NCBI RefSeq assembly: GCF_003586285.1
Contig: NZ_QUBR01000001.1
Location: 992,001 to 1,056,000 of the forward strand
Direction of reading: 5' to 3'
Length of the DNA: 64,000 nt
Origin: Aeromicrobium endophyticum
GTDB lineage: Bacteria > Actinomycetota > Actinomycetes > Propionibacteriales > Nocardioidaceae
Positions within the stretch are counted from its first letter, which is position 1. Every line of letters begins with the position of its first letter. The notes below the pieces were generated by a model, which was not told the DNA's origin, did not search any database, and saw nothing but the letters and a program-made list of their open reading frames with translations. Positions 1 through 64,000 of the stretch are shown here, one piece after another. A program made the position numbers and the translations under genes.

Positions 1-52
1 CGACGACGTCTCCGGTCGACGGATCGGTCACCTGGTAGGTGGGACTGGTCAT
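1..52 (-). CDS. Start of a probable aldehyde dehydrogenase (partial)
   Basis: Only the first 17 codons lie in the window; the gene runs off the left edge. The ATG at 50-52 is preceded on the minus strand by a good ribosome binding site (GAAGGAG, about 5 bases away). The peptide begins MTSPTYQVTDPSTGDVV. The DPSTGDVV stretch resembles the N-terminal strand of NAD(P)-dependent aldehyde dehydrogenases such as succinate-semialdehyde dehydrogenases. This is a family guess from a very short fragment; the existence of a coding start is better supported than the function. Confidence 0.45.
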   Translation of the reverse strand, partial: MTSPTYQVTDPSTGDVV

Positions 53-102
53 GGGCGCTCCTTCGGAGAGGTGGGGATCACGCTGCCGGGATGAGCCCGA
101 CG

Positions 103-726
103 TTACCGCCTGGCCGGGCGAGAACGACTGATACGGGCGTAGAACACTGAGAGCGCGACGAATCCTGCCGTCATCACCAGACAGATCGACGAAACCGTGA
201 GCCAGCCGAGGTCGGCGACGTCGAGGAAGCCGTACGGCACCGGCGCGGTCGTGGTGGGCGTCAGCGCGTAGACCGGATCGGCCACCTCGGCCCGCACCAG
301 CGTGTAGGCCAGCCACGCGACGGGAAAGGCCAGCGACCACAGGGCCGTCCGCTCGAGACGCGTGCGCGGCCGCAGGGCGACGAAGCCGATCACCGTCATC
401 ACGGGCACGACGTAGTGGAAGATCTTGTCGTACCACCACTCCGCACCCTCGAATTCCGCGTTGCCGGCCAGCAGCGTCGCGTAGACCACGCCGGTCACGG
501 TGATCGCGGTGAGGCTGCCGAGCCGCAGGATGCCGAAGGCCGTGCCGCCTCGGTCCGGCCTCAGCACCAGCAGCACCGACGCGACCAGCACGAGGATGTT
601 CGACTCGATCGTGAAGTAGCTGAAGAAGTTGACGAGCGAGCGGCCGTCGTCGACCGTGATCGCCGTCTGGCCGACCAGCGCGATCGCGACGAGCAGCGCG
701 ATGAGTCCGTGCCAGGTGCGGGTCAC
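103..726 (-). CDS. Pr6Pr-like integral membrane protein
   Basis: A 207-residue membrane protein with about six hydrophobic segments, starting at residues 5-22 and ending near the C-terminus, followed by a short basic tail (RSRPARR). Features typical of the bacterial Pr6Pr family are visible: an early [12 protein letters not shown] segment, a central [11 protein letters not shown] segment and a late VPYGFLDV motif. The biochemical role of this family is unknown. I chose the GTG at 724-726 (VTRTWHG) because the hydrophobic helix follows immediately; the longer upstream reading frame has only shadow composition. It is followed upstream by another minus-strand gene about 35 bases away, so the two may be co-transcribed. 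Confidence 0.75.
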
Positions 727-761
727 GCATCGACGATAGTCGTCACCGGGTCGGCGCGCGA

Positions 762-1334
762 TCAGTCGCGCTGCAAAAGGGTGACGCCCGACCCCACGGC
801 CGCTGCCAGCCGCCAGTCGAGCCGGCGACCGTCGGGCAGGCCCCAGAGGGCCAGGTCGTACTCGCGGCGCAGCACCCATCGGCGGGCGGTCGAGAGCACG
901 ACGTGCCCGTCGCCGGTCGCGAAGTCGAACCGGAGCGGAGGATCGTCCGAGAACCGCCGCACGAGCGCCCAGAGGCGACTGCGCTCGCGTCCGACGGCCG
1001 TGATGCCGTCGGCGGTCTCGAGGTGCCAGGTCGAGCGACCGAAGGACGCCTTCACGTCCTTGCGGAACGAGCCGAGCACGACTCCCCGGTCGTCCGTGAC
1101 CGCGTACGTGCCCCACGTGTCCCAGACGTGGTCGCTGGCGAAGGCGAAGAGCGGCCGGTTGTGCTCGACGTCGGTGTGGAACACCAGCGTCAACCGGGCG
1201 CGGTCGAGCGACTGCTTCGCCGAGGCGATGACACCCCCGACGGAGCCGTCGGCACGGATCTCGCACAGCTCGTGGACCGTGCCCCGCCAGTGGCGGCGAT
1301 CGCGGAGCAGCATCCGCAGGTCAGGACGGTTCAC
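762..1334 (-). CDS. Tubby C-terminal/LURP-one-like domain protein
   Basis: A 190-residue soluble protein with no signal peptide or membrane helix. The pattern of short beta strands separated by charged turns ([34 protein letters not shown]) resembles the tubby-C-terminal-like fold of bacterial LURP-one-related or scramblase-like proteins, whose function is not established. The GTG at 1332-1334 (VNRPDLR) is preferred over the ATG further upstream, because the extra 26 residues look non-coding and would run into the promoter of the divergent acetyltransferase gene. Identification rests on pattern recognition only. Confidence 0.6.
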
Positions 1335-1382
1335 GCGCCCATGATGGCAGTCGATAGCCTGAGGTCCGCCCCGAGGAGGAAC

Positions 1383-2111
1383 GTGTCCGAGCACATCCGT
1401 GGAGACCATCACGTCCGACGCGTCGGCTCGTCGCGCCTACTCGTCGAGCCCCCCGTCCGCGTGCTCGGCGACCTGTTGCTGCGCTCCGACACCCGGGTCG
1501 GCTGCTTCACCGAGTTCGGCCAGCACGTCGAGGTGCAGGCCGCCGACATCGGCCGCTACAGCGAGATCGGCAACAACTCGACGATCGGCGCCACGGGCCA
1601 CCCGTTGACGTGGATGGGCGTCTCGGCGTTCCAGTACAAGGCGGCCACGTGGGGCTGGCACCCCGCGGCCGCCGAGGCCGAGGTGATCGACCCTGAGGCC
1701 GGTGGACGCCAGTCGTTCCGCAGCGTCGGCCCCGACCGCGCCTGGATCGGCAACGACGTCTGGCTCGGCGCCGGCGTCGTCGTGCTGCGGGGCGTCACGA
1801 TCGGCGACGGCTGCATCGTGGCGGCCAACGCCGTCGTCACCAAGGACCTCCCGCCCTACACGATCTGCGGCGGCCTGCCCGCCAAGGTCATCAAGAAGCG
1901 CCTGCCCGACGACGTCCGCGACGCACTGGTCGCGCTGCAGTGGTGGCGTCACTCGCCCAACCAGCTCGCCGGCATCCCCTTCGACGACCCAGCGGCGGCC
2001 GCGGCGGCGCTCCGCCCTCGCATCAAGGCCGGCCTCGAGCCGTACGACCCGGGATTCGTCGAGATCCCGAAGCCTGACGAGCCCCGCAGGCGCTTCGCCC
2101 GGTTCCGCTGA
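1383..2111 (+). CDS. CatB-like hexapeptide-repeat O-acetyltransferase
   Basis: A 242-residue acyltransferase of the left-handed beta-helix (hexapeptide repeat) superfamily, xenobiotic acetyltransferase type. Such enzymes transfer an acetyl group from acetyl-CoA to a hydroxyl of an antibiotic, sugar or small molecule. Repeats with the [LIV]-G-x4 rhythm are visible at about residues 35-65 and again at 115-150 ([16 protein letters not shown], then [15 protein letters not shown]), ending with [17 protein letters not shown], the usual C-terminal signature. The GTG at 1383 follows a strong GAGGAGG site 4-8 bases upstream. The substrate cannot be read from the sequence; it stands alone between a divergent gene and Ku. 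Confidence 0.8.
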
Positions 2112-2247
2112 ACCTCCCCTGCCGGGCGGTGCATCTGGCACCGCATGCGGCGGCAGACGGTCGAGAGGTCACCGACGCGTGCGCGTCGTTGCCGACCCAC
2201 CGGGACCCAGGCGTTGCGACCTGCCCCCGGCCGCGGTGGAATGAAGG

Positions 2248-3186
2248 ATGCGATCCATCTGGAAGGGCGCCGTCAGCTTCGGGCTGGTCAGCGTGCCCGT
2301 CAAGGTCTACAGCGCGACCGAGAACCACGACCTGCCGCTGCACCAGGTGCACGACGCCGATGGCGGGCGCATCCGCTACCAGCGGCGGTGCGAGGTCTGC
2401 GGCAAGGTCGTCGACTACGGCGACATCGACAAGGCCTACGACGACGGCGGGCAGACCGTCGTGCTGACCGACGAGGACATCAAGTCGCTGCCGGCCGAGC
2501 GCAACCACGAGATCGAGGTCGTCGAGTTCGTGCCAGCCGACCAGGTCGACATCCTGCGACTCGACAAGAGCTACTACCTCGAGCCCGAGGCCGCGACGAT
2601 CAAGCAGTACACCCTGCTGCGCCGCGCCCTCGAGGACTCCGACCGCACCGCGATCGTCCGCTTCGCGCTGCGCCAGAAGACCCGCCTCGCCGCACTCCGC
2701 GTGCGCGGCGACGTGCTGCTGCTGCAGACGCTGCTCTGGGACGACGAGGTGCGCTCGCCCACCTTCGACGTGCTGAAGGAGGCCCCGCGCATCACGCAGA
2801 AGGAGCGCGACATGGCCGCCCAGCTCGTCGACTCGCTCACCGGCGACTTCGACAGCGCGGCGTTCACCGACGACTACCAGGAGCAGCTGCGCACCCTGGT
2901 CGAGGCCAAGCTCGAGCAGGGCGCCGCGCTCGACACCGGCGCCACCTTCGGCGGGCAGGAGAGCGACGACGACGCCGACGTGGTCGACCTGATGGAGGCG
3001 CTGAAGCGCAGCATCGACCGCAAGAAGACCACGGCCAAGAAGGACCCCGCCACGAAGAGCGCGCCGGCCAAGAAGACCCCGGCGAAGAAGGCCGCTGCCA
3101 AGAAACCGGCCGCGAAGAAGGCCGCCAGCGCGAAGACGGCCGCGAAGAAGGCGCCCGCCAAGAAGTCGTCCCGCCGGGCTAGCTGA
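2248..3186 (+). CDS. ku: Non-homologous end-joining protein Ku
   Basis: A 312-residue bacterial Ku protein. Ku forms a homodimeric ring on DNA double-strand ends and recruits LigD for end joining. The start MRSIWKGAVSFGLVSVPVK is the family hallmark, followed by the core beta-barrel domain (to about residue 245) and a long lysine/alanine tail (residues 255-312) with many AKK units, an extended DNA-binding C-terminus common in actinobacterial Ku. The gene ends in an 8-base convergent overlap with the GAF-ANTAR gene. A LigD-type polymerase is encoded 2.7 kb downstream (5918-6874); no ligase or nuclease domain of LigD is in the window. Confidence 0.95.
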   Translation: MRSIWKGAVSFGLVSVPVKVYSATENHDLPLHQVHDADGGRIRYQRRCEVCGKVVDYGDIDKAYDDGGQTVVLTDEDIKSLPAERNHEIEVVEFVPADQVDILRLDKSYYLEPEAATIKQYTLLRRALEDSDRTAIVRFALRQKTRLAALRVRGDVLLLQTLLWDDEVRSPTFDVLKEAPRITQKERDMAAQLVDSLTGDFDSAAFTDDYQEQLRTLVEAKLEQGAALDTGATFGGQESDDDADVVDLMEALKRSIDRKKTTAKKDPATKSAPAKKTPAKKAAAKKPAAKKAASAKTAAKKAPAKKSSRRAS

Positions 3187-3892
3187 CCGAGGCGTCCTGG
3201 TCGGCCGGCGCCGAGAAGGTCGCGTCCGGGGTGTCGCGGTGGTCGACGACCCACTCGGCGACGTAGCGCAGCTTGACGTTGTGCGACTGCGACTGACGCC
3301 GCAAGAACTCGAAGGCCCGGTCGGCGTCGATGTCGAAGCGCTCCATCAAGATGCCCTGCGCCTGCCCGATGAGCTTGCGCGCGTCGATCGCGACCTGCAG
3401 GCCCTCCTCGTTGTGGGCGTTGGCGATGGCGACGGACGCGTGTCGCACGAAGATCGTCGCGACGGCCAGGTCGTCCTCGTCGAACGCACCGACCCGCTCG
3501 GCGTACAGGTTGAGGGACCCGTAACGGCGCGCCCGGGTCTCCAGCCGCAGGCTGAGGACGCTGCGCAGGCCGAGCTCGGCGACGGCCGGGCCCCACTTCG
3601 CCCAGCGCGGATCGATGCGGATGTCGTCGGAGTGGTAGTGGTCGTGGCCGTCGATCGCATCGAGGCACGGGCCCTCGTCGTGGATGATCTGCAGGCTGTG
3701 CGACTCGCCGACCCGCTGCGCGGTGGCGGCCGCGGTCTCGATCTGGTTGCGCGCGTGCACCAGCATGATGCCGGCCTCGTCGCAGCCGATCGCGAGCTTG
3801 GCGTACTCGGCGATGCGCTCGATCGTGCTCTCGGACGTCGGGGCGTCGTGGAGGTCGAGGGCCATCTGCGAGAAGAACGTCAGGCTTTCCAT
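3179..3892 (-). CDS. GAF and ANTAR domain antitermination regulator
   Basis: A 237-residue regulator. The first part (about residues 10-150) is a GAF sensory domain; the C-terminal 55-60 residues form an ANTAR RNA-binding domain (alanine-rich helices, DARKLIGQAQGILMERF, then AFEFLRRQSQSHNVKL). ANTAR proteins bind paired RNA hexaloops and prevent transcription termination. The ATG at 3890-3892 has an AAAGG site about 9 bases upstream; longer in-frame starts exist at 3901 and 3922. The gene is divergent from the 4087 gene and its stop overlaps the end of ku. Combined GAF-ANTAR regulators are frequent in Nocardioidaceae. The ligand of the GAF domain is not evident. Confidence 0.85.
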   Translation of the reverse strand: MESLTFFSQMALDLHDAPTSESTIERIAEYAKLAIGCDEAGIMLVHARNQIETAAATAQRVGESHSLQIIHDEGPCLDAIDGHDHYHSDDIRIDPRWAKWGPAVAELGLRSVLSLRLETRARRYGSLNLYAERVGAFDEDDLAVATIFVRHASVAIANAHNEEGLQVAIDARKLIGQAQGILMERFDIDADRAFEFLRRQSQSHNVKLRYVAEWVVDHRDTPDATFSAPADQDASVS

Positions 3893-3970
3893 CGATGACA
3901 CCTTTCGAAGATCGGGGCGCCTCATCGCGACGACCTCGTCGCGACGGCCGGTCGGTCGACGTGCGTCCGC

Positions 3971-3995
3971 GGTTTGGACACGCGCGCCAAGGGTA
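3971..3995 (+). promoter_or_regulatory. SigB/SigF-type promoter
   Basis: GGTTT at 3971-3975, a 15-base spacer, then GGGTA at 3991-3995. This matches the known actinobacterial SigF/SigB promoter pattern (GGTTT, 14-16 bases, GGGTA) at every position. It points at the gene starting at 4087, with a predicted untranslated leader of about 80 bases. A SigB/SigF-type sigma factor gene lies 0.9 kb away. Confidence 0.65.
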
Positions 3996-4086
3996 CTGCG
4001 CATCGGGTGTAGTTCCGCAACGAACCGTCCCGGTCCGTCGCGCCGTCGGCACCCGCCGTCTCGAGGCTCCACGAAGGGATGGCCAC

Positions 4087-4578
4087 ATGACCACCGATCT
4101 CCACCTGGCAGGTCCCACCGTCACGCTCTTCGGCGACCGCGACGCACTGGGCGCAGCCATCAGCGACGAGCTCGGCCGGCGAGGCTGCAGCACGCACTCG
4201 GTCACCACCCCGATGGGCTGGCTCGCCTCCGTGACCCATGCCATCGTGCGCCTCGACACCCGCGCCGGCGAGCAGGCGCTGTCCGACCTCACGTCGCGCG
4301 AGATGCCCGCGACCCACGTCGTCGCGGTGTGCGCCACGTCCGACGACGAGCTGGCCGCGGCTCGGCTCGACCACCTGTGCCGCCAGTGCGGCGACAGCCA
4401 CGACGTGTCGATGATCTGGCACGCACCGTTCGGCCTGCCGACCGGCAGTCTCGACGGAGCGATGGTGCGAGCGTCCGAGCTGGCCTCGTCGATCGCCGAC
4501 CACATCGGCTCCCAGGACGCTGCCCCGGCCTTCTCCAGCAGCACCTTCGCGCCGAGCCGTCCCCCCAGCGCTCACTGA
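4087..4578 (+). CDS. Hypothetical protein, probable general-stress gene
   Basis: A 163-residue soluble protein of unknown function. The N-terminus (PTVTLFGDRDALGAAISDELGRRG) has the rhythm of a Rossmann-type first strand and helix, and the middle keeps alternating strands and helices (THVVAVCAT, DDELAAARLDHLC), but the usual GxxGxxG motif is absent, so I call it only Rossmann-like. The ATG at 4087 follows AAGGGATGG. A clean SigB/SigF-type promoter at 3971-3995 suggests stress or stationary-phase expression. It overlaps the next, convergent small gene by 7 bases. Confidence 0.65.
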   Translation: MTTDLHLAGPTVTLFGDRDALGAAISDELGRRGCSTHSVTTPMGWLASVTHAIVRLDTRAGEQALSDLTSREMPATHVVAVCATSDDELAAARLDHLCRQCGDSHDVSMIWHAPFGLPTGSLDGAMVRASELASSIADHIGSQDAAPAFSSSTFAPSRPPSAH

Positions 4579-4793
4579 GCCGACCACTCGCGGGCCAGGT
4601 CGTCGAACATCCCGACGGTCGCCCGGACGTCCCACAGGCTGCTCACCGCGTCTCGGGCCTCGATGCGGATCGCCGGTGCGCCCTCGACCTCGTCGGGCGT
4701 CGCGACGACGCCGTCGTGCAGGGCGAACTCGCGCAGCAGGTCGGCCTGGGCTCGGGGGTCACTGAGCGTGAACACCAAGGTGATGCGTGGCAA
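4572..4793 (-). CDS. Small hypothetical protein
   Basis: A 73-residue protein starting at a TTG (4791-4793); an in-frame GTG six codons later (VFTLSDPRAQ) is an alternative. It has a plausible small alpha/beta pattern (PRITLVFTLSD, AQADLLREFALHDGV, IRIEARDAVSSLWDVRATVGMFDDL). I recognise no family. A weak AAGAG site precedes the TTG. Coding potential is supported by good amino-acid composition and by its tidy convergent 7-base overlap with the 4087 gene, but it is the least certain protein in this region. Confidence 0.5.
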   Translation of the reverse strand: MPRITLVFTLSDPRAQADLLREFALHDGVVATPDEVEGAPAIRIEARDAVSSLWDVRATVGMFDDLAREWSAQ

Positions 4794-4905
4794 CGGCTGC
4801 TCTTTTCGGTTCGCGAAGCAGACGGCTGCTGCTGAACCGGCACGAGAACGTTACCAACGACGACCGATGTCGGCCGTGCGGACCCGGGCGCTGGGACCGC
4901 TCGAC

Positions 4906-5682
4906 CTAGGCGGCGTCGTCGACCGAGGCGCGCACGCGCAGCTGCTCGAGCAGCTTCGACAGGCGGCGCGAGACCTGCATCTGGCTGACACCGACCAGAT
5001 CGGCGATCTCCTGCTGCGTGCGGTCCTCGACGAAGCGCAGGCGCAACAGCTCACGCTCGTCGTCGGTGAGGTCCTGGCACAGGGGGCCCACGGTGACCCA
5101 GTCGTCGATGAAGGCGTAGGCCGGCTCGTCCCACCGCAGGGTCTCGCCCAGCGGCTGGCCGTCCTCGCGCATGGGCTGGTCGAGCGACGTCGGCGAGAAG
5201 CAGCCGCGGGCGGCCATGGCCTCGCGCACGTCGGACTCCGACGCGTCGATGTCGTGCGCGATCTCGGCGACCAGCGGGGTGCGCGAGTCGTTCTGGAGGC
5301 GACGCTCGGACGCTGCGGTGATGTCGGCCTGCATCTGCTGGATGCGACGGGGAGGGCGCACGCTCCAGCAGTGGTCGCGGAAGTGCTTCTTGATCTCGCC
5401 CAGGATCGTCACCGTCGCGAACGGGACGAACTCGCCGCGGTCGTGGTGGAAGCCGCGGATGGCCTTGACCAGGGCAAAGTTGGCGACCTGCACGAGGTCG
5501 TCGCGGTCGACACCGCGGCCCGCGTAGCGACCGGCCAGGTGACGCGCGAGCCCGAGGTGACGGCGGACGACCTCGTCCTCGATGCGTGCGCGCTCGACGG
5601 GCGATGCGGCCGCCGCGGCCTGGAGCTGTGCGGCGGTGTCGTCGGGGTGGATCTGGGCGACTTGCGTGGGAGCAGAATTCAC
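4906..5682 (-). CDS. SigB/SigF/SigG-family RNA polymerase sigma factor
   Basis: A 258-residue alternative sigma factor of group 3 (stress/sporulation type). Region 2 is seen as VVRRHLGLARHLAGRY and GVDRDDLVQVANFALVKA, region 3 around the PPRRIQQMQADIT stretch, and region 4 as the C-terminal helix-turn-helix RTQQEIADLVGVSQMQVSRR. Sigma factors of this type are normally held by a serine-kinase anti-sigma factor, released by a STAS protein, and switched by a PP2C phosphatase; the last two are encoded 2-5 kb away (7991-10599). I chose the GTG at 5680-5682, preceded by GAGAGAG; ATG starts at 5709 and 5742 would lengthen it. No anti-sigma gene is adjacent. Confidence 0.85.
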   Translation of the reverse strand: MNSAPTQVAQIHPDDTAAQLQAAAAASPVERARIEDEVVRRHLGLARHLAGRYAGRGVDRDDLVQVANFALVKAIRGFHHDRGEFVPFATVTILGEIKKHFRDHCWSVRPPRRIQQMQADITAASERRLQNDSRTPLVAEIAHDIDASESDVREAMAARGCFSPTSLDQPMREDGQPLGETLRWDEPAYAFIDDWVTVGPLCQDLTDDERELLRLRFVEDRTQQEIADLVGVSQMQVSRRLSKLLEQLRVRASVDDAA

Positions 5683-5776
5683 GATGACTCTCTCAATGTC
5701 TCGATCCATTGCGGGCTTCTGCTCAACCAGCTGTCTCACCATCGCACCTCGGGGCAAGGTTGCGCAAGACTTGTTC

Positions 5777-5816
5777 AGTCAATTCTGACTACTGCGTCTA
5801 GTACGAAAGAACTAGG
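5777..5816. promoter_or_regulatory. AT-rich upstream region with two small inverted repeats
   Basis: Upstream of the sigma factor start there is a relatively AT-rich stretch with AGTCA-ATTC-TGACT (5777-5790) and CTAGT-N8-ACTAG (from about 5798 to 5815). These may be regulator sites for the sigma gene or for the divergent polymerase gene. No binding protein can be assigned. Confidence 0.3.
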
Positions 5817-5842
5817 CGCGACGAAACCCGTCGCACGGCAGG

Positions 5843-5868
5843 GGTTTCGTCCATCGCGACCCGGGTAC
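5843..5868 (+). promoter_or_regulatory. SigB/SigF-type promoter of the LigD-like polymerase gene
   Basis: GGTTT at 5843-5847, a 15-base spacer and GGGTAC at 5863-5868. Sequence and spacing are the same as in the promoter at 3971. The predicted start lies about 40 bases before the ATG at 5918, which places the end-joining polymerase under the stress sigma factor encoded divergently next door. Confidence 0.7.
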
Positions 5869-5917
5869 AAGAAATTTCCCCAGATCGCGACATCCACGGC
5901 CACCGAGAGGGCATCCG

Positions 5918-6874
5918 ATGGCGACCAGCACCGAGAACGTCACGGTCTCGGGTCGGCGACTCCGCCTCACGCACCCCGACAAGGTCGTGTACCCGTCCAC
6001 CGGGACGACCAAGGCCGACGTCATCGCGTACTACCTCGCGATCGCTCCCCACCTGCTCCCCCACGTGACCGGGCGCATCGTGACGCGCAAGAGATGGGTC
6101 GACGGCGTCGGCACCGCCGACCGGCCGGGCGACGTGTTCTTCGAGAAGAACCTGCCCGACTCCGCTCCCACGTGGATCCGGCGCGTCGCGATCGAGCACC
6201 GCGACCACACCAACACCTACCCGGTGTTCGACGACGAGGCCTCCCTCGCCTGGGCCGGTCAGGTCGGCGCCCTCGAGCTGCACGTGCCGCAGTGGCGCGT
6301 CGACGACGACGGCGTCCCCCAGCACCCCGACCGGCTCGTGCTCGACCTCGACCCCGGGCCCGGCACCGGTCTGCCCGAGTGCGTGACCGTCGCCAAGGCC
6401 GCCCGGGGGCTCCTGCGCGACGTCGGCCTGCAGGCCGTGCCGGTCACGAGCGGCAGCAAGGGCATCCACCTGTACGCCGCCCTCGACGGCACCAACGACT
6501 CCGACTACGTCAACGCCTTCGCCCACGAGCTCGCCAAGACCCTCGAGTCCGAGCTGCCCGACCTGGTCGTCAGCTCGATGCGCAAGAGCGAGCGCACCGA
6601 CAAGGTGCTGGTCGACTGGAGCCAGAACAACGGCAACAAGACCACGGTCGCGCCCTACTCGCTGCGCGGCACCATCGAGCCGCGCGTCGCCGTGCCGCGC
6701 ACCTGGCGCGAGCTCGGCGACGACCTGCAGCAGCTGACGCTCGACGACGTCCTGGCGCGCATGCGACGTCGCAAGGACCCGCTCGCCGAGCTCGGCGCCG
6801 ACCCACCGAGTGCCGGGGCCGCCTCGCGCCACGGCACGAGAGGTGAAAGTCTCGACTCAGCGGCACCACGCTGA
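5918..6874 (+). CDS. Stand-alone LigD-type primase-polymerase domain protein
   Basis: A 318-residue archaeo-eukaryotic primase (AEP) superfamily polymerase related to the polymerase domain of LigD. It would fill gaps and add ribonucleotides at DNA ends during Ku-dependent end joining. Key motifs: the metal-binding DLDPGPG (about residues 143-149), TSGSKGIHLY (motif II, about 179-188) and VLVDWSQNNGNKTT (motif III aspartate, about 230-243). Ligase and nuclease domains are absent; about 300 residues is normal for free-standing polymerase versions in actinobacteria, so this is not a truncation. A SigB/SigF-type promoter precedes it. Ku lies 2.7 kb upstream. Confidence 0.9.
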   Translation: MATSTENVTVSGRRLRLTHPDKVVYPSTGTTKADVIAYYLAIAPHLLPHVTGRIVTRKRWVDGVGTADRPGDVFFEKNLPDSAPTWIRRVAIEHRDHTNTYPVFDDEASLAWAGQVGALELHVPQWRVDDDGVPQHPDRLVLDLDPGPGTGLPECVTVAKAARGLLRDVGLQAVPVTSGSKGIHLYAALDGTNDSDYVNAFAHELAKTLESELPDLVVSSMRKSERTDKVLVDWSQNNGNKTTVAPYSLRGTIEPRVAVPRTWRELGDDLQQLTLDDVLARMRRRKDPLAELGADPPSAGAASRHGTRGESLDSAAPR

Positions 6875-6955
6875 CCGGCGCGAATCCTCGACCCACCCAG
6901 CACCAGCCGACCACCGTCCCACCCGACCCGAACCCATCACACAAGGGAGCACGAC

Positions 6956-7453
6956 ATGACGAGGCCGTTCAAGAACAAGACCCTCCGCGACAAGCTGGAG
7001 GCCCAGCTGAGCGAGCTGGCCGAGCAGACCGACGACCTGCGCAAGCAGGTCGCCGACCGCGCGCCGGCCGTCCGCGACCAGATCGTCGAGCAGACCGGAG
7101 AGCTGCGCAAGCAGGTCGCCGACCGCGCACCGGCGGTCCGCGACCAGATCGTGTCGCACCTGCCCGACCGCGACCAGCTGCTCGACCTGCGCGACGACCT
7201 GTTCGACCGCCTGCCCGAGAACGTCCAGGACCGTCTGCCCGAGAAGGTCAAGCCGCAGCGCAAGCGTCTGCGCCGCGTCGCCGCCGTCGGCATCCTCACC
7301 GGTGCGGGTGCCGCCGCGTTCGCGATCCTCAAGCGCAAGGGCGACGCTCCTGCTCCGTACGTCGCCCCCGTGCCGCCGCCGGCGGCCACCACTCCCCCGC
7401 CGGCCCCCGCGCCGACCGACGTGACGGGCACCGACACCGCGCCGAAGATCTAG
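6956..7453 (+). CDS. Hypothetical coiled-coil protein with one membrane helix
   Basis: A 165-residue protein of unknown function. The N-terminal half is charged and helical, with two nearly identical 22-residue repeats (EQTDDLRKQVADRAPAVRDQ..., residues 23-44 and 45-66). A single hydrophobic helix (about residues 108-124, AAVGILTGAGAAAFAIL) follows a basic patch, and the tail is Pro/Ala-rich (YVAPVPPPAATTPPPAPAP). The layout suggests a cytoplasmic coiled coil with a membrane anchor and a proline-rich segment beyond it. It sits 81 bases after the LigD-like gene and may share its stress promoter. Confidence 0.7.
   Translation: MTRPFKNKTLRDKLEAQLSELAEQTDDLRKQVADRAPAVRDQIVEQTGELRKQVADRAPAVRDQIVSHLPDRDQLLDLRDDLFDRLPENVQDRLPEKVKPQRKRLRRVAAVGILTGAGAAAFAILKRKGDAPAPYVAPVPPPAATTPPPAPAPTDVTGTDTAPKI
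7022..7153 (+). repeat. Two tandem 66-base in-frame repeats
   Basis: Units 7022-7087 and 7088-7153 encode 22-residue repeats that differ at only two residues (TDD versus TGE). Their DNA is almost identical, which suggests recent duplication or slippage inside the coiled-coil gene. Confidence 0.8.
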
Positions 7454-7528
7454 TCGCAGCGGCGATTGACCGCCGGGGGGCGGGGTATGAGGGAGCAACC
7501 TTCATTCCCCGCCCCCCTGAGGTTCGCC

Positions 7529-7909
7529 ATGACGCTCGAGCTCGACCCCACCACCGACCCCGCCTGGACGCCCGCCGAGCTGTCCGCCATCCGCGAGCTG
7601 CTCGAGAGCTCGGTGACGCGCATCCAGGCCGAGCTCGTCGTGCTCGGAGTCGACGCGACCGGCGACGTGTCGGCCGCGACGATCGAGGTGCTGCACGACG
7701 AGCTCGACGTCGCGTCGCAGCGCTCCGAGCTGATGCAGGACGCCGTCCAGGCCGCGAACGCCGCCGCCATCCTCTCGCAGATCGAGCACGTGCTGGCCCG
7801 CCTCGACGCCGATCTCTACGGCATCTGCGAGTCGTGCTCGGGTTCCATCGCCCGCGCTCGTCTCGAGGCGTTCCCCCGTGCCACGCTGTGCATGGAGTGC
7901 GTGGCCTGA
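7529..7909 (+). CDS. TraR/DksA-type C4 zinc finger protein
   Basis: A 126-residue protein of the TraR/DksA/YteA-like family. A long N-terminal helical hairpin is followed by a C-terminal four-cysteine zinc finger: YGICESC, 17 residues, CMEC. DksA relatives bind RNA polymerase through the secondary channel; many actinobacterial members have unproven roles. The ATG at 7529 follows CTGAGG; an in-frame ATG at 7487 is less likely. A GGGTAT at about 7483-7488, with an imperfect GATT element some 15 bases upstream, might be a weak SigB/SigF-type promoter. It lies between stress-type genes and the phytochrome gene. Confidence 0.85.
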   Translation: MTLELDPTTDPAWTPAELSAIRELLESSVTRIQAELVVLGVDATGDVSAATIEVLHDELDVASQRSELMQDAVQAANAAAILSQIEHVLARLDADLYGICESCSGSIARARLEAFPRATLCMECVA

Positions 7910-7990
7910 ACGGCAGCCGGTCCCCGCAAGCGATAGCCTTGCGACGAACCGGTTGAGCCACCAGGCGGTGCGCCCTACGAGAGACGCCCC

Positions 7991-10270
7991 GTGATCCCTG
8001 ACCTGAGTCGTGCCGCAGCCCACACCCCGGCCTACTCGACGCCCGACCTGACCAACTGCGAGCGCGAGCCGATCCACATCCCGGGCGCCATCCAACCCCA
8101 CGGTCTGCTGCTCGCGCTCGACGCCGAGCACCGGGTCGTGACGGTGTCGCGCAACTGCGCGCAGATGCTGGGTCGTCCCGCGCACGACCTCATCGGCACC
8201 GACGTCGGCGACGCGATGGGGCAGGAGCCCGCGGCGTCCGTCGCCCAGGCCGTGGCCGCCGACGACATGAGCACGCCCATCCGCACCACGATGCCTCCCG
8301 GCCACGGCGACCTGGCCGGCGAGGAGGTCGACATCATCGTGCACCGCTCCGGCGGGCGCATCGTGGTCGAGGTCGAGCCCGTCACCGTGCCGGTGCCGAG
8401 CCAGACCGTGTCGTACCGCTCGGCGCGCGCCGCCGTCACGCGGCTCACGCAGTCGTCGACAACCGCCGAGCTCTGCCAGCAGCTCGCCTCCGAGATCCGG
8501 CACCTGACGGGCTTCGACCGCGTCATGGTCTACCGCTTCGACCCCGAGTGGAACGGCGAGGTCGTGGCCGAGGACCGCCGCGACGACCTCAACCCCTTCC
8601 TCGGCCTGCACTACCCCTCCACCGACATCCCGGCCCAGGCGCGGCGCCTCTACACCGTCAACTGGACCCGGCTGATCGCCGACATCGAGTACGCGCCCGT
8701 GGCGCTCGAGCCGGTCATCGACCCGTCGACGGGGGCTCCGCTCGACCTGTCGCACTCGGTGCTGCGCAGCGTGTCGCCGATCCACATCGAGTACCTGTCA
8801 CACATGGGCGTCTCGGCGTCGATGTCGGTGTCGATGGTCAAGGACGGGCTGCTCTGGGGGCTCGTCGCGTGCCACCACTACTCCGGGCCGTTGCGCGTGC
8901 CGTACGACGCCCGGTCGGCCGCCGAGTTCCTCGGCCAGACCGCGTCGCAGCTGATCGACGACCGCGAGCGTGCCGACACCCACACCGACGAGCTGCGCGC
9001 CAGCGTCACCCTCGCACGCCTCACGGCCGCCCTCGCGGCCGACACCCGCCCGCTCTACGACGCCCTGCTCGACGACCAGCGCCTGCTCGAGCTCGTCGAC
9101 GCGCAGGGCGCGGCCTTGTATGTCGACGGTCGCCTGCTGACGGTCGGCGAGGTGCCGTCGGAGGCCGATCTGCACCTCATCGCGCGCCAGCTCGACGGGC
9201 CCGCCGGACAGCCGACGGCGTCCGACCACCTGAGCGTGCTGGCGCCCGAGCTGGAGCACATCGCCGACGTCGCCGCCGGTGCCCTGCACGTGGGCAACGG
9301 TCCCGACCGCTGGCTCATGTGGCTGCGCCCCGAGATCGAGCGCACCGTCGACTGGGGCGGCGATCCCACCAACAAGGCCCTCGCGCTCGCCGAGAACCCC
9401 AACGTCCGGCTGAGCCCCCGCAAGTCGTTCGCGAAGTGGCGCCAGGTCGTGCGCGGACGCAGCGCGCCCTGGCTCGCGTGGCAGGTCGCCGCGGCCCAGA
9501 GCCTGCGCGAGCACCTGTCGAGCGAGCTGCTGCGCCGCAGCCAGGAGCACACCGCGATCGCCGAGTCGCTGCAGCGCACCGTGGTGCTCGAGGAGGCGCC
9601 GACGGTCGAGGGGCACGACGTCCTCGCCCGCTACCGTCCGGCCAAGGGCAGCCAGCTCGGCGGCGACTGGTGGGACGCCTTCCACCTGCCCGACGGGCGC
9701 TTCGTCGTCAGCGTCGGCGACGTCGCCGGGCACGGCGTCACGGCCGCGACGGCGATGGCGCAGGCGCGCACGGCGCTGCGTGCCTACATGTTCGACGGCC
9801 ACTCCCCCGCCGCGTGCCTCGACCGTCTCGACGTGCTGGTGCAGTCGCTGCTGCCGGGCCAGACCGCGACGGCCGTGGTGGTGGCGCTCGATCCCCGCAC
9901 CGGCGAGGTCGAGCTCGCCAACGCTGGCCACCCGCCCCTGCTGCTGCTGTCGGGCGACGAGGTGAGGGTGATGCCGCACGCGGGTCGTCCCCTGCTGGGC
10001 GTGGCGCACGGCGAGGCACGCACCGACCGCCTGACGCTGGCCGACGGCGACATCCTGCTGGCCTACACCGACGGCCTGGTCGAGCGCCGCGGCGTCGAGA
10101 TCGACGTCTCGATCGACAGCCTCGCGGCCGCGGCCGCGCACTCCGACCACACCGACACCTTGGACGCCTGGATCGACGACCTGCTGACGGCCGTCCCGGG
10201 CACGCTCGACGACGACCTGACGGTGGTCGCCCTGCGCCGCTGCACCGACCTCACGGGAGAGCCTGCATGA
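7991..10270 (+). CDS. Bacteriophytochrome with SpoIIE/PP2C phosphatase output
   Basis: A 759-residue red/far-red light sensor. PAS-like domain (about 20-130) with the bilin-attachment Cys23 in LTNCEREPIHIPG, as in Deinococcus-type bacteriophytochromes; GAF domain (about 150-310) with the STDIPAQARRLY motif and the bilin-contacting histidine in SPIHIEYLSHMG; PHY domain (about 320-510). The usual histidine kinase is replaced by a PP2C/SpoIIE phosphatase (about 555-750) with its metal-binding acidic motifs intact: GGDWWD, VGDVAGHG and YTDGLVE. It probably dephosphorylates the STAS protein encoded next in an ATGA overlap, feeding a partner-switching sigma pathway. The GTG at 7991 is the only start close to the PAS domain. 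Confidence 0.92.
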   Translation: MIPDLSRAAAHTPAYSTPDLTNCEREPIHIPGAIQPHGLLLALDAEHRVVTVSRNCAQMLGRPAHDLIGTDVGDAMGQEPAASVAQAVAADDMSTPIRTTMPPGHGDLAGEEVDIIVHRSGGRIVVEVEPVTVPVPSQTVSYRSARAAVTRLTQSSTTAELCQQLASEIRHLTGFDRVMVYRFDPEWNGEVVAEDRRDDLNPFLGLHYPSTDIPAQARRLYTVNWTRLIADIEYAPVALEPVIDPSTGAPLDLSHSVLRSVSPIHIEYLSHMGVSASMSVSMVKDGLLWGLVACHHYSGPLRVPYDARSAAEFLGQTASQLIDDRERADTHTDELRASVTLARLTAALAADTRPLYDALLDDQRLLELVDAQGAALYVDGRLLTVGEVPSEADLHLIARQLDGPAGQPTASDHLSVLAPELEHIADVAAGALHVGNGPDRWLMWLRPEIERTVDWGGDPTNKALALAENPNVRLSPRKSFAKWRQVVRGRSAPWLAWQVAAAQSLREHLSSELLRRSQEHTAIAESLQRTVVLEEAPTVEGHDVLARYRPAKGSQLGGDWWDAFHLPDGRFVVSVGDVAGHGVTAATAMAQARTALRAYMFDGHSPAACLDRLDVLVQSLLPGQTATAVVVALDPRTGEVELANAGHPPLLLLSGDEVRVMPHAGRPLLGVAHGEARTDRLTLADGDILLAYTDGLVERRGVEIDVSIDSLAAAAAHSDHTDTLDAWIDDLLTAVPGTLDDDLTVVALRRCTDLTGEPA

Positions 10271-10599
10271 GCCTGACCATCGCCGATCGCGTGCGCGGCG
10301 AGTTCGACGTGATCGAGCTCGCCGGCGACATCGACGTCGAGACCGCACGCACCCTGCGCGCCCACATCGTCGAGCGCTTCAGCGACTCCAACGCCCGGGT
10401 CGTGGTCGACCTGACCGGCGTCGACTTCATGGACTCGTCGGGCCTGGGCGCGCTGGTCAGCGGGTGGCAGCTGACGCGCGACGACGGCACGTTCCGCATC
10501 GCGGGCGCCAACTCGATCGTCCGTCGCGTGCTGTCGGTCACCGGCATGGAAGACGTCTTCGCGCTCTACGAGAGCGTCGACGACGCCACCAGCGACTGA
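10267..10599 (+). CDS. STAS-domain anti-sigma factor antagonist
   Basis: A 110-residue SpoIIAA/RsbV-type protein. The core motif VDFMDSSGLGALV contains the serine (residue 57 or 58) that anti-sigma kinases phosphorylate; unphosphorylated protein sequesters the anti-sigma factor and frees sigma. Its ATG overlaps the stop of the phytochrome-phosphatase gene, so the two are translationally coupled and expected to work as enzyme and substrate. The SigB/SigF-type sigma gene at 4906-5682 is a natural final target, although no anti-sigma kinase is found in the window. Confidence 0.92.
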   Translation: MSLTIADRVRGEFDVIELAGDIDVETARTLRAHIVERFSDSNARVVVDLTGVDFMDSSGLGALVSGWQLTRDDGTFRIAGANSIVRRVLSVTGMEDVFALYESVDDATSD

Positions 10600-10625
10600 C
10601 CCCGCGCCACGGCCGGTCGCGTCGG

Positions 10626-11396
10626 CTAGGCGCCGGTCGGATGGATCGCGAACACGCGGGCCGGGAACCCCGACCCCCCGAGCGGCTTGGGCCACGACGC
10701 GACCAGCAGCGCACCCGCCTCGGGCACCTCGTCGAGACGAGCCATCAGCTCGACCTGCCAGCGGTCGTGCTGCAGCCAGAGCAGCTCGAGGCCGTAGTCG
10801 CCGGCCGACGTCGAGCGTCCCGCGTCGGTGTCGGTCTGCTCGTGCCCGACGGCCGTGACCCCGGCGTCGACCAGCCGCTCGATCACCTCGCGCGACCAGC
10901 CCGGCGCGTGGCTGACGCCGTCGGCGTCGCGGTTCTCCATCGCCGCGGCGTCGGGCCACCGCTTCCACCAGTCGGTGCGCAGCGCCACGAACGATCCCGC
11001 GGGGATCGCACCGTTGCGCTCCTCCCAGGCCGTGACGTCGTCGAGCGTCGGGACGGCGTCGGGGTCGCCCGCGACCCGGTGCGAGATGTCGAGCACCACC
11101 AGCGGCAGGATCATCTGCTCGATCGGCACGGCGTCGAGCGTCCGGGCACCCTCGACGAAGTGCGACGGCGGGTCGACGTGCGTGCCCCACTGCCCCACGA
11201 TCGTGTGACGGTGCACCGTGAAGCCGTCCTTCGAGACGTCGAAGACCTGGGTGCGCTCCTCGTCCGGGAACGCGGGGAAGTGCGGCTGGCCCGGGTGGAA
11301 GGCGTGCGTCAGGTCGGTCCAGACGTGACCCTCGAGCAGCTGGCGCTGCAGCGCCCAGAGCGGGTGACGGTCGGCGTCTTCAGATGATGCGGCCAT
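10626..11396 (-). CDS. Cyclase-family metal-dependent hydrolase (kynurenine formamidase-like)
   Basis: A 256-residue member of the cyclase family (Pfam Cyclase). These are manganese or zinc hydrolases such as KynB and other amidases. The metal-binding HxGTHxDxPxH pattern appears as GQWGTHVDPPSHF at about residues 68-80, with further family motifs RTDWWKRW and AVGHEQTDTDAG. The ATG follows GGGAG. No tryptophan catabolic genes are adjacent, so the substrate is open. It converges on the STAS gene and is divergent from the Nudix gene. Confidence 0.8.
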   Translation of the reverse strand: MAASSEDADRHPLWALQRQLLEGHVWTDLTHAFHPGQPHFPAFPDEERTQVFDVSKDGFTVHRHTIVGQWGTHVDPPSHFVEGARTLDAVPIEQMILPLVVLDISHRVAGDPDAVPTLDDVTAWEERNGAIPAGSFVALRTDWWKRWPDAAAMENRDADGVSHAPGWSREVIERLVDAGVTAVGHEQTDTDAGRSTSAGDYGLELLWLQHDRWQVELMARLDEVPEAGALLVASWPKPLGGSGFPARVFAIHPTGA

Positions 11397-11481
11397 GGTG
11401 TGCTCCCATCGGTCGGGCCTCCACACTCGCACGGCCGGAGCGGCCTCGCCCTCCGGTGCACTCACCTGGCAGGCTGGTCGC

Positions 11482-12135
11482 ATGACTGCTGGCGTCGACG
11501 TCCCTGACCGCCGCGGCCGCACCGGCCTGCACCTGACGGGGCTCGGTCTCGACCGCAACCCCGACGTCGTCGTCAAGGACGTCGAGCTGCTGGCCAGCGA
11601 CTGGTACGTCGTCCGCGCGACGACGCTCGACATCCGTGGCTCCGACGGCACCTGGCGCACCGAGCGTCGTGAGACCTACGACCGCGGCAACGGCGCGACG
11701 ATCCTGCTGCACGACGTCTCGCGGCGCACCGTGCTGCTGACCCGCCAGTTCCGCTACCCCGTCTACGTCAACGGCCACCCCGACGGCATGCTCCTCGAGA
11801 CGCCCGCCGGGCTGCTCGACGAGGACGATCCCGAGACCGCGATCCGGCGCGAGGCCGCCGAGGAGACCGGCGTGGCCGTCGGCGACGTCGAGCACGTCTT
11901 CGACGTGTTCATGAGCCCCGGGTCGGTGACCGAGAAGATCCACTTCTACGCCGCGCCCTACCGGCGCGACGACGTCGACGGGACGCACCACGGCGTCGAG
12001 GCCGAGGGCGAGGACATCGAGCTGGTCGAGCTGACGGTCGACGAGGCGCTGGCCGGCATCGGCTCCACCGTCGTCGACGCCAAGACCATCATGCTGCTGC
12101 AGTGGGCCGTCCTGACGGGCCCCTTCAGCCGCTGA
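11482..12135 (+). CDS. Nudix hydrolase, GDP-mannose/ADP-ribose pyrophosphatase type
   Basis: A 217-residue Nudix protein. The Nudix box is clear: GLLDEDDPETAIRREAAEET (about residues 113-132), where the REXXEE glutamates bind magnesium. The DRGNGATILLHDVSRRTVLLTRQFRYP segment and the overall length match the NudK/ADP-ribose pyrophosphatase group, which cleaves nucleoside diphosphate sugars. The ATG at 11482 was chosen over the one at 11395 because the longer form runs through the divergent promoter region. No operon partners. Confidence 0.85.
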   Translation: MTAGVDVPDRRGRTGLHLTGLGLDRNPDVVVKDVELLASDWYVVRATTLDIRGSDGTWRTERRETYDRGNGATILLHDVSRRTVLLTRQFRYPVYVNGHPDGMLLETPAGLLDEDDPETAIRREAAEETGVAVGDVEHVFDVFMSPGSVTEKIHFYAAPYRRDDVDGTHHGVEAEGEDIELVELTVDEALAGIGSTVVDAKTIMLLQWAVLTGPFSR

Positions 12136-12145
12136 CCCAGACGCC

Positions 12146-12165
12146 CCTGGGCTCGCGGGCCCAGG
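12146..12165. terminator. Convergent terminator-like hairpin
   Basis: CCTGGGC and GCCCAGG are separated by a 6-base loop between the convergent Nudix and HMG-CoA lyase genes. There is no clear U tract, so termination is inferred from position. Confidence 0.45.
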
Positions 12166-12175
12166 ATCCCGCCGG

Positions 12176-13114
12176 TCATCCGAGCGCCGCAGCCACGCGG
12201 GACTGCGTGGGCTTCCCGAGCAAGGACGTCATCCGAGCACCTGCCGCCACGACCTGAGCCAGATCGACTCCTGTCTCGATCCCGAGGCCCGTGAGCATCC
12301 ACAGCAGGTCCTCGGTCGCGAGATTGCCGGTGGCCGTCCCCGCGAATGGGCACCCGCCGATGCCGCCGGCCGAGGCGTCGAAGCACCTGACGCCGGCCTG
12401 GAGCCCGGCGTGGACGTTGGCCAGCGCCTGGCCGTAGGTGTCATGGAAGTGGAGTGCCACGCTGTCGACCGGGACGTCATGGGCACGGTGCACGTCGACC
12501 AGGTGCCGCACGTGACCTGCTGTGCCGACGCCGATCGTGTCGCCGAGCGACACCTCGTAGGCACCGGCGTCGATCAGCGATCGCGACACCTCGGCGACGG
12601 CCTGGGGAGCAACGCGTCCCTCCCACGGATCGCCGAAGCACATCGAGACGTATCCGCGCACCGTGAGGCCTGCATCCAGCGCCGAGGCCGCGACGGACTG
12701 CGCCGCCTCGAGAGCCTGCCCGCGGGTCATGTTGAGATTGCGCTGCGCGAAGGTCTCGGTGGCACTGACGAACACCGCCACCGCCGTGGCACCGGCTTCG
12801 AGCGCCCGCTCCAGGCCACGCTGGTTGGGCACCAGGACCGGGTACGGCGCGAGGTCGTCGCCGAGACCGGCGAGGACCTCGGCCGCGTCGGCGAGCTGAG
12901 GCACCCACCGTGGCGAGACGAAGCTCGTGGCCTCGACGGTCCGGAGACCCGCGTCCCGGAGGGCCAGGAGGAAGCGGATCTTCTCCTCGGTCGCGACGAT
13001 GCCAATCTCGGCCTGCAGGCCGTCGCGGGCACCCACCTCGTACACCGAGACGCTGGTCGGTAGGCCGGCCTCCGGATGTGTCGCCGGGAGGACAGGCCAC
13101 GCCGTGACGCTCAT
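12176..13114 (-). CDS. Hydroxymethylglutaryl-CoA lyase-like enzyme
   Basis: A 312-residue TIM-barrel lyase of the HMGL-like (DRE-TIM) family. HMG-CoA lyase splits 3-hydroxy-3-methylglutaryl-CoA into acetyl-CoA and acetoacetate. Visible motifs: EVGARDGLQAE near the N-terminus, ATSFVSPRWVPQLAD, LHFHDTYGQALANV with metal-binding histidines, and the C-terminal GGIGGCPFAGTATGNLATED loop carrying the catalytic cysteine. These favour a true HMG-CoA lyase over isopropylmalate or citramalate synthases. The ATG overlaps the stop of the TctA-like gene. It is the last gene of the ten-gene operon, consistent with a final cleavage step. Relatives acting on other 3-hydroxy-3-methylacyl-CoAs cannot be excluded. 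Confidence 0.88.
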   Translation of the reverse strand: MSVTAWPVLPATHPEAGLPTSVSVYEVGARDGLQAEIGIVATEEKIRFLLALRDAGLRTVEATSFVSPRWVPQLADAAEVLAGLGDDLAPYPVLVPNQRGLERALEAGATAVAVFVSATETFAQRNLNMTRGQALEAAQSVAASALDAGLTVRGYVSMCFGDPWEGRVAPQAVAEVSRSLIDAGAYEVSLGDTIGVGTAGHVRHLVDVHRAHDVPVDSVALHFHDTYGQALANVHAGLQAGVRCFDASAGGIGGCPFAGTATGNLATEDLLWMLTGLGIETGVDLAQVVAAGARMTSLLGKPTQSRVAAALG

Positions 13115-14493
13115 CCCAGCAGCACCGGGACGGACAGCACGGACACGTAGTACGCCATGCACTGGACGCCGACGTGCATGCCGATCGTCTTGTTGAGTAT
13201 GCCGCCGACCAGGCCGACGGTCACCATCACGATGACGCCGTAGAGGCCGCCCTCGTACATGGCGACGACGAGCACCAGCCCGGCGAAGGCTCCGATGACT
13301 GCCTCGTGGCTCAGCCGCCGGGCGACGAACATCGCCGCTCGGCGGGCGTAACGGACCGTCAGCGGGTAGGCGATCAACCCGGCCAGGCTCACGCCGATCA
13401 GGCTGAAGACCAGGAACTGCGGAGCCGACAGCATGGTGTGGAGGTTCTCGAGCTCCACACCGTCCCCGCCGACCGTGAACACCGGCGGCGCGTTGAACAG
13501 CGGAGCCGCGGCCCCGGCGGCGATCGGGCTGAGAGGGAGTCCTACGGCCACCAAGGGGATCAACGTCTCAGCGAGATACGTCGAGTCCGTGACACCGTTG
13601 CGGACCGAGATCACCCGAGTGAGCCGCTGATAGGCGTGCTTCACCCGCGAGCCGACGACGTCGCCCACGAGGATCGCCATCGCCAAGGGGCTCACGACGA
13701 AGGTGAGGCTCGTCGCGGCGGCGGCGATCGAGGTGTCGCGAATCTCCCGGCCGTTCAGCACCGTGAGTGGGTTCTGCATCCGACGACGACCCGACTCAGG
13801 TGCCTCCGGTGCCAGCCAGAACGTCGGGCGCTTGTCTCGGACGAGCGACTGACGAAGCAGCGGGGACGACAGCCCGACCAGGTCGACGATCATCGGCCCG
13901 ATCGCCAGACCCACGAAGAAGCTGATCGCGAGGGTCTTGCCCGTCTCGGCTGAGACGTAGGAGTTGAGCCCCGTGATCATCGCGGTGAGCGGGACCAGTG
14001 CCAGCACCGAGGCCCAGCGGCCCCGCGAGAGGTACGCGATGGCGATCGCGATGATCGGAAACAGGTACGGCACGACCTCTCGGAGGTTGTCGGCGACGTT
14101 GGCGAGCACGCTGGCGGCAAGGACCGAGACGGGTACCGCGATCAAGGCCGCGATCAGCGCCGCCGAGATCATCTTGCGCAGCGCGATGTGGGGGACGCCC
14201 AGACGTCGCAGGTAGTTGGCCTCCTCCATGACCGCGATCGCCATGGTGTCGCCGGGTATGCCGAGCAACGTCGTAGGCACCGCGTGGGTCATGTGCTTCG
14301 CCGCAGCGCCCGCGATGAAGAAGGTCAGCACACCTGCGGGGGGGACGCCCAGAAGCACGACCGCCAGGGTCAACGGGGCAAGCGTCGCCGTCTCGTCCGT
14401 ACCTGACACGAGACCGAGCAGCGAGAAGATGACGGCTCCCGCGAGACCTGCCAGCAGGGCGGCGGTCAGGCCGTCGAGCACCTCGACACTCAT
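13111..14493 (-). CDS. TctA-family (tripartite tricarboxylate-type) transporter permease
   Basis: A 460-residue integral membrane protein with about 11-12 hydrophobic helices. The segment VPTTLLGIPGDTMAIAVMEE, the paired LGVPHIALRK loop and the later VGLPLSPIAAGAAAPLF segment resemble the duplicated GxPG loops of TctA-like large permeases for carboxylates. Its start overlaps the stop of the small two-helix protein, and its stop overlaps the lyase start. No TctC-type solute-binding protein is encoded here, so this is either an incomplete tripartite system or a divergent permease working alone. It may import or export a carboxylate intermediate of the pathway. Confidence 0.7.
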   Translation of the reverse strand: MSVEVLDGLTAALLAGLAGAVIFSLLGLVSGTDETATLAPLTLAVVLLGVPPAGVLTFFIAGAAAKHMTHAVPTTLLGIPGDTMAIAVMEEANYLRRLGVPHIALRKMISAALIAALIAVPVSVLAASVLANVADNLREVVPYLFPIIAIAIAYLSRGRWASVLALVPLTAMITGLNSYVSAETGKTLAISFFVGLAIGPMIVDLVGLSSPLLRQSLVRDKRPTFWLAPEAPESGRRRMQNPLTVLNGREIRDTSIAAAATSLTFVVSPLAMAILVGDVVGSRVKHAYQRLTRVISVRNGVTDSTYLAETLIPLVAVGLPLSPIAAGAAAPLFNAPPVFTVGGDGVELENLHTMLSAPQFLVFSLIGVSLAGLIAYPLTVRYARRAAMFVARRLSHEAVIGAFAGLVLVVAMYEGGLYGVIVMVTVGLVGGILNKTIGMHVGVQCMAYYVSVLSVPVLLG

Positions 14494-15008
14494 GGGATGC
14501 CTCCAGGCGTCACATGACCGGTGGCGGTCTGTGCCTGCAGCGCCATCCGGCGCTCGGCCTCCGCGAAGACGTCGTACAACCCGAGGCGTCGCATGTCTTC
14601 CTGCTCCCCTTCGCTCAAGGAGTCGAGAGTGCCGAGTCCTTGCGGCAGCTGGGCGAGCTCCATCGCCGCAGCGATCTGCTCCTCCGGGTCGAGCTGGCGC
14701 TCGGTGACGATGCGCTTCGGCTCGAAGAGCCGCGCCGAGACCAGCGCCGACACCAGGCAGGCCGCGAGGCCTGTCAGCATCGAGTAGGTGCGCGCCAGGT
14801 CCTGGTTGTCCATCGTGGTCGTCAGCACCTCTCGGGCACCGAGAAAGGACGGTACGGCGAGCAGCACGCCGAGCGCGACGGCGATCTTCACGTGGCGTTC
14901 GTCCACGGTGTCGCCCCACACCTCGACGAGGTGGGAGTCGTCGAGCGACCCTCCGGCGGGGCTCTCCACGGTGACGCCGCGACCTCGGTCGGCCGAGAAT
15001 CCGCTCAT
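14490..15008 (-). CDS. Small two-helix membrane protein, putative TctA partner
   Basis: A 172-residue protein with two hydrophobic segments (about residues 41-58 and 75-92) flanked by hydrophilic ends; the C-terminal 75 residues are acidic and glutamine-rich. TctB-like small subunits of tripartite transporters are similar in size but usually have four helices. The only direct support for such a role is its position, overlapping both the aldehyde dehydrogenase and the TctA-like gene by 4 bases. No family is recognised with confidence. Confidence 0.6.
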   Translation of the reverse strand: MSGFSADRGRGVTVESPAGGSLDDSHLVEVWGDTVDERHVKIAVALGVLLAVPSFLGAREVLTTTMDNQDLARTYSMLTGLAACLVSALVSARLFEPKRIVTERQLDPEEQIAAAMELAQLPQGLGTLDSLSEGEQEDMRRLGLYDVFAEAERRMALQAQTATGHVTPGGIP

Positions 15009-16504
15009 GCGCCGGCGATGTCGACGAAGAGCGTCCGCATGCGCGAGTATTCGCGCAGGGCCTCGACGCCCTTCTCCCGGCCGTATCCGCTGTCACGCGT
15101 CCCCCCGAACGGCAGCTCCACGCCACCACCCGGCGCGTAGCCGTTGACATAGGCCTGGCCTACGTCGAGGCCGCGAGCCGTGCGCAGGGCACGGTCGATG
15201 TCCTGGCACCACACGGCCCCGGTCAGGCCGTAACGGCTGTTGTGAGCTGCGGCGATCGCCTCGTCGTCCGATGCCACCATGGTCACCGCGAGCAGCGGTC
15301 CGAAGACCTCCTCCGCGAACAGCTCGGTGTCCTGCGACACCTGGTCGAACAGGACGGGCGGGACGAAGAATCCCGTGAGGCCCTCGACGGCGGGAGCCCG
15401 ACCCGCGACGACGGCACCTTCGGACTCGGCTCGCTCCAGGAATCCCTGCACGCGCCTGGCCTGCTGCTCCGACACGACCGGGCCGACGGTGGGATCAGTC
15501 AGGCCGAGGCCGAGAGTGGCCGCCTCGAAGTGAGGTGCGAGCGCCGCGACGAGCTCCCGGTGCAGCGACTCGTGAACGATCACACGCGTCCCGGCGGTGC
15601 ACGTCTGACCGGCGTGCAGCAGCAGGGCGCGGGCGATGACTGGCGCCGCCCTGCTCACGTCGGCTCCCTCGAGCACGACGTGCGCCGACTTGCCGCCCAG
15701 CTCGAGCAGCGTAGGACGACCACGGCCAGCGGTGGCCGCGGCGACGAGCCGACCCGTCGCAACGGACCCGGTGAACGACACGTGGTCGACGTCGGGGTGG
15801 GCGGTCAGCGCAGAACCGGCATCGGCGCCTCCGGGCAGCACGTTCAGCACGCCGGCCGGGAAACCGACCTCCCTGGCAAGACGTGCATACGCCAAGGCCA
15901 CCATCGGAGCCTCGTCCGCGGGCTTGACGACTGTTGCGTTGCCGGCTGCCAGGGCGGCACCCACCGATCTGGCCGTGATCTGCGCGGGATAGTTCCAGGG
16001 CACGATGTGGCCCGTGACTCCATGGGGCTGATGATCGACGACAGCGAGCGAACCGGGGCCCAGCGGGATGGAGTCGCCGAGCAATCCCTCGACGACGGAG
16101 CCGTAGAAGTCGAAGTAGCGAGCGGCTGCGGTGATGTCCGCCCGTCCCTGCGTCAGTGGCTTGCCGGTGTCGCGGGTCTCGAGACGCGCGAGGACGTCAG
16201 CGTCACGACGGACCACATCGGCCAGCCTGCGCAGCAACGTGCCGCGCTGGCTGGGCGCCAGTGCCGCCCACCCGGGGGCAGCCCCACGAGCCGCGACCAC
16301 GGCATCGTCGATCTCATCAGGTGTCGCGGACGCGACCGTCGCCAGCGTTCCTGCGGTAGCGGGGTCGACGTTCTTGACCCACGTCGTGGGTTCGCGGAGC
16401 TCTCCGCCGACGTCGAGCGGGAACGTCCCGGGGAGCGCGGTGCCGTGGTCATCGAGTCCTCCACGCAGCTCGTGGAGATTGGCGGGCGAGGTGTCGGTCG
16501 ACAT
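15005..16504 (-). CDS. NAD(P)-dependent aldehyde dehydrogenase
   Basis: A 499-residue aldehyde dehydrogenase. The cofactor and catalytic motifs are complete: HIVPWNYPAQI, SFTGSVATGR, the general base glutamate in LLELGGKSAHVV and the nucleophilic cysteine in HAGQTCTAGTR. The C-terminal ELPFGGTRDSGYGREKGVEAL is typical of betaine-aldehyde/gamma-aminobutyraldehyde-like members. In this operon it would oxidise the aldehyde made by the adjacent alcohol dehydrogenase to a carboxylate. The true substrate is not readable from sequence. Confidence 0.9.
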   Translation of the reverse strand: MSTDTSPANLHELRGGLDDHGTALPGTFPLDVGGELREPTTWVKNVDPATAGTLATVASATPDEIDDAVVAARGAAPGWAALAPSQRGTLLRRLADVVRRDADVLARLETRDTGKPLTQGRADITAAARYFDFYGSVVEGLLGDSIPLGPGSLAVVDHQPHGVTGHIVPWNYPAQITARSVGAALAAGNATVVKPADEAPMVALAYARLAREVGFPAGVLNVLPGGADAGSALTAHPDVDHVSFTGSVATGRLVAAATAGRGRPTLLELGGKSAHVVLEGADVSRAAPVIARALLLHAGQTCTAGTRVIVHESLHRELVAALAPHFEAATLGLGLTDPTVGPVVSEQQARRVQGFLERAESEGAVVAGRAPAVEGLTGFFVPPVLFDQVSQDTELFAEEVFGPLLAVTMVASDDEAIAAAHNSRYGLTGAVWCQDIDRALRTARGLDVGQAYVNGYAPGGGVELPFGGTRDSGYGREKGVEALREYSRMRTLFVDIAGA

Positions 16505-16558
16505 GCTGGTCCTTCCGTGGCGGCCTGAGGGCCGGGATGCTGATGGGCTAGAGGGGGT

Positions 16559-17674
16559 TCAGGTCTGGCGCGACGGCCGGATGACGGGCTTGATCTCGTC
16601 CATCCGGCGCATCGCCGCCATAGCGTCGGCGAGCTCGTCGAGGCCGTACTCGTTGCCGAGCATGCGATTCCAGTCGAAGCGGTCCTGATAGCGATCGAGG
16701 AACTGCATCGCGGTGTGGTAGTCGCCGATCTCACCGCTCATGGAGCCGATGACCGTGATGCCGCGTGTCACGATCGTCGAGACGCTGATCTCCTGCGGCC
16801 GGCCTCCGAGCGTGCCGAGCATGACGTAGCGACCTCCGCGGGCCATCATCTGGATGCCCTCGGTCATGACTCCCGGAGCACCTGCGAGCTCGAACATCAC
16901 CGACGCACCGCGCCCCGTGATCGACGTGACCTCGGCGATGCGTCCGGCGGGATCAGCCGACGGGTCGACGAGGACGGTGTCAGTGGCACCCCACTCGCGA
17001 GCGAGCTCCAGACGGTCCTCGGGACCACCGACGACCACCAGCTTGCGCGGCTCGTGGATCGACAGCAGCGCCGTCGCGAACAGCCCCAACGGTCCCGCTC
17101 CCTGCACGACGACGGTGTCGTCGTGATCGATCTTGCCCGCCAGGGAGAGCGCCTTGACGACGGTGCGGAGCGCGCAACTGCCTGCAGATGCCCAGGACGA
17201 CTCGACGCCATCGGGCACCCGGACGCGTCCCGCCTCGGGGCGGACGATCGCGTAGTCGGCGAAGGTGCCGGTGAAGTGCGGAGCCTCCGCGCAGCTCGTG
17301 AGATAGGCGATGTAGCGGCGTGCGCACAGCACGGGCTGGTGCAGCACCGTGCACTCGTGGCATCGGCCGCACGGCACGTGAGCCCACACGACCCGATCGC
17401 CTAGCTCGAGCCGTTGGCCGACGCTGTCGAGCTCCGCTCCGTCGCCGATCTCGACGATCCGGCCGGCCATCTCGTGCCCGAGGATCAGCGGTGGATCGAC
17501 AGGCAGGGCGAGGTTGCCCTGCCACGCATGGACGTCCGACCCGCAGACCGTGGCCACGTCGATCTCGACGACGAGACCACCCGGAGCCGCGACCGGTCGC
17601 GGGTACTCCCGGATCTCGAAGTCTTCCTTGTAGTCGCTCATCACGGCCGCGCGGCCAGTGGTCTGCTCGCTCAT
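16559..17674 (-). CDS. Zinc-dependent medium-chain alcohol dehydrogenase
   Basis: A 371-residue zinc alcohol dehydrogenase. Catalytic zinc ligands sit in CGSDVHAWQG and LGHEMAGRI; the structural zinc site is CGRCHECTVLHQPVLC; the Rossmann domain has VVVQGAGPLGLFATALL. Family members oxidise polyols or alcohols with NAD(P). The ATG at 17672-17674 has GGAAGG about 8 bases upstream; a GTG two codons earlier is too close to that site. It starts two bases after the cupin stop. Presumably it performs the first oxidation of the imported substrate. Confidence 0.9.
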   Translation of the reverse strand: MSEQTTGRAAVMSDYKEDFEIREYPRPVAAPGGLVVEIDVATVCGSDVHAWQGNLALPVDPPLILGHEMAGRIVEIGDGAELDSVGQRLELGDRVVWAHVPCGRCHECTVLHQPVLCARRYIAYLTSCAEAPHFTGTFADYAIVRPEAGRVRVPDGVESSWASAGSCALRTVVKALSLAGKIDHDDTVVVQGAGPLGLFATALLSIHEPRKLVVVGGPEDRLELAREWGATDTVLVDPSADPAGRIAEVTSITGRGASVMFELAGAPGVMTEGIQMMARGGRYVMLGTLGGRPQEISVSTIVTRGITVIGSMSGEIGDYHTAMQFLDRYQDRFDWNRMLGNEYGLDELADAMAAMRRMDEIKPVIRPSRQT

Positions 17675-17676
17675 CC

Positions 17677-18213
17677 TCACGCCTTCCGGGTGGCGCCGAC
17701 CAGGACGAAGAGCATCTCGACCGGCTGGTTGGTCCGATTGGTCCAGCTGTGAGCGGTGCCGTTCTGGACGACCGTGTCGCCAGCAGCCAGCGTCGTCTCG
17801 GTCCCGTCACTCAGTCCCAGAACGACCTCGCCCGAGAGCACCACGGCGACATCGGTCGTGTCGGAGGTGTGGACGCCTGGCTCGTCCTCGCGGTAGGTCT
17901 CGAGCAGCCCTGGGAAGGACGATCGGGCGTGCTGCTGGTTCTCCGGCGAGTCCGCGTCCTCCGGCCGGACGAAGTCGGCCGGCGGCAGCGTGAACGTCAC
18001 GAACCGGAACCCCCCGACGGGAGGGAAGTGCTGCGTCCAGGCCGGCTCCGCACCCTGGTCGGGGTATGCCTGCGGCCCGTCGGTGCCCCAGAGATACAGC
18101 ATGTCGACCCCGGGCAGGCCGGGTGAGGTACGGGCCGGGACGGCGGCGTCGCTCGCGATCGTCGAGGTCCCGTTGTCGGTGTGGCCGGTGACGACCCGTC
18201 GTCGGCTGGTCAT
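17677..18213 (-). CDS. Cupin-domain protein
   Basis: A 178-residue protein with one cupin barrel in its C-terminal two thirds (GVHTSDTTDVAVVLSGEVVLGL, then LAAGDTVVQNGTAHSWTNRTNQPVEMLFVLVG). Proteins of this shape are often enzyme accessory proteins, isomerases or sensors in catabolic operons. Metal ligands can be proposed (His in EPGVHT, His in NGTAHSW) but the set is not the full classic one. The RBS GAAGGAG precedes the ATG. It lies between the solute-binding protein and alcohol dehydrogenase genes. Confidence 0.8.
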   Translation of the reverse strand: MTSRRRVVTGHTDNGTSTIASDAAVPARTSPGLPGVDMLYLWGTDGPQAYPDQGAEPAWTQHFPPVGGFRFVTFTLPPADFVRPEDADSPENQQHARSSFPGLLETYREDEPGVHTSDTTDVAVVLSGEVVLGLSDGTETTLAAGDTVVQNGTAHSWTNRTNQPVEMLFVLVGATRKA

Positions 18214-18302
18214 GGTGTCTCCTTCGTGGTCGGTGTCGAGGTGTACCGGGCTGTCCCCGGGCACCCGGTCGGAGCGGCACCTGGCCCGCCCCGACCGGGG
18301 CT

Positions 18303-19373
18303 TCACGAAGCGGCGATGTCGTACTCGGCGGCCCACTTCTCGAAGAACGGCTTCGCGGCTTCCGCCTGGGAGACCGGCCCATTCTGCTCTCCGGGCGGAA
18401 GGCTGTCCTTCGTGACCGCGACGTACTCGTAGTCATCGTCCGACTCGGTGATCTTCTTGCCGTCCGCGAAGAAGGCGAGCAGCTTGTCGATCGCCACGTA
18501 CGGGCTCGAGATCATGTCGCCGTCGGCGAGGCCGAGCACGACGTCGGGGTTGTCCCGCATCAGCGGCGTGCTGATGGCGTCGGCGTAGTAGGAGTACACC
18601 TTGACCTCGTCGCGCTTGGCCGACTTGAGCGCGCTGAGCGTCGCCGCCGTCCAGAGGTCGAAGATGGGGACGATCGCCGTCATCCTCGGGTTCTGGCTGA
18701 GCAGGGTCGCCGCATTCTTCTGACCCGCGCTGAAGTCGAATCCGGTCTCGAGCGGCGGGACGACCTCGATGCCGGCATCCTCGAGCGCGGTCGTGAGCGC
18801 ATCAGTGCGCTCGACCGCCGAGGCCAGTGCCGTGGTCGTGAGCATCCCGACCTGGTCGCCGGGCTTGAGGTTCTGAAGCATCAGGTCGGCCAGCGGCTTC
18901 GTGAGCGCCTCCTCGTCCTCGCCGATGTACGTGAGGTCGAGGTCGGAGTTCAGGCTGCTGTCGACCGATGACCCGACCATCAGGACGGGGATCTTCTTGG
19001 CCTTGGCCTGGAGCAGACCGGCGCGCGCCGTCGACGGGGTCACGGCGGACATGATGATGGCGTCGACGCCCGAGGTCACGAGGCTGGAGACGCCGGAGGC
19101 GGCCTTCGCCGGATCGCCCTGGGTGTCTACCGTCTTGACCTTCCACCCCACGTGGGACGCCGCGTCCTTGCCCGCCTCGTAGAGCCGCTGCTGGTACGAG
19201 CCGGCGAGCGTGCCGTCGACCCACCCGATCGTCTTCGAGCCGACGTCCTTGGAACCGGACCCACCGGCGCCTCCCCCGTCCCCGCTGTCGGACGACCCGC
19301 ACGCCGACAGAGGCACGAGCAGCGCCAGTCCGGCCACGACGGCCGACCAACGTCGTCCTTGAGTTCCTCGCAT
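18303..19373 (-). CDS. Sugar-type ABC transporter substrate-binding lipoprotein
   Basis: A 356-residue lipoprotein of the RbsB/periplasmic-binding-protein-4 type. The signal peptide ends in the lipobox LSAC (Cys25), followed by a Gly/Ser-rich linker. The mature part has the family pattern TIGWVDGTLAGSYQQRLYEAGKD, then VDTQGDPAKAASGVSSLVTSGVDAIIMSAV and KIPVLMVGSS. Such proteins bind pentoses, hexoses, polyols or AI-2-like ligands. It belongs with the ATPase and permease genes immediately upstream (31-base gap). The ligand is presumably the substrate of the catabolic enzymes. Confidence 0.9.
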   Translation of the reverse strand: MRGTQGRRWSAVVAGLALLVPLSACGSSDSGDGGGAGGSGSKDVGSKTIGWVDGTLAGSYQQRLYEAGKDAASHVGWKVKTVDTQGDPAKAASGVSSLVTSGVDAIIMSAVTPSTARAGLLQAKAKKIPVLMVGSSVDSSLNSDLDLTYIGEDEEALTKPLADLMLQNLKPGDQVGMLTTTALASAVERTDALTTALEDAGIEVVPPLETGFDFSAGQKNAATLLSQNPRMTAIVPIFDLWTAATLSALKSAKRDEVKVYSYYADAISTPLMRDNPDVVLGLADGDMISSPYVAIDKLLAFFADGKKITESDDDYEYVAVTKDSLPPGEQNGPVSQAEAAKPFFEKWAAEYDIAAS

Positions 19374-19404
19374 GATGTTTCTCCTTCTCCGGTGTATCCG
19401 GTGT

Positions 19405-20916
19405 TCAGCTCGCTGGTGCAGCGATGCTGCCGGTCATGGCCCCGATGAGCGCGTACTCGGTCGCCTCGGCGGCCGACCACGATGCGACGATGCGACCTCG
19501 TCGCAGGACGACGATGCGGTCGCAGAGCTCGAGGAGCTCCTCCGCGTCGCTCGATCCGACGACGAGGCCGAGTCCTTCGTCCGCAAGACTCCACAGCAGG
19601 GTGTGGAGCTCTGCGCGGGCTGCCACGTCCACGCCGACCGTGGGGTCCTCGAGGAGCAGGAAGCGTGGCTCGGCCAGCAGCTTGGCACCCACCAGGACCC
19701 GTTGCTGGTTGCCACCGGACAGCTGCCCGAGAAGGCGGTCCGCCACAGGTCGGAGCGACAGTCGATCGATGATGGCCGCTGCCCGGCGACGACTGGCAGG
19801 CACCGTCATGAAGCCGTGTCGCCCGACCCGGCGCAGCGCGGGGAGCACGAGGTTCTCGATGACGGGCTCGGAGGGCAACGAGGCCGACGCCCGCGAGGCC
19901 GGCAGGAGGCTGACTCCCAGCCTGTTCGCGCTCGCGGCCGTCGTGAGCGGCTCGCCACCGACCTCCACCGACCCACCTCGAGGCCGTTGGCGACCGGCCA
20001 GCTGCGCGAAGACCTCCTCGGCACCAGAACCGGGCAGGCCTGCGACACCGAGGATCTCTCCGGCCACGACCTCGATGTCGACACCATCGAGCCGGGCGCC
20101 ACTCAGATTGGTTGCCGTCAACGACACGGGGCTGTCCCGCAGGGCTCGTGGCGCGGATGCGCGCGTCGGGCGAGTCGCGACGACCTCGGGTCCGGTGATG
20201 GCACGCACGAGCCTGTCGTGGGTGACCTCGCCCTGCTCCATGACGTCGATGACCTGACCGTCCGCCATGGCGGTGACTCGATCACACAGCGCCTCGACCT
20301 CGTCGAATCGATGGCTGATGTAGAGGATCGCGAGACCTCGCTCCCTGAGCCTGCGGACGACCGTCATGACCCGCTCGCAGTCCTCGGCGTTCATCGCGGC
20401 GGTGGGCTCGTCGAGGATCAGGATGCGCGCGTCGCGGTGGAGCGCCTGCGCCAGCAGCACGACCTTCTGCCAGGACACGGGAAGCTCTCTCACCCGACGG
20501 CGCACGTCGAGGTCGAGCCCGAGGGACTCGAACAGCGCGCGGACATGGCGCTCGGCGGCGCGGGGCGCGAGGAGGACACCCCGGCTCGGCTCGGCGCCGA
20601 ACGTCACCACCTCGGTGACCGTCATGTCCATGGGCATCACGAGCTCCTGCGGCACGGCGACGATGCCAGCGGCAAGGGCCTCGGCCGGTCCCTTCAGCTC
20701 CAGCTCTGCGCCGGCCACGGCGACGCTGCCGCCGTCGGCCCCCACGCGACCCGTCAGGACGTTCACGAAGGTGCTCTTGCCCGCTCCGTTGCGGCCGATC
20801 AGGCCGTCCACACGCCCCCCCACCAACGTCAAGGACGCCCGGTCCAGCACCAGGGCCGGACCGTACCGCTTCGTCACGCCGTCTGCGCGGAGCGCCTCGG
20901 TCTCGAAGGAGGTCAC
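19405..20916 (-). CDS. Sugar-type ABC importer, duplicated ATPase
   Basis: A 503-residue RbsA/MglA-type protein with two ATP-binding halves. First half: Walker A GRNGAGKST, Walker B ILILDEPTAA, with the switch histidine in LYISHRF; its signature is degraded (VSWQKVVLLAQAL instead of LSGGQ). Second half: a weak Walker A (GLPGSGAEEVF), intact signature LSGGNQQRV and a FLLLEDPTVGVDV Walker B. This asymmetry is normal for the group. The start is the GTG at 20914-20916, overlapping the permease stop by 4 bases. Confidence 0.9.
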   Translation of the reverse strand: MTSFETEALRADGVTKRYGPALVLDRASLTLVGGRVDGLIGRNGAGKSTFVNVLTGRVGADGGSVAVAGAELELKGPAEALAAGIVAVPQELVMPMDMTVTEVVTFGAEPSRGVLLAPRAAERHVRALFESLGLDLDVRRRVRELPVSWQKVVLLAQALHRDARILILDEPTAAMNAEDCERVMTVVRRLRERGLAILYISHRFDEVEALCDRVTAMADGQVIDVMEQGEVTHDRLVRAITGPEVVATRPTRASAPRALRDSPVSLTATNLSGARLDGVDIEVVAGEILGVAGLPGSGAEEVFAQLAGRQRPRGGSVEVGGEPLTTAASANRLGVSLLPASRASASLPSEPVIENLVLPALRRVGRHGFMTVPASRRRAAAIIDRLSLRPVADRLLGQLSGGNQQRVLVGAKLLAEPRFLLLEDPTVGVDVAARAELHTLLWSLADEGLGLVVGSSDAEELLELCDRIVVLRRGRIVASWSAAEATEYALIGAMTGSIAAPAS

Positions 20917-21935
20917 TGCTTGCGCTCCTGCCGGGCCAGCACGACCGCCGCGAGCAGCACGGCTCCCTCGATGAGCTGGATGACGGCCGCCTTCTGGTCC
21001 ATCATCGTCAGTCCGCGCTCGAGCAGGGCGATGAAGACGACGCCGAACACGGTCGCGGCAGGACTGAACCGACCTCGACCGACGATCGCGGCGCCGAGGA
21101 ACACCGCTGAATAGGGCGGGAGCAGGAGGCCGGCGCCACTGTTGGGGAAGTAGGAACCACCTTGGGACGTGACCATGACGCCGGCGAGCCCGGCCAGCAG
21201 CCCGAGGACCACGAAGGCCGACAGACGGACGAGGCTCACCGAGATGCCCGCCAAGGTCACCGCCGTCGGGTTCATCCCCGTGGCGCGGAGGCGCCGACCG
21301 AGTGTCGTGAACGACATCACGACGACCGCCACCACGACCAGCAAGAGCGTCAGCCAGGTGGACCACGGCAGTCCCAGGTGCTCGTTCAGGGTGAAGCCGA
21401 GGTAGCCGAGCGGGATGTTGTCCGAGATCGTGTTGTTGCTGGTCATCAGCTGCTCGATCCCGACGGCGGCCGAGCCGGCGGCGAGCGTCGCGATGAAGGC
21501 GGGTGCGCGCCCCCAGGCGACGGCGACCCCGTTGACGACCCCGACAGCTCCGCCGACGAGGATCGCGGCGACGACGGCCACCAGCGGTGACACGTCGTGG
21601 TTCGACATCAGGAGGATCGAGCTCGCTCCGGACAAGCCGATCGTCGATGCGAAGGACAGGTCGAACTCACCGATCACGAGGACGAACGTGACGCCCAGCG
21701 CAAGCACCAGCAGCGTCGACTGCTGGGTCAGGACCGACTTCATGTTGTCGGCCGTGAGGTACGTGTCCGGCAGCTTCACCGCAAAGAACCCGACGAGCAG
21801 CATCAGGAACAGCACCGCGATCAAGGGCCTGTTCGCGGCGATCGGTCGCAGGACCGACGACCTGCTGGACCTCGGCCCTTCTGGGGCGGCCGGAGCGGCG
21901 GCCTGATCCGTCACAGCGCTCTCAGTTGACGACAT
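20913..21935 (-). CDS. Sugar-type ABC importer permease
   Basis: A 340-residue RbsC-like (BPD_transp_2) permease with about 9-10 membrane helices after a hydrophilic N-terminal tail of roughly 35 residues. The family marker GEFDLSFASTIGLSGASSIL is present near the middle. One permease gene is found, so a homodimer is expected. It overlaps the end of the CoA-transferase gene by 14 bases and has an AAGGAC site before the ATG at 21935. Confidence 0.9.
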   Translation of the reverse strand: MSSTESAVTDQAAAPAAPEGPRSSRSSVLRPIAANRPLIAVLFLMLLVGFFAVKLPDTYLTADNMKSVLTQQSTLLVLALGVTFVLVIGEFDLSFASTIGLSGASSILLMSNHDVSPLVAVVAAILVGGAVGVVNGVAVAWGRAPAFIATLAAGSAAVGIEQLMTSNNTISDNIPLGYLGFTLNEHLGLPWSTWLTLLLVVVAVVVMSFTTLGRRLRATGMNPTAVTLAGISVSLVRLSAFVVLGLLAGLAGVMVTSQGGSYFPNSGAGLLLPPYSAVFLGAAIVGRGRFSPAATVFGVVFIALLERGLTMMDQKAAVIQLIEGAVLLAAVVLARQERKQ

Positions 21936-23100
21936 GGTTGTCCTTTCCGGTGCTGGGCGAGACGTCGAGACCGTCGAGCTCGGTGAAGACCTGCTCGGTG
22001 TGCTCCCCCAGCTCAGGCGCCCGGCACAGGTCCCGCGTGCCGGTCGACGACAGCGGTGACCGGGGGACCAGGAGCCCGTCGTCGTCGATGATGAGTCGCA
22101 GCGCAGCGGCCTGGTCGCTGCGTGCAGCCTCGCCAGGCGTGCGGACGGGGGCGACGAGCACGCCGAGCCGGCGCAGCCGGGTGAGCAGCTCGTCCACCGT
22201 GAGCTCGCCCACGATCGACTGCAGCTCAGCCTCGACCTCGTCTCGCTCGGCCACCCGGCCCGCGTTGCCGCTCCACGCGTGTCGCCCCAAGGCCCTCGAG
22301 GCATCCAACGACTCGATCAGTCGGCGGTACATCGCATCGTTGGTGGCACCGAGGACGACGTGGCCGTCCTGGGCGGCGAAGGCCCGGTAGGGGACGATCG
22401 ACGGGTGCGCGCTGCCCCACGGGCGCGGCGTCCCGCCGTCGACGGACGATCCGGCGATGACCGTGCCCAGGGCACTGATGGCCGTGGAGTACAAGGAGAC
22501 GTCGATGCGCCGCCCGCGACCCGTGCGGACACGCTCGAGCAGGGCGGCGAGAACACCGTTGACCAGCGACAGGCCTGTGGCCAGGTCGACCATGGCGACG
22601 CCGAAGCGAACCGGTTCGCCGTCCGGCAGGCCGGTGATGCTCATGAGCCCCGACTCCGCCTCCACGATGACCTCGGTGCCGGCGTGAGTAGCCATCGGAC
22701 CATCGACGCCGAAGCCCGTGATCGACCCGTACACGACGGAAGGATGACGCTCGAGCACCGCCGCTGGGCCGATGCCGAGGCGATCGGTCACGCCCGGACG
22801 GAAGTTCTCGACCACGACGTCGGCCGACGCGATCAGACGATCCACCGCCGTGCGGCCGTCCTTGGTGGTCAGGTCGAGAGCGACGCTGCGCTTGCCCCGG
22901 TTGACGGCGTGGAAGTACGCACTGGTCTGGCCCACGAAGGGAGGCCCCCAGGCCCGGGTCTCGTCGCCGGTCCCGGGCATCTCGATCTTGATGACGTCAG
23001 CACCGAGCTCGGCGAGCTGCATCGTCGCGTACGGGCCGGCCAGGACACGGGTGAAGTCGATGACGCGGACCCCAGCGAGCGGCTGGAAGGCAACAGTCAT
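21922..23100 (-). CDS. Class III (CaiB/BaiF, formyl-CoA transferase family) CoA-transferase
   Basis: A 392-residue CoA-transferase. It moves CoA from a donor such as succinyl-CoA to a carboxylate. Family motifs: LAGVRVIDFTRVLAGPYAT at the N-terminus, LGADVIKIE, NRGKRSVALDL, VENFRPGV and GRRIDVSLYSTA. At the position where the catalytic aspartate normally appears (GYDxxxxAxSGLM) this protein reads GTEVIVEAESGLM, so the nucleophile seems to be Glu143. It is the first gene of the operon, about 200 bases from the divergent LysR gene. Human SUGCT of this class accepts glutarate and hydroxymethylglutarate, which fits the lyase at the other end of the operon. Confidence 0.88.
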   Translation of the reverse strand: MTVAFQPLAGVRVIDFTRVLAGPYATMQLAELGADVIKIEMPGTGDETRAWGPPFVGQTSAYFHAVNRGKRSVALDLTTKDGRTAVDRLIASADVVVENFRPGVTDRLGIGPAAVLERHPSVVYGSITGFGVDGPMATHAGTEVIVEAESGLMSITGLPDGEPVRFGVAMVDLATGLSLVNGVLAALLERVRTGRGRRIDVSLYSTAISALGTVIAGSSVDGGTPRPWGSAHPSIVPYRAFAAQDGHVVLGATNDAMYRRLIESLDASRALGRHAWSGNAGRVAERDEVEAELQSIVGELTVDELLTRLRRLGVLVAPVRTPGEAARSDQAAALRLIIDDDGLLVPRSPLSSTGTRDLCRAPELGEHTEQVFTELDGLDVSPSTGKDNHVVN

Positions 23101-23240
23101 CGTCGCACCGGTCCTCGGTGGTGGATGCCTGAGCAGCTTCGCGTCATCACGTGTCTCCGTCTGGTCGAGATCGCCACACACGTCGGCGACGTGACCGTCG
23201 CCACATCTCCCGGGTGGCCCACGTCACGATACGAGCGCAA

Positions 23241-23292
23241 TTGATGCGCCCGCACGCTAGAATTTGCATTATTTGATGCATCAGACGCATTA
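23241..23292. promoter_or_regulatory. Divergent promoter and probable LysR operator
   Basis: This unusually AT-rich stretch between the CoA-transferase and LysR genes repeats TGATGC/GCATCA words: TTGATGCG (23241-23248), TGCAT-N6-ATGCA (23265-23280), the perfect palindrome TGATGCATCA (23274-23283) and GACGCATTAA (from about 23284). Interrupted dyads of this kind are typical of LysR regulators, which bind their own divergent promoter. Confidence 0.55.
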
Positions 23293-23302
23293 ACATGACG
23301 TG

Positions 23303-24202
23303 ATGGACCCCTCCATCGACTTGAGCCTCCGCGACCTGCGATTGATTCTGGAAGTTGCCGAGAAACAGTCATTCACGGTCGCAGCCGAGGCCGTCCACAT
23401 GTCGCAGAGCGCTCTCAGCCGCGCGGTCAACGAGGCGGAACGACGAGTCGGAGCCCGATTGTTCGAACGCACGACCCGCTCGGTGGAGCCCACCGCGGTG
23501 GGCCGCGAGCTGGTGCGGCTCGGGTCGGCGATGGTGGAGCACTACGAGCGTGGGCTCAGGGAGCTCGTGCTGTTCCGCGACGGCCTCGGCGGCATCGTGC
23601 GCATCGCTGCTCTGCCGTCGATCGCCGCGACGATGCTGCCTGCCATCGTCGCCGAGCTGCGGGTGACATCGCCTGACATCGTCCTCGACATCGCCGACAC
23701 CTTGGCGCACGTGGCCACCGAGCAGCTGCTCACCAGCCGCGTCGACTTCGCGATCACGGTCGACGAGGGGTTGCCGGACGAGCTCGCCCTCACGCCGCTG
23801 ACCAAGGACCGGTTCCACGCGGTGTTTCGCGACGACCATCCGTTCCATGGGCGAGACCAGGTGACCTGGGCAGACCTGGCGGAGCAACCGATCGTCAGCT
23901 TCGGCGAGGCCAGCAGCCTGCGAGCGCTCACCGACGAGACATTCTCCCGCCTCCGCCTGGCCCCGGCGCAGGCTGCGGAAGCGCAGAACATCGCGGTCAT
24001 CGCCGGCCTCGTTGCCGCCGGCCTCGGCGTGGCGGCTGCACCCGCGATGGTCCTGCCGCTGATGTCCTTCGCCGGCTTGAGCTCCGCCGAGCTGGTGGAG
24101 CCGACGGTCGATCGCGACCTGGTGCTCGCCTACGTCCCTGGACGCTCGATCTCACCTGCCGCCCAACACGTCGCGACCACGCTGCGCACCTCGTTGGCCT
24201 GA
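23303..24202 (+). CDS. LysR-family transcriptional regulator of the catabolic operon
   Basis: A 299-residue LysR regulator. The winged helix-turn-helix is at residues 8-65 (LSLRDLRLILEVAEKQSFT, MSQSALSRAVNEAERRVG, RLFERTTRSVEPT), followed by a co-inducer-binding domain (from about residue 90). An adjacent in-frame GTG at 23300 is also possible. It is divergent from the ten-gene operon and is presumably its activator, responding to the substrate or an acid intermediate. There is no clear ribosome binding site; the leader is short and AT-rich. Confidence 0.9.
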   Translation: MDPSIDLSLRDLRLILEVAEKQSFTVAAEAVHMSQSALSRAVNEAERRVGARLFERTTRSVEPTAVGRELVRLGSAMVEHYERGLRELVLFRDGLGGIVRIAALPSIAATMLPAIVAELRVTSPDIVLDIADTLAHVATEQLLTSRVDFAITVDEGLPDELALTPLTKDRFHAVFRDDHPFHGRDQVTWADLAEQPIVSFGEASSLRALTDETFSRLRLAPAQAAEAQNIAVIAGLVAAGLGVAAAPAMVLPLMSFAGLSSAELVEPTVDRDLVLAYVPGRSISPAAQHVATTLRTSLA

Positions 24203-24227
24203 TCGCCCACCCGGGCGGCCTGTCTGA

Positions 24228-25655
24228 TCAGGCCTGCTGGGGGCGGTGCGGGATGAACATGACCAGCACGGCGGCGAGCACGGCCGCGGCGCCGCACAGG
24301 GCGAAGATCAGCTGGTACGCGTCGAGCGACGGCACCGCGAAGGTGCCGACGATGACGGTCGACCCCGCCAGGATGCTGCCGCCGATCGCGCTGGCCAGCG
24401 AGCTGCCGAGGCTACGGAACAGGGAGTTGAGGCCGTTGGCCGCACCCGTCTCGTCGGCCGGCGTGTGGGCGTTGATGAGCGAGGGCATCGCGGCGTAGCC
24501 GATGCCGGTACCGACGCCGATGACCGTCGAGCCCACGACGACCTGCCACAGCGCCTCGTGCACGAAGATGCGCGCCATGAAACCGGCGGCCACGACGAGC
24601 GCGCCGAGGGCGAGGGTCTGCGACGCCCCCCGGGTCGCGATGAGCTTGGCCGCGACGGGCGCGAACAGCAGCATCATGAGGCCGCTGGGCAGCATCGCGA
24701 GACCGCCCACGAGCAGGCTGGAGCCGAAGCCGTAGCCGCTCGACTCGGGCGCCTCGATGTAGGAGGCGGTGCCGATGAACGAGGCGAACAGCGCGAAGCC
24801 GAACAGGATCGATGCCGCGTTGGTCAGCACGATGGGCGGACGACGCAGGGCCTTGAGGTCGACGAGCGGGTCCTCGATGCGCAGCTGCGTCCACCCGAAG
24901 ATCGCGATCAGCACGACGGCGGCGGCCAGCAGCACCCAGATGCGCGGGTCGTCCCAGCCCCACGTCGAGCTCTGCGCGAGCGGGAGCAGCAGGCACACGA
25001 GCCCGGCGGCCAGCAGCACCGAGCCGACGACGTCGACGCGTCCCCCGCTGCGGCCCGGCGCCTCGGGGACGATCAGCAGGATGCCGACGAAGGCCACCAC
25101 ACCGGCCAGGCCCGTGATCCAGAACAGCACGTGGAAGTCGGCGTGCTCGGCGACGAACCCGGCCAGCGGCAGTCCCAGCGAGCCACCCACGCCGAGCATC
25201 GCGCTGATCAGGGCGATGCTCGAGCCGACGCGCTCGCGGGGCATGACGGTCGCCAGCAGGCTGATGCCGAGCGGGATCGCCGCGGCCGACGCTCCCTGGA
25301 TCGCGCGTCCCGCGATGAGCAGCCCGATGTTGTCGGTGAACGAGGTGATGAGCGAGCCGACGACGAGCGCGGCGATCGCCACGAGCAGCATGCGGCGCTT
25401 GCCGAACATGTCGCCGAGGCGGCCGAGGATCGGCACCGACACCGCGGCCACCAGCAGGGTCGACGTCAGCAGCCAGCTGACGTTGCTGGCCGAGGTGTCG
25501 AGGTCGGCCGGCAGGATCGACAGCACCGGGATCAGCACCGACTGGGCGAGGGCCACCACCAGGGCGCCGAGTCCCACGACGAGCAGCTCGAAGGTCGCGC
25601 GTCGGGGGGAGGTGTGCTCGGCCACGGCGGTGGCGGAGACGTCGTGGTCGGTCAT
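24228..25655 (-). CDS. MFS drug-efflux transporter (DHA2, 14 helices)
   Basis: A 475-residue major facilitator with about 14 hydrophobic helices. Motif A is LGRLGDMFGKRRML after helix 2, and motif C-like GVGGSLGLPLAGFV appears in helix 5. DHA2 proteins export drugs, dyes and lipids by proton antiport. The ATG at 25655 has GGAAGAG upstream; the longer frame to 25712 would run through the operator. It is divergent from a TetR gene with a palindromic operator between them, the usual drug-inducible pair. Confidence 0.9.
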   Translation of the reverse strand: MTDHDVSATAVAEHTSPRRATFELLVVGLGALVVALAQSVLIPVLSILPADLDTSASNVSWLLTSTLLVAAVSVPILGRLGDMFGKRRMLLVAIAALVVGSLITSFTDNIGLLIAGRAIQGASAAAIPLGISLLATVMPRERVGSSIALISAMLGVGGSLGLPLAGFVAEHADFHVLFWITGLAGVVAFVGILLIVPEAPGRSGGRVDVVGSVLLAAGLVCLLLPLAQSSTWGWDDPRIWVLLAAAVVLIAIFGWTQLRIEDPLVDLKALRRPPIVLTNAASILFGFALFASFIGTASYIEAPESSGYGFGSSLLVGGLAMLPSGLMMLLFAPVAAKLIATRGASQTLALGALVVAAGFMARIFVHEALWQVVVGSTVIGVGTGIGYAAMPSLINAHTPADETGAANGLNSLFRSLGSSLASAIGGSILAGSTVIVGTFAVPSLDAYQLIFALCGAAAVLAAVLVMFIPHRPQQA

Positions 25656-25705
25656 GTCGACTCTTCCGGGGGGATGTTGGTAGGGCCGAGCAACCATATC
25701 CGTCT

Positions 25706-25741
25706 GTGACACCGAGTGCCAACTTCGCCCCTCGGTGTCAC
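25706..25741. promoter_or_regulatory. TetR operator in the divergent MFS/TetR promoter
   Basis: GTGACACCGAG (25706-25716) and CTCGGTGTCAC (25731-25741) form a perfect 11-base inverted repeat around a 14-base centre. The left half also forms a compact 15-base imperfect dyad, TGACACC-G-AGTGCCA (25707-25721). It lies between the two start codons. Confidence 0.75.
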
Positions 25742-25759
25742 CGACGGTAGGGTGGCGCC

Positions 25760-26356
25760 GTGACCCCGGACATGAGCCTGCGTGACCACGCGCGCGAGGC
25801 GATCCGCGACGAGGTCGCCAAGCACGCCTGGACCTTGTTCGCCGCGCACGGCTACGAGGCGACGACGGTCGACCAGATCGCGGACGCCGCGGGCATGTCG
25901 CGGCGCACGTTCTTCCGCTACTTCGCGGGCAAGGACGAGCTGGTCCTGGAGCGTCTCGTCGAGTCGGGCAACCTGATCGCGACGGCCCTCGAGCAACGTC
26001 CGGCCGACGAGGCCGCGTGGCCCGCCCTGCGTGCCGCGTTCTCGGCGACGATCAGGCTGCAGGAGCAGCACCACGAGAAGTCGCGCCCGCTCCAGCTCAT
26101 GCTGCGCGCCGAGCCGGCCCTGCGGGCCACGATCGAGACCCGTCGGCGCCTGTGGGTCGAGCGCCTGGCACCGCTCACCGCCGCGCGCCTCCCGTCGACG
26201 GATGCCGCCGACCGCAGTGGCACGCGGGCCGCCGCCGTGACCGCCAGCGCCGTCGCGTGCCTGGAGGCAGCCCAGATCGCCTGGGCCGAGAACCCGGGGA
26301 CGTCCCTGGGCGAGCTCCTCGACGACGCGATGGGGGCTGTGGCACCGCTCAGGTGA
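25760..26356 (+). CDS. TetR-family repressor of the adjacent MFS pump
   Basis: A 198-residue TetR regulator. The N-terminal helix-turn-helix is HGYEATTVDQIADAAGMSRR followed by TFFRYFAGKDEL; the C-terminal ligand domain is alanine/leucine-rich helices. Start is the GTG at 25760, 19 bases after the operator; an internal ATG at 25772 is possible. The inverted repeat in the intergenic region and the divergent pump gene make autoregulated control of efflux the simplest reading. Confidence 0.9.
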   Translation: MTPDMSLRDHAREAIRDEVAKHAWTLFAAHGYEATTVDQIADAAGMSRRTFFRYFAGKDELVLERLVESGNLIATALEQRPADEAAWPALRAAFSATIRLQEQHHEKSRPLQLMLRAEPALRATIETRRRLWVERLAPLTAARLPSTDAADRSGTRAAAVTASAVACLEAAQIAWAENPGTSLGELLDDAMGAVAPLR

Positions 26357-26364
26357 CCGCTCGG

Positions 26365-27897
26365 TCAGGCCAGGCGTGACGTGGGAGTCGGTTCCGACCG
26401 TCCGCGCAGCACCGGCGACCCATCAGGCGTCCAGTGGCGCCGCTCGCGCTCGTCGGCAGCGGTGACGCTGGCGGTGGCCACCAGCACGCGTCCCTCGACG
26501 TCCTTGGCGAGCTCGGTCAGACGGGCCGCGGCGTTGACCGCGTCGCCGATGACGGTGTACTCGAAGCGCGAGCGGTGCCCGACGTTGCCGGCCACGGCCT
26601 GGCCCGTCGACACGCCGATGCCGGCACCGATCTCGGGCACCTCGTCGGCCAGACGCTCGGCGACGCGCCGTGCCGTCGCCAGCGCTGCACCTGCGTGGTC
26701 GTCGAGGTCGGCGGGTGCGCCGAAGATCGCGAGGACGGCATCGCCCATGAACTTGTTGACGAGACCGCCGTGGTCGTCGACCTCCTCGACGATGACGGCG
26801 AAGAAGCGGTTGAGCATCGCGACGACCTCGGCCGGCGAACGGGTCGCAGCGTACGTCGTCGAGCCGATCAGGTCGATCATCAGCACCGAGACGGTACGGG
26901 TCTCGCCGCCGAGCTCGACGTTGCCGTCGGTCGCCGCCTGGGCCACCGCCCGGCCCACGTGGCGTCCGAACAGGTCGCGGATCTGCTCGCGCTCGCGCAG
27001 CCCCTGCACCATCTCGTTGAAGCCCGACTGCAGCAGCCCCAGCTCGGTGCCGTCGTCGACGCGCACCTCGACGTCGAGATCGCCCTCCTTGACGCGCTCG
27101 AGCGCCTCTTGGACCGCCACGATCGGCGAGACGACCGCCCGGGCGTTGAGCACCGTCACGAGCGCGCCGAACAGCAGCACGACGGCGGCCAGACCCAGTG
27201 CGGTCGACGCCAGCCGGACGATGCTGGTGTCGTCGCGCGAGATCGCCGCGATCGAGGCGACCACCAGGCCGAGCACCGGGGCCGCGGTGCCGAGGCCCCA
27301 GAACAACAGCATGCGGCGCTGCACGCCGGCGCCCATCTCGTCGGCCGACGCCCGACCCTGCAGGGCCCGCGCCGCGATCGGACGCAGCGCGAACTCGGTG
27401 AACAGGTAGGCGATCGCGCACACCACCAGGCCTGCGATGCCGACGGCGAACACCGCACCCAGCACGGCCTCGGGCTGGAAGATGATCGCGAGGATCGTGA
27501 AGGTCGCGACCCCGCCCATCCACAGCCCCAGCTGGATCAGCGTCATGCGCCACGGCAGCCGCAGGGCCGTGCGACGCTCGTCGACCGTGGGCTCCTGGTC
27601 CTCGATCGACCAGCGCAGCGCGTGCAGGGCGCTGACCGTGACGGCCGTCGCGCCGATCAGCACCGCGACGCCCACGTACACCGGCACCGCGATCGCCAGC
27701 GCGGTCAGGTAGCCGGAGTTGGGCCCGCCGCCGGGGGTCACGAGGAAGGTGATGGCCACGACGATGATCGCGCCGATGACGTTGGTGCCGACCAGCAGGA
27801 TCGTGAGCAGCGCCTGGATGCGGACGCGCAGACGTCCGCTCGGCTGGTCGGGCGGACCGAGCAGCCAGTCGCTGCCCGTCCGGTGCGCTGTCGCCAC
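26365..27897 (-). CDS. Membrane-bound class III adenylate cyclase with HAMP domain
   Basis: A 510-residue cyclase similar in layout to mycobacterial Rv1318c/Rv3645-type enzymes: six membrane helices in the first 255 residues, a HAMP linker (about 258-310), then a class III cyclase domain (about 330-490). Catalytic features: metal-binding aspartates in VLMIDLIGST and KFMGDAVLAIFG, the base-contacting lysine in NKFMGD, and the transition-state Asn/Arg in IGDAVNAAARL. It should convert ATP to cAMP as a membrane dimer. GTG start with GGGGA upstream. The divergent neighbour encodes a cyclic-nucleotide-binding protein. Confidence 0.9.
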   Translation of the reverse strand: MATAHRTGSDWLLGPPDQPSGRLRVRIQALLTILLVGTNVIGAIIVVAITFLVTPGGGPNSGYLTALAIAVPVYVGVAVLIGATAVTVSALHALRWSIEDQEPTVDERRTALRLPWRMTLIQLGLWMGGVATFTILAIIFQPEAVLGAVFAVGIAGLVVCAIAYLFTEFALRPIAARALQGRASADEMGAGVQRRMLLFWGLGTAAPVLGLVVASIAAISRDDTSIVRLASTALGLAAVVLLFGALVTVLNARAVVSPIVAVQEALERVKEGDLDVEVRVDDGTELGLLQSGFNEMVQGLREREQIRDLFGRHVGRAVAQAATDGNVELGGETRTVSVLMIDLIGSTTYAATRSPAEVVAMLNRFFAVIVEEVDDHGGLVNKFMGDAVLAIFGAPADLDDHAGAALATARRVAERLADEVPEIGAGIGVSTGQAVAGNVGHRSRFEYTVIGDAVNAAARLTELAKDVEGRVLVATASVTAADERERRHWTPDGSPVLRGRSEPTPTSRLA

Positions 27898-28004
27898 GAT
27901 GTCCCCGTCTCTCGTCGTGGAAGGCCTCGTCGTCGAGGGCCCACGTCCCGCGGAGCCAATATAGTGACGGCAGCCGCTACGGTGTGACCAACGACACCTG
28001 CTGC

Positions 28005-28015
28005 CTCGGTGTCAC
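28005..28015. promoter_or_regulatory. Operator-like half site shared with the MFS/TetR operator
   Basis: CTCGGTGTCAC (28005-28015), preceded by the same C, repeats 12 bases of the right arm of the TetR operator at 25731-25741. It sits between the divergent adenylate cyclase and cNMP-binding genes, near another short dyad (GGTGT-N8-ACACC, about 27981-27998). This may be cross-regulation or coincidence. Confidence 0.35.
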
Positions 28016-28069
28016 GGCCGTACTCCCACCCCGGCAACACGCCGAGCCCTCCGACCGAAGGACCCCGTC

Positions 28070-28480
28070 ATGGCACCCAAGCAGAAGGCCGACCCGGACG
28101 TCGTGAAGACGCTGAGCGAGCACACCTCGTTCGACAAGTCGCTGGTCAAGCGCCTCGCCACGGTCGGCAACGCCGTCAACATCCCGCAGGGCTGGTCGGT
28201 CATCATGGAGACCACACCGGCCGACTCGGCCTACATCGTGCTCGACGGCACGGTCGAGATCCGCAAGGGTGGCCAGACCATCGCCGAGCTCGGCCCCGGC
28301 GACGTCTTCGGCGAGATCGCGCTGGTCAACCACAGCCTGCGCAACGCCTCGGCGGTCGCGGCGTCCCAGATCCGCGTGCTGCGTCTCGGCGAGGACGCCA
28401 TCGCGTCGTTGCTCGAGCACGACACGGCCTTCGCCGACACCCTGCGCTCCAACGCCGAGAGCCGCATCCAGACCAGCTGA
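28070..28480 (+). CDS. Stand-alone cyclic-nucleotide-binding domain protein
   Basis: A 136-residue protein consisting of a single cNMP-binding beta-roll. The phosphate-binding cassette is recognisable as GDVFGEIALVNHSLRNASAVA, in which FGEIAL and the arginine in the LRNAS turn contact the cyclic nucleotide. There is no helix-turn-helix, so it is not a Crp regulator; it may be an effector module binding another protein. Divergent location next to an adenylate cyclase suggests cAMP as ligand. It is followed by a terminator hairpin. Confidence 0.85.
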   Translation: MAPKQKADPDVVKTLSEHTSFDKSLVKRLATVGNAVNIPQGWSVIMETTPADSAYIVLDGTVEIRKGGQTIAELGPGDVFGEIALVNHSLRNASAVAASQIRVLRLGEDAIASLLEHDTAFADTLRSNAESRIQTS

Positions 28481-28485
28481 TCGCA

Positions 28486-28503
28486 CCGGCGTCGCGGCGC
28501 CGG
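28486..28503 (+). terminator. Terminator-like hairpin
   Basis: CCGGCG-TCGCGG-CGCCGG, followed by GATTTGTTG, lies 5 bases after the cNMP-binding gene stop. The short T-containing tail supports a terminator. Confidence 0.5.
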
Positions 28504-28620
28504 GATTTGTTGTCCGCGGCACACAAATGGTGGGGTCGCGAGGCCTCCGCCGACGGTGGTTACCCTTCGGTGAAATGCGCTGCACGCAGGCGCGTTCATG
28601 ACACGAGAGGCGAGCACGCG

Positions 28621-30456
28621 ATGGCAGACGTTGAGGCAGCACTGGATCAGGCCGGACTCACCAACCCCCACGTGCGCGAGTACGTGCGCTACTGGGCAGA
28701 CCTGACGGGCGCCGAGCGGGTCGAGGTCGTCAGCGCGTCCGACGACGCCCGGCTGGCCGAGGAAGCACTGGCGGCCGGCGAGCTCCAGCCCGCCGGCGAG
28801 GGGCTCTACTACTCGCGCAGCTACCACAAGGACACCGCCCGCTCCGAGGAGCGGACGATCGTCGCGACGAGCAACCCGAGCGATGCGGGCGTCTACAACA
28901 ACTGGCGTCCGTCGTCGGAGATGAAGCCGCTGCTCGAGGGCAAGATGCGCGGCGCCTCGGCCGGCAAGACGATGTACGTCGTCCCGTACCTGATGGCACC
29001 TCCCGGCTCCCCGCTCGAGGCGTACGCGGCCGGCGTCGAGCTGACCGACTCGCGCACCGTGGTCATGCACATGATCCGCATGGCCCGCGTCGGCATCGAC
29101 TACATCAACGAGCTCGCCGACCCCGACAGCTTTGTGCGCGCCGTCCACGTGACCGGCGACCTCGAGAACCTCGGCCACGGCACCGACGACGACGCGCGCT
29201 ACTTCGTGACGGTCGCCGACGAGCGCACGATCCTGCACTTCGGCTCGTCGTACGGCGGCAACGCGCTGCTCGGCAAGATCGCGCACGGCCTGCGCCAGGC
29301 GGCGTACGACGGCTGGGCGTCCGGCAAGTTCCTGTCGGAGCAGTTCATGCTGCTCGGCATCACCGACAAGGAGACCGGCAAGAAGTACCACATCTGCGGC
29401 GGCTTCCCGAGTGCGTCGGGCAAGACCAACCTGGCCATGACGCTGGCTCCCGACGCCCTGGGCGACCGCTACTACGTCGACTTCTACGGCGACGACATCG
29501 CGTGGCTCTGGGTCGACGAGAACGACGGCAAGCTCTACGGCATGAACCCCGAGTTCGGCGTGTTCGGCGTCGCCAAGGACACCAACGAGGCCACCAACCC
29601 GGGCGCGCTGCACTCGGTCGACGCGGGCACCGGCGCGATCTTCACCAACATCGCCTACAACCCCGACACCCAAGAGGTCTGGTGGGAGGGCAAGACGCCC
29701 AACCCGCCCGAGGACGTCACGGGCTGGGAGGACTGGAAGGGCGAGAAGATCTCCGAGCGTGCCGAGGGCGACGACGCACCGTGGGCGCACCCCAACAGCC
29801 GCTTCACCACGACGCTGTCGAACGTCCCCAACGTCGCTCCCGACTTCAACAGCCCCCAGGGCGTGCCGATCGACGCGATCATCTTCGGTGGACGCACCCG
29901 CGACCGCGAGCCGCTGATCCGCGCGATCACCGACCTCGCCGAGGGCGTCTACGACGGCCTGACGCTGGGCGCCGAGGCCACGTTCGCCGCCGAGGGCGTC
30001 GACGGCCAGCTGCGCTACGACCCGATGTCGATGCGTCCGTTCATGTCGTACCCCGAGGGCGCCTACGCGGCCCAGTGGCTCAAGATCATCGGCGATGCCA
30101 AGGAGGCGCCGCTGTTCGCGCACGTCAACTGGTTCCAGCGCGGCGACGACGGTCGCTTCCTGTGGCCCGGCTACCGCGACAACCTGCGTCCGCTGCTGTG
30201 GCTCATGCAGCTCAAGGCCGGTGAGGTCTCCGGACGCTCGACGCCGGTCGGCATCATCCCGACGCGCGAGGAGCTCAACCTCGAGGGACTCGAGATCGAC
30301 TCGGACGACCTCGACACGATCCTGACGATCGACAACGCGCGCTGGCAGCAGGAGATCGCCAACCGCGAGGTGCACCTGACGGCGTTCCACGACCTGCCCG
30401 AGGAGATCTGGGAGGCGCACCGCCGCGTCAAGGCCGACCTCGAGGCCGACGCCTGA
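28621..30456 (+). CDS. Divergent GTP-type phosphoenolpyruvate carboxykinase paralogue
   Basis: A 611-residue protein homologous along its whole length to GTP-type PEP carboxykinase (oxaloacetate + GTP to PEP + CO2 + GDP). Shared landmarks: [51 protein letters not shown] and HVNWFQRGDDGRFLWPGYRDN. By eye alignment to the canonical paralogue at 47566, key residues differ: the hyper-reactive P-loop cysteine is Ser266 (FPSASGKT), the metal-ligand lysine position after GK is Ile220, and the metal-ligand histidine position reads Gln241 (SEQF versus AEHM). The P-loop lysine and the aspartates remain. The family is clear; activity, nucleotide and direction are uncertain. It stands alone with its own leader. 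Confidence 0.85.
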   Translation: MADVEAALDQAGLTNPHVREYVRYWADLTGAERVEVVSASDDARLAEEALAAGELQPAGEGLYYSRSYHKDTARSEERTIVATSNPSDAGVYNNWRPSSEMKPLLEGKMRGASAGKTMYVVPYLMAPPGSPLEAYAAGVELTDSRTVVMHMIRMARVGIDYINELADPDSFVRAVHVTGDLENLGHGTDDDARYFVTVADERTILHFGSSYGGNALLGKIAHGLRQAAYDGWASGKFLSEQFMLLGITDKETGKKYHICGGFPSASGKTNLAMTLAPDALGDRYYVDFYGDDIAWLWVDENDGKLYGMNPEFGVFGVAKDTNEATNPGALHSVDAGTGAIFTNIAYNPDTQEVWWEGKTPNPPEDVTGWEDWKGEKISERAEGDDAPWAHPNSRFTTTLSNVPNVAPDFNSPQGVPIDAIIFGGRTRDREPLIRAITDLAEGVYDGLTLGAEATFAAEGVDGQLRYDPMSMRPFMSYPEGAYAAQWLKIIGDAKEAPLFAHVNWFQRGDDGRFLWPGYRDNLRPLLWLMQLKAGEVSGRSTPVGIIPTREELNLEGLEIDSDDLDTILTIDNARWQQEIANREVHLTAFHDLPEEIWEAHRRVKADLEADA

Positions 30457-30471
30457 GCTGACCCACCCGAG

Positions 30472-30540
30472 CTGCGCCACTCGCTATCCGCGAGTGGCGC
30501 AGTTTCGCGTTTCTGGGACGGCGTGTCCCCCAGAAACGCG
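30472..30540. repeat. Double hairpin element after the PEPCK paralogue
   Basis: Hairpin 1: CTGCGCCACTCGC (30472-30484), 5-base loop, GCGAGTGGCGCAG (30490-30502). Hairpin 2: CGCGTTTCTGGG (30506-30517), 11-base loop, CCCAGAAACGCG (30529-30540). The word GCGCCACTCGC recurs from 30539, followed by another CACCACTCGG. The first hairpin is followed by TTTCGCGTTT and can act as a terminator; the ensemble looks like a mobile intergenic repeat. Confidence 0.65.
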
Positions 30541-30657
30541 CCACTCGCGATCCGAACTGCACCACTCGGTGACCCCGACTCGCTCAGGGTCGCGTCAGGG
30601 GTGCGACCAGCGTCGTCCCCGATGTGGGGGACGGCCCGGCGACGCCACAGTCGTCGC

Positions 30658-31581
30658 ATGATCACCGTCGATTCACTCACCAAGACGTACGGCGCCTTCC
30701 GGGCCGTCGACGACGTCACGTTCACCGCTCGACCCGGTCGGGTCACCGGCTTCCTCGGCCCCAACGGCGCCGGCAAGTCGACCTCGATGCGCGTCATGGT
30801 CGGCCTCACCCCACCGACGTCCGGCAGCGCGACCGTCTGCGGACGTCGCTTCGCCGACCTGCCCAACCCCGGCCGCGAAATCGGCGTGCTGCTCGACGCA
30901 TCTGCGCAGCACGCCGGCCGGACGGGCCGCGAGATCCTGACGATCGCCCAGCGGACCATGGGCCTGCCCAAGAGCCGCGTGGACGAGATGATCGCGCAGG
31001 TCAGCCTGACCCCGTCCGAGGCCGACCGCCGGGTGCGGAACTACTCGCTCGGCATGCGGCAGCGCCTCGGCATCGCCACCGCGCTGCTGGGCGAGCCCGA
31101 GGTGCTGATCCTCGATGAGCCCGCCAACGGGCTCGACCCGGCCGGCATCCGCTGGATGCGCGACCTGCTGCGCGGCTACGCCGACCAGGGCGCCACGGTG
31201 CTGCTGTCGTCGCACCTGCTGCACGAGATCGAGGTCGTCGCCGACGACCTCGTCGTGATCGGCAACGGACGCATCGTCGCCCAGGGCACGAAGGCCGAGC
31301 TGCTCGCGTCGGCCGGCACGCTCGTCCGCACCCGCGACGTCCCGGGCCTGACGACCGCCCTGGCCACGGCCGGTGTGGCGCACGCGCCGAGCGCCGCCGC
31401 CGGGGGCTCGGACGCCCTGCGCGTCGAGGCCGATACCGAGGTCGTCGGCTCGATCGCCCTGGACGCCCGCATCGCCCTGCTCGAGCTGCGCGCCGCCGAG
31501 GGAGCCGGCCTGGAGGAGATGTTCCTCGAGCTCACCGCCGCCGAGCAGCGCGAGACCACCACCCGAGGAGAAGCAGCATGA
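30658..31581 (+). CDS. ABC transporter ATP-binding protein (exporter type)
   Basis: A 307-residue ATPase with one nucleotide-binding domain: Walker A GPNGAGKST, Q-loop region replaced by VLLDASAQHAGRT as in many CcmA/DrrA-like proteins, signature YSLGMRQRLGIA, Walker B VLILDEPANGLDPAG and switch histidine SSHLLHE. The C-terminal 80 residues form the extension typical of ABC-2 exporters. Its last codon overlaps the permease start (ATGA). Substrate is unknown; antibiotics, lipids and peptides are common. Confidence 0.9.
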   Translation: MITVDSLTKTYGAFRAVDDVTFTARPGRVTGFLGPNGAGKSTSMRVMVGLTPPTSGSATVCGRRFADLPNPGREIGVLLDASAQHAGRTGREILTIAQRTMGLPKSRVDEMIAQVSLTPSEADRRVRNYSLGMRQRLGIATALLGEPEVLILDEPANGLDPAGIRWMRDLLRGYADQGATVLLSSHLLHEIEVVADDLVVIGNGRIVAQGTKAELLASAGTLVRTRDVPGLTTALATAGVAHAPSAAAGGSDALRVEADTEVVGSIALDARIALLELRAAEGAGLEEMFLELTAAEQRETTTRGEAA

Positions 31582-32402
31582 GCACCACCGCCACGACCGT
31601 CGCCGTCCCCCCGTCGCCCCCCGTCTCCCGGCGCGCGCCGCGGCCCGTGCCCGACCCCGTCCCGTTCGCACGACTGGTGTCGGTCGAGCTGCGCAAGTGC
31701 TTCGACACCCGCGCAGGCTTCTGGCTGCTGGCGAGCATCGGCATCGCGGCACTGCTGGCCACCGGGTCGGTGCTGCTCTGGGCGCCGGACTCGGCGATCA
31801 CGTACTCGACGTTCGCCTCGGCGATCGGCTTCCCGATGACCGTCATCCTGCCGATGATCGCCGTGCTCGCGGTGACGAGCGAGTGGAGCCAGCGCAGCGG
31901 GCTCACGACCTTCACCCTCGTGCCGCACCGCGGCCGTGCCATCGCCGCCAAGGCCGTCGTGACGATCGGCATCAGCATCGCGTCCACCGCGCTCGCCCTG
32001 GTGGTCGGTGTGCTCGGCACGGTGGCCGGCTCGGCGCTGCTCGGCGTCGACGCGGCGTGGAACCTCGGCCCGGAGCGTCTGTTCAACATCGCACTCGCCC
32101 AGGTGATCGGGATGCTGGTGGGCTTCATGCTCGGCGTCACGATCCGTCACTCCGCAGGAGCCATCGTCGGCTACTTCGTCTACTCGTTCGTGCTGCCCGG
32201 GCTCACCGAGGTGCTGGCGCAGACGCAGCAGTGGTTCGGCGACCTGCGCCCGTGGGTCGACGTGAACTACGCCCAGTCGGCGCTCTACAACGGTTCCCTC
32301 GACGCGAGCCAGTGGGCGCACCTCGCCGTCACGACCTTCGTCTGGCTCGTGATCCCCCTCGCCGTCGGCCTCTGGGCCCTGATGCGCTCGGAGGTGAAGT
32401 AG
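31578..32402 (+). CDS. ABC-2 type transporter permease
   Basis: A 274-residue membrane protein with about six hydrophobic helices after a proline-rich N-terminal tail (VPPSPPVSRRAPRPVPDP). The order of helices and the amphipathic SVELRKCFDTRAGFW segment before helix 1 match ABC-2 permeases. Translationally coupled to the ATPase gene, it forms the membrane part of the exporter. Confidence 0.85.
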   Translation: MSTTATTVAVPPSPPVSRRAPRPVPDPVPFARLVSVELRKCFDTRAGFWLLASIGIAALLATGSVLLWAPDSAITYSTFASAIGFPMTVILPMIAVLAVTSEWSQRSGLTTFTLVPHRGRAIAAKAVVTIGISIASTALALVVGVLGTVAGSALLGVDAAWNLGPERLFNIALAQVIGMLVGFMLGVTIRHSAGAIVGYFVYSFVLPGLTEVLAQTQQWFGDLRPWVDVNYAQSALYNGSLDASQWAHLAVTTFVWLVIPLAVGLWALMRSEVK

Positions 32403-32419
32403 CCCCATCGACGGCCGAG

Positions 32420-32453
32420 GGGATCCTGCCGGCCTGGCGGTCGACAGGATCCC
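32420..32453. terminator. Convergent bidirectional terminator
   Basis: GGGATCCTG (32420-32428) and CAGGATCCC (32445-32453) form a hairpin between the convergent ABC permease and secreted protein genes. Confidence 0.55.
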
Positions 32454-32472
32454 ATCGATGTCTCGTGCTGGG

Positions 32473-34650
32473 CTACTTCTTCACCGAGATCGCCTTGCCG
32501 GACGCCTTGGCGGACGTGTAGCTCGCGTCGCCGGCGTAGGAGAGCTTGACCTTCACGGTGCCCTTGCTCACCTTCGGCACCTTGACCGACACCACCCCGT
32601 TCTTGAGGGTGGCGCGAACCTTCTTGGTCGCCTTGCCCTTCGTGAAGGTCACGGTGACCTTGCCGCCGGCCCGCGCGAGGCCCGCCGGCGTCTTCACCGT
32701 CACCTTGTACGTGCCCGTCTTCTTGCTCGAGGGCACCTTGGCGACCTTGCCCGACAGCGCGACCACGCCGGCCTTCGTGACGGTCAACGTCCCGGCCTGC
32801 TGGAACGGAAGGATCTCGGCACCGCCCAGGTAGCTCACCGTGAAGGGGTACGAGCCGGGCGCCAGGGTCGCGACGTCGAACGATGCCGCGTTCTGCGCGA
32901 CGCCGGCAGCGTACGAACGGCCCGACACCGACAGCGTGACCGTCCCGGACGGGATCCGTCCGTAGCGGTTGGCGATCGCCACCGTGACCTTCGGAGCCGT
33001 GCCGTAGGTGACCGGCGCCGCGGTCACGGTCTGCGTCGACACCACGGCGCCGGGCAGACCTGCGAAGAAGTCGTCGAGCTTGTCGAGTGCCTCCTTCGCG
33101 AAGGCGACGTTCGCACGGGCCTGGGCGAGCTGCTGCTTCTGCTGGTCGGTCAGCGTCGACTCGTCGGACGGGATCGGGAAGCTCAGACCCAGCTGAGCCG
33201 AGGGCTGCGTGAACCACCACTCCGTCATGTACTCACGGAAGGTCGGCAGACCGGTCGACTCGTCGGTGTTCTGCTGGATCCACTGACGCTTGACCGCGGT
33301 GCCCGACGGGTTCGTGCCGGTGCCGCGCTGGTAGTTGATCAGGAACGGAACCTGCAGCTTGCGCACCACGTCTGGGAAGGCCGTCGTGTCACCGTTCGGG
33401 TAGTACGACACCCGGCTGCCCGTGTTGGGCTCGTTCTCCGTCACGAGGTTCTTGAAGTTCTTGCGGACCACGTCGCCGTAGACCCACGACGGACGGTAGT
33501 TGCTGGTGCTCCCGTTGTTGGCGTTGTCGCGGACGTGGAGCGGGTTGGCCACGCCGTTCGTGCCGCCGACCGTGCCGCCGTCGAGGACCAGGTCGAAGTT
33601 GTAGACCGTCGTCCCGTTCTTCTTCGCCTCCTGGTTGACGTGCTTCAGGACTGCGCGGGTGTTGTGGCACCACGTGCCGCCGAAGAGGATCACGAAGTTC
33701 TTCTTGGCGTCGTCCTTCACGTCGAGCAGGTGCAGCAGCTCGGGGTAGGTGATCTGCTGGATGTTCCAGCCGTCCGCGCCATCGGCGTCGGAGAGGATGT
33801 CGCCGCCGTAGCGGGCGTCGCTGTCGGACACGTACTGGGTGCGGTGCTTGCTGTTGGCAGCGTCCTTCCACCACGCGAACTGGCTCGTCGCGTCGATCGT
33901 CGACGCACCACCGGCGGCAGCGAGCGCCGACGTCACGTCGCTCGTCACGTCGGACGACGCGGAGAACTTGACCCAGCTACGGATCTTGTCGTCGGACCCG
34001 CCCGAGGTGTGGTTCTTGTCGTAGACGATGAAGACGTCCTCGTCGGCCGCGGCGGGAGCCGCTGCCGGCGACGAGCGGTAGTCCCACAGTGGGTCGACCG
34101 CGTCGTTGACGACGGAGTCGTCGGCCGTCAGGGTAACGGTGGAGCCGCTCGTGACGGCCTTGAAGCCGTTGCCGAGACCCTGGCCCAGGGCGTTTCGCCA
34201 CGTGTTGCCGTAGATCGTCTGCGAAGCCGTACCCAGGTTGATGCCCGACGGGTCGCGGGTGTCGAGGTTCTTGGTGGCGCTCGCGTCACCCGTCAGGTTG
34301 GGGTCGAACCAGTAGACCTTCTTGGCCCCGGCCGCGCGGGCCGCAGCCTCGGTCTGGACCACCTTGGACGTGAAACCGGCGTCAGCGGCCGAGCCGATGA
34401 CGAAGGCGTACTGGCCGGGCTGACGCAGCAGCCACTGGAAGCGGTCGTAGGTCACGGTCTCGAGGATGTTGGACGCGGGCAGGCCCGGGAAGGTGTCGGT
34501 GAGGTAGGTCGTGTCGACCGACGTGGCCGCGGCGCGGGTGGGCGCCGCGACGCTGCCGGCGGTGAGCGCGCCGGTCGCCAAGGGACTCGCGGCGACCGCG
34601 AGGCCCAGCGTCGCGACGGCCAGGCGGCGCCGCGTGGTGGATGTGTTCAT
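32473..34650 (-). CDS. Secreted thioredoxin-like protein with C-terminal Ig-like domains
   Basis: A 725-residue exported protein. An N-terminal signal peptide (RRRLAVATLGLAVAASPLATGALT, cleavage near residue 35-42) is followed by two regions with a thioredoxin-like strand-helix pattern: YAFVIGSAADAGFTSKVV (about 81-98) and FVILFGGTWCHNTRAVL (about 319-335). The second looks like a thioredoxin active-site loop but has only one cysteine (Cys328; WCHNT rather than WCxxC). The C-terminal part (about 540-725) is beta-rich and lysine/valine-rich, like bacterial Ig-like (Big_3/Big_5) repeats. A secreted surface or matrix protein is likely. The next gene upstream on the same strand encodes a surface-anchored protein and may be a partner. 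Confidence 0.75.
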   Translation of the reverse strand: MNTSTTRRRLAVATLGLAVAASPLATGALTAGSVAAPTRAAATSVDTTYLTDTFPGLPASNILETVTYDRFQWLLRQPGQYAFVIGSAADAGFTSKVVQTEAAARAAGAKKVYWFDPNLTGDASATKNLDTRDPSGINLGTASQTIYGNTWRNALGQGLGNGFKAVTSGSTVTLTADDSVVNDAVDPLWDYRSSPAAAPAAADEDVFIVYDKNHTSGGSDDKIRSWVKFSASSDVTSDVTSALAAAGGASTIDATSQFAWWKDAANSKHRTQYVSDSDARYGGDILSDADGADGWNIQQITYPELLHLLDVKDDAKKNFVILFGGTWCHNTRAVLKHVNQEAKKNGTTVYNFDLVLDGGTVGGTNGVANPLHVRDNANNGSTSNYRPSWVYGDVVRKNFKNLVTENEPNTGSRVSYYPNGDTTAFPDVVRKLQVPFLINYQRGTGTNPSGTAVKRQWIQQNTDESTGLPTFREYMTEWWFTQPSAQLGLSFPIPSDESTLTDQQKQQLAQARANVAFAKEALDKLDDFFAGLPGAVVSTQTVTAAPVTYGTAPKVTVAIANRYGRIPSGTVTLSVSGRSYAAGVAQNAASFDVATLAPGSYPFTVSYLGGAEILPFQQAGTLTVTKAGVVALSGKVAKVPSSKKTGTYKVTVKTPAGLARAGGKVTVTFTKGKATKKVRATLKNGVVSVKVPKVSKGTVKVKLSYAGDASYTSAKASGKAISVKK

Positions 34651-34727
34651 GGACGGTTCTCTCTCTTCGGGGGTGATCGTGCTCTTCTGGGGTGGTCGTG
34701 CCAGGGGTTTCGGGCGCACTCGTCCGA

Positions 34728-34750
34728 CCGACGGCGGGTGCCGCCGTCGG
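34728..34750 (-). terminator. Terminator-like hairpin
   Basis: CCGACGGCGG-GTG-CCGCCGTCGG lies after the stop of the 34813 gene (minus strand) and before the secreted thioredoxin-like gene, suggesting that they can be separately transcribed. Confidence 0.5.
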
Positions 34751-34812
34751 GACGGTGCGAGCGAGAGTGGTGTCGGCCGGGCTCGGCGGATGCCGGGCCG
34801 GTCAGCCGCGCG

Positions 34813-35577
34813 TCAGGAGGCCTGGCCCTTGCGACGCGCCACGACCGTGTAGCCGGCGTAGGCCAGGGCTCCGGCACCGGCGAGTCCGGCCAGGATCAGC
34901 AGGCCGGCCGAGCCGGTGCCGTCCGACTCCTCGGCGGACGCCTTCGTGGTCTCCGACTCGTCGGACGCCAGCGCGACCTCGTCGGCCTCGTCGGTGGCGG
35001 TCGCCTCTTCGGGGGCGGTCGACGGCTCCGACGTCGGCTCCTCAGCCGCGGCCTTCTCGTCGGTGCCGGCGGCATCGACGTCGTCGGACGGCGTCGCCGA
35101 CGCCGTGGGCTCGGGCGTCGCGGACGACGGCGTGCCGGCGGCGCTCTTGCCCGATGACGCGGGCTTGGCGGTCGCGGCAGGCTTGGGCTTGGTCGGCTTC
35201 GGAGCCGGCGTCTTCGCGGCGGCGGGCGTCGTGGCCTTCGGCGTCGCGGGGGCGGCGGGCTTGGACTGCTTGGCCTTCCACTCCTTGTAGCCCGTCGCGC
35301 GCTCCCACTCCGTCCACGGGATCGACTGGCCGTCGGCGTAGCGGACGCGGTTGTTGTCGAAGTCGAAGTAAGCGCCCGGGATGTAGGTGCAGGCCTCGTC
35401 GTCGTAGCCCGGCAACGTGTCCTCGCCGTCCGTGTACGTCTTGCCGTCGTCGCCCTTGACCGTGATGGGTCGCGGGTTGTCGGCGGGGTTGGTGATCGCC
35501 TGGGCCGGCTGGGCCAGGCCGATCGTCACGACGACGAGCGACGCTGCGGCGAGGGCGGTCGAGAGGGTGCGCTTCAT
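34813..35577 (-). CDS. Secreted, Pro/Ala-rich surface protein with C-terminal membrane anchor
   Basis: A 254-residue exported protein with signal peptide (MKRTLSTALAAASLVVVTIG, cleavage after AQA near residue 27), a small conserved-looking head (about 30-102, containing two cysteine-free aromatic clusters and WTEWERATGYKEW), a long Pro/Ala/Lys then Ser/Glu/Asp-rich stalk (about 103-220), and a single C-terminal helix (LLILAGLAGAGALAYAGYTVV) with a short RRKGQAS tail. There is no LPXTG motif, so anchoring is by the helix. Function is unknown. Together with the Ig-like protein downstream it suggests a cell-surface assembly. Confidence 0.7.
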   Translation of the reverse strand: MKRTLSTALAAASLVVVTIGLAQPAQAITNPADNPRPITVKGDDGKTYTDGEDTLPGYDDEACTYIPGAYFDFDNNRVRYADGQSIPWTEWERATGYKEWKAKQSKPAAPATPKATTPAAAKTPAPKPTKPKPAATAKPASSGKSAAGTPSSATPEPTASATPSDDVDAAGTDEKAAAEEPTSEPSTAPEEATATDEADEVALASDESETTKASAEESDGTGSAGLLILAGLAGAGALAYAGYTVVARRKGQAS

Positions 35578-35638
35578 GATTCTCCTGGTGGGTGGTGCGG
35601 GGACTGTAAATGGTGCGGAAGGGAACGGGACGTCCAGG

Positions 35639-37003
35639 TCAGACGAGCTGCGACGCGTGGCGTCCGGAGGAGCCGGTCCCGTCGTCGGGATCGTGGGTGC
35701 CGGCGAAGACGCCGTCGTCGAGCAGCCCTGTCTGGCGGGCCACGACCGTGGCGCTGACGGCGGCTGCCGTCACGTTCGTCGCCGTGCGGGCCATGTCGGC
35801 GATCGTGCTGATCGGCAGCGTCACGGCGATGAACTCCAGCGGCAGGCCGGCAGCGGCGAACACCGTCGCGGCGGCGACCGTCGCGGTGCCGGGCACGCCG
35901 GCCGTGCCGATCGAGACGATCGTGCCCAGCAGCGCGAGGACGATCCAGTCCTGCGCCGTGTAGTCGATCCCGTAGGCGTTGATGCCCCAGACCGCGACCA
36001 GGATCGGCCAGATGCCGGAGCACCCGGGCATCCCGATCGTGGTGCCGAGCGGCGCTGTGAAGTGCGCGACCTCGGGGTGGACACCGACGCGGCGGGTCAG
36101 GACGTCCGTCGTGACGGGCAGGGTGCCGACGCTGCTATGGGTCGTGAACGCCGTGACCTGTGCCGGCAGGATCTTGCGGAAGAAGGCGAGCGGCGACACC
36201 CCGGCGAACACGCGCAGGATCACGCTGTTGACCAGGAAGGTGTGCGCGAAGCAGGCGCCCCACGTCAGCCCCAGCAGCCCGACCAGCGACCAGAACTTCG
36301 AGCCCAGGTCGGCACTGGTGGCCACGACCGTCGTCGTCAGCGCGACGATCGCGTACGGGGTCAGTCCGATGACGAAGCCGACCGCGCGGAAGATCACGAG
36401 CTTGAGCGCCTCGATGCCGTCGGCGAACGGCCGGACCGACGCGGCGTCGCGCTCGGCCAGCGTGAGGTAGGCGATCGCGACGGTCACGGAGATCAGGATG
36501 ATCGGGATGATGTGATTCGCGGCCAGGTCGCCGAACACGTTGGACGGGAAGAAGTCGACGACGACCTGCGCCGGGTCCTGCACCGAGTTCTGCAGCACCG
36601 AGAGCTCTTCGCCGCCGAGCGACTCGTCGACGCCGCGACCGGTGCCCGAGGCGAGGCCGATGCCGAGCGCCAGCACCACCGCGATCGCGTTGCTCGCGAG
36701 CAGCCAGCCGATGGAGCGAAATCCGATCGCCCGCAGCTTCTCGATGCTCCCCAGGGACGCGATGCTCGAGATGATCGCCACCACGATCAGCGGGGCGACC
36801 GAGGCCAGCAGGACGTTGATGTAGATGCGGCCGATGGGCTCGACGTACTCGACGTGGCCGCGGGCGACGAGCCCGATCGGCACGCCGACGGCCAGCGCGA
36901 GCAGCGTCAGGAGGCTGAAGTTGACGTGTCGGCGGCGGAGGAGACGGATGCCGACGAACACGAGCACGATGACGGCGAGGACAGCCAGGTCAGGCCACTT
37001 CAC
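35639..37003 (-). CDS. Sodium/proton:dicarboxylate or amino-acid symporter (DAACS family)
   Basis: A 454-residue symporter with about 8-9 helices and the two re-entrant hairpins of the GltP/GltPh fold. Motifs: AFTTHSSVGTLPVTTDVL matches the serine-rich HP1 loop, and GTTIGMPGCSGIWPI followed by GTAGVPGTATVAAATVFAAAGLP matches TM7/HP2. Substrates are glutamate, aspartate, cystine or C4-dicarboxylates; the altered TM7 motif (PLGTTIGMPG in place of NMDGT) makes cystine/TcyP-like transport a possibility, interesting beside a sulfur-linked riboswitch. GTG start with AAGGAGG upstream. Confidence 0.82.
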   Translation of the reverse strand: MKWPDLAVLAVIVLVFVGIRLLRRRHVNFSLLTLLALAVGVPIGLVARGHVEYVEPIGRIYINVLLASVAPLIVVAIISSIASLGSIEKLRAIGFRSIGWLLASNAIAVVLALGIGLASGTGRGVDESLGGEELSVLQNSVQDPAQVVVDFFPSNVFGDLAANHIIPIILISVTVAIAYLTLAERDAASVRPFADGIEALKLVIFRAVGFVIGLTPYAIVALTTTVVATSADLGSKFWSLVGLLGLTWGACFAHTFLVNSVILRVFAGVSPLAFFRKILPAQVTAFTTHSSVGTLPVTTDVLTRRVGVHPEVAHFTAPLGTTIGMPGCSGIWPILVAVWGINAYGIDYTAQDWIVLALLGTIVSIGTAGVPGTATVAAATVFAAAGLPLEFIAVTLPISTIADMARTATNVTAAAVSATVVARQTGLLDDGVFAGTHDPDDGTGSSGRHASQLV

Positions 37004-37167
37004 GGGCCGACCTCCTTGGTCTGGAGGGTTGAGGATCGTCCGGGTGCGGACAGGGACTGATCCTGACGATGTGTCATCACCGCGATCGACCGTCTCACCA
37101 TGTGGATGCCTGTCCGTCATTCGGACACGGCGATCTGGCGGTCCTTCGGGTGACAGGTTCTCGACCA

Positions 37168-37250
37168 CGGTCATGAGCACCAGCGCGAAGCCCCGGCTCG
37201 CTGGTCGGCAACCCTCCCGCGCGGCGGGGTGCCCCGGGTGACGACCGGGC
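37168..37250 (+). ncRNA. SAM-IV riboswitch
   Basis: The leader of the class V aminotransferase gene carries the conserved core of S-adenosylmethionine riboswitches of the SAM-I/IV clan: GGTCATGAGCACCAGCG, then GCCCCGGCTCGCTGGTCGG, CAACCCTCC, GGGGTGCCCCGGGTGAC and GACC. The outer GGTC/GACC helix (37169-37172 with 37243-37246) and the CAGCG/CGCTG helix (37181-37185 with 37199-37203) are visible. This arrangement is the actinobacterial SAM-IV class. It should lower expression of the downstream gene when SAM is plentiful. Confidence 0.82.
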
Positions 37251-37295
37251 CCGCGTCGTCCGGCGCTGGCAAACCGCGAGCAGAGAGCACAACCC

Positions 37296-38645
37296 ATGTC
37301 TTCCTTCCCCACCACCGCCACGTCCGCCTGTCCGACGCCGTTGCTGCCCCTCGTCGGCGCCGACGTCGAGATCCCGCTCGTGGACGGCCGGACCGTGCGT
37401 CACGCCAACTTCGACGGGGCCGCGAGCGCGCCGGCCAGCGTCGCGGTCGCGCAGCGCGTCACCGACGTGCTGCCCTGGTACGCCAGCGTGCACCGGGGCG
37501 CCGGCTACGCCTCGCAGGTCTCGACGGCCCTGTACGAGCGGGCGCGAGAGGACGTCGGGCGGTTCGTCGGTGCCCGGCCCGACGACGTCACGATCATCAC
37601 CCGCAACACGACCGACGCCCTCAACCTGCTCGCGTCCGCCGTTCCGGGTCGCGTGCTGACGCTCGACGTCGAGCACCACGCGAACCTGCTGCCGTGGGAC
37701 CGCAGCCAGGGCGGGCACGAGGTCGTCCGCGCCCAACCGACCGTCGCAGGGACGCTCAGCGCCCTGCAGGGAGTGCTGGCCGCCCGGCGCTTCGCCCTGT
37801 TGGCCGTCACGGGCACGTCCAACGTCACGGGCGAGTCGCTGCCGCTGGCGGCCGTCGTCGACCTGGCGCACCGGTACGGCTGCCGCATCGTCGTCGACGG
37901 CGCCCAGCTGCTCGCGCACCGTCGCCTGTCGCTGGAGGACTCAGGCGTCGACTACGTGGCCTTCTCGGGTCACAAGCTCTACGCCCCGTTCGGCGCCGGC
38001 GCCCTGGTCGGTCGGCGCGACTGGCTCGACCACGCGGCCCCGCACCTGGCCGGGGGCGGAGCCGTCCGTCAGGTGAGCAGCAGCGCCGTGCAGTGGGCCA
38101 CGTCCCCCGCCCGTCACGAGGGCGGCACACCCAACCTCGTCGGGGTCGTGGCGATGGCGGCGGCCGCCGCGGAGCTCTCGGCAGTGCCCGACGAAGAGCT
38201 GCGGCAGCACGAGGAGCAGCTGCACCGCGCACTGCTCGACGGACTGCGCGCGCTGCCCGAGGTCGACGTCGCCCGCATATGGGTGGACTCCGCCGAGCCG
38301 GTCGGTGTCGTCACGTTCAGGCTGCGCGAGACCGATCCCGGCCTGCTCGCGGCCTTCCTCGCCGCCGAGCACGGGGTGTCGGTGCGCGACGGGCGCTTCT
38401 GCGCGCACCCCCTGCTCGACCGGCTCGGCTGGGGCGCGGGCGCCGTACGGGCGAGCATCGGGATCGGGACAACGGGCGACGACGTCGACCGCCTGCTCGC
38501 CGGGCTGCAGGCATGGGTCGCCGGTGACCAGCAGGCACGCTACGCACAGGAGGACGGCGTCTGGGTCGTGGTCGACGACCCCCGCCCCACCCCGTCCGGC
38601 ATCGACCTGGTGGCTCTCGCCGCCACAGCCGGCGTCTGCTCGTAG
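37296..38645 (+). CDS. Class V aminotransferase (cysteine desulfurase/selenocysteine lyase-like)
   Basis: A 449-residue fold-type I PLP enzyme of the aminotransferase class V/SufS-like family. PLP contacts: TRNTTDALNLLA, DVEHHANLLPW, VVDGAQLLAH (aspartate for the pyridine nitrogen) and the Schiff-base lysine in FSGHKLYAPFG. There is no obvious SufS active-site RxGHHCAxP loop; RFCAHPLLDR (about residue 368) occupies that region and supplies a cysteine/histidine pair. Control by a SAM-IV riboswitch strongly suggests a role in sulfur amino-acid metabolism, for example sulfur transfer or cysteine breakdown. It is monocistronic, before the cobalamin riboswitch. Confidence 0.85.
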   Translation: MSSFPTTATSACPTPLLPLVGADVEIPLVDGRTVRHANFDGAASAPASVAVAQRVTDVLPWYASVHRGAGYASQVSTALYERAREDVGRFVGARPDDVTIITRNTTDALNLLASAVPGRVLTLDVEHHANLLPWDRSQGGHEVVRAQPTVAGTLSALQGVLAARRFALLAVTGTSNVTGESLPLAAVVDLAHRYGCRIVVDGAQLLAHRRLSLEDSGVDYVAFSGHKLYAPFGAGALVGRRDWLDHAAPHLAGGGAVRQVSSSAVQWATSPARHEGGTPNLVGVVAMAAAAAELSAVPDEELRQHEEQLHRALLDGLRALPEVDVARIWVDSAEPVGVVTFRLRETDPGLLAAFLAAEHGVSVRDGRFCAHPLLDRLGWGAGAVRASIGIGTTGDDVDRLLAGLQAWVAGDQQARYAQEDGVWVVVDDPRPTPSGIDLVALAATAGVCS

Positions 38646-38690
38646 ACGCTCACCGGGTCGGGCGGCCCGGGCCGTCGGCTAGGCTGCGGG

Positions 38691-38850
38691 CGAACCAGTC
38701 GTGCCCATTCGTTGGGTCAGGGAATCCGGTGAGAATCCGGAGCTGACGCGCAGCGGTGAGGGGGACGGAGGTGGCATCTGCCACTGGATCGCGAGATCTG
38801 GGAAGGCGCCATCGTCCGGACGAACCCGAGTCCGAAGACCTGCTGGTTTG
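38691..38850 (+). ncRNA. Cobalamin (B12) riboswitch
   Basis: All landmark elements are present: GGGAATCCGGTGAGAATCC (about 38710-38728), the ACGCGCAGCGGTGA core, GCCACTGG, GGGAAGGCGCC, and the B12 box AGTCCGAAGACCTGC (38829-38843). The closing helix pairs CGAACCAG (38691-38698) with CTGGTTTG (38843-38850). It controls the downstream ABC importer operon. Confidence 0.95.
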
Positions 38851-38870
38851 CGGCCGACCCACGTCGGCCG
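38851..38870 (+). terminator. Expression-platform hairpin of the B12 riboswitch
   Basis: CGGCCGAC-CCAC-GTCGGCCG directly follows the B12 aptamer. With no U tract it may act as an RBS-access or terminator-like structure about 50 bases before the lipoprotein start codon. Confidence 0.5.
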
Positions 38871-38921
38871 GATCACTCACCAGGCTCCGCGCAAGAGCCT
38901 CAGATCCCGAGGACGCATCCC

Positions 38922-39983
38922 ATGCCCCGCCGTACCCCAGCACGATCCACGGGCCTGCTCGCAGGCATCGCCCTGACCACCACCCTGCTCGCCGCCTGCG
39001 GCTCGAGCTCGTCCGACCAGGCGTCCGGCCGCACGGTCGCCGGCACCGAGGGCAAGACCTCGTACCCGCTGACGATCAAGGACAACTGCGGCGTCGACGT
39101 CACGATCGACCAGGCGCCCGAGCGGGCCGTCTCGGTCAACCAGGGCTCGACCGAGATCCTGCTGTCGCTCGGACTGCAGGACCGCATGGTCGGCACCGCC
39201 ACGTGGACCGACGAGATCCGGCCCGACCTGGCCGAGGCCAATGCCGAGGTGCCGCGCCTGAGCGACAACACGGTCTCGTACGAGCGCGTGCTGAAGGAGG
39301 AGCCCGACCTCGTCACGGCCTCGTTCGGCTACTCGCTCAACGGCGAGGACCCCGACCGCCGCGCCCAGTACGCCAAGCTCGGCGTGCCCACCTACCTCGC
39401 ACCGTCCCACTGCGACGGCCGCACCGACGAGAGCGGCGACGGCCCGCGTGACCACCCGCTCGAGATGGAGACGGTCTACCGGGAGATCACCCAGCTCGCC
39501 GAGATCTTCGACGTCCCGTCGCGCGGCGCCGAGCTCGTCGCCGAGCTGAAGCAGCGCATGAAGGACGCCGCCGCCTCGGCTCCCGACGACGATGTCACCA
39601 TCGCGTACTGGTTCGCCAACACCGAGCTGCCCTACATGGCCGGCGCCAACGGGTCGCCGGGCGTCATGTCGCGCACCCTCGGCATCACGAACGTCTTCGA
39701 CGACACCGATGTCGAGTGGCCCCAGATCAGCTGGGAGAGCGTCCTCGACCGCGATCCTGACGTCATCGCGCTGGGCGACCTGCGCCGCGACCAGGAGACC
39801 GGCGACCGGCTCGCCGACAAGATCGCGTTCCTCGAGTCGAACCCCGTCACGAAGCAGCTGACGGCGGTGCGCGAGAAGCGCTACGTCGTGCTCAACGGGG
39901 CCGACATGAATCCGTCGATCCGCACGGTCGACGGCACCGAGAAGATCGCCAAGACGCTCGCCGACCTCGGGCTCGCGCATTGA
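38922..39983 (+). CDS. Cobalamin ABC transporter substrate-binding lipoprotein
   Basis: A 353-residue BtuF/FhuD-type lipoprotein. Signal peptide with lipobox LAAC (Cys26), then Ser-rich linker; the mature protein has the two-lobed class III binding fold (PERAVSVNQGSTEILLSLGLQDRMVGT, then EEPDLVTASFGYSL, and VMSRTLGITNVFDDTDVEWPQISWE). The B12 riboswitch immediately upstream argues for cobalamin or a corrinoid rather than a siderophore as ligand. It is followed by permease and ATPase genes in overlapping arrangement. Confidence 0.88.
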   Translation: MPRRTPARSTGLLAGIALTTTLLAACGSSSSDQASGRTVAGTEGKTSYPLTIKDNCGVDVTIDQAPERAVSVNQGSTEILLSLGLQDRMVGTATWTDEIRPDLAEANAEVPRLSDNTVSYERVLKEEPDLVTASFGYSLNGEDPDRRAQYAKLGVPTYLAPSHCDGRTDESGDGPRDHPLEMETVYREITQLAEIFDVPSRGAELVAELKQRMKDAAASAPDDDVTIAYWFANTELPYMAGANGSPGVMSRTLGITNVFDDTDVEWPQISWESVLDRDPDVIALGDLRRDQETGDRLADKIAFLESNPVTKQLTAVREKRYVVLNGADMNPSIRTVDGTEKIAKTLADLGLAH

Positions 39984-41016
39984 CCACAGGATCGATCTCG
40001 GCCGCGGCCCGGGGCGTCCGCTGGACGCTCTGGGCCGCCGGCCTGGCGCTGCTGGCCCTGTCGATCGCGGTCGCGATCACGATCGGACCCGCCGACCTGT
40101 CGGTCGGTGACGTGTTCTCGGTCGTCGGTCAGCACCTCGGTCTCGGCGACGCGGGCGTCTCGCGCATCCGCGACGGCATCGTGTGGGAGCTGCGCCTGCC
40201 GCGGACCCTGCTGGCGGCCGTCTGCGGGGCCGGCCTCGCGATCTGCGGAGCCATCATGCAGTCGCTGCTGCGCAACCCGCTGGCCGACCCGTTCGTGCTC
40301 GGCATCTCGTCGGGAGCCTCGACCGGCGCGGTGATGGTGGTCGTGCTGGGCGTCGGCGGCGGCATCATCACGCTGTCGACCGGGGCCTTCATCGGCGCGG
40401 TCGTCGCGTTCGCGATGGTGCTGCTCCTGGCGGCGGGCGCCGGTGGCACCCCCGACCGGGTCGTGCTGGCGGGCGTGGCGGCGACGCAGCTGTTCTCGGC
40501 GCTGACGTCGTTCATCGTCACCTCGTCGGCCGACGCCGAGCAGACCCGCGGCGTGCTGTTCTGGCTGCTCGGCTCGCTCAGCGGGGCCGGCTGGCACGAC
40601 GTGCTCACGTGCGGTGCGGTCTGCCTGACCGGCCTGGTCGTGTGCATCGCGCTCGCCCCCGCGCTCGACGCCTTCGCCTTCGGCGAGGACGCGGCGTCGT
40701 CGCTCGGCATCTCCGTGCGGTGGGTGCGCCTCGTGCTGCTCGTCGTCACGGCTCTCATCACCGCGACGCTCGTCAGCGCGGCCGGCGCGATCGGCTTCGT
40801 CGGCCTCGTGCTGCCGCACGCGGCCCGCGCCGTCGTCGGTCCCGGGCACCGGCTGCTGCTGCCCGCGACCGCGCTGATCGGCGCGATCTTCCTCGTGTGG
40901 GTCGACACCGTCGCGCGCACCGTGTTCAGCCCGCAGGAGCTGCCGGTCGGCGTCGTGACGGCCCTGGTCGGCGTGCCGGCGTTCGCGGTCATCCTCTACC
41001 GCCGGAGGGTTCCGGC

Positions 41017-41020
<4 letters not shown>
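39980..41020 (+). CDS. Cobalamin-type ABC transporter permease (FecCD/BtuC family)
   Basis: A 346-residue permease with about 10 helices of the FecCD family. Family motifs include RLPRTLLAAVCGAGLAICGA, NPLADPFVLGISSGASTGA and GAIGFVGLVLPHAAR near the C-terminus. It starts with TTG, overlapping the lipoprotein stop as TTGA, and ends overlapping the ATPase start as ATGA. Expected BtuC-like dimer in the membrane. Confidence 0.9.
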
Positions 41021-41787
<767 letters not shown>

Positions 41788-41811
41788 GCCGGGGCCCTCG
41801 ACCGGCGCGGC

Positions 41812-41907
41812 GGATTGAGACCGGCCGTCTCGGGGTAGGGGACCGTTGTGTGGTTGAGCCAACAGCCACTGGCGAAGCCCACCCCGATCAACGCGGGGTG
41901 GGCTTCG
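41812..41907 (+). ncRNA. Candidate small RNA ending in a strong terminator
   Basis: In the 154-base gap between the convergent B12 operon and oxidoreductase genes lies a GGATT-N16-GGGTA element (41812-41837) resembling a SigB/SigF-type promoter (one mismatch), then a small hairpin (GTTG-AGC-CAAC inside GTGG/CCAC), then a perfect 14-base-pair hairpin. The transcript would be about 60-70 nt. No Rfam family is recognised. This is a speculative call; the sequence may simply be the B12 operon terminator. Confidence 0.3.
41873..41907. terminator. Strong convergent terminator
   Basis: CGAAGCCCACCCCG (41873-41886), loop ATCAACG, CGGGGTGGGCTTCG (41894-41907): 14 perfect base pairs between the convergent B12 importer and indolepyruvate oxidoreductase genes. 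Confidence 0.8.
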
Positions 41908-41941
41908 TCGCGATGCTGCCAGACGCCACCGACAGAAACCG

Positions 41942-44900
41942 TCACGTCGCCGGCGGGGCCTCCAGGGCTGCCAGCCCGGCAGCCACCCGCGACCGGTAGT
42001 CGACGACGCTCGTGAGCTTGACGTGCTCGTAGCCGCGCACCATGTCGGGCAGCGCAGCGATCTCGACCGCGGCTGCGTGCGTCGAGTCGTCGAGCACCTC
42101 GAGCAGACGTGCGACGGTCGCCTCGTACTCGGTCACGAGGTCGCGCTCGACACGGCGGACGTGCGCGTACCCGAACGGGTCGAGCACGGTGCCCCGCAGA
42201 CGCCGCAGGCGGTAGAGCCCCGCGAACACCACGCCGAACCACGGTCCCAGCGCGATCTTGCGCCTCATGCCGAGCGCACGGAGCACCGGTGGGTGCAGGC
42301 GCCACTGCACGCGGGCATCGGCACCCGCCTCCTGCGCGACCCGCTCGCGCTCGTGCGGGTCGAGCGCCAGCCGGGCCACCTCGTACTCGTCCTTGTAGGC
42401 CAGCAGCTTGAAGTAGTGACGGGCCACCGCCTCGCTGAGGGACCCGTCGACGCGTCCGAGGGCCTCTTCGGCCGACCGCACGCGCTCGACGAGCCGCTCG
42501 TAGCGCCGGGCGTACGCCTCGTCCTGGTAGGCCACGAGCTCGGCCCCGCGCAGGCGCACGAGCCGTTCGAGCTCCGAGCCGGCGTCCGCCCTGACCTCGA
42601 CCGGGGCGCGGCTCGGCAGCGACGACGCCGCCGGAGCCGCGGTCCGCTGCGCGACGGCAGCATGCAGGCCGTCCGGGTCGGCGACGAGCTGACGCCCGCG
42701 CCGGAACGCCTGGACGTTGGCGTCGACGGCGACGCCGTTGAGCTCGACGGCCCCCTCGATCGCCGACGGCTCGAGCGACAGCGCACCGAGCTGGTAGGCG
42801 ACGCCGACCATGAACAGGTTGGCGAGCTGCTCGGCACCGAACAAGGGCTCCACGATCGCCCGCACGTCCAGCGCGGTGACCTGGCCGCCGTCCAGTCGCG
42901 ACTCGATCCGCCCGACGAGCTCGGTGACGGCAGGGAAGCTCACGGTCCGGTCGCTGACCATCGCGCCGGTCGGCGTCATGGACGTCGACAGCACGACCGT
43001 GGCAGCGGGCGCCAGCACCGCGAGGTTGGCCGGGGCGACCGCCACCAGACCGTCGAGCCCCAGGTAGAGGTCGCACCCCGCCTCGCCGATCCTGCTGGCG
43101 GTGTCGAAGGGCTCGGGCGAGAAGCGGACGTCCGACACGACCGCGCCGCCCTTCTGGGCGACGCCCGTCTGGTCGAGCGACCTGACGTGCCGGCCCGACA
43201 GCAGAGCGGCCGTCGCGAGCACCTGCGTCGTGGTGACGACGCCGGTGCCGCCGATCCCCATCAGCCTCACGGCCTGGTCGCGAGCGGCCGAGACCGCAGG
43301 CCTCGGGAGGGCGTCGGCGTCGAGGGGCTCGAGGTGGGCCGGGCCGGTGCGTCGCGCGCCCGGCGTCACGGTCATGAACGCCGGGCAGTCGCCCGTCAGG
43401 CACGTGAGGTCGGTGTTGCACGACGCCTGGTGGATCGTGGTCTTGCGCCCGTGCTCGGTCTCGACCGGGTGCACCGACAGGCAGTTCGACTTCTCGCCGC
43501 AGTCGCCGCAGCCCTCGCAGATCCGCTCGTTGATCATGATCTTCTCGGTGGGACGTTCGACGAGCCCGCGCTTGCGCTTGCGACGCAGCTCGGTCGCGCA
43601 CTCCTGGTCGTGGATCAGCACCGTGACCCCGGGGGTCGCGGCCAGCTCGGCCTCGGCCTCGCCGATCCTCGTCCGGGGCCACACGGTAACGCCGCGCCCC
43701 GGCTTCTCGCGGCGCGTGCGGCGGACGTCGTCGGTCGTCACGATGATGCGCGCCACGCCCTCCGAGCGCAGGTTGGCCACCATGCGCGCCAGGTCCATCT
43801 GCCCGACGGCGTCCTGGCCGCCGGTCATCGCGACGGTCGAGTTGTAGAGGATGCGGTACGTCAGGTTGCGACGCGAGGCGACGGCCGCGCGGATCGCGAG
43901 GCTGCCGGAGTGGTGGAACGTGCCGTCCCCGAGGTTCTGCACGAAGTGCGGCGCCTCGACGAACGGGGCCATGCCGAGCCACTGCGTGCCCTCGCCGCCC
44001 ATCTGCGTCAGGCCCACGACGTCGCCGACCTGCTTGGGGTCCATCAGCAGCACCATCGCGTGGCAGCCGATGCCGCCGCCGACCGGGGAGTCCGTCTGCG
44101 GCTTGGTCGAGGTGTTGTGCGGGCAGCCGGAGCAGAAATAGGGCGTGCGCTGCAGGATCGGCAGCTGCAGCCGCTCGCGCGCAAAGGCGTCGCGTCGTGC
44201 CGCGAGCCAGGCGTCGACGGGCTCGGCGCCCGGACGACCCGCGAGCCGCTTGGCGAGCCCGAGGGCCACCGAGTCGGCGTCGAGCTCGCCGTACGACGCG
44301 AACAGCTCACTGCCGTCGACGTCGGTCTTGCCCGTCACCACGGGAGCGCCCGGCAGGCCGTAGAGGACGTCCTTGGCGGCCGTCTCGAGGAACGACCGCT
44401 TCTCCTCCACGACCACGATCTCGTCGAGACCGTCGGCGAGCTCGCGGACGGCGTCGGCCGCGAGCGGCCACACGACATCGACCTTGAGGATGCGGATGCC
44501 CGCACGCTCGAGACCCGCGTCGTCGAGCCCGATCGTGGTCAAGGCCTCGCGGACGTCCAGGTACGTCTTGCCGGACGTGAGGATGCCGACCCGGTCGTCG
44601 GCGTGCCGCACCACGACGCGGTTGAGGCCGTTGAGCCGCACGTAGTCGTCGACGATGCGCAGGCGGGTCGTGGCGAAGTCGCGCTCGAGCGGGCCGAGCA
44701 CCGGTGCGAGCAGCTTGGCGGTCGGCTCGTGGGCGTGCGAGCCGACCGGGACGACGACCGGCGCGGGATCGTCGAGCAGGTCGACGGAGGCCGACCCGTC
44801 GGCGACGGCCGTGACGATCTTCATCGCGGTCCAGAGCCCGCTGGCCCGCGAGAGGGCGATGGCGTGACGGCCCAGCTCGAGGACCTCCGCCGCGTCGGCG

Positions 44901-45427
44901 GGGTAGAACGTCGGGATCGTCAGGTCGGCGAGGGCCCGCTCGGACGCGCACGGCACGCTCGACGACTTGGCGGCAGGATCGTCGCCGACGAGCGCCACGA
45001 CGCCGCCGGTGGGGGCTGTGCCCATCAGGTTGGCGTGGCGGATCGCGTCGGTCGCCCGGTCGAGGCCCGGCGCCTTGCCGTACCAGAACCCCACGACGCC
45101 CTCGACGGTCGCCGGGAGCTCGCCGAGGAGCTGGCTGCCCTGGACCGCCATCGCGGCGGCCTCCTCGTTCAGCCCCTGCTCGAAGACGATGTCGTGCTCG
45201 TCGAGCAGGTCGCGCTGCGAGATGAGCTCGAGGTCGTAGCCTGCCAGCGGCGACCCCTCGTACCCGCTGACGTAGGTGCCGATGCGGCGGCCGGTCAGGC
45301 GGTCGCGGCGAGCCTGGTCGATCGGCAGGCGCGCCAGCGCCTGGATGCCGGTCAGGTGCACCCGTCCCACCCGTCGCTCGTAGCGGTCGGCCAGGGTCAC
45401 GTCGTCGGCGACGTCGACGACGCTCAC
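41942..45427 (-). CDS. Indolepyruvate ferredoxin oxidoreductase, fused alpha/beta-gamma form
   Basis: An 1161-residue TPP- and iron-sulfur-dependent 2-oxoacid:ferredoxin oxidoreductase. It decarboxylates aryl or branched-chain 2-oxo acids to acyl-CoA and reduces ferredoxin. Order: pyrimidine-type domain (GTYVSGYEGSPLAGYD and FEQGLNEEAAAMA), TPP-binding domain (CSGCPHNTST, GGGIGCHAMVL, MGGEGTQWLGMAPF), ferredoxin-like cysteines (ICEGCGDCGEKSNCL, QASCNTDLTCLTGDCPA), and gamma domain (GIGGTGVVTTTQVLATAA, DQTGVAQKGGAVVSDV). GTG start at 45427 overlaps the stop of the dehydrogenase gene (GTGA). It acts directly after the upstream deaminating dehydrogenase. Confidence 0.92.
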   Translation of the reverse strand: MSVVDVADDVTLADRYERRVGRVHLTGIQALARLPIDQARRDRLTGRRIGTYVSGYEGSPLAGYDLELISQRDLLDEHDIVFEQGLNEEAAAMAVQGSQLLGELPATVEGVVGFWYGKAPGLDRATDAIRHANLMGTAPTGGVVALVGDDPAAKSSSVPCASERALADLTIPTFYPADAAEVLELGRHAIALSRASGLWTAMKIVTAVADGSASVDLLDDPAPVVVPVGSHAHEPTAKLLAPVLGPLERDFATTRLRIVDDYVRLNGLNRVVVRHADDRVGILTSGKTYLDVREALTTIGLDDAGLERAGIRILKVDVVWPLAADAVRELADGLDEIVVVEEKRSFLETAAKDVLYGLPGAPVVTGKTDVDGSELFASYGELDADSVALGLAKRLAGRPGAEPVDAWLAARRDAFARERLQLPILQRTPYFCSGCPHNTSTKPQTDSPVGGGIGCHAMVLLMDPKQVGDVVGLTQMGGEGTQWLGMAPFVEAPHFVQNLGDGTFHHSGSLAIRAAVASRRNLTYRILYNSTVAMTGGQDAVGQMDLARMVANLRSEGVARIIVTTDDVRRTRREKPGRGVTVWPRTRIGEAEAELAATPGVTVLIHDQECATELRRKRKRGLVERPTEKIMINERICEGCGDCGEKSNCLSVHPVETEHGRKTTIHQASCNTDLTCLTGDCPAFMTVTPGARRTGPAHLEPLDADALPRPAVSAARDQAVRLMGIGGTGVVTTTQVLATAALLSGRHVRSLDQTGVAQKGGAVVSDVRFSPEPFDTASRIGEAGCDLYLGLDGLVAVAPANLAVLAPAATVVLSTSMTPTGAMVSDRTVSFPAVTELVGRIESRLDGGQVTALDVRAIVEPLFGAEQLANLFMVGVAYQLGALSLEPSAIEGAVELNGVAVDANVQAFRRGRQLVADPDGLHAAVAQRTAAPAASSLPSRAPVEVRADAGSELERLVRLRGAELVAYQDEAYARRYERLVERVRSAEEALGRVDGSLSEAVARHYFKLLAYKDEYEVARLALDPHERERVAQEAGADARVQWRLHPPVLRALGMRRKIALGPWFGVVFAGLYRLRRLRGTVLDPFGYAHVRRVERDLVTEYEATVARLLEVLDDSTHAAAVEIAALPDMVRGYEHVKLTSVVDYRSRVAAGLAALEAPPAT

Positions 45428-46536
45428 CGGGAACCCCCTCCGGCGCGCGTACGGGCATCGTCGAGACGCGCCTGCGCCACGCGCACCGCGGCCCGACCGG
45501 GCGTCTCGCCGTGCTCGGCGGCGAGGGCGAGGATGCCGTCGACCGTGCCGTGCACCGCCAGCACGCGGCTGCGGACGTCGTCGGCCGTGCTGGCAGTGCG
45601 CTCGCCGGCCACCTGGATCAGCCCGCCGGAGTTGGCCACGAAGTCGGGCACCCACAGGACCCCGCGGGCCGACAGCTCGTCCTCGACCTGCGGTGTCGCG
45701 AGCTGGTTGTTGGCCGCGCCGCACACGATGCGGGCGGTGAGACCGGGCACCGTCGTCGCCGAGACCGTGGCGCCCATGGCGCAGGGGGCGTAGACGTCGA
45801 GCTCGGCGTCGACGACCCGATCGACGATCGTCACCTCCGGCACGTCTCGGCTGACGTCGGCGCAGGCCTGGGGGTCGACGTCGGCGGCGAGCACGCGCGC
45901 TCCGTCCTCGACGAGCAGCGCCACGAGGTGGCGGCCCACCTTGCCGAGCCCCTCGACACCGACGGTCCGCCCGTCGAGCGTCGGGGCGCCCCACGTGCGT
46001 CCGGCCGCGGCTCGCATGGCCTCGAAGACGCCCAAAGCCGTCATCGGGGCGGAGTCGCCCGAGCCGCCGGCCGCAGCGGTGCGCGCCACGACGTGCCGGG
46101 TCGTGCGGCCGATGACGTCCATGTCGTCGGACGTGGTGCCGACGTCGCCGGCGGTGATGTAGGTGCCGCCCAACGACTCGACCAGGCGGCCGTAGGCCTC
46201 CAGCAGCGTGGCCGTCTTGGCGCGGCGGGGGTCGCCGAGGATGACCGCCTTGCCGCCGCCCAGGTCGAGGCCCGAGACGGCCGCCTTGAGCGTCATCCCG
46301 CGCGAGAGGCGCAGGACGTCGGTCAGCGCCGAACCGGCGTCCGGGTACGGGTAGAAGCGGGTGCCGCCGAGAGCGGGCCCGAGCAGCGTGCTGTGGATCG
46401 CGATGATCGCGCGCAGCCCGCTGCGCTCGTCGTGTGCGTGGACGATGCGCTCGTGGGTGCCGAGATCGTCCTCGGCGAACGGCGTCTCGTCGGCGGTCGT
46501 CACGCGCGTGGCGGTGGGCTGCAGCAGCTCGGTCAT
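45424..46536 (-). CDS. Valine/leucine-type amino-acid dehydrogenase
   Basis: A 370-residue Glu/Leu/Phe/Val dehydrogenase. The catalytic lysine segment is LSRGMTLKAAVSGLDLGGGKAVI (two lysines, Lys84 and Lys96 region), the NAD domain has VGVEGLGKVGRHLVALL, and ANNQLA and VPDFVANSGGLIQV are family motifs. It oxidatively deaminates branched-chain (or aromatic) amino acids to 2-oxo acids. RBS AGGAGA precedes the ATG. Coupled to the oxidoreductase gene and divergent from an Lrp regulator: a compact amino-acid catabolic unit. Confidence 0.9.
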   Translation of the reverse strand: MTELLQPTATRVTTADETPFAEDDLGTHERIVHAHDERSGLRAIIAIHSTLLGPALGGTRFYPYPDAGSALTDVLRLSRGMTLKAAVSGLDLGGGKAVILGDPRRAKTATLLEAYGRLVESLGGTYITAGDVGTTSDDMDVIGRTTRHVVARTAAAGGSGDSAPMTALGVFEAMRAAAGRTWGAPTLDGRTVGVEGLGKVGRHLVALLVEDGARVLAADVDPQACADVSRDVPEVTIVDRVVDAELDVYAPCAMGATVSATTVPGLTARIVCGAANNQLATPQVEDELSARGVLWVPDFVANSGGLIQVAGERTASTADDVRSRVLAVHGTVDGILALAAEHGETPGRAAVRVAQARLDDARTRAGGGSR

Positions 46537-46662
46537 GCGTCTCCTGAGAAGGCGAGATGGTCAACCGATCGTGCAAGAGCCACGCATCAGGGTCAACGAC
46601 TCGGCTGACAACTGACCCGATCGGTGCGTACAGTGACCCCGGACACATCGGAGGTGACCACG
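46537..46662. promoter_or_regulatory. Divergent promoter region with dyads, probable Lrp site
   Basis: Between the dehydrogenase and Lrp genes there are inverted words: GGGTCA (about 46590) with TGACCC (about 46613), and CCGATCG (about 46564) with CGATCGG (about 46619). Lrp/AsnC regulators bind extended, weakly conserved dyads, so this is a plausible operator region. Confidence 0.4.
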
Positions 46663-47169
46663 ATGCTCAGGATCGACCGCCTGGACGCCGAGCTCATCGG
46701 CGCACTCACCCGCGACGCCCGCACGGGTGTCGTCGAGCTCGCCGGCCTGCTGGGGGTGGCCCGCAACACGGTGCAGGCCCGCCTCAGACGGCTGCACGAC
46801 GAGGGCCTGACGTCGGGCTTCATGCCGCGCCTCGACCTCGCGGCCGTCGGCATCTCGGTGCAGGCCTTCGCGGCACTCGCCCTCGAGCAGGGACGGCTCG
46901 ACGACATCGTGGCTCAGCTGACCGCCATGCCTCACGTGCTCGAGGTGCACGCCACGACGGGCCGCGAGGACCTGCTCGTCCGCCTCGGCACCACCAGCCA
47001 CGCCGAGCTGCAAGAGCTGATCCAGCGGATCGTCGGCCTGCCGGGCGTCTCGCACTCCGACACCAAGCTGGCCCTCACGACGCCGCTGCCCTACCGGGTG
47101 CAGCCGCTGCTGACGCACCTGACGCGGGCGGCGGGCTTCGGACGCTCGACCCCGCCCGTCCGCCCCTGA
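46663..47169 (+). CDS. Lrp/AsnC-family transcriptional regulator
   Basis: A 168-residue Lrp/AsnC regulator. Helix-turn-helix at about residues 4-50 (RIDRLDAELIGALTRDARTG, LAGLLGVARNTVQARLRRL), followed by the RAM ligand-binding domain (about 65-145). The ATG at 46663 is 5 bases after GGAGGTGA; an upstream GTG is possible. It is divergent from valine dehydrogenase and presumably senses branched-chain or aromatic amino acids to control that operon. Confidence 0.9.
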   Translation: MLRIDRLDAELIGALTRDARTGVVELAGLLGVARNTVQARLRRLHDEGLTSGFMPRLDLAAVGISVQAFAALALEQGRLDDIVAQLTAMPHVLEVHATTGREDLLVRLGTTSHAELQELIQRIVGLPGVSHSDTKLALTTPLPYRVQPLLTHLTRAAGFGRSTPPVRP

Positions 47170-47183
47170 GGGCCGGAACAGCA

Positions 47184-47214
47184 AGAACCCCGCTCCGGTG
47201 AGGAGCGGGGTTCT
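47184..47214. terminator. Bidirectional terminator between lrp and tRNA-Arg
   Basis: AGAACCCCGCTCC (47184-47196), loop GGTGA, GGAGCGGGGTTCT (47202-47214): 13 perfect base pairs between the convergent regulator and tRNA genes. Confidence 0.8.
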
Positions 47215-47224
47215 CGTGGTGTCG

Positions 47225-47297
47225 CGCGCCCGAAGGGATTCGAACCCCTAACCTTCTGATCCGTAGTCAGATGCTCTATCCGTTGAGCTACGGGCGC
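47225..47297 (-). tRNA. tRNA-Arg (ACG anticodon)
   Basis: A 73-nt tRNA on the minus strand: acceptor GCGCCCG/CGGGCGC with discriminator G, D-arm GCTCAACGGATAGAGC, anticodon stem TCTGA/TCAGA around loop CTACGGA (anticodon ACG, read as ICG for CGU/CGC/CGA arginine codons), and T-arm GGGTTCGAATCCC. CCA is not encoded. No adjacent integrase or att-like duplication is seen. Confidence 0.95.
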
Positions 47298-47565
47298 ACA
47301 CCCCGTAGGGCCTCGCCAACCTTACCGTGCCCGCCCGCTGAGCCGAAATCGGGCTCCCCTACCCACCTGACATAGGTCTACTCATGTGATCAACTCCACC
47401 GTCGAACGCATATCCCCGGCGGTGCGATCACCCGTAACGTGACACGAATCGCCACCGCCCGTCGGTGACGATTTTTCATCACACATCAGCTACCCGGGGC
47501 CCCGATGGTCCCAGGAGTGCGAGTCAATGCGCTTGGCCCGCGATGCGCGAGAAGGAAAAGTTCAC

Positions 47566-49389
47566 ATGTCTGCAGACACCGCCGTCCAGTCCACCTACCA
47601 GTCGTCCTACGCCAAGCTCCAGAGCTGGGTCGACGAGGTCGCCGCCCTCACCCAGCCAGACGAGATCTACTGGTGCGAGGGAACCCCGGAAGAGTGGGTC
47701 CGCATCACCGACCGCCTCGTCGAGGCCGGCACCTTCATCCGTCTCAACGACGAGAAGAAGCCCAACTCCTTCTACTGCGCCTCCGACCCCAACGACGTCG
47801 CCCGCGTCGAGGACCGCACCTACATCTGCTCGGTCGACGAGAAGGACGCCGGTCCCACCAACAACTGGATGGCCCCCGACGACATGAAGCAGGTCATGCG
47901 TGGGCTGTACGACGGCTGCATGCGCGGACGCACCATGTACGTCATCCCGTTCGTGATGGGTCACCTCGAGTCCGACCACCCGATGTTCGGCGTCGAGATC
48001 ACCGACTCGGCCTACGTCGTCGCATCGATGACCGTCATGGCGCGCATCGGCCGCGACGTCCTCGACAAGATCGAGCAGACCGAGGCCGACTACGTGCCGG
48101 CGCTGCACTCGTTCGGCGCACCGCTCGTCGACGGCGCCACCGACGTCGCGTGGCCGTGCAACGACACCAAGTACATCGTCCAGTTCCCCGAGGAGCGGAC
48201 GATCTGGTCGTACGGCTCGAGCTACGGCGGCAACGCCCTGCTGGGCAAGAAGTGCTACGCGCTGCGCATCGCCTCGGTGATGGGCCGCGACGAGGGCTGG
48301 ATGGCCGAGCACATGCTGATCCTCAAGCTCACCAACCCCGAGGGCGTGGTCAAGTACATCGCCGCGGGCTTCCCGAGCGCGTGTGGCAAGACCAACCTCG
48401 CGATGGTCGAGCCGACGATCCCGGGCTGGACGGTCGAGACGATCGGCGACGACATCGCCTGGATCCGCGTCGGCGCCGACGGACGTCTGTACGCCGTCAA
48501 CCCCGAGTTCGGCCTGTTCGGCGTCGCGCCAGGCACCGGCTGGGACACCAACGCCAATGCGATGCGCACGATCGAGCAGGGCAACTCGGTGTTCACCAAC
48601 GTCGCCCTGACCGATGACGGCGACGTCTGGTGGGAGGGCATGACCGACGAGCCGCCGGCCCACCTCACCGACTGGAAGGGCAACGACTGGACCCCCGACA
48701 GCGACCAGCTGTCGAGCCACGCCAACAGCCGCTTCTGCACCCCGATCAAGCAGTGCCCGACGCTCGCCGACGAGTACGACGACCCCAACGGCGTCCCGCT
48801 CGACGCGATCCTGTTCGGCGGCCGTCGCAAGACGACGATCCCGCTGGTGACCGAGGCGCGCGACTGGACGCACGGCACGTTCATGGGCGCCACGCTGTCG
48901 TCCGAGACGACCGCTGCCGCCACCGGCGCGGTCGGTGTCGTGCGCCGTGACCCCATGGCGATGCTGCCGTTCATCGGCTACGACGCGGGCGACTACTTCG
49001 GTCACTGGATCACCATGGCCAAGAACAACGACGAGTCGAAGTTCCCGAAGATCTTCTACGTCAACTGGTTCCGTCGCGACGACGACGGCGGCTTCCTGTG
49101 GCCGGGCTTCGGCGAGAACAGCCGCATCCTGAAGTACGTCATCGACCGCGTCGAGGGCAAGGTCGAGGCGCACGAGACGCCGATCGGCCTCGTGCCGCCG
49201 ACGTCGTCGATCGACACCGACGGTCTCGACGTCACCGAGGAGCAGCTCGCCAAGGCGCTCGCGGTCGACACCGACGAGTGGGCCGCCGAGCTGCCGCAGA
49301 TCAACGAGTGGTTCGAGAAGTTCGGCGACACCCTGCCGGCCGTCCTCTGGACCGAGCTCGACGGCCTCAAGGCCCGCCTCGGCCTGTAG
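47566..49389 (+). CDS. pckG: Phosphoenolpyruvate carboxykinase (GTP)
   Basis: A 607-residue canonical GTP-type PEPCK, catalysing oxaloacetate + GTP to PEP + CO2 + GDP at the entry to gluconeogenesis. All hallmarks are intact: [11 protein letters not shown], metal-ligand Lys229 in [13 protein letters not shown], metal-ligand His249 in WMAEHMLI, P-loop FPSACGKTN with Cys273, [17 protein letters not shown], and [21 protein letters not shown]. It resembles Streptomyces enzymes over its full length. The ATG at 47566 follows AAGGAAAAG. The 268-base leader region between tRNA-Arg and this gene is AT-richer and holds its promoter; no riboswitch is recognised there. Confidence 0.96.
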
Positions 49390-49397
49390 GCCCTTCG

Positions 49398-49440
49398 CCC
49401 CTTGAGCTTGTCGAAAGGCCCTTTTGACAAGCTCAAGGGG
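49398..49440. terminator. Terminator built from a dispersed repeat word
   Basis: CCCCTTGAGCTTGTC (49398-49412), 13-base loop ending in TTTT, GACAAGCTCAAGGGG (49426-49440): a perfect 15-base-pair hairpin just after pckG. The left arm plus loop (CTTGAGCTTGTCGAAAGGCC) recurs in a variant at 63851-63870 (17 of 20 bases). Confidence 0.7.
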
Positions 49441-49476
49441 CGTTCTGGCTCTTGGCGCGTTCTGGCTGACGGGGCG

Positions 49477-50403
49477 TTACGGCAGGAGGACGAGCTTTCC
49501 GGCGACGCCCTGAGCCAGCTCGCGGTGCGCGGCGGCGACGTCGCCGAGCGCGAACGTGCCCGCCACGTGCACGTCGGCGCGACCTTCGGCGATCAGGTCG
49601 ACGAATGCCTGCAGCGCGATCCGGCTCGGGACGATCTTGATGCGGTCGAGCACGACGCCGCGTTGTTCCGCAGCCGTCACGTCCTCGTCGCGCACGTCGA
49701 GCAGCGAGGCGATGACGCCGCCATCACGCACGACGCTCAACGATCGCGCCACGTTCTCGCCGCCGAAGGGGTCGAGCACGACATCGACGTCGCTCACCTC
49801 GTCCTCGAACCGGTGCTCGCGGTAGTCGATGACGTGATCGGCGCCGAGACTGCGCACGAAGTCGATCTTGCCGGCGCTCGCGGTCGCGTGGACCTCGGCA
49901 CCGATCGCCTTGGCCAGCTGTACCGCCAGGTGCCCGACGCCGCCGCCGGCCGCCTGCACCAGCACGCGCTGCCCCTCGCGAAGCCCGCCGATCTCGACCA
50001 ACGAGCGGTGCGCGGTGATCGCGACGAGCGGCAGGGCCGCGGCCCGGACGTCGTCCAGCCAGTCGGGTGTGCGCAGCACGTCGACGGCCCGCACGACGAC
50101 CTGGTCGGCGTACGTCCTGCCCCCTTCGGGGATGCGCGGCATGCCGAAGACGCGGTCGCCGACGGCCACGTCGTCGACCCCGTCACCCACCGCCTCGACG
50201 GTGCCGGCGACGTCCCAGCCGAGCGTGAACGGGGGCTCGCCGATGATCGGGTACCAGCCCTCGCGCACGGCGACGTCCAGCGGGTTGACGCCGATGGCAC
50301 GGGCGGCGACGACGATCTCACCGGGGCCGGCCACGGGGACGGGCGCCTCCGCGATCTCGAGCACCTCCGGCCCGCCGAGGGTCTGCTGGGTCACGACACG
50401 CAC
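49477..50403 (-). CDS. Zinc-free quinone-oxidoreductase-like NADP dehydrogenase
   Basis: A 308-residue medium-chain dehydrogenase/reductase of the quinone oxidoreductase/enoyl reductase group. NADP-binding motif VLVQAAGGGVGHLAVQLAKA (about 148-167), GADHVIDYRE, and N-terminal GVNPLDVAVREGWYP are typical; structural zinc cysteines are absent. Probably reduces quinones or alpha,beta-unsaturated carbonyls for detoxification. GTG start with GGAGAG upstream. A short palindrome lies in its promoter. It converges on pckG. Confidence 0.85.
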   Translation of the reverse strand: MRVVTQQTLGGPEVLEIAEAPVPVAGPGEIVVAARAIGVNPLDVAVREGWYPIIGEPPFTLGWDVAGTVEAVGDGVDDVAVGDRVFGMPRIPEGGRTYADQVVVRAVDVLRTPDWLDDVRAAALPLVAITAHRSLVEIGGLREGQRVLVQAAGGGVGHLAVQLAKAIGAEVHATASAGKIDFVRSLGADHVIDYREHRFEDEVSDVDVVLDPFGGENVARSLSVVRDGGVIASLLDVRDEDVTAAEQRGVVLDRIKIVPSRIALQAFVDLIAEGRADVHVAGTFALGDVAAAHRELAQGVAGKLVLLP

Positions 50404-50413
50404 GATCTCTCCA

Positions 50414-50427
50414 AACTGTTGACAGTT
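50414..50427. promoter_or_regulatory. Operator-like palindrome
   Basis: AACTGT-TG-ACAGTT (50414-50427) lies 11 bases upstream of the quinone-oxidoreductase-like start codon. Outer bases extend the symmetry imperfectly (CCA/TGG). It is a candidate site for a MarR- or HxlR-type repressor not encoded nearby. Confidence 0.5.
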
Positions 50428-50453
50428 GGGAGGAGCCTATCCAGAGGTGCCGG

Positions 50454-50984
50454 TCACAGGTCGTCCATGACGTCGTCGGGCAGCTCGAGGCAGGTGCTGA
50501 GGAGCGACATGCTGACCCCGATGAGGCTCGGGTTGTTGTCGACGGCCCTGAGCTCGGCCCGCACGCTGAAGCGCACGCCGGTGGACGTGGACTGCGTCAG
50601 GCGGACGGTGCCGGGCGGGGTCACCTCCACGTCCCACCCCTTCGCCTTCCACGCCGCACGGATCTGCTCGACGCCCGTCTCGACCGAACCGGCGTCGAGC
50701 ACGAACGTGCCGCCGGCCTCGAGCTCGCGGAACCGTCGGCCGTAGACCGGGTCGCAGATCGTGTCGCTCGCCCGGTCGGCTCCGTTGAGCCGACGTCCGC
50801 CGGCGGCCGCGACAGCCGTCTGGACGGCTTGGCCCAGCACGCCGTCGACCTCCGACGTCGTGGCCTTGTACTCGGCCCGATCCTTGATCGACGTGAACTG
50901 GGTGGGCTCCACGGCGTCCTCGCATCCTGCGGTCAGGACGACGACGCCGACGACGAGAGCCGCACCTGCCCTGAGCCTCCGCAT
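50454..50984 (-). CDS. Hypothetical lipoprotein of the secretion-like operon
   Basis: A 176-residue probable lipoprotein: basic start (MRRLRAG), hydrophobic core ALVVGVVVLTA and lipobox LTAGC, with the cysteine at about residue 21. The mature part has no recognised family; it contains two further cysteines (SDTICDPVY and LLSTCLEL) that might pair, and a beta-rich C-terminal half. ATG at 50984 is 8 bases after a perfect GGGGAGG; an earlier ATG (50993) overlaps the stop of the hydrolase gene. It is the last gene of a four-gene coupled operon. Confidence 0.75.
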   Translation of the reverse strand: MRRLRAGAALVVGVVVLTAGCEDAVEPTQFTSIKDRAEYKATTSEVDGVLGQAVQTAVAAAGGRRLNGADRASDTICDPVYGRRFRELEAGGTFVLDAGSVETGVEQIRAAWKAKGWDVEVTPPGTVRLTQSTSTGVRFSVRAELRAVDNNPSLIGVSMSLLSTCLELPDDVMDDL

Positions 50985-50989
50985 GCTCG

Positions 50990-52750
50990 TCATCCTCCCC
51001 GATGGGACGTGTGCCGGTCGAGCCAGCTCTGGCCCGCCTGCTTCAACCACCACGCGTCGTTGGACTCCGTGCGGGGCGAGACCTCGTCGACGGAGTCTCC
51101 TCGACCCGAGACGACCTTGCCGATGTTGACCAACGAGTCGGAGTCGCGGTCGCCGCGGTGCTCGCGCTCCATCTGGTCGGCGTCGTCGAAGTACGAGGTG
51201 TGGTTCTCGATCCCGGCCTTCAACCCGTCGCCGTCGAAGCTGAACTCGCCCTGCGGCTCGACCTTGAAACGGGTGCCGCCGAAGTCGTCGTGCGCGGGAT
51301 CGGCGCCGAGCAGGCGGCGATCGTCACCGCCCAGGTGGGTCACGAAGTCCTCGTCGGACGATCCGACGAAGACGTTGCCGTGCAGGTCGGACGCGTGCGG
51401 GTTCTTGCCGCCGGCGCCGGGGCTGCCGACCAGCACGACGTCGTCGACGCGCATGTCGCCACCGGCTGCCGTGCCGACCGTCACGGAGCCGTAGCTGTGA
51501 CCGATGGCGGTGTAGTGGGCGGGGCCGTCGCCCTGGCGGGTGGCCTTCAGGCCGTCGACGAAGTCGGAGAGGTTCTTGGCGCCGGCGGCGGCCTTGCCCT
51601 CGCCCGCCACGCCGAGGCCGTCACGGATGCCGTCGACCGACGCGTCGAAGTCGGGTGCGTCGTACCCGAGCCACGCGATGGAGGCCACGCTGCCGTTGCC
51701 GTTGCGGGAGGCGGCCTCGCGGACGGCCGCGGCATCGCCAGAGACGCCGTCGAAGGTGTCCATCGTGCTGTCGAGCCCCGGCACGTTGACCGACACGTGA
51801 TCGGCCGTCTCGGGGTTGCCGAACGCGATGGCCGCGTGACCGTCGCCGTTCGCCGCGTCGGGGTCGAACACCATCAGGTACGTCGGCAGCGGATCGCCGT
51901 TCTCGTCGAACTGATCGGCGGCCTTGTCGAGGCCCTGGTGGATGGCGGCGATCTTGTCCTTCAGGTCGCGATCGGCGTCGGTCAGCTCGTCGTCGGCCTC
52001 GCGCTGCTCGAGCGTGTTGTGCAGGGCACTCAGCTGTGCCCGGTTGGCCTCGTCACGGTCGGCGATCGGTATGCCGTCGGTGTTGCCGATCAGCTCGGGC
52101 CGGGCGATCTTGAGCGCCTCGCGCTCGGCCCGGCTGAGCCCCTTCCACCACGTGTAGATCGCTGCGGGGTCGTTCTTGACGCGATCGAGCTCGTCCGTGA
52201 GCCCGGGGACGTCGGGGGCCGACGTCGCGAGACGGTCGGCCTCCGCCGTGCTGTCGGCGCTGCGCAGGGCCGAGACCAGGCGGTCCTCGGCGCGGGTGAT
52301 GCGCTGCTCCCAGACGACGACGTCGGACGCGAACGTGTCGACCTGGCCGTTGTGCCGGCTGATCTCGGCGTCGAGGCCCGCTGCGGGCTCGGCAGCGGAC
52401 TGCCGGCGCTCGAGGTCGTCGGCGGCCGTCACCAGGTGACCGTGGCGTGTCGCGAGGTCGATGCGGTCGGAGCGGATCTGCTCGGTCTCGTCGCAGAAGG
52501 CGTCGAGCGCGGCCAGCCCCACCTGCAGGGCCGCCACGGCCGCCTGCACGTCGTCCGCGGTCGACGTCATCGCGTGGCGGGCGGTCTCGGCCGGATCGCC
52601 CTCGAAGCCGGCCGGGGCCGCGTGGTGCCGCATGACGTCTCCGGCGTCCGACATCGCGACGGCGCAGGCGCGCACCCCGGACGCGACCGAGCGAGCACCC
52701 GGCTCGATCGTGAGCTCGGGCACCGCGACCGGCCTGGCGATCGCCGTCAT
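50990..52750 (-). CDS. DUF1023-type alpha/beta hydrolase with helical N-terminal region
   Basis: A 586-residue protein. The N-terminal 200 residues are helical and WXG100-like (long alanine-rich helices, DDVQAAVAALQVGLAALDAF, VVVWEQRITRAEDRLVSALRSAD). The C-terminal half is an alpha/beta hydrolase of the DUF1023 type with the nucleophile elbow AIGHSYGSVTVG (about residue 420), preceded by SVASIAWLGYDAPDF and followed by LVGSPGAG. Members occur in actinobacteria next to ESX-like proteins and may act in the envelope. It overlaps both neighbours by ATGA. Confidence 0.82.
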   Translation of the reverse strand: MTAIARPVAVPELTIEPGARSVASGVRACAVAMSDAGDVMRHHAAPAGFEGDPAETARHAMTSTADDVQAAVAALQVGLAALDAFCDETEQIRSDRIDLATRHGHLVTAADDLERRQSAAEPAAGLDAEISRHNGQVDTFASDVVVWEQRITRAEDRLVSALRSADSTAEADRLATSAPDVPGLTDELDRVKNDPAAIYTWWKGLSRAEREALKIARPELIGNTDGIPIADRDEANRAQLSALHNTLEQREADDELTDADRDLKDKIAAIHQGLDKAADQFDENGDPLPTYLMVFDPDAANGDGHAAIAFGNPETADHVSVNVPGLDSTMDTFDGVSGDAAAVREAASRNGNGSVASIAWLGYDAPDFDASVDGIRDGLGVAGEGKAAAGAKNLSDFVDGLKATRQGDGPAHYTAIGHSYGSVTVGTAAGGDMRVDDVVLVGSPGAGGKNPHASDLHGNVFVGSSDEDFVTHLGGDDRRLLGADPAHDDFGGTRFKVEPQGEFSFDGDGLKAGIENHTSYFDDADQMEREHRGDRDSDSLVNIGKVVSGRGDSVDEVSPRTESNDAWWLKQAGQSWLDRHTSHRGG

Positions 52751-53148
52751 GGCTGCGGCCCCGGGCTGGGGGACGGCGTCGGCCCCGGACTCGGTGAGGG
52801 GACGACGAGACGGGGCGGGCCCATCGGACCGGAGAGGTCGCGCTCCGACCAGGGCAGCACGGCCCGGATGTCGGCGGCGGCCGACGCGTCGAAGTAGGCC
52901 GCGCTGCGCATGAACGACGTCAGCCCGACGCTGCGCCCTTGCGCTGCCTCGGCCAGCGTCGTGGCCTGCGCGAGCCAGGTGTCCAGATATCTCTCGGCGA
53001 CGGGCGCGACGCGATCGCCCAGGGCGCCGGTGGCGCTGCGGGCGTCGGTGAGGCGCTTGTGGCCGCCACGGAGCACCTCCGCCTGGTCGTCCCAGATCGC
53101 CGCGGCCCGCGCGAGCGTCGCGTAGGTGAGCAGGAACGGCGCGCTCAC
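52747..53148 (-). CDS. WXG100/EspC-like small helical protein
   Basis: A 133-residue protein starting at a GTG (53146-53148) that overlaps the stop of the preceding gene. Two alanine-rich helices (LLTYATLARAAAIWDDQAEVLRG, AERYLDTWLAQATTLAEAAQG) recall ESX/WXG100 or EspC-type secreted proteins, and the tail is Pro/Ser-rich (SPSPGPTPSPSPGPQP). It lies directly upstream of the DUF1023 hydrolase. No secretion ATPase is in the window. The family assignment is by shape, not by a decisive motif. Confidence 0.65.
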   Translation of the reverse strand: MSAPFLLTYATLARAAAIWDDQAEVLRGGHKRLTDARSATGALGDRVAPVAERYLDTWLAQATTLAEAAQGRSVGLTSFMRSAAYFDASAAADIRAVLPWSERDLSGPMGPPRLVVPSPSPGPTPSPSPGPQP

Positions 53149-53621
53149 GACGGATCGTCCTCCAGCCGCAGCGGCGCGCTGGTGACGGTGACGACCAGGT
53201 GCGACCGCTCGACGGCCACGTCGGCCTCGAGACCGGACGGCGACGTCGCGCGGAGCCAGGGTGTCGGCGAGTCGATCGGGCGGGGCTGCCATCCGCCCGC
53301 CTCGAGCACGTCGCCGACGGCCAGCAGCGACTCGGTGGCGGCGTAGGAGTCGTCGTGCTCGACCCGGGCGCGGCTCACGTGGACGTGGACGTCGACCTGC
53401 TTGCGGTCCCAGCGCTCGTGGTCGGTACGCGGACGTCCGCCGACGCCCGACTCGGCCAGGAGCGCGTCGAGCGTCTGGGCCGTGCCGCGGGCAGCCGCCA
53501 CGGCGTCGTCGTGGGATGCGTCCGGAGCGGCGGGCGGCGGCTCGGGTGGCAGCACCACGATGTCGACGTCGGGCTGCAGGTCGCGCAGCGTCTCGAAGAA
53601 CACCTCGTCGGACTGTGACAT
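53145..53621 (-). CDS. Hypothetical protein, first gene of the secretion-like operon
   Basis: A 158-residue soluble acidic protein of unknown function. It has a Pro-rich segment (VVLPPEPPPAAPDA), a helix (DAVAAARGTAQTLDALLAESG) and a C-terminal alpha/beta half (TESLLAVGDVLEAGGWQPRP, SPSGLEADVAVERSHLVVTVTSA) that resembles small chaperone-like or YbaB-like folds only loosely. It starts the coupled operon 53621 to 50454 and is preceded by a palindrome at 53637-53651. Confidence 0.65.
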   Translation of the reverse strand: MSQSDEVFFETLRDLQPDVDIVVLPPEPPPAAPDASHDDAVAAARGTAQTLDALLAESGVGGRPRTDHERWDRKQVDVHVHVSRARVEHDDSYAATESLLAVGDVLEAGGWQPRPIDSPTPWLRATSPSGLEADVAVERSHLVVTVTSAPLRLEDDPS

Positions 53622-53636
53622 GCGAACCCCCCGGTC

Positions 53637-53651
53637 AGACCGTCACGGTCT
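53637..53651. promoter_or_regulatory. Palindrome upstream of the secretion-like operon
   Basis: AGACCGT-C-ACGGTCT (53637-53651) is a perfect 15-base odd palindrome 16 bases upstream of the operon start codon. The one-base centre is too small for a hairpin loop, so a protein-binding site is more likely than a terminator for the ppc gene. Confidence 0.45.
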
Positions 53652-53708
53652 TCGGAGCATAGACCCAACCGCGGGCATCCGCCCCTCCCCGACGGTGCGC
53701 GGCGGTGG

Positions 53709-56522
53709 CTATCCGGTGTTGCGCAGACCCGCCGAGATGCCGTTGATCGTGAGCAGCAGGGCACGCTGCAGGTCCTCGTCGGGCTCGTCCGCCGCCCGCG
53801 AGGCGCGCAGCAGGGACACCTGCAGCGCGTGCAGCGGGGCGAGGTAGAAGTCGCGCAGCTCGAGCGTGCGGCGCAGGACCGGCGCGGACTGCAGCAGCGT
53901 CTCGTCTCCCGTGACCCGCAGCACCTGCTCGACCGTGAGCTCGTGCTCGCGCCGGATGACGTCGAACAGCCCCTGCGACTGCTCGGGCACCAGCGCCTGC
54001 ACGTACTGGGCGGCGATGTCGAGATCGGTCTTGGTCAGCGTCATCTGCACGTTCGAGACGAAGGTGCGGAAGAACGCCCACGAGCCGTACATCTGCTGCA
54101 GGGTCTCGCCGCGACCGTCGTCGAAGGCGGCCTTGAGGCCCGAGCCGACGCCGAACCAGCCGGGCAGGATGATGCGCGACTGCGTCCACCCGAACACCCA
54201 CGGGATGGCGCGCAGGTCTTCGAGACCGCCGAGCCCGCCCGGACGCTTGGCGGGGCGAGAGCCGATGTTCATCTTGCCGAGCTCGTCGACCGGGGTGGCC
54301 GAGACGAAGAACGGGACGAGCGCCTCGTCGCCGACCAGCGAGCGGTAGACCTGCTTGCCCTGCTCGGCGACGAGGTCCATCGTCGCGTTCCAGCCGTCGA
54401 GCACGTTGGCCGGCAGCAGCGAGGTGCGGTGCAGCACGGACGCCTCGAGCACCGCGGCGAGGGCGCCCTCGAGGTTCTGGCGGCCGAGACCCGGCAGGGC
54501 GTACTTGTCGGAGATGACCTCGCCCTGCTCGGTGATCTTGATCGGGCCGTCGAGGCTGCCGTAGGGCTGCGACATGATCGCCTCGGCGGTGGGTCCGCCG
54601 CCGCGTCCGGTCGACCCGCCGCGACCGTGGAACAGGCGCAGCACGACCCCGTGCTTGCGGGCGACGTCGCGCAGGGCGCGCTGTGCGCGGTGCACCTGCC
54701 ACTGCGAGGCGGCGATGCCGGCGTCCTTGGACGAGTCGGAGTAGCCGAGCATGATCTCCTGCACGTCGCCCCGCGCCGTGACCACGCGACGATAGGTCGG
54801 ATCACCCAGCAGCGCCTCGAGCAGCGGGCCGGCGTTCTCGAGCTCGGCGACGGTCTCGAACAGCGGGGCGAAGCCGATGCGGGCGACGGCCTCGGGGCCG
54901 GTCAGGTCGACCAGGCCCACCTCGCGCGCCAGCACGACCACGGCGAACAGGTCGTCGACGTCGTGGGTCATCGAGACGATGTAGGTCTCGACGACCTCGG
55001 GTCCGTAGGTGTCGAGCGCCTCGCGGATGACGCCGAGCAGGTCGAGCGAGGCCGTCGCCGCCTCGCCCAGGCCACCGGCGCCGACGCCGGTGAGCGGGCG
55101 GCTGGACGCCATCTCGCGCTTCAGCACCTCGATGCGCCGGGGTCGGTCGAGCGTCGCGTAGGTGTCGTCGCCGAGGCGGGCGTAGAGCTCGGCCAGGGCC
55201 GCGTGGTGCTTCTCGCTGTGCTCGCGGACGTCCATCGTGGCGAGGCCCGCACCGAAGGTGACGGCCGTGCGGACGAGGCGCAGGATCGCACCGTCGCCGG
55301 TGAGCCGGTCTCCCGCGGCCAGCATCGAGTCACGCACCAGCAGCAGGTCGGCGATGAGCTCGTCGGCCGACAGGTAGTCGCGACCGTCCTCGTGCGGGGT
55401 GTCGTCGACCAGTCGGTCGCGGGTGCGCATCAGGCGGACGCGGACGAAGCTGAGCTTGAGCCGGTAGGGCTCGTCGGCGTTGAGGCGGCGGATCGTCTCC
55501 CACGTGATGGGCAGCGCGGCCGCGTCGGCCTCGAGGCTCTGGCGCAGCTCGTCGGTGGCCTCGACGATGCGGGTCGAGGCGGTCATCTCGGTCAGCACCT
55601 CGTCGACGAGCGCGATGAGCTCGGAGAGTCCGGCCAGGTGCTGCAGGTGCAGGATCTCGAGGGTCACGGCAGGCGTGACGTTGGGGTTGCCGTCGCGGTC
55701 GCCGCCGGCCCAGGTGCCGAAGCGCAACGGACGAGCGGTCGCGGGCAGCGTCACGTCGACCCGGGCGAGCTGCCGGTCGAGCTCTTCGAGCAGGTCGGGC
55801 ACGACCTCGGCGGCGATCGAGCGCAGGTAGTAGACAGCCGTGCGGGCCTCGTCGGACGGCTCGGGGCGCACGACCCGCAGCTCGTCGGTCTGCCACACGA
55901 GGTCGACGAGCTCGGCGAGGCGACGCTCGTCGGCGCGCTGCTGGGCCGCGGGACGGCGGGGGTCCTCCATCGCGCGGACGGTCTCGGCGACCTTGCGGAG
56001 CAGCCGCAGCACGCTGCGACGGCTCGCCTCGGTGGGGTGCGCCGTGAAGACGGGGCGGTACTCGAGCCGCTCGAGCACCTCGCCCAGCAGCTCGTGCGTC
56101 AGGCTGCCGTCGGCGAGCGCGTCGGCGATGCGCCCCACGGTGGTCGCGAGCGGGCCCTGCTCGTCGGCGGCAATCTCCTGCCAGCGGTGCAGCTGCTCGG
56201 TGGTGTTGACGAGCTGGAAGTACGCCGTGAAGGCGCGCGCCAGCACCACGGCGGTGCGGGGCTCGATCGCGTCGAGCGTCTGCTTCAGCTCGGCGTCCTC
56301 GGGCTGGCGGGCGAGGCGGCGCACCGTCTCGACGAGGTCGAGCAGCTCGGCACCCTCGTGCCGGGTGAGCGCCTCGCCCAGCAGCGTCGTGAGCTGCCGG
56401 ACGGACGCCCGCAGCGCGGCGTGCTCGGCATCGGACGACAGCCCGCCACCGAACGAGGCGGCATCGGGCTGACGCCGGTCGGAGGCGAGGATCTGCTCGG
56501 TCGTGCGGCTCTGAGAGGTCAC
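53709..56522 (-). CDS. ppc: Phosphoenolpyruvate carboxylase
   Basis: A 937-residue PEP carboxylase, making oxaloacetate from PEP and bicarbonate. Catalytic and binding motifs are complete: VFTAHPTEASRRSV (catalytic histidine), GGDRDGNPNVT, GYSDSSKDAG, the FHGRGGSTGRGGGPT glycine loop, and the invariant C-terminal NTG. Start is the GTG at 56520-56522. With two PEPCK-type genes in the same window it completes the PEP/oxaloacetate node. Four GGTGGA-N3-TCCACC palindromes sit directly upstream (56579-56691), in the likely promoter zone. Confidence 0.97.
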   Translation of the reverse strand: MTSQSRTTEQILASDRRQPDAASFGGGLSSDAEHAALRASVRQLTTLLGEALTRHEGAELLDLVETVRRLARQPEDAELKQTLDAIEPRTAVVLARAFTAYFQLVNTTEQLHRWQEIAADEQGPLATTVGRIADALADGSLTHELLGEVLERLEYRPVFTAHPTEASRRSVLRLLRKVAETVRAMEDPRRPAAQQRADERRLAELVDLVWQTDELRVVRPEPSDEARTAVYYLRSIAAEVVPDLLEELDRQLARVDVTLPATARPLRFGTWAGGDRDGNPNVTPAVTLEILHLQHLAGLSELIALVDEVLTEMTASTRIVEATDELRQSLEADAAALPITWETIRRLNADEPYRLKLSFVRVRLMRTRDRLVDDTPHEDGRDYLSADELIADLLLVRDSMLAAGDRLTGDGAILRLVRTAVTFGAGLATMDVREHSEKHHAALAELYARLGDDTYATLDRPRRIEVLKREMASSRPLTGVGAGGLGEAATASLDLLGVIREALDTYGPEVVETYIVSMTHDVDDLFAVVVLAREVGLVDLTGPEAVARIGFAPLFETVAELENAGPLLEALLGDPTYRRVVTARGDVQEIMLGYSDSSKDAGIAASQWQVHRAQRALRDVARKHGVVLRLFHGRGGSTGRGGGPTAEAIMSQPYGSLDGPIKITEQGEVISDKYALPGLGRQNLEGALAAVLEASVLHRTSLLPANVLDGWNATMDLVAEQGKQVYRSLVGDEALVPFFVSATPVDELGKMNIGSRPAKRPGGLGGLEDLRAIPWVFGWTQSRIILPGWFGVGSGLKAAFDDGRGETLQQMYGSWAFFRTFVSNVQMTLTKTDLDIAAQYVQALVPEQSQGLFDVIRREHELTVEQVLRVTGDETLLQSAPVLRRTLELRDFYLAPLHALQVSLLRASRAADEPDEDLQRALLLTINGISAGLRNTG

Positions 56523-56578
56523 GCCCCTAGTCTGCCGGGTCGATGTGTCGGCCGGATGACCAACCGCCCCTCGGGGGA

Positions 56579-56691
56579 GGTGGATCCTCCACCGAAGGCC
56601 GACAGCGGTGGATCCTCCACCGTCTCAGGGCTCGAACGGGGCCAGACGGTGGACGATCCACCGCCCCAGCGGGAACGGTGGAGAATCCACC
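56579..56691. repeat. Array of four GGTGGA-N3-TCCACC palindromes
   Basis: Four 15-base dyads at 56579-56593 (centre TCC), 56607-56621 (TCC), 56648-56662 (CGA) and 56677-56691 (GAA). Arms are perfect in all four while the 3-base centres vary, and copies 2-4 extend to CGGTGGA/TCCACCG. Start-to-start distances are 28, 41 and 29 bases. The array fills the gap between the LLM oxidoreductase and ppc genes, 57 bases upstream of the ppc start codon. It is either a multi-site operator or a cluster of structured repeats. Confidence 0.85.
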
Positions 56692-56710
56692 GCCCCGGAC
56701 GGAGGGCAGG

Positions 56711-57730
56711 TCAGACCCGCGGCTTCCAGCCGATCGCCGGCAGGACGTGCTCGGCCAGCGCGGCCAGCAGTCGCTGGTTGTAGGCCACGCCGAGCTGGTT
56801 GGGCACCGTCAGCAGCAGCGAGTCGGCCTCGCGCACCGCGACGTCCTTGGCCAGCTCCTCGGCCAGGACGTCGGGCTCGCCGACGTACGACTTGCCGAAG
56901 CGGGCGATGCCTCCGTCGAGGTGGCCCAGCTGGTCGTCGCCGGACCGCTCGCCGAAGTAGGCACGGTCCTGGGCGTCGAGCAGCGGGATGACGCTGCGGC
57001 TGACCGAGACGCGGGGCTCGCGCTCCCACCCGGCCTCGGCCCAGGCGGCCTTGTAGCGCTGGATCTGCTCGAGCTGCAGCTCGTCGAACGGCACGCCCGT
57101 GTCTTCGGTGAGCAGGGTCGAGCTCATCAGGTTCATGCCCTCACGCGCCGCCCACTCGCCGGTGGCGCGGGTGCCCGCGCCCCACCAGATGCGGTCGGAC
57201 AGGCCGGGAGCCTGCGGCATCACCGGCAGGCGCACCGACTGACCGGTCATCCGCGGGTCGGAGTCGGCCACGCCGGCTCCGGCGATCGCGGCCCGGAAGA
57301 GCCCGGCGTGCGCGCGAGCCATGTCGGCGTCCGACATGCCCTCGGGCGGCACGTGGCCGAACGACTCGTAGCCACGCAGCGCCGTCTCGGGTGATCCCCG
57401 GCTGATGCCGAGCTCGAGCCGCCCCCCGCTGATCAGGTCGGCCGCGGCGGCGTCCTCAGCCATCGAGAGCGGGTTCTCGTAGCGCATGTCGATGACGCCG
57501 GTGCCGATCTCGATGCGGCTCGTCCGGGCCCCGACCGCGGCCAGCAGCGGGAACGGGGACGCCAGCTGCCGGGCGAAGTGGTGCACCCGGAAGTACGCGC
57601 CGTCGATGCCGATCTCCTCGGCGGCGACCGCGAGGTCGATCGACTGGAGCAGGACGTCGCCGGCCGTGCGGGTCTGCGACCCGGGGACGGCTTGGTAGTG
57701 CCCGAAGGACAGAAATCCGACATTGGTCAT
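56711..57730 (-). CDS. LLM-class flavin-dependent oxidoreductase
   Basis: A 339-residue luciferase-like monooxygenase (LLM) family protein. Family features: VHHFARQLASPFPLLAAVGART, GVIDMRYENPLSMAEDAAAADLISGGRLELGISRGSP, and a late ELDXGIARFGKSYVG-type segment. These enzymes use F420 or FMNH2; the substrate is unknown. The ATG at 57728-57730 has little ribosome binding site and an AT-richer leader, so a leaderless or short-leader message is possible. It follows the SDR gene by 64 bases. Confidence 0.85.
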   Translation of the reverse strand: MTNVGFLSFGHYQAVPGSQTRTAGDVLLQSIDLAVAAEEIGIDGAYFRVHHFARQLASPFPLLAAVGARTSRIEIGTGVIDMRYENPLSMAEDAAAADLISGGRLELGISRGSPETALRGYESFGHVPPEGMSDADMARAHAGLFRAAIAGAGVADSDPRMTGQSVRLPVMPQAPGLSDRIWWGAGTRATGEWAAREGMNLMSSTLLTEDTGVPFDELQLEQIQRYKAAWAEAGWEREPRVSVSRSVIPLLDAQDRAYFGERSGDDQLGHLDGGIARFGKSYVGEPDVLAEELAKDVAVREADSLLLTVPNQLGVAYNQRLLAALAEHVLPAIGWKPRV

Positions 57731-57794
57731 ACAACATTCAACCATCTTGTGCGAGAGATTGTTCCCGCTCCGCGTCAAGCGCCGGTCGAGCGGG

Positions 57795-58760
57795 TCACAG
57801 ACCGAGGCGCGACTTCACCGCCGCAGCCCTGCGCGACACCAGCGACACCGGGTCGAACGTGCCGGACTTGTCCGAGAACGGACCGCGGGCACCACGGTCG
57901 ACGTCGGCGTCCTGCGGCTCGAACAGGTTGGAGCCCCAGCGCGGTGCGTCCTCGTCGGTCTGCTGGCCGTCGATGCCCGTCCGGGCGAGGTACCGGTCCA
58001 TGAACCACGGCGCGATGCGGTTGCCGAGGACGGTGTACGCCGTCGCGATGCCCACCCAGGTGTTGCGCCGCGGGTGCTGCGCCGCCGACACGATGGCCTT
58101 CGCGACGGTCTCGGGCTCGAGGATCGGCGCGACGGGCTGCGGGTGGTCAGGCATGCGGTTGAGGTTCCAGTTGAACTGCGTCGTGTTGACGCCCGGCAGC
58201 GTGACCAGCCCGATCGTCACCGCGCTGCCCGAGGCTCGCAGCTCGACCCGCACCGACTCGGTGAAGCCCTTGACCGCGTGCTTGGCCCCGCAGTACGCCG
58301 ACTGCAGCGGGATGGCACGGTGCGCCAACGACGACGAGACGTTGACGATCGCGCCGCGGTCCCTCCCCCGCATGACGCGAAGGGCGGCGCGGGTGCCGTT
58401 GACCTGCCCGTAGTACGTCACGTCGGTCATCCGCTCGAACTCCTCCGGCGACGTCTCCCAGAACGGCGCGAGCGAGCCGACGAACGCGTTGTTGACCCAC
58501 ACGTCGATCTCCCCGAGCTCGGCCTCGATGCGGTCGGTCGCGGACTCGACCTCGTCGATCTTCGACACGTCGACCGACAGGCCGAGGCCGGTGCCGCCCA
58601 GCTCCTCGACATCGGCGACCGCCCCGTCGATGCCGGCCTGGCCGCGCGCGAGGATCGCGACGTCGTAGCCCGCGCTCGCGAACTCCCGCACCGCCGCTCG
58701 TCCGATGCCGGCGCTGCCGCCGGTGACGACGACGATGGGACGACGGGTGGGCTCTGACAT
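57795..58760 (-). CDS. Short-chain dehydrogenase/reductase
   Basis: A 321-residue SDR. NAD(P) motif TGGSAGIGRAA at the N-terminus, VNNAF, catalytic serine in NVSSSLAH and catalytic Tyr/Lys in YCGAKHA; a C-terminal extension of about 60 residues follows the fold. The closest look-alikes are SDR-family oxidoreductases of the DltE/YqjQ-type annotated as general oxidoreductases. TGAGGAG precedes the ATG. A SigB/SigF-type promoter (58807-58831) lies about 45 bases upstream, which suggests stress control. Confidence 0.88.
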   Translation of the reverse strand: MSEPTRRPIVVVTGGSAGIGRAAVREFASAGYDVAILARGQAGIDGAVADVEELGGTGLGLSVDVSKIDEVESATDRIEAELGEIDVWVNNAFVGSLAPFWETSPEEFERMTDVTYYGQVNGTRAALRVMRGRDRGAIVNVSSSLAHRAIPLQSAYCGAKHAVKGFTESVRVELRASGSAVTIGLVTLPGVNTTQFNWNLNRMPDHPQPVAPILEPETVAKAIVSAAQHPRRNTWVGIATAYTVLGNRIAPWFMDRYLARTGIDGQQTDEDAPRWGSNLFEPQDADVDRGARGPFSDKSGTFDPVSLVSRRAAAVKSRLGL

Positions 58761-58806
58761 CTTCTGCACGCTCCTCAGCGGGCCCTTGGCGACCCGGCCC
58801 CACCCG

Positions 58807-58831
58807 TACCCGAGGCGAGGGGGCCCCAACC
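58807..58831 (-). promoter_or_regulatory. SigB/SigF-type promoter of the SDR gene
   Basis: Read on the minus strand: GGTTG (58831-58827), a 15-base spacer, GGGTA (58811-58807), then C. It matches the two promoters near 4 and 6 kb except for one base in the upstream element. The predicted leader is about 40 bases. Confidence 0.55.
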
Positions 58832-58854
58832 GGCCGGACGGCTAGAGTCGTGGC

Positions 58855-60210
58855 GTGATCGTCGTCGCCCTCGTGATCCTGGCCCTGGGGCTGGCGACCG
58901 CACCGCTGGCCCGCTCCGGAGCCGTCGCCCGGCCCCCGGTGGCCGCCCACGTGCCCGGCCAGCCGATCTGGGTGCGCCCGACGCCCCCGTTCCGCTTCCG
59001 GGTGTGGGCCGTGGCGGCCGCGCTGTCGATCGTGCTGACGGTCGTCGCCATCGCTTTCCAGCCGGCGTTCCAGGTCGCGGCCGCCTTCTTGGGCCTGGCC
59101 GTGCTCGGGCTCATCACGGCGATCTTCCGTCGTTACCGCAGCGGATGCGCCGAGGTCCGTGCCGCGGTCGACGCCTTCGAGCCGCGCATCGCGATGCCCT
59201 ACGCCGGCAAGGCCGGGCATCACATCGGCATGTGGTCGCCGTGGATCGAGCGCACCGGCATCCCGTGGGTCGTCGTCGCCCGCTCGCGGGCCCTGTTCGA
59301 GCAGCTCGCCGAGATGTACCCGACGACGCCGATCGTCCAGGGCGACGTCCCGCCCAGCGTCACGCTCGCGCTCTACCCGCACGGCGCCGCGAGCAACACC
59401 GAGTTCATCGCGGCTGCGGACGCGACGCACGTCTTCCTCGGACACGGCGACAGCGACAAGCCGCTCAGCGCCTCCGACCGCGTGCTCGCGTACGACCTCG
59501 TCGCGGTCGCCGGCCAGGCCGCGATCGACCGGTTCGCGAACGCCGGCCTCGACGTGCCCGCCGACAAGATCCGCGTCATCGGACGTCCGCAGACCGAGGG
59601 CATCCAGCCGGGCGCCTCACGGATGCCGCGCACCCCGACCGTGCTGTACGCGCCCACGTGGCGGCACGCGGACGACGCCCTCAACGTCTCGTCGCTCGCG
59701 GTCGCCGACCGCACCGTGCAGGCGCTGCTCGACCGGGGGTGCACCGTGGTGTTCCGCCGCCACTTCGCGGGCCAGAACCACGTCGAGGCCGAGGCCATGA
59801 TCGTGCGCGTCAACGAGCTGCTCGCCGCCGACGCCGGCGCCACCGGACGTCCGCACCGCTTCGGCGCCGAGGCGATGGACGAGCCGCTCATCGAGGCATT
59901 CAACTCCGCCGACGCGATGGTCTCCGACATCTCCGGCATCGTGGTCGACTTCATGGCCAGCCTCAAGCCGCTGGTGATGTACGCCGCCCAGTTCGACGAT
60001 CCCGACGCGTTCCGCGCCGCGCACCCGACGGCGCAGGCCGCCTACGTCGTCGACCGCGACCTGACGCAGCTGGACGCCGCGCTCGACGCCGCTCTCGGCA
60101 AGGATCCGCTCGCCGGTGCCCGCCGCGAGCGCGCCGACTACTACCTCGGTCGCGACCGCGCCGAGCCGGCGCAGCGCTTCATCGACCTGCTCGAGGAGCT
60201 GGGCGGCTAG
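58855..60210 (+). CDS. CDP-glycerol glycerophosphotransferase-like protein (TagF/TagB type)
   Basis: A 451-residue protein with two or three N-terminal membrane helices (about 2-18, 50-68, 72-90) and a cytoplasmic glycosyl/glycerophosphate-transferase domain. Family motifs: VLYAPTWRHADD (conserved APTWR), TVVFRRHF and the late SDISGIVVDFMASLKPLVMY, equivalent to the SD.SS...DF motif of teichoic-acid polymerases. It would use CDP-glycerol or a similar donor to build wall or capsule polymers. The GTG at 58855 is the only close start. Divergent from the SDR gene. Confidence 0.82.
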   Translation: MIVVALVILALGLATAPLARSGAVARPPVAAHVPGQPIWVRPTPPFRFRVWAVAAALSIVLTVVAIAFQPAFQVAAAFLGLAVLGLITAIFRRYRSGCAEVRAAVDAFEPRIAMPYAGKAGHHIGMWSPWIERTGIPWVVVARSRALFEQLAEMYPTTPIVQGDVPPSVTLALYPHGAASNTEFIAAADATHVFLGHGDSDKPLSASDRVLAYDLVAVAGQAAIDRFANAGLDVPADKIRVIGRPQTEGIQPGASRMPRTPTVLYAPTWRHADDALNVSSLAVADRTVQALLDRGCTVVFRRHFAGQNHVEAEAMIVRVNELLAADAGATGRPHRFGAEAMDEPLIEAFNSADAMVSDISGIVVDFMASLKPLVMYAAQFDDPDAFRAAHPTAQAAYVVDRDLTQLDAALDAALGKDPLAGARRERADYYLGRDRAEPAQRFIDLLEELGG

Positions 60211-60225
60211 ACCCGCTCCGGGACG

Positions 60226-61659
60226 TCAGGGGGCTCGCGTGAGCGCGACCTCCGGCTCGGCCTGCGCCCGAGCCGACGTGTACGACGGCACCCGCGGGAC
60301 CAGCAGGGCCAGGCCCACCGTCGCCAGTGCCGAGACGGCCAGCACGAGGAAGCCGTCGCGGTAGCCGACCTCGAGCGGGAAGCCGCCGGCACCGGTGCGG
60401 GCCGTGATGATGCCGCCCATCACTGCGGTGCCGATCGAGCCGCCGATGAGCCGGATGTTGGCGTTCATCCCACTGGCGACACCGGTCTGGTGCGGCGGCA
60501 CCGAGGCCAGCACGACGCCCGCCAGGCTCGAGACGATGCAGCCCACCCCGACGCCCTGCAGCACCATCAGCAGGCTGACGTGCCACGACTCGCCGTGGAA
60601 CATGGCCACGCCCCCGAACGCCACGACGCTGGCCGCAGCACCGACGCTGATGACCCGGCGCGCCGTGAACCGCCGCACGAGCCGCGGTGCGACGAAGCCC
60701 GTCACGAACGCGGCCACCGACGTCGGCAGCAGCACCCAGCCGGACTGCGAGATCGTGGCGCCGAAGCCGTAGCCGGACGCCACGGGCGTCTGCAGCAGCT
60801 GCGGCAGGAAGCCCAGCGATGCGAACGTCCCGAAGCCGGCGGCGAACGCGACGGCGTTGGACGTCCACACCCCGCGCTCACGCATCAGGTCGAGGTCGAT
60901 CAAGGGGACGGAGACGCGGCGCTCGGACACGACCCACGCCACGCCCAGCACCACCGCGGTGGCGAACAGCCCGAGGATCTCCATGGACGCCCATCCGCGG
61001 GTGTTGCCCTCGCTGACCGCGAGGAGCAGTGCCACGAGCCATCCCGCGAGCAGCACCGCGGGCAGGAAGCTGATGCGGCCGCTCGACCGCACGGGCGACT
61101 CCGGGACGAACAGCACCGCACCCACTGCGGCGACGGCCGTGACGATCGCTGGCAGCCAGAACAGCCACGTGTAGCCGAGGCCGTCGACGATCGGCCCGGC
61201 CAGCACGATGCCGATGCCGAAGGCGGCGGACAGCAGCGAGGCCACCAGGCCGACGGCCGTCCCCGACCGCGCGGGAGGGACCTCGTCGCGGATGATGCCG
61301 AAGGCCAGGGGCAGCACGCCGCCGCCGAGACCCTGCACGACCCGAGCGGCGATCAGCCACTCGATGCTGGGCGCGAGGGCCGCCATCGCCGAGCCGGACG
61401 CGAGCAGCGACAGCGTCACCACCAACATCCTCTGCTTGCCCACCGCGTCGCCGATGCGGCCGATCAAGGGCGTCGCGACGGCTGCGGACAGCAGGTACGC
61501 CGTCAGCACCCAGGTGACGGTCGACTGGTCGGAGTCGAAGCGCTCCCGCACCTGCGACAGCACCGGGTAGATCAGCGACTGGAGCAGGCCGAAGGCACCC
61601 GTGCCGAGCGCCAGCACGGCGACGGTCGTCCGGGTGCCTCCCGATCTCGGCAGGGGCAC
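60226..61659 (-). CDS. MFS drug-efflux transporter (DHA2, second of a tandem pair)
   Basis: A 477-residue 14-helix DHA2 major facilitator. Motif A is IGRIGDAVGKQRMLVV; helix 5 region AAFGIGIVLAGPIVDGLGY; later GYGFGATISQSGWVLLPTSV. It is clearly paralogous to the transporter encoded immediately upstream (4-base gap) and more distantly to the one at 24228. GTG start. Co-transcribed with that gene, and probably controlled by the TetR protein encoded at 63207. Confidence 0.9.
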   Translation of the reverse strand: MPLPRSGGTRTTVAVLALGTGAFGLLQSLIYPVLSQVRERFDSDQSTVTWVLTAYLLSAAVATPLIGRIGDAVGKQRMLVVTLSLLASGSAMAALAPSIEWLIAARVVQGLGGGVLPLAFGIIRDEVPPARSGTAVGLVASLLSAAFGIGIVLAGPIVDGLGYTWLFWLPAIVTAVAAVGAVLFVPESPVRSSGRISFLPAVLLAGWLVALLLAVSEGNTRGWASMEILGLFATAVVLGVAWVVSERRVSVPLIDLDLMRERGVWTSNAVAFAAGFGTFASLGFLPQLLQTPVASGYGFGATISQSGWVLLPTSVAAFVTGFVAPRLVRRFTARRVISVGAAASVVAFGGVAMFHGESWHVSLLMVLQGVGVGCIVSSLAGVVLASVPPHQTGVASGMNANIRLIGGSIGTAVMGGIITARTGAGGFPLEVGYRDGFLVLAVSALATVGLALLVPRVPSYTSARAQAEPEVALTRAP

Positions 61660-61663
61660 GGCG

Positions 61664-63109
61664 TCAGGCGCTCATGACCGCGAGCTCGCGGTCGATGCGC
61701 TCCTGCTCGAGCTTGTCCTCGATGGCCTTCTCGGACATCGAGGGGATGGCCAGGCCGGCTGCGGCCGCCGCGAGCAGCGCGACGCCCAGGACGACGAAGC
61801 CCGCCGTGTAGCCGACCTCCTTCGGGAAGCCGCTGGGCAGGAAGTGCGCCGTGACGATGCTGGCCATGACCGCGGTGCCGATCGAGCCGCCGATGGTGCG
61901 GATGTTGGCGTTCATGCCGCTGGCCACGCCGGTCTGCTCAGGAGTGACGGCAGCGACGATGAGGCCTGCGAGGCACGCGAACGCCAGTCCGATACCCGTG
62001 CCGGTGATGGCGTTGGAGACCGCGACCTGCCACGGCTCGGCGTGGAACGCGGCCATCATGAACATGCCGACGGCGGCGAGCACGGACCCGAAGACGACGA
62101 CCGTCTTGGGGCCGATGCGCCGGGCGATGGGCGCGGCGACCAGGCCGGTCAGGAAGCTCATGATGGCCGACGGCAGCAGGATCATGCCCGACTCGGTGAT
62201 GGTCGAGCCGAAGCCGTATCCGGCCGAGCTGGGCGTCTGGTTGAACTGCGGGATGAAGCCGAACGAGGCGTACATGCCGACGCCGAGCAGCAGGGCGACC
62301 AGGTTGGTGGTCCACACGCCGGGCAGGCGCATCATCTTCATGTCGATCAAGGGGACGTCGACGACCAGCTCGACGCGCACCCACGCGACGGCGAGCACGG
62401 CGGCGGCGATCAGCAGGCCGATGGTCTTGGCGTCGCCCCAGCCCCACTGCGGGGCCTGGCTGAGCGACAGCAGCAGGGCGACGAGCCACGAGGAGAGCAG
62501 GATCGCCGGGACGATCGCGATGCGTCCCGGCGTGCGCACCGGCGACTCCGGCACCAGGACGGCGGCGACGACGGCGGCCACCGCGGTGACGATGAAGGGC
62601 AGCCAGAACAGCCAGTGGTAGCTGAGCGCGGACGACAGCGGGCCGGCGATCACGATGCCGGCGCCGAAGCCGACGGCCAGCAGCGACGAGACGATGCTGA
62701 CGGCGCCGCCGATCTTCTCGCGCGGGAACTCGTCACGGATGATGCCGAAGGCCAGCGGCAGCACGCCGCCGCCGACGCCCTGCAGCACGCGGGCGGCGAT
62801 GAGCAGACCGATGGTCGGCGCGAGGGCCGCGGCGAGCGAGCCGATCGCCAGCGCGGCGAGCGAGATCACGAGCAGGCGCTGCTTGCCGTACGCGTCGCCG
62901 AGGCGACCCATGATCGGGGTGAAGATCGAGGCCGACAGCAGGTAGCCGGTGAGCAGCCAGGTGACGGTGTTCTGGTCGGTGTTGAACTCGGTCTCGAGCT
63001 CGGAGAGCACGGGGATGGTCAGCGACTGCATCAACGTGTACGAGGCGACGGAGACGGCGAGGACGGCGAACGTCACCCAGTAGTGGGTGCGACGAGCGGT
63101 GGAGGGCAC
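61664..63109 (-). CDS. MFS drug-efflux transporter (DHA2, first of a tandem pair)
   Basis: A 481-residue 14-helix DHA2 transporter. Motif A MGRLGDAYGKQRLLVI, helix 5 VGFGAGIVIAGPLSSAL, later GYGFGSTITESGMILLPSAI, aligned over the full length with its downstream neighbour. GTG start. The TetR gene lies about 100 bases upstream on the same strand, and a small dyad (63138-63150) sits in the gap. Confidence 0.9.
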   Translation of the reverse strand: MPSTARRTHYWVTFAVLAVSVASYTLMQSLTIPVLSELETEFNTDQNTVTWLLTGYLLSASIFTPIMGRLGDAYGKQRLLVISLAALAIGSLAAALAPTIGLLIAARVLQGVGGGVLPLAFGIIRDEFPREKIGGAVSIVSSLLAVGFGAGIVIAGPLSSALSYHWLFWLPFIVTAVAAVVAAVLVPESPVRTPGRIAIVPAILLSSWLVALLLSLSQAPQWGWGDAKTIGLLIAAAVLAVAWVRVELVVDVPLIDMKMMRLPGVWTTNLVALLLGVGMYASFGFIPQFNQTPSSAGYGFGSTITESGMILLPSAIMSFLTGLVAAPIARRIGPKTVVVFGSVLAAVGMFMMAAFHAEPWQVAVSNAITGTGIGLAFACLAGLIVAAVTPEQTGVASGMNANIRTIGGSIGTAVMASIVTAHFLPSGFPKEVGYTAGFVVLGVALLAAAAAGLAIPSMSEKAIEDKLEQERIDRELAVMSA

Positions 63110-63137
63110 AGATGTGTCTTTCGAAAGTCATGGAGAG

Positions 63138-63150
63138 AGCAACGATTGCT
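63138..63150. promoter_or_regulatory. Small dyad in the MFS tandem promoter
   Basis: AGCAA-CGA-TTGCT (63138-63150), with an additional TTGCTGCAA word just beyond, lies about 30 bases upstream of the first MFS start codon. It is a possible repressor site in a relatively AT-rich promoter. Confidence 0.4.
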
Positions 63151-63206
63151 TGCTGCAACCATCTTAGGTACGGCCGTGTTCCCGATCCCAGCGAACGTGC
63201 TCCGAC

Positions 63207-63770
63207 TCACGCTCCCCCGGCGACACCCTCGATCTCGGCGAGGACGACCCGGACCAGCGGCGCCATCCGTGTGGACCGCCGCCCCCCGGCCCACCGCTCG
63301 TACGCCAACCGGAACGCCAACACGCCCAGCTCGGCCGCCAGCGTCGCCGTCACGTCCGGCACGCCCCGCTCGCGGAGGCCGCCGGCCAGGACGCCCGCGA
63401 GCATCCCCATCTTCGCGAGCTCACGCTCCTGCAGCTCGGGGTGATCGGCGATGATGCGCGCCCGGTCGCGCGACCAGTCGGGACTGCTCGTGATGCCGTC
63501 GCACGCGTTCTCGACCGCCCGGGTCACGATCTCGATCGGGGTCAGGTCGGCGGGCGCCTCGGCGACGTCCTCGGTCATCCGGGCCGCGAGCCAGTCCCCC
63601 GCGAAGAGCACCTCGCGCTTGTCGGCGTAGTGCCGGAAGAACGTGCGCTCGGTCAGGCCCGCTCGTGCGGCGATGTCGGCCACGGTCGTGCGGTCGAAGC
63701 CCTGCTCGACGAAGAGCTCGCGGGCAGCCATGGCCAGGCGGCCCTTCGCATCCGGATCCCATCGACTCAC
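63207..63770 (-). CDS. TetR-family transcriptional regulator
   Basis: A 187-residue TetR regulator. Helix-turn-helix: ARELFVEQGFDRTTVADIAARAGLTERTFFRHYADK (residues 14-50 region). The C-terminal ligand domain is less conserved. GTG start at 63768-63770 (VSRWDPDAKGR). Two strong palindromes (63786-63804 and 63818-63836) lie directly upstream, between this gene and the divergent SDR gene, so it probably represses itself and that gene; control of the downstream MFS pair is also possible. Confidence 0.88.
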   Translation of the reverse strand: MSRWDPDAKGRLAMAARELFVEQGFDRTTVADIAARAGLTERTFFRHYADKREVLFAGDWLAARMTEDVAEAPADLTPIEIVTRAVENACDGITSSPDWSRDRARIIADHPELQERELAKMGMLAGVLAGGLRERGVPDVTATLAAELGVLAFRLAYERWAGGRRSTRMAPLVRVVLAEIEGVAGGA

Positions 63771-63785
63771 GGTCCGATCCTAGGC

Positions 63786-63804
63786 GATGTCAGTAACTGA
63801 CATC
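63786..63804. promoter_or_regulatory. TetR operator 1
   Basis: GATGTCAGT-A-ACTGACATC (63786-63804) is a perfect 19-base palindrome located 16 bases upstream of the tetR start codon. Confidence 0.8.
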
Positions 63805-63817
63805 ATCTGCTATCGTC

Positions 63818-63836
63818 GATGTCAGAGACTGACATC
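63818..63836. promoter_or_regulatory. TetR operator 2
   Basis: GATGTCAG-AGA-CTGACATC (63818-63836) shares both 8-base arms with operator 1; centres are 32 bases apart, about three helical turns. A TATCGT element between the two may be the -10 region of the divergent SDR gene, so binding would block it. Confidence 0.8.
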
Positions 63837-63874
63837 ACTTGGCTCGGCTCCTCGAGCCTGTCGAAAGGACCACC

Positions 63875-64000
63875 ATGCGCATCCTCCTCACCGGAGCCTC
63901 CGGCTTCATCGGCTCGGCCGTCGTGCCCGAGCTGCTCGCCGCAGGCCACGAGGTCACCGGCCTCGCCCGCACCGACGCCGCAGCGGCGACCATCTCCCAG
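63875..64000 (+). CDS. NAD-dependent epimerase/dehydratase-type SDR (partial)
   Basis: The first 42 codons of a gene that continues past the right edge. It starts [20 protein letters not shown], the N-terminal NAD(P)-binding motif (GASGFIGS, a GxxGxxG variant) of extended or atypical SDRs. AAAGGA lies 6-10 bases before the ATG and falls inside a copy of a dispersed 20-base repeat word (63851-63870). It is divergent from tetR with twin operators between them, so it is probably the TetR target. Confidence 0.85.

Follow-up and report, generated by a model that had tools for sequence, protein, structure and literature searches.

A bacteriophytochrome-SpoIIE phosphatase fusion linked to a STAS gene, a candidate red/far-red light input to partner switching in Aeromicrobium

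A photoreceptor gene lying directly against a gene for a STAS protein raises the question of whether red or far-red light could be read into a partner switch and, if so, through which kinase and toward which sigma factor. Such an arrangement occupies positions 7991-10599 of the window, that is, the whole 64-kb stretch of Aeromicrobium endophyticum DNA analysed here, and position 10599 is the end of the STAS gene. A close relative by genome is Aeromicrobium sp. Root472D3.

The upstream gene (7991..10270, forward strand, as are all features of the module given below) is an open reading frame with a GTG start and a TGA stop encoding 759 aa, identified as a bacteriophytochrome-SpoIIE fusion by its Pfam domains and 91 intact relatives. 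Its sensor domains, all over the Pfam cut-offs, stand in the order PAS-GAF-PHY, with fold matches to phytochromes: a PAS_2 domain at residues 23-131 (8057..8383) with a biliverdin-type cysteine, Cys23; a GAF bilin-binding domain at residues 160-321 (8468..8953) with DIP at 212-214, H265 and H295; and a PHY domain at residues 349-517 (9035..9541) with W455-G-G and the tongue motif P476RKSF480. An N-terminal Cys before PAS, DIP, the pocket His and a PRxSF tongue are what we take to be the motifs of bacteriophytochromes. Conservation was counted over 91 distinct intact fusions, two broken rows (L050 and L178) and three duplicates having been removed beforehand; Cys23, DIP, H265 and PRxSF are kept in 91/91 and H295 in 90/91, and bilin-pocket and catalytic residues alike are kept in essentially all of them.

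Downstream of the sensor lies a SpoIIE/PPM phosphatase domain at residues 567-750 (9689..10240; PF07228, 1.3e-42, 146 bits). The catalytic GGDWWD motif starts at residue 557, just ahead of the domain match, and all the acidic phosphatase motifs are present (D559/D562, D577, D694 and D741/D742). A single helix appears to run from PHY to the phosphatase, at residues 496-531 (9476..9583), as suggested by an AlphaFold2 model (mean pLDDT 85.9, with block means of 68-94 across the stretch of this helix); the alignment used for the model held 43 of the 91 relatives, 45 chosen for diversity minus two with irregular match ranges (L051 and L158). Spacer conservation points the same way: the spacer between F480 and D559 measures 78 aa in 86/91 fusions, 77 in four and 93 in one, whereas that between C23 and D212 varies from 172 to 200. 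With its domain over the cut-off, its conserved metal-site Asp and, by the model and the spacer, a helical linker ahead of the PPM domain, the output is of the SpoIIE/RsbU type. Against the BphP histidine kinase family NF041576 the fusion scores 364 bits, over residues 14-526 only, and the cut-off of 1040 is not reached. Among the matches listed in the fold search there were only phytochromes and phytochrome constructs, because the sensor dominates, so that this search is no evidence on the phosphatase. The initial annotation had described a complete bacteriophytochrome sensory core (Cys23, DIP and bilin His) carrying a SpoIIE-type phosphatase with all metal-binding acidic motifs in place of a histidine kinase, and the domains and conserved residues bear out both statements.

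Stigmatella SaBphP1 and Deinococcus DrBphP have the PAS-GAF-PHY core, the biliverdin-type Cys, the pocket residues and the PRxSF tongue in common with the fusion, and its best solved match is a Stigmatella chain (6bap, E=1.5e-118, residues 17-519); their output, however, is a histidine kinase, whereas that of the fusion is a SpoIIE-type phosphatase. The bacteriophytochrome-SpoIIE architecture is already catalogued: in the accessible text of PMC9587094, bacteriophytochrome-SpoIIE/PPM proteins with the same domain order, listed by domain databases, form a class within a distance tree. That text focuses on diguanylate cyclases, for whose phytochrome members it describes several length groups of spacers, and partner genes, spacer and function of the phosphatase class are absent from its treatment. 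A search of open-access papers turned up no functional work on any phytochrome-SpoIIE protein; the parts are familiar, and the combination of receptor-phosphatase and STAS protein appears untested.

The second gene of the module (10267..10599) encodes a STAS protein of the anti-anti-sigma type, 110 aa long (TIGR00377, 85.5 bits, cut-off 53.45), with RsfB, RsbV and SpoIIAA among its closest solved chains; the SpoIIAA equivalog TIGR02886 gives 55.4 bits, under its cut-off of 114.75. The TGA of the fusion and the ATG of the STAS gene overlap by 4 nt, ATGA (10267..10270), and in 11/11 Aeromicrobium PHY-STAS pairs the start lies at -4, the overlap having the form ATGA or GTGA. The predicted phospho-acceptor is Ser57 in DSSGLG (codon at 10435..10437), and a Ser stands in that column in 17/17 downstream STAS hits. 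Both the overlap of stop and start and the target serine had been pointed out earlier and hold up; the linkage of the two genes is conserved and, to judge from the overlap, translationally coupled.

Several described switches have comparable parts, as far as the accessible portions of the respective papers go. In the RsbU/RsbP-RsbV-RsbW-SigB system of B. subtilis a PP2C domain likewise follows an alpha-helical linker and works with a STAS substrate and an RsbW-like kinase, whereas the input of the fusion is a phytochrome and no kinase or sigma operon adjoins it (PMC12143880). The M. smegmatis system of RsfR-RsfB-RsbW2 with RsbW1-SigF likewise has a PP2C near a STAS protein, with a reset kinase separate from the anti-sigma protein; in RsfR, however, control comes from a receiver domain and a histidine kinase instead of light (PMC10950880). 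Mycobacterium Rv1364c is likewise the PP2C of a SigF partner switch, but has sensor, PP2C and further domains on one polypeptide (PMC10950880). The window's genome also encodes a fused 1255-aa protein (L061) that is nearer to the Rv1364c plan than the phytochrome is. Light likewise reaches a partner switch through the LOV-STAS protein YtvA and, as a red-light effect, through RsbP/Q, but YtvA is a blue-light flavin sensor, the RsbP/Q effect is unexplained; red-light effects on SigB-type responses are reported there without a phytochrome, and no phytochrome-like protein is described in Listeria or Bacillus (PMC3019169).

Near the phosphatase-STAS pair in the window there is no kinase gene; in relatives one adjoins it. 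A genome search for an RsbW-type kinase, as proposed with the initial annotation, found three standalone RsbW-like proteins (HATPase_c_2), namely a core one at C1:1143762 and accessory ones at C3:144396 and C1:1168033, besides one fused to SpoIIE and another behind a weak GAF match. For the C3:144396 kinase, RsbW was the only protein found among solved chains. The earlier expectation that a missing anti-sigma kinase must be encoded elsewhere was therefore right as to the place, while the kinase itself is not missing from the genome.

The conserved overlap and linkage, together with the relatives whose cassette includes an RsbW-like kinase, support the earlier view that a phytochrome-gated PP2C and a STAS protein form a partner-switching input, and we consider it probable, if by no means assured, that the module is a red/far-red photoreceptor phosphatase feeding a partner switch. 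Biliverdin on Cys23 would isomerise in light; the PHY tongue and helix 496-531 would then change, shifting both PP2C domains in the dimer and altering their activity; and the active form, whichever light state produces it, would dephosphorylate the co-translated STAS protein at Ser57. The unphosphorylated STAS protein would bind an RsbW-like protein and free its cargo, most likely a SigF-type sigma factor, and would be re-phosphorylated most likely by an accessory RsbW-like kinase, C3:144396 and/or C1:1168033. This kinase may itself be the anti-sigma factor, or may serve as reset kinase only, with the core C1:1143762 holding the sigma factor, the roles then being split as between RsbW2 and RsbW1 in M. 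smegmatis. By such a route, we infer, light would directly gate a general stress sigma factor.

A candidate for that sigma factor is encoded on the reverse strand at 4906..5757, the open reading frame reaching 5757 from its first possible start and the formerly given 5682 being an internal start. It is SigB/SigF-like: TIGR02980 is still its best-matching family, at 196.4 bits, although the cut-off of 234.35 is not reached. The initial annotation took this gene for the probable target, and we retain as a rival, albeit an unlikely one, the reading in which the module acts specifically on it and light controls the surrounding NHEJ/stress genes. The gene lies 2-2.4 kb from the module in the window, L102 and L103 and ~5 kb from it in L104 and L106, and a SigF-like box, GTTT-N15-GGGTA, stands ahead of LigD (5844-5867; the 64 kb contain two such boxes where 0.07 would be expected) and is kept in 10/11 relatives' islands; before the phytochrome gene in the window, however, there is none. 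Co-occurrence and tree evidence led us to reject a specific link: the sigma gene is present in 7/19 phytochrome-positive and 11/30 phytochrome-negative genomes (Fisher p=1), it is inherited by clade with the NHEJ genes, with one change on the genus tree versus at least ten for the phytochrome, and it (sigma_w) is the same on both sides in 7/7 independent pairs differing in phytochrome. Moreover, L201-L205 have its island (Ku, LigD, GAF-ANTAR) but no phytochrome, PHY-STAS pairs occur without this sigma gene nearby in L108-L111, and no relative outside this Aeromicrobium clade has a sigma factor next to the cassette, except for one ~6 kb off (L156). Since one sigma factor can take several inputs, the failed co-occurrence still leaves this gene a conceivable target.

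As for the kinase step, the STAS protein might work through the core C1:1143762 alone, under light control and in parallel to the BldG-type protein, with the accessory kinases incidental. The BldG-type protein is the nearest in-genome paralogue of the STAS protein (39%), and the core kinase is present in 48/49 Aeromicrobium genomes, including two with the pair in which no accessory kinase was found (G017, and G032, which is 71% complete). Nevertheless, accessory kinases track the phytochrome, being present in 14/19 phytochrome-positive versus 1/30 phytochrome-negative Aeromicrobium genomes, where the term covers every standalone HATPase other than the core orthologue and thus several clades, not one; G030 has accessory kinases and no phytochrome. 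In independent pairs, 5.0/7 agree and 0 oppose (median p 0.06), on 41/49 genus genomes (G016, G026, G027, G028, G036, G038, G043 and G045 omitted) and a tree of three marker genes, one of them found in just 22/41; the tree and pair results for the sigma gene given above have the same basis. Furthermore, among the 18 genomes with a sigma_w orthologue the HAT_C3/1168 clade occurs in 6/6 with an intact pair and in 0/12 others (support for the strict HAT_C3 clade is 91/66, not starred). We hold it to be improbable, given these counts, that the core kinase acts alone. The favoured reading, a photoreceptor phosphatase feeding a partner switch, can be drawn further into a light-gated switch of two kinases, with HAT_C3/1168 as dedicated reset kinase and the universal core protein as anti-sigma kinase, by which red/far-red light would drive a SigF-type regulon including NHEJ repair genes ahead of damage, the input being portable and put together anew several times with differing STAS and kinase genes; this fuller scheme is speculative, and we give it a rather low probability.

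Pairing with a STAS gene is not universal, as both STAS and HATPase are lacking around the phytochrome gene in 50/77 Nocardioidaceae loci, so some phytochrome-phosphatase copies may act on other targets. In a rival reading the STAS gene would be a passenger and the phosphatase would act on other substrates, or on many; four other SpoIIE and three other STAS proteins encoded in the genome would allow cross-talk. Against this stand the 4-nt overlap described above and a linkage that recurs across several orders and families with differing STAS and HATPase genes, which make a passenger gene quite unlikely: a PHY-STAS-HATPase tandem is found in five Nocardioidaceae loci, STAS-HATPase lies beside PHY in a different gene order in others, and 12/12 Geodermatophilaceae loci have the arrangement HATPase|STAS-PHY. 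In other lineages, too, the receptor recurs in several arrangements next to genes for a STAS protein and an RsbW-like kinase, which supports a role in partner switching. Orthology of the window's STAS protein with those beside the Nocardioides and Geodermatophilaceae phytochromes was rejected, identities being ~25-45% versus 60-80% within Aeromicrobium; from such pairwise identities we read the STAS genes beside phytochromes as probably recruited repeatedly. Conserved neighbours other than STAS, sought in the family loci, proved largely lineage-specific: transporters, a second SpoIIE gene and heme oxygenase, the last being near the phytochrome in 8/77.

That the sensor fold serves another cue in vivo (temperature, redox, haem breakdown) and is no light switch is very unlikely, for although sequence cannot reveal light responses, the full set of bilin-pocket and tongue motifs, with both pocket His, is kept across the 91 relatives, and a heme oxygenase, and with it a bilin source, is present in the genome (PF01126, 169 bits, C2:1430587-1431177). 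Elsewhere in the window, no other light genes were found among 30 proteins searched.

In Nocardioidaceae, Geodermatophilaceae and other actinomycetes, the gene arrangement wires a true phytochrome into a partner switch at its STAS step, and these actinomycetes are, to our knowledge, not photosynthetic. The near-fixed spacer between sensor and effector makes the fusions a comparison case for phytochrome diguanylate cyclases, and the fusion itself, which makes a direct test possible, is a naturally occurring candidate Ser phosphatase under red-light control. Light could thus directly flip a stress-type gene switch in a soil-type actinobacterium.

The window (C1:992001-1056000 of a 4.03-Mb genome) carries on the forward strand, at 7991-10270, a 759-aa PAS_2-GAF-PHY-SpoIIE fusion in which every domain scored above its Pfam cut-off, followed by a STAS ORF of 110 aa whose start, at 10267, overlaps the fusion stop (ATGA). 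The phytochrome core and SpoIIE phosphatase in one ORF, with its stop overlapping the STAS start, are thus as the initial annotation had described them. In searches of solved chains the phytochrome core was closest to Stigmatella BphP (6bap, E = 1.5e-118, residues 17-519), and the STAS protein matched 4qtp (an anti-sigma factor antagonist), RsfB, RsbV and SpoIIAA. The closest named relative found was Aeromicrobium sp. Root472D3, having a fusion copy (L034) 86% identical. The window also contains two GTP-type phosphoenolpyruvate carboxykinase genes less than 20 kb apart (28009-30453 and 47527-49386), the former ORF with a long N-terminal extension.

Residues were counted in 91 distinct fusions (94 intact minus 3 duplicates; the broken copies L050 and L178 were excluded). 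Sensor residues Cys23, D212-I213-P214, Tyr181, His265, Tyr268 and P476-R477-S479-F480 were present in 91/91 and His295 in 90/91, as were the phosphatase residues D559, D562 and D577 in all 91, and D694 and D742 in 89, two rows being gapped. The F480-D559 spacer measured 78 residues in 86 of the 91 fusions, 77 in four and 93 in one, while the C23-D212 distance varied from 172 to 200. The PHY-phosphatase junction is predicted to form one helix, 496-531 (AlphaFold2 model, mean pLDDT 85.9, 43 sequences), and in this model the fusion shares its layout, a helix before the PPM domain, with RsbU-type phosphatases, for which a helical linker that pairs and activates PPM domains is described (PMC12143880).

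The full fusion was found in 78 of 341 Nocardioidaceae genomes (7/26 genera), one of these copies, in G031, being interrupted by a frame change. Of 394 genomes sampled across the class, 31 had a match at E <= 1e-90. Among the named loci the fusion is carried by members of Nocardioides, Geodermatophilus, Blastococcus and Frankia, and by an uncultured Armatimonadetes contig; 10/28 loci of the named-locus search had a phytochrome core without the phosphatase. A heme oxygenase gene lies near the fusion at 8/77 Nocardioidaceae loci and one further locus (L156, L118, L157, L146, L164, L159, L173, L155, L243). In genomes G037 and G035, both without an accessory kinase, the fusion gene has decayed by deletions beside an intact STAS gene (L200:7250-7811, L199:7682-8119).

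Among 77 Nocardioidaceae fusion loci, window excluded, a STAS gene lay directly downstream on the same strand in 15 (followed in five by an RsbW-like HATPase gene), directly upstream only in 8 and within about 3 kb in 4; in 50/77 neither STAS nor HATPase was near. At all 12 Geodermatophilaceae loci of the named-locus search a STAS gene precedes the fusion and a HATPase gene is divergent from that STAS gene, and 3/20 further class loci had STAS and HATPase nearby. A STAS start was available at -4 from the fusion stop in 11/11 Aeromicrobium pairs (window, L102-L104, L106-L111, L178). The acceptor was Ser in 17/17 downstream STAS matches (including the window and the duplicate copy L034/L102) and in the upstream ones (15/15 same-strand, 7/7 opposite-strand, 14/14 further upstream). 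Since STAS proteins of different gene orders are only about 25-45% identical to those of the window genome, versus 60-80% among Aeromicrobium orthologues, we infer from these sequences that STAS and kinase genes were recruited repeatedly to the phytochrome-phosphatase receptor.

The anti-sigma kinase had been expected elsewhere, and a genome search indeed returned three standalone RsbW-like proteins (C3:144396-144830, C1:1168033-1168437 and C1:1143762-1144166) and two fused ones, the first preceded by a SpoIIE domain (C1:417385) and the second by a weak GAF match (C1:1597189). In the RsbW-like kinases the N-box shows its catalytic Glu and Asn. C1:1143762 is core, with a match in 48/49 Aeromicrobium genomes; one of the 48, G030, matched only through accessory copies (43-47%). 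An accessory standalone kinase, meaning any beyond the core orthologue, occurred in 14/19 phytochrome-positive versus 1/30 phytochrome-negative Aeromicrobium genomes (Fisher p = 2e-7, uncorrected for relatedness). In 7 independent phytochrome-differing pairs it agreed in a mean of 5.0, opposed in 0 and was the same in 2 (median p 0.0625, range 0.03-0.25; tree of 41 genomes). Against the association count five phytochrome-positive genomes without an accessory kinase (G001, G014, G017, G032, G047), of which G047, G001 and G014 also lack the STAS gene, and G030, with the kinase and no phytochrome. The clade of C3:144396 and C1:1168033 (support 91/66), among 18 genomes with an orthologue of the sigma gene at 4906-5757, was present in 6/6 with an intact fusion-STAS pair and 0/12 others. 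Separately, at C1:1586000-1602000 (L065) a BldG-type STAS gene, with no RsbW-like partner adjoining, is flanked by what are presumably helicase and H+-pyrophosphatase genes.

The SigB/SigF-like ORF at 4906-5757 (196 bits, under the cut-off of 234) had been proposed, as 4906-5682, to be the probable target. This could not be upheld: orthologues (67% or more) occur in 7/19 phytochrome-positive versus 11/30 negative genomes (p = 1), and the tree requires 1 change for this sigma against at least 10 for the phytochrome, with 8 each for the STAS gene and accessory kinase. In L201-L205, where there is no phytochrome, the sigma gene still has Ku, GAF-ANTAR and LigD as neighbours. SigF-like boxes (consensus GTTT-N15-GGGTA) number 2 in the 64-kb window versus 0.07 expected, at 5844-5867 ahead of LigD-pol and at 3972-3995 before a small gene between GAF-ANTAR and sigma; none was found ahead of the phytochrome gene. 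The sigma-LigD interval contains a box in 10/11 relatives' islands, the exception being L205. Because of these co-occurrence, tree, island and box data, the sigma factor most likely controls the NHEJ genes, with the phytochrome module having arrived beside this sigma island in a single clade. The module may nonetheless act on this sigma factor; no evidence favours it over the second SigF-type gene (C1:411906). This second SigF-type sigma gene, a STAS gene, a catalase and a ligase-like gene adjoin a 1255-aa protein (L061:9039-13111; C1:417038-421110) with PAS, GAF, histidine kinase, receiver, PAS, SpoIIE and RsbW-like domains.

Parts, residues, overlap, spacer, linkage and co-occurrence were observed directly. 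By analogy with known families, the sensor would bind biliverdin and photoconvert, the signal would pass along the PHY-phosphatase helix, the phosphatase would remove phosphate from Ser57 of the STAS protein, and an RsbW-like protein would let go of its client. In M. smegmatis the role of RsbW2 is limited to phosphorylating RsfB, a STAS protein, and it is RsbW1 that binds SigF (PMC10950880), a precedent with which an accessory reset kinase and a core anti-sigma kinase in A. endophyticum would be compatible.

LOV-STAS proteins are a known light input to partner switching, and SigB activity rises in red light through an unexplained route (PMC3019169); blue-light receptor partners include SpoIIE-type phosphatases and STAS domains (PMC4844311), and phytochrome-SpoIIE is already catalogued as an architecture (PMC9587094). 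Functional work on such proteins was not found in the open-access literature searched. We therefore regard the bacteriophytochrome-PP2C-STAS module as a variant of a known theme: the principle of light feeding a partner switch was already known, and the variation lies in the bacteriophytochrome input to a PP2C-STAS switch, with its gene-level wiring.

Follow-up and report, generated by a model that had tools for sequence, protein, structure and literature searches.

A distinct actinobacterial subfamily of GTP-PEPCK homologues with an altered set of metal ligands

Known carboxykinases and the variant locus

In canonical PEPCKs, the M1 manganese is bound by Lys244, His264 and Asp311 (rat numbering) and contacts oxaloacetate. 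The protein described here is best compared with the canonical GTP-PEPCK (PckG/PCK1; PF17297 and PF00821, NF003253; Rv0211 in M. tuberculosis), with which it shares the fold, length, P-loop, R-loop and lid, as well as the substrate residues, Asp310/Asp311 and the guanine pocket. It differs from this enzyme in overall sequence (38–43% identity), in the replacement of Lys244 by Ile, His264 by Gln and Cys288 by Ser, in two new histidines (His206 and His222), and in lacking Cys245 and the equivalents of M. tuberculosis C391/C397. The GTP-PEPCK of Thermoplasma (SASGKTN) has the same natural P-loop Cys-to-Ser change but, unlike the variant, keeps both lysines of the KK pair, the M1 lysine among them (PMC2684135). 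The PCK of Aeropyrum pernix (YYGE-LKM) resembles the variant in lacking the second, metal-binding lysine; however, it has an ATP-type P-loop (SGTGKTT) and no detectable GTP-type similarity (PMC2684135), and is not a close relative. PPi-dependent PEPCK (EC 4.1.1.38) acts at the same reaction node and is evolutionarily unrelated (PMC8100219). No prior description of the variant subfamily was found in the open-access literature searched, a search outside which most subscription journals fall.

The window analyzed is a stretch of 64,000 nucleotides from Aeromicrobium endophyticum (contig NZ_QUBR01000001.1). The variant gene occupies 28621..30456 on the + strand, with an ATG start at 28621, a stop ending at 30456 and an uninterrupted frame of 611 amino acids, exactly where the first-pass annotation had placed a second full-length PEPCK homologue. 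The ordinary GTP-PEPCK that it had also recognized was confirmed by its Pfam and NF003253 matches 17 kb downstream (47566..49389, + strand, 607 amino acids, 38–41% identity to the variant). The variant matches the Pfam profiles PEPCK_N (196 bits) and PEPCK_GTP (405 bits) over its full length, compared with 326 and 567 bits for the canonical copy, and the Pfam search returned GTP-type profiles only, with no match to PEPCK_ATP (PF01293). With NCBIfam NF003253 it scores 631 bits, above the equivalog cut-off of 504, where the canonical paralogue reaches 978. The variant is thus a member of the GTP-PEPCK homologous family in the sense of sequence and fold. Its AF2 model has a mean pLDDT of 85 and a pTM of 0.89, with low confidence at the P-loop and near residues 454–461. 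The solved structures closest to the model are PEPCKs, among them M. tuberculosis PEPCK 4wou (Z 42.7, 2.2 Å, 572 residues), and M. tuberculosis PEPCK is also the top solved relative by sequence.

The gene is under purifying selection similar to that of the canonical one (dN/dS 0.14): dN/dS was about 0.15 against close relatives and 0.15–0.31 across the relatives compared. This value, together with conservation over 113 sequences, rules out a pseudogene or sequencing error and bears out the earlier view that the gene is not decayed.

Replaced and retained active-site residues

We aligned the variant to M. tuberculosis PEPCK, rat PCK1 and other canonical enzymes; the key residues of the rat PCK1 sequence fell at their published numbers. 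The alignment agreed with the residue numbers first read by eye. Ile220 (29278..29280, + strand, as are all codons given here) replaces the M1 ligand Lys244, Gln241 (29341..29343) replaces the M1 ligand His264, and Ser266 (29416..29418) replaces the P-loop Cys288. All three are invariant among relatives, in 110 of 110 and then in 113 of 113 sequences, so that the reactive P-loop cysteine of canonical GTP-PEPCK is absent from all of them. By contrast, every one of the 64 canonical sequences has Lys244 and His264, as do 8/8 PEPCKs of greater distance, and the proteobacterial and clostridial PEPCKs from plasmid records also have both. The M1 set Lys244/His264/Asp311 is therefore incomplete in the variant, with Asp292 of the pair Asp291-Asp292 (29491..29496; rat Asp310-Asp311) as its sole retained member.

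A counter-explanation raised at the outset, that the ligands are shifted but present, was not seen in the alignment, yet two invariant histidines are candidate relocated ligands. His206 (29236..29238; rat Ser230) is new to the subfamily, being His in 113/113 variants and Ser in 64/64 canonical sequences, and His222 (29284..29286; rat Phe246) is likewise subfamily-invariant; both are candidate replacements for the lost metal ligands. Further residues fixed in the subfamily are Gln226 (Ile250), Phe237 (Trp260), Glu441 (His452), Arg472 and Gln506.

The remainder of the active site is preserved. The P-loop GKTN (29419..29430) is kept, including Lys268 and Thr269 (rat Lys290 and Thr291), the nucleotide and second-metal ligands. 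The oxaloacetate/PEP contacts R87, Y235, K243 (Lys219, codon 29275..29277), N403 and R405 are all kept across the subfamily, as is Arg436. The guanine pocket is retained at W516, F517, F525 and N533, with Tyr at F530, a residue found there in 4/64 canonical sequences too. The first-pass annotation had suggested a different nucleotide or phosphate donor. Because the guanine pocket is kept, GTP is favored; the P-loop Lys and Thr are kept as well, PPi-PEPCK is unrelated (PMC8100219), and nothing in the nucleotide site supports ATP or PPi, so that a donor other than GTP is unlikely. Other actinobacterial families contain a third PEPCK group, remote at about 30% identity (L161–L167), which has Tyr, Tyr and Lys at W516, F525 and N533.

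The variant also differs from the canonical enzyme in its cysteines, with a mean of 1.2 per protein versus 8.6. All cysteines conserved in canonical sequences are lost, including Cys245 beside the metal-binding lysine and the counterparts of M. tuberculosis C391/C397, whose disulfide affects the activity of that enzyme (PMC5279734). The Cys-to-Ser change in the P-loop had been taken as a mark of altered chemistry, but it is not diagnostic, since it is natural in Thermoplasma (PMC2684135) and the corresponding C273 is non-essential in M. tuberculosis PEPCK (PMC5279734). One canonical actinobacterial sequence has Ser at this position as well, and of the three substitutions Cys-to-Ser carries the least information. 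Cysteine depletion was rejected as a stand-alone signal, as the variant ranks 8th among 37 window proteins, which is ordinary for the genome; the enzyme rich in cysteine is the canonical one.

Distribution of the variant and co-occurrence with canonical PEPCK

Phylogenetic analysis united the variants in a single clade (SH-aLRT 100), whose stem measures 2.19 changes per site, and placed the canonical sequences in a separate group (support 94); the tree comes from a quick search and has long branches, and its exact branching order is unsure. Together with the fixation of all three replacements, this clade upholds the proposal that these residues define a distinct subfamily. Carriers include many soil actinobacteria and belong to Nocardioidaceae, Geodermatophilaceae, Intrasporangiaceae and other actinomycetes. 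Relatives at least 71% identical occur in Aeromicrobium, Nocardioides, Mumia, Blastococcus, Modestobacter, Trujillonella, Phycicoccus and metagenome-assembled actinomycetes of several further families, the closest named loci being 91–95% identical to the variant of the window. Order- and phylum-level searches yielded no intermediates between variant and canonical forms at about 44–71% identity among the matches listed. Plasmid-borne spread was ruled out, with no plasmid record reaching 60% identity. A record labelled 'UNVERIFIED_ORG: Bacillus sp. AZ43' has a variant of 77% identity, as in Geodermatophilaceae, and is probably mislabelled. Two genomes have two variant copies: that of Aeromicrobium terrae, which is without a canonical PEPCK, and G302.

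Among 269 Nocardioidaceae genomes at least 95% complete, with rows counted by hand, 100 had the variant only, 115 had the variant and another match (as a rule the canonical gene, now and then a further variant copy), 52 had the canonical gene only and 2 had neither, against about 20 expected with neither under independence (Fisher p 1.7e-10, with species rather than independent events as the unit). The pattern was repeated in Geodermatophilaceae, where 10 genomes had the variant only, 15 the variant and another match, 67 the canonical gene only and 1 neither (p 3.7e-6, same unit). Canonical PEPCK is missing from about 47% of variant carriers versus 4% of non-carriers in the first family, and from 40% versus 1.5% in the second. 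Statistically, carriers of the variant can dispense with canonical PEPCK, and non-carriers almost never do. Searches with the canonical protein as query confirmed its absence from the sampled variant-only Nocardioidaceae genomes and from 11/22 named variant carriers; those lacking it include A. massiliense, A. phragmitis, A. camelliae, B. aggregatus, B. aurantiacus, M. muralis, P. flavus and N. kribbensis. Where both genes are present they tend to lie close together, at most 30 kb apart in most of the 13 Nocardioidaceae double carriers examined and in tandem in one genome (L181).

We then considered other routes to PEP. No ATP-PEPCK scored above the cut-off in 49 genomes. The N-terminal domain of PPDK/PEP synthase is absent from 11/11 variant-only Aeromicrobium genomes tested, and because of this absence the variant is, among the GTP-PEPCK, ATP-PEPCK and PPDK/PEP-synthase routes compared, the sole recognizable means by which these near-complete genomes could make PEP from oxaloacetate or pyruvate. 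Fructose-bisphosphatase GlpX is present in all 11. The glyoxylate shunt was dropped as support for gluconeogenic growth: isocitrate lyase was matched over most of the profile in only 1 of 15 variant-only genomes, so these genomes do not imply growth on acetate. A point against a working PEPCK is that in API 20NE tests the variant-only A. massiliense assimilates maltose and gluconate only and ferments glucose (PMC3569385). B. aurantiacus, also variant-only, oxidizes malic and acetic acids in Biolog plates, which records respiration and not growth (PMC9686282). B. aurantiacus DSM 44268 and B. aggregatus are the two Blastococcus reported to be without PEP carboxylase (PMC9686282). Both are variant-only genomes, and a link between these two absences and an anaplerotic role is possible.

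The window itself encodes a second enzyme of the PEP-oxaloacetate node, a PEP carboxylase of 937 amino acids (53709..56522, − strand). Directly upstream of the variant lies a gene for a stand-alone 136-amino-acid cyclic-nucleotide-binding protein (28070-28480, + strand), found at the matching place in 4 of the variant loci examined; next to it is a HAMP and adenylate/guanylate cyclase protein (26365-27897, − strand). Clustering the neighbors of 80 named loci revealed no conserved operon or pathway partner, the top cluster comprising 11 loci in mixed positions. Nearer the canonical gene, a large protein with a POR domain, DUF6537 and a TPP-binding match (41942-46536, − strand) adjoins a Glu/Leu/Phe/Val dehydrogenase and a divergent AsnC regulator (46633-47169), an arrangement suggestive of a unit for amino-acid catabolism. 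The canonical PEPCK of Nocardioidaceae, unlike the variant, is followed immediately by a gene of about 330–340 amino acids whose products share similar N-termini (L063, L105, L181 and L182).

Proposed function and the metal center

We propose, with a probability of roughly 0.62, that the variant is a functional alternative PEPCK with a rebuilt or single-metal center. It would catalyze oxaloacetate + GTP <-> PEP + GDP + CO2 on the PEPCK scaffold and would do the job of the canonical enzyme in the cell; because some bacteria retain the variant only, it probably still performs this task. Altered metal, nucleotide or phosphoryl chemistry had been predicted from the first reading. The metal part of this prediction is likely to hold because two of the three M1 ligands are replaced, whereas the part on nucleotide and phosphate donor is not sustained by the retained residues. 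Overall, the first-pass annotation correctly recognized a distinct, undecayed subfamily, was probably correct on the metal and was not correct on the donor. Rat PCK1 acetylated at Lys244 loses the Mn contact and retains about 1% of its activity (PMC7948413); since blocking this residue nearly abolishes the activity of that enzyme, an active variant would need compensation.

Such compensation could take two forms. In the first, which we advance tentatively, a high-affinity transition-metal site would be reassembled from Asp292, Gln241 and the two novel invariant histidines, His206 and His222, with His206, His222 and/or Gln241 standing in for Lys244 and His264 and Mn-dependent GTP-PEPCK kinetics preserved. 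Asp292 is retained, both histidines are new and invariant at positions where canonical enzymes have an invariant Ser or an aromatic residue or Leu, and Gln can bind metal via its carbonyl oxygen; however, His222 lies two residues past Ile220 in a predicted helix (217–234) and probably points away from the old site. In the second, which we consider possible but somewhat doubtful, M1 would be given up and the metal bound to the nucleotide at the P-loop Thr269 would suffice, perhaps with a single, weakly bound Mg or Mn that Asp292, the substrate and the gamma-phosphate bridge. Many other P-loop kinases run on nucleotide-bound Mg, and the equivalents of Thr291 and Asp311 are retained. The M. tuberculosis PEPCK-GDP-Mn structure has one Mn only, at the Thr276 site, with a binding stoichiometry of 1.14 (PMC4370629), which makes a one-metal enzyme less strange. 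Such an enzyme would nonetheless have to work without the ion that holds oxaloacetate in the accepted mechanism, and the near-complete loss of rat PCK1 activity when Lys244 is blocked (PMC7948413) weighs against it.

Whichever center the alternative PEPCK has, its possible benefit would be activity independent of Mn supply and of thiol redox state, both of which affect canonical actinobacterial PEPCK. Because conserved cysteines and Mn ligands were dropped together, one may speculate about an advantage under oxidative stress or Mn shortage. In its strongest form, which we regard as doubtful, this idea would make the variant a natural Mg-only, redox-insensitive carboxykinase, without M1 site and regulatory cysteines, that replaces the canonical enzyme in many actinobacterial species.

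The variant might instead act as a decarboxylating kinase on a different 2-oxo or dicarboxylic acid, with co-occurrence reflecting lifestyle. The very long subfamily stem of 2.19 changes per site, as in neofunctionalization, and the additional changes I250Q, H452E and L483R are consistent with a new substrate. We nevertheless judge this unlikely: the checked oxaloacetate/PEP contacts (Arg87, Tyr235, Lys243, Asn403, Arg405) are unaltered, no conserved neighboring genes point to another pathway, and loss of canonical PEPCK is almost restricted to variant carriers in two families. A catalytically dead or regulatory paralogue, as the loss of two metal ligands might suggest, is very improbable, given that P-loop, substrate and guanine residues are kept in more than 110 sequences and that about 100 Nocardioidaceae genomes have no PEPCK homologue besides the variant.

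Because NF003253 accepts the variants as ordinary GTP-PEPCK, metabolic models of Aeromicrobium, Nocardioides and Blastococcus rest on a presumptive assignment. A large natural subfamily that is missing two of the three ligands and seemingly replaces the standard enzyme makes the extent to which the chemistry needs the M1 site directly testable, and may also allow the role of the reactive cysteines to be probed.
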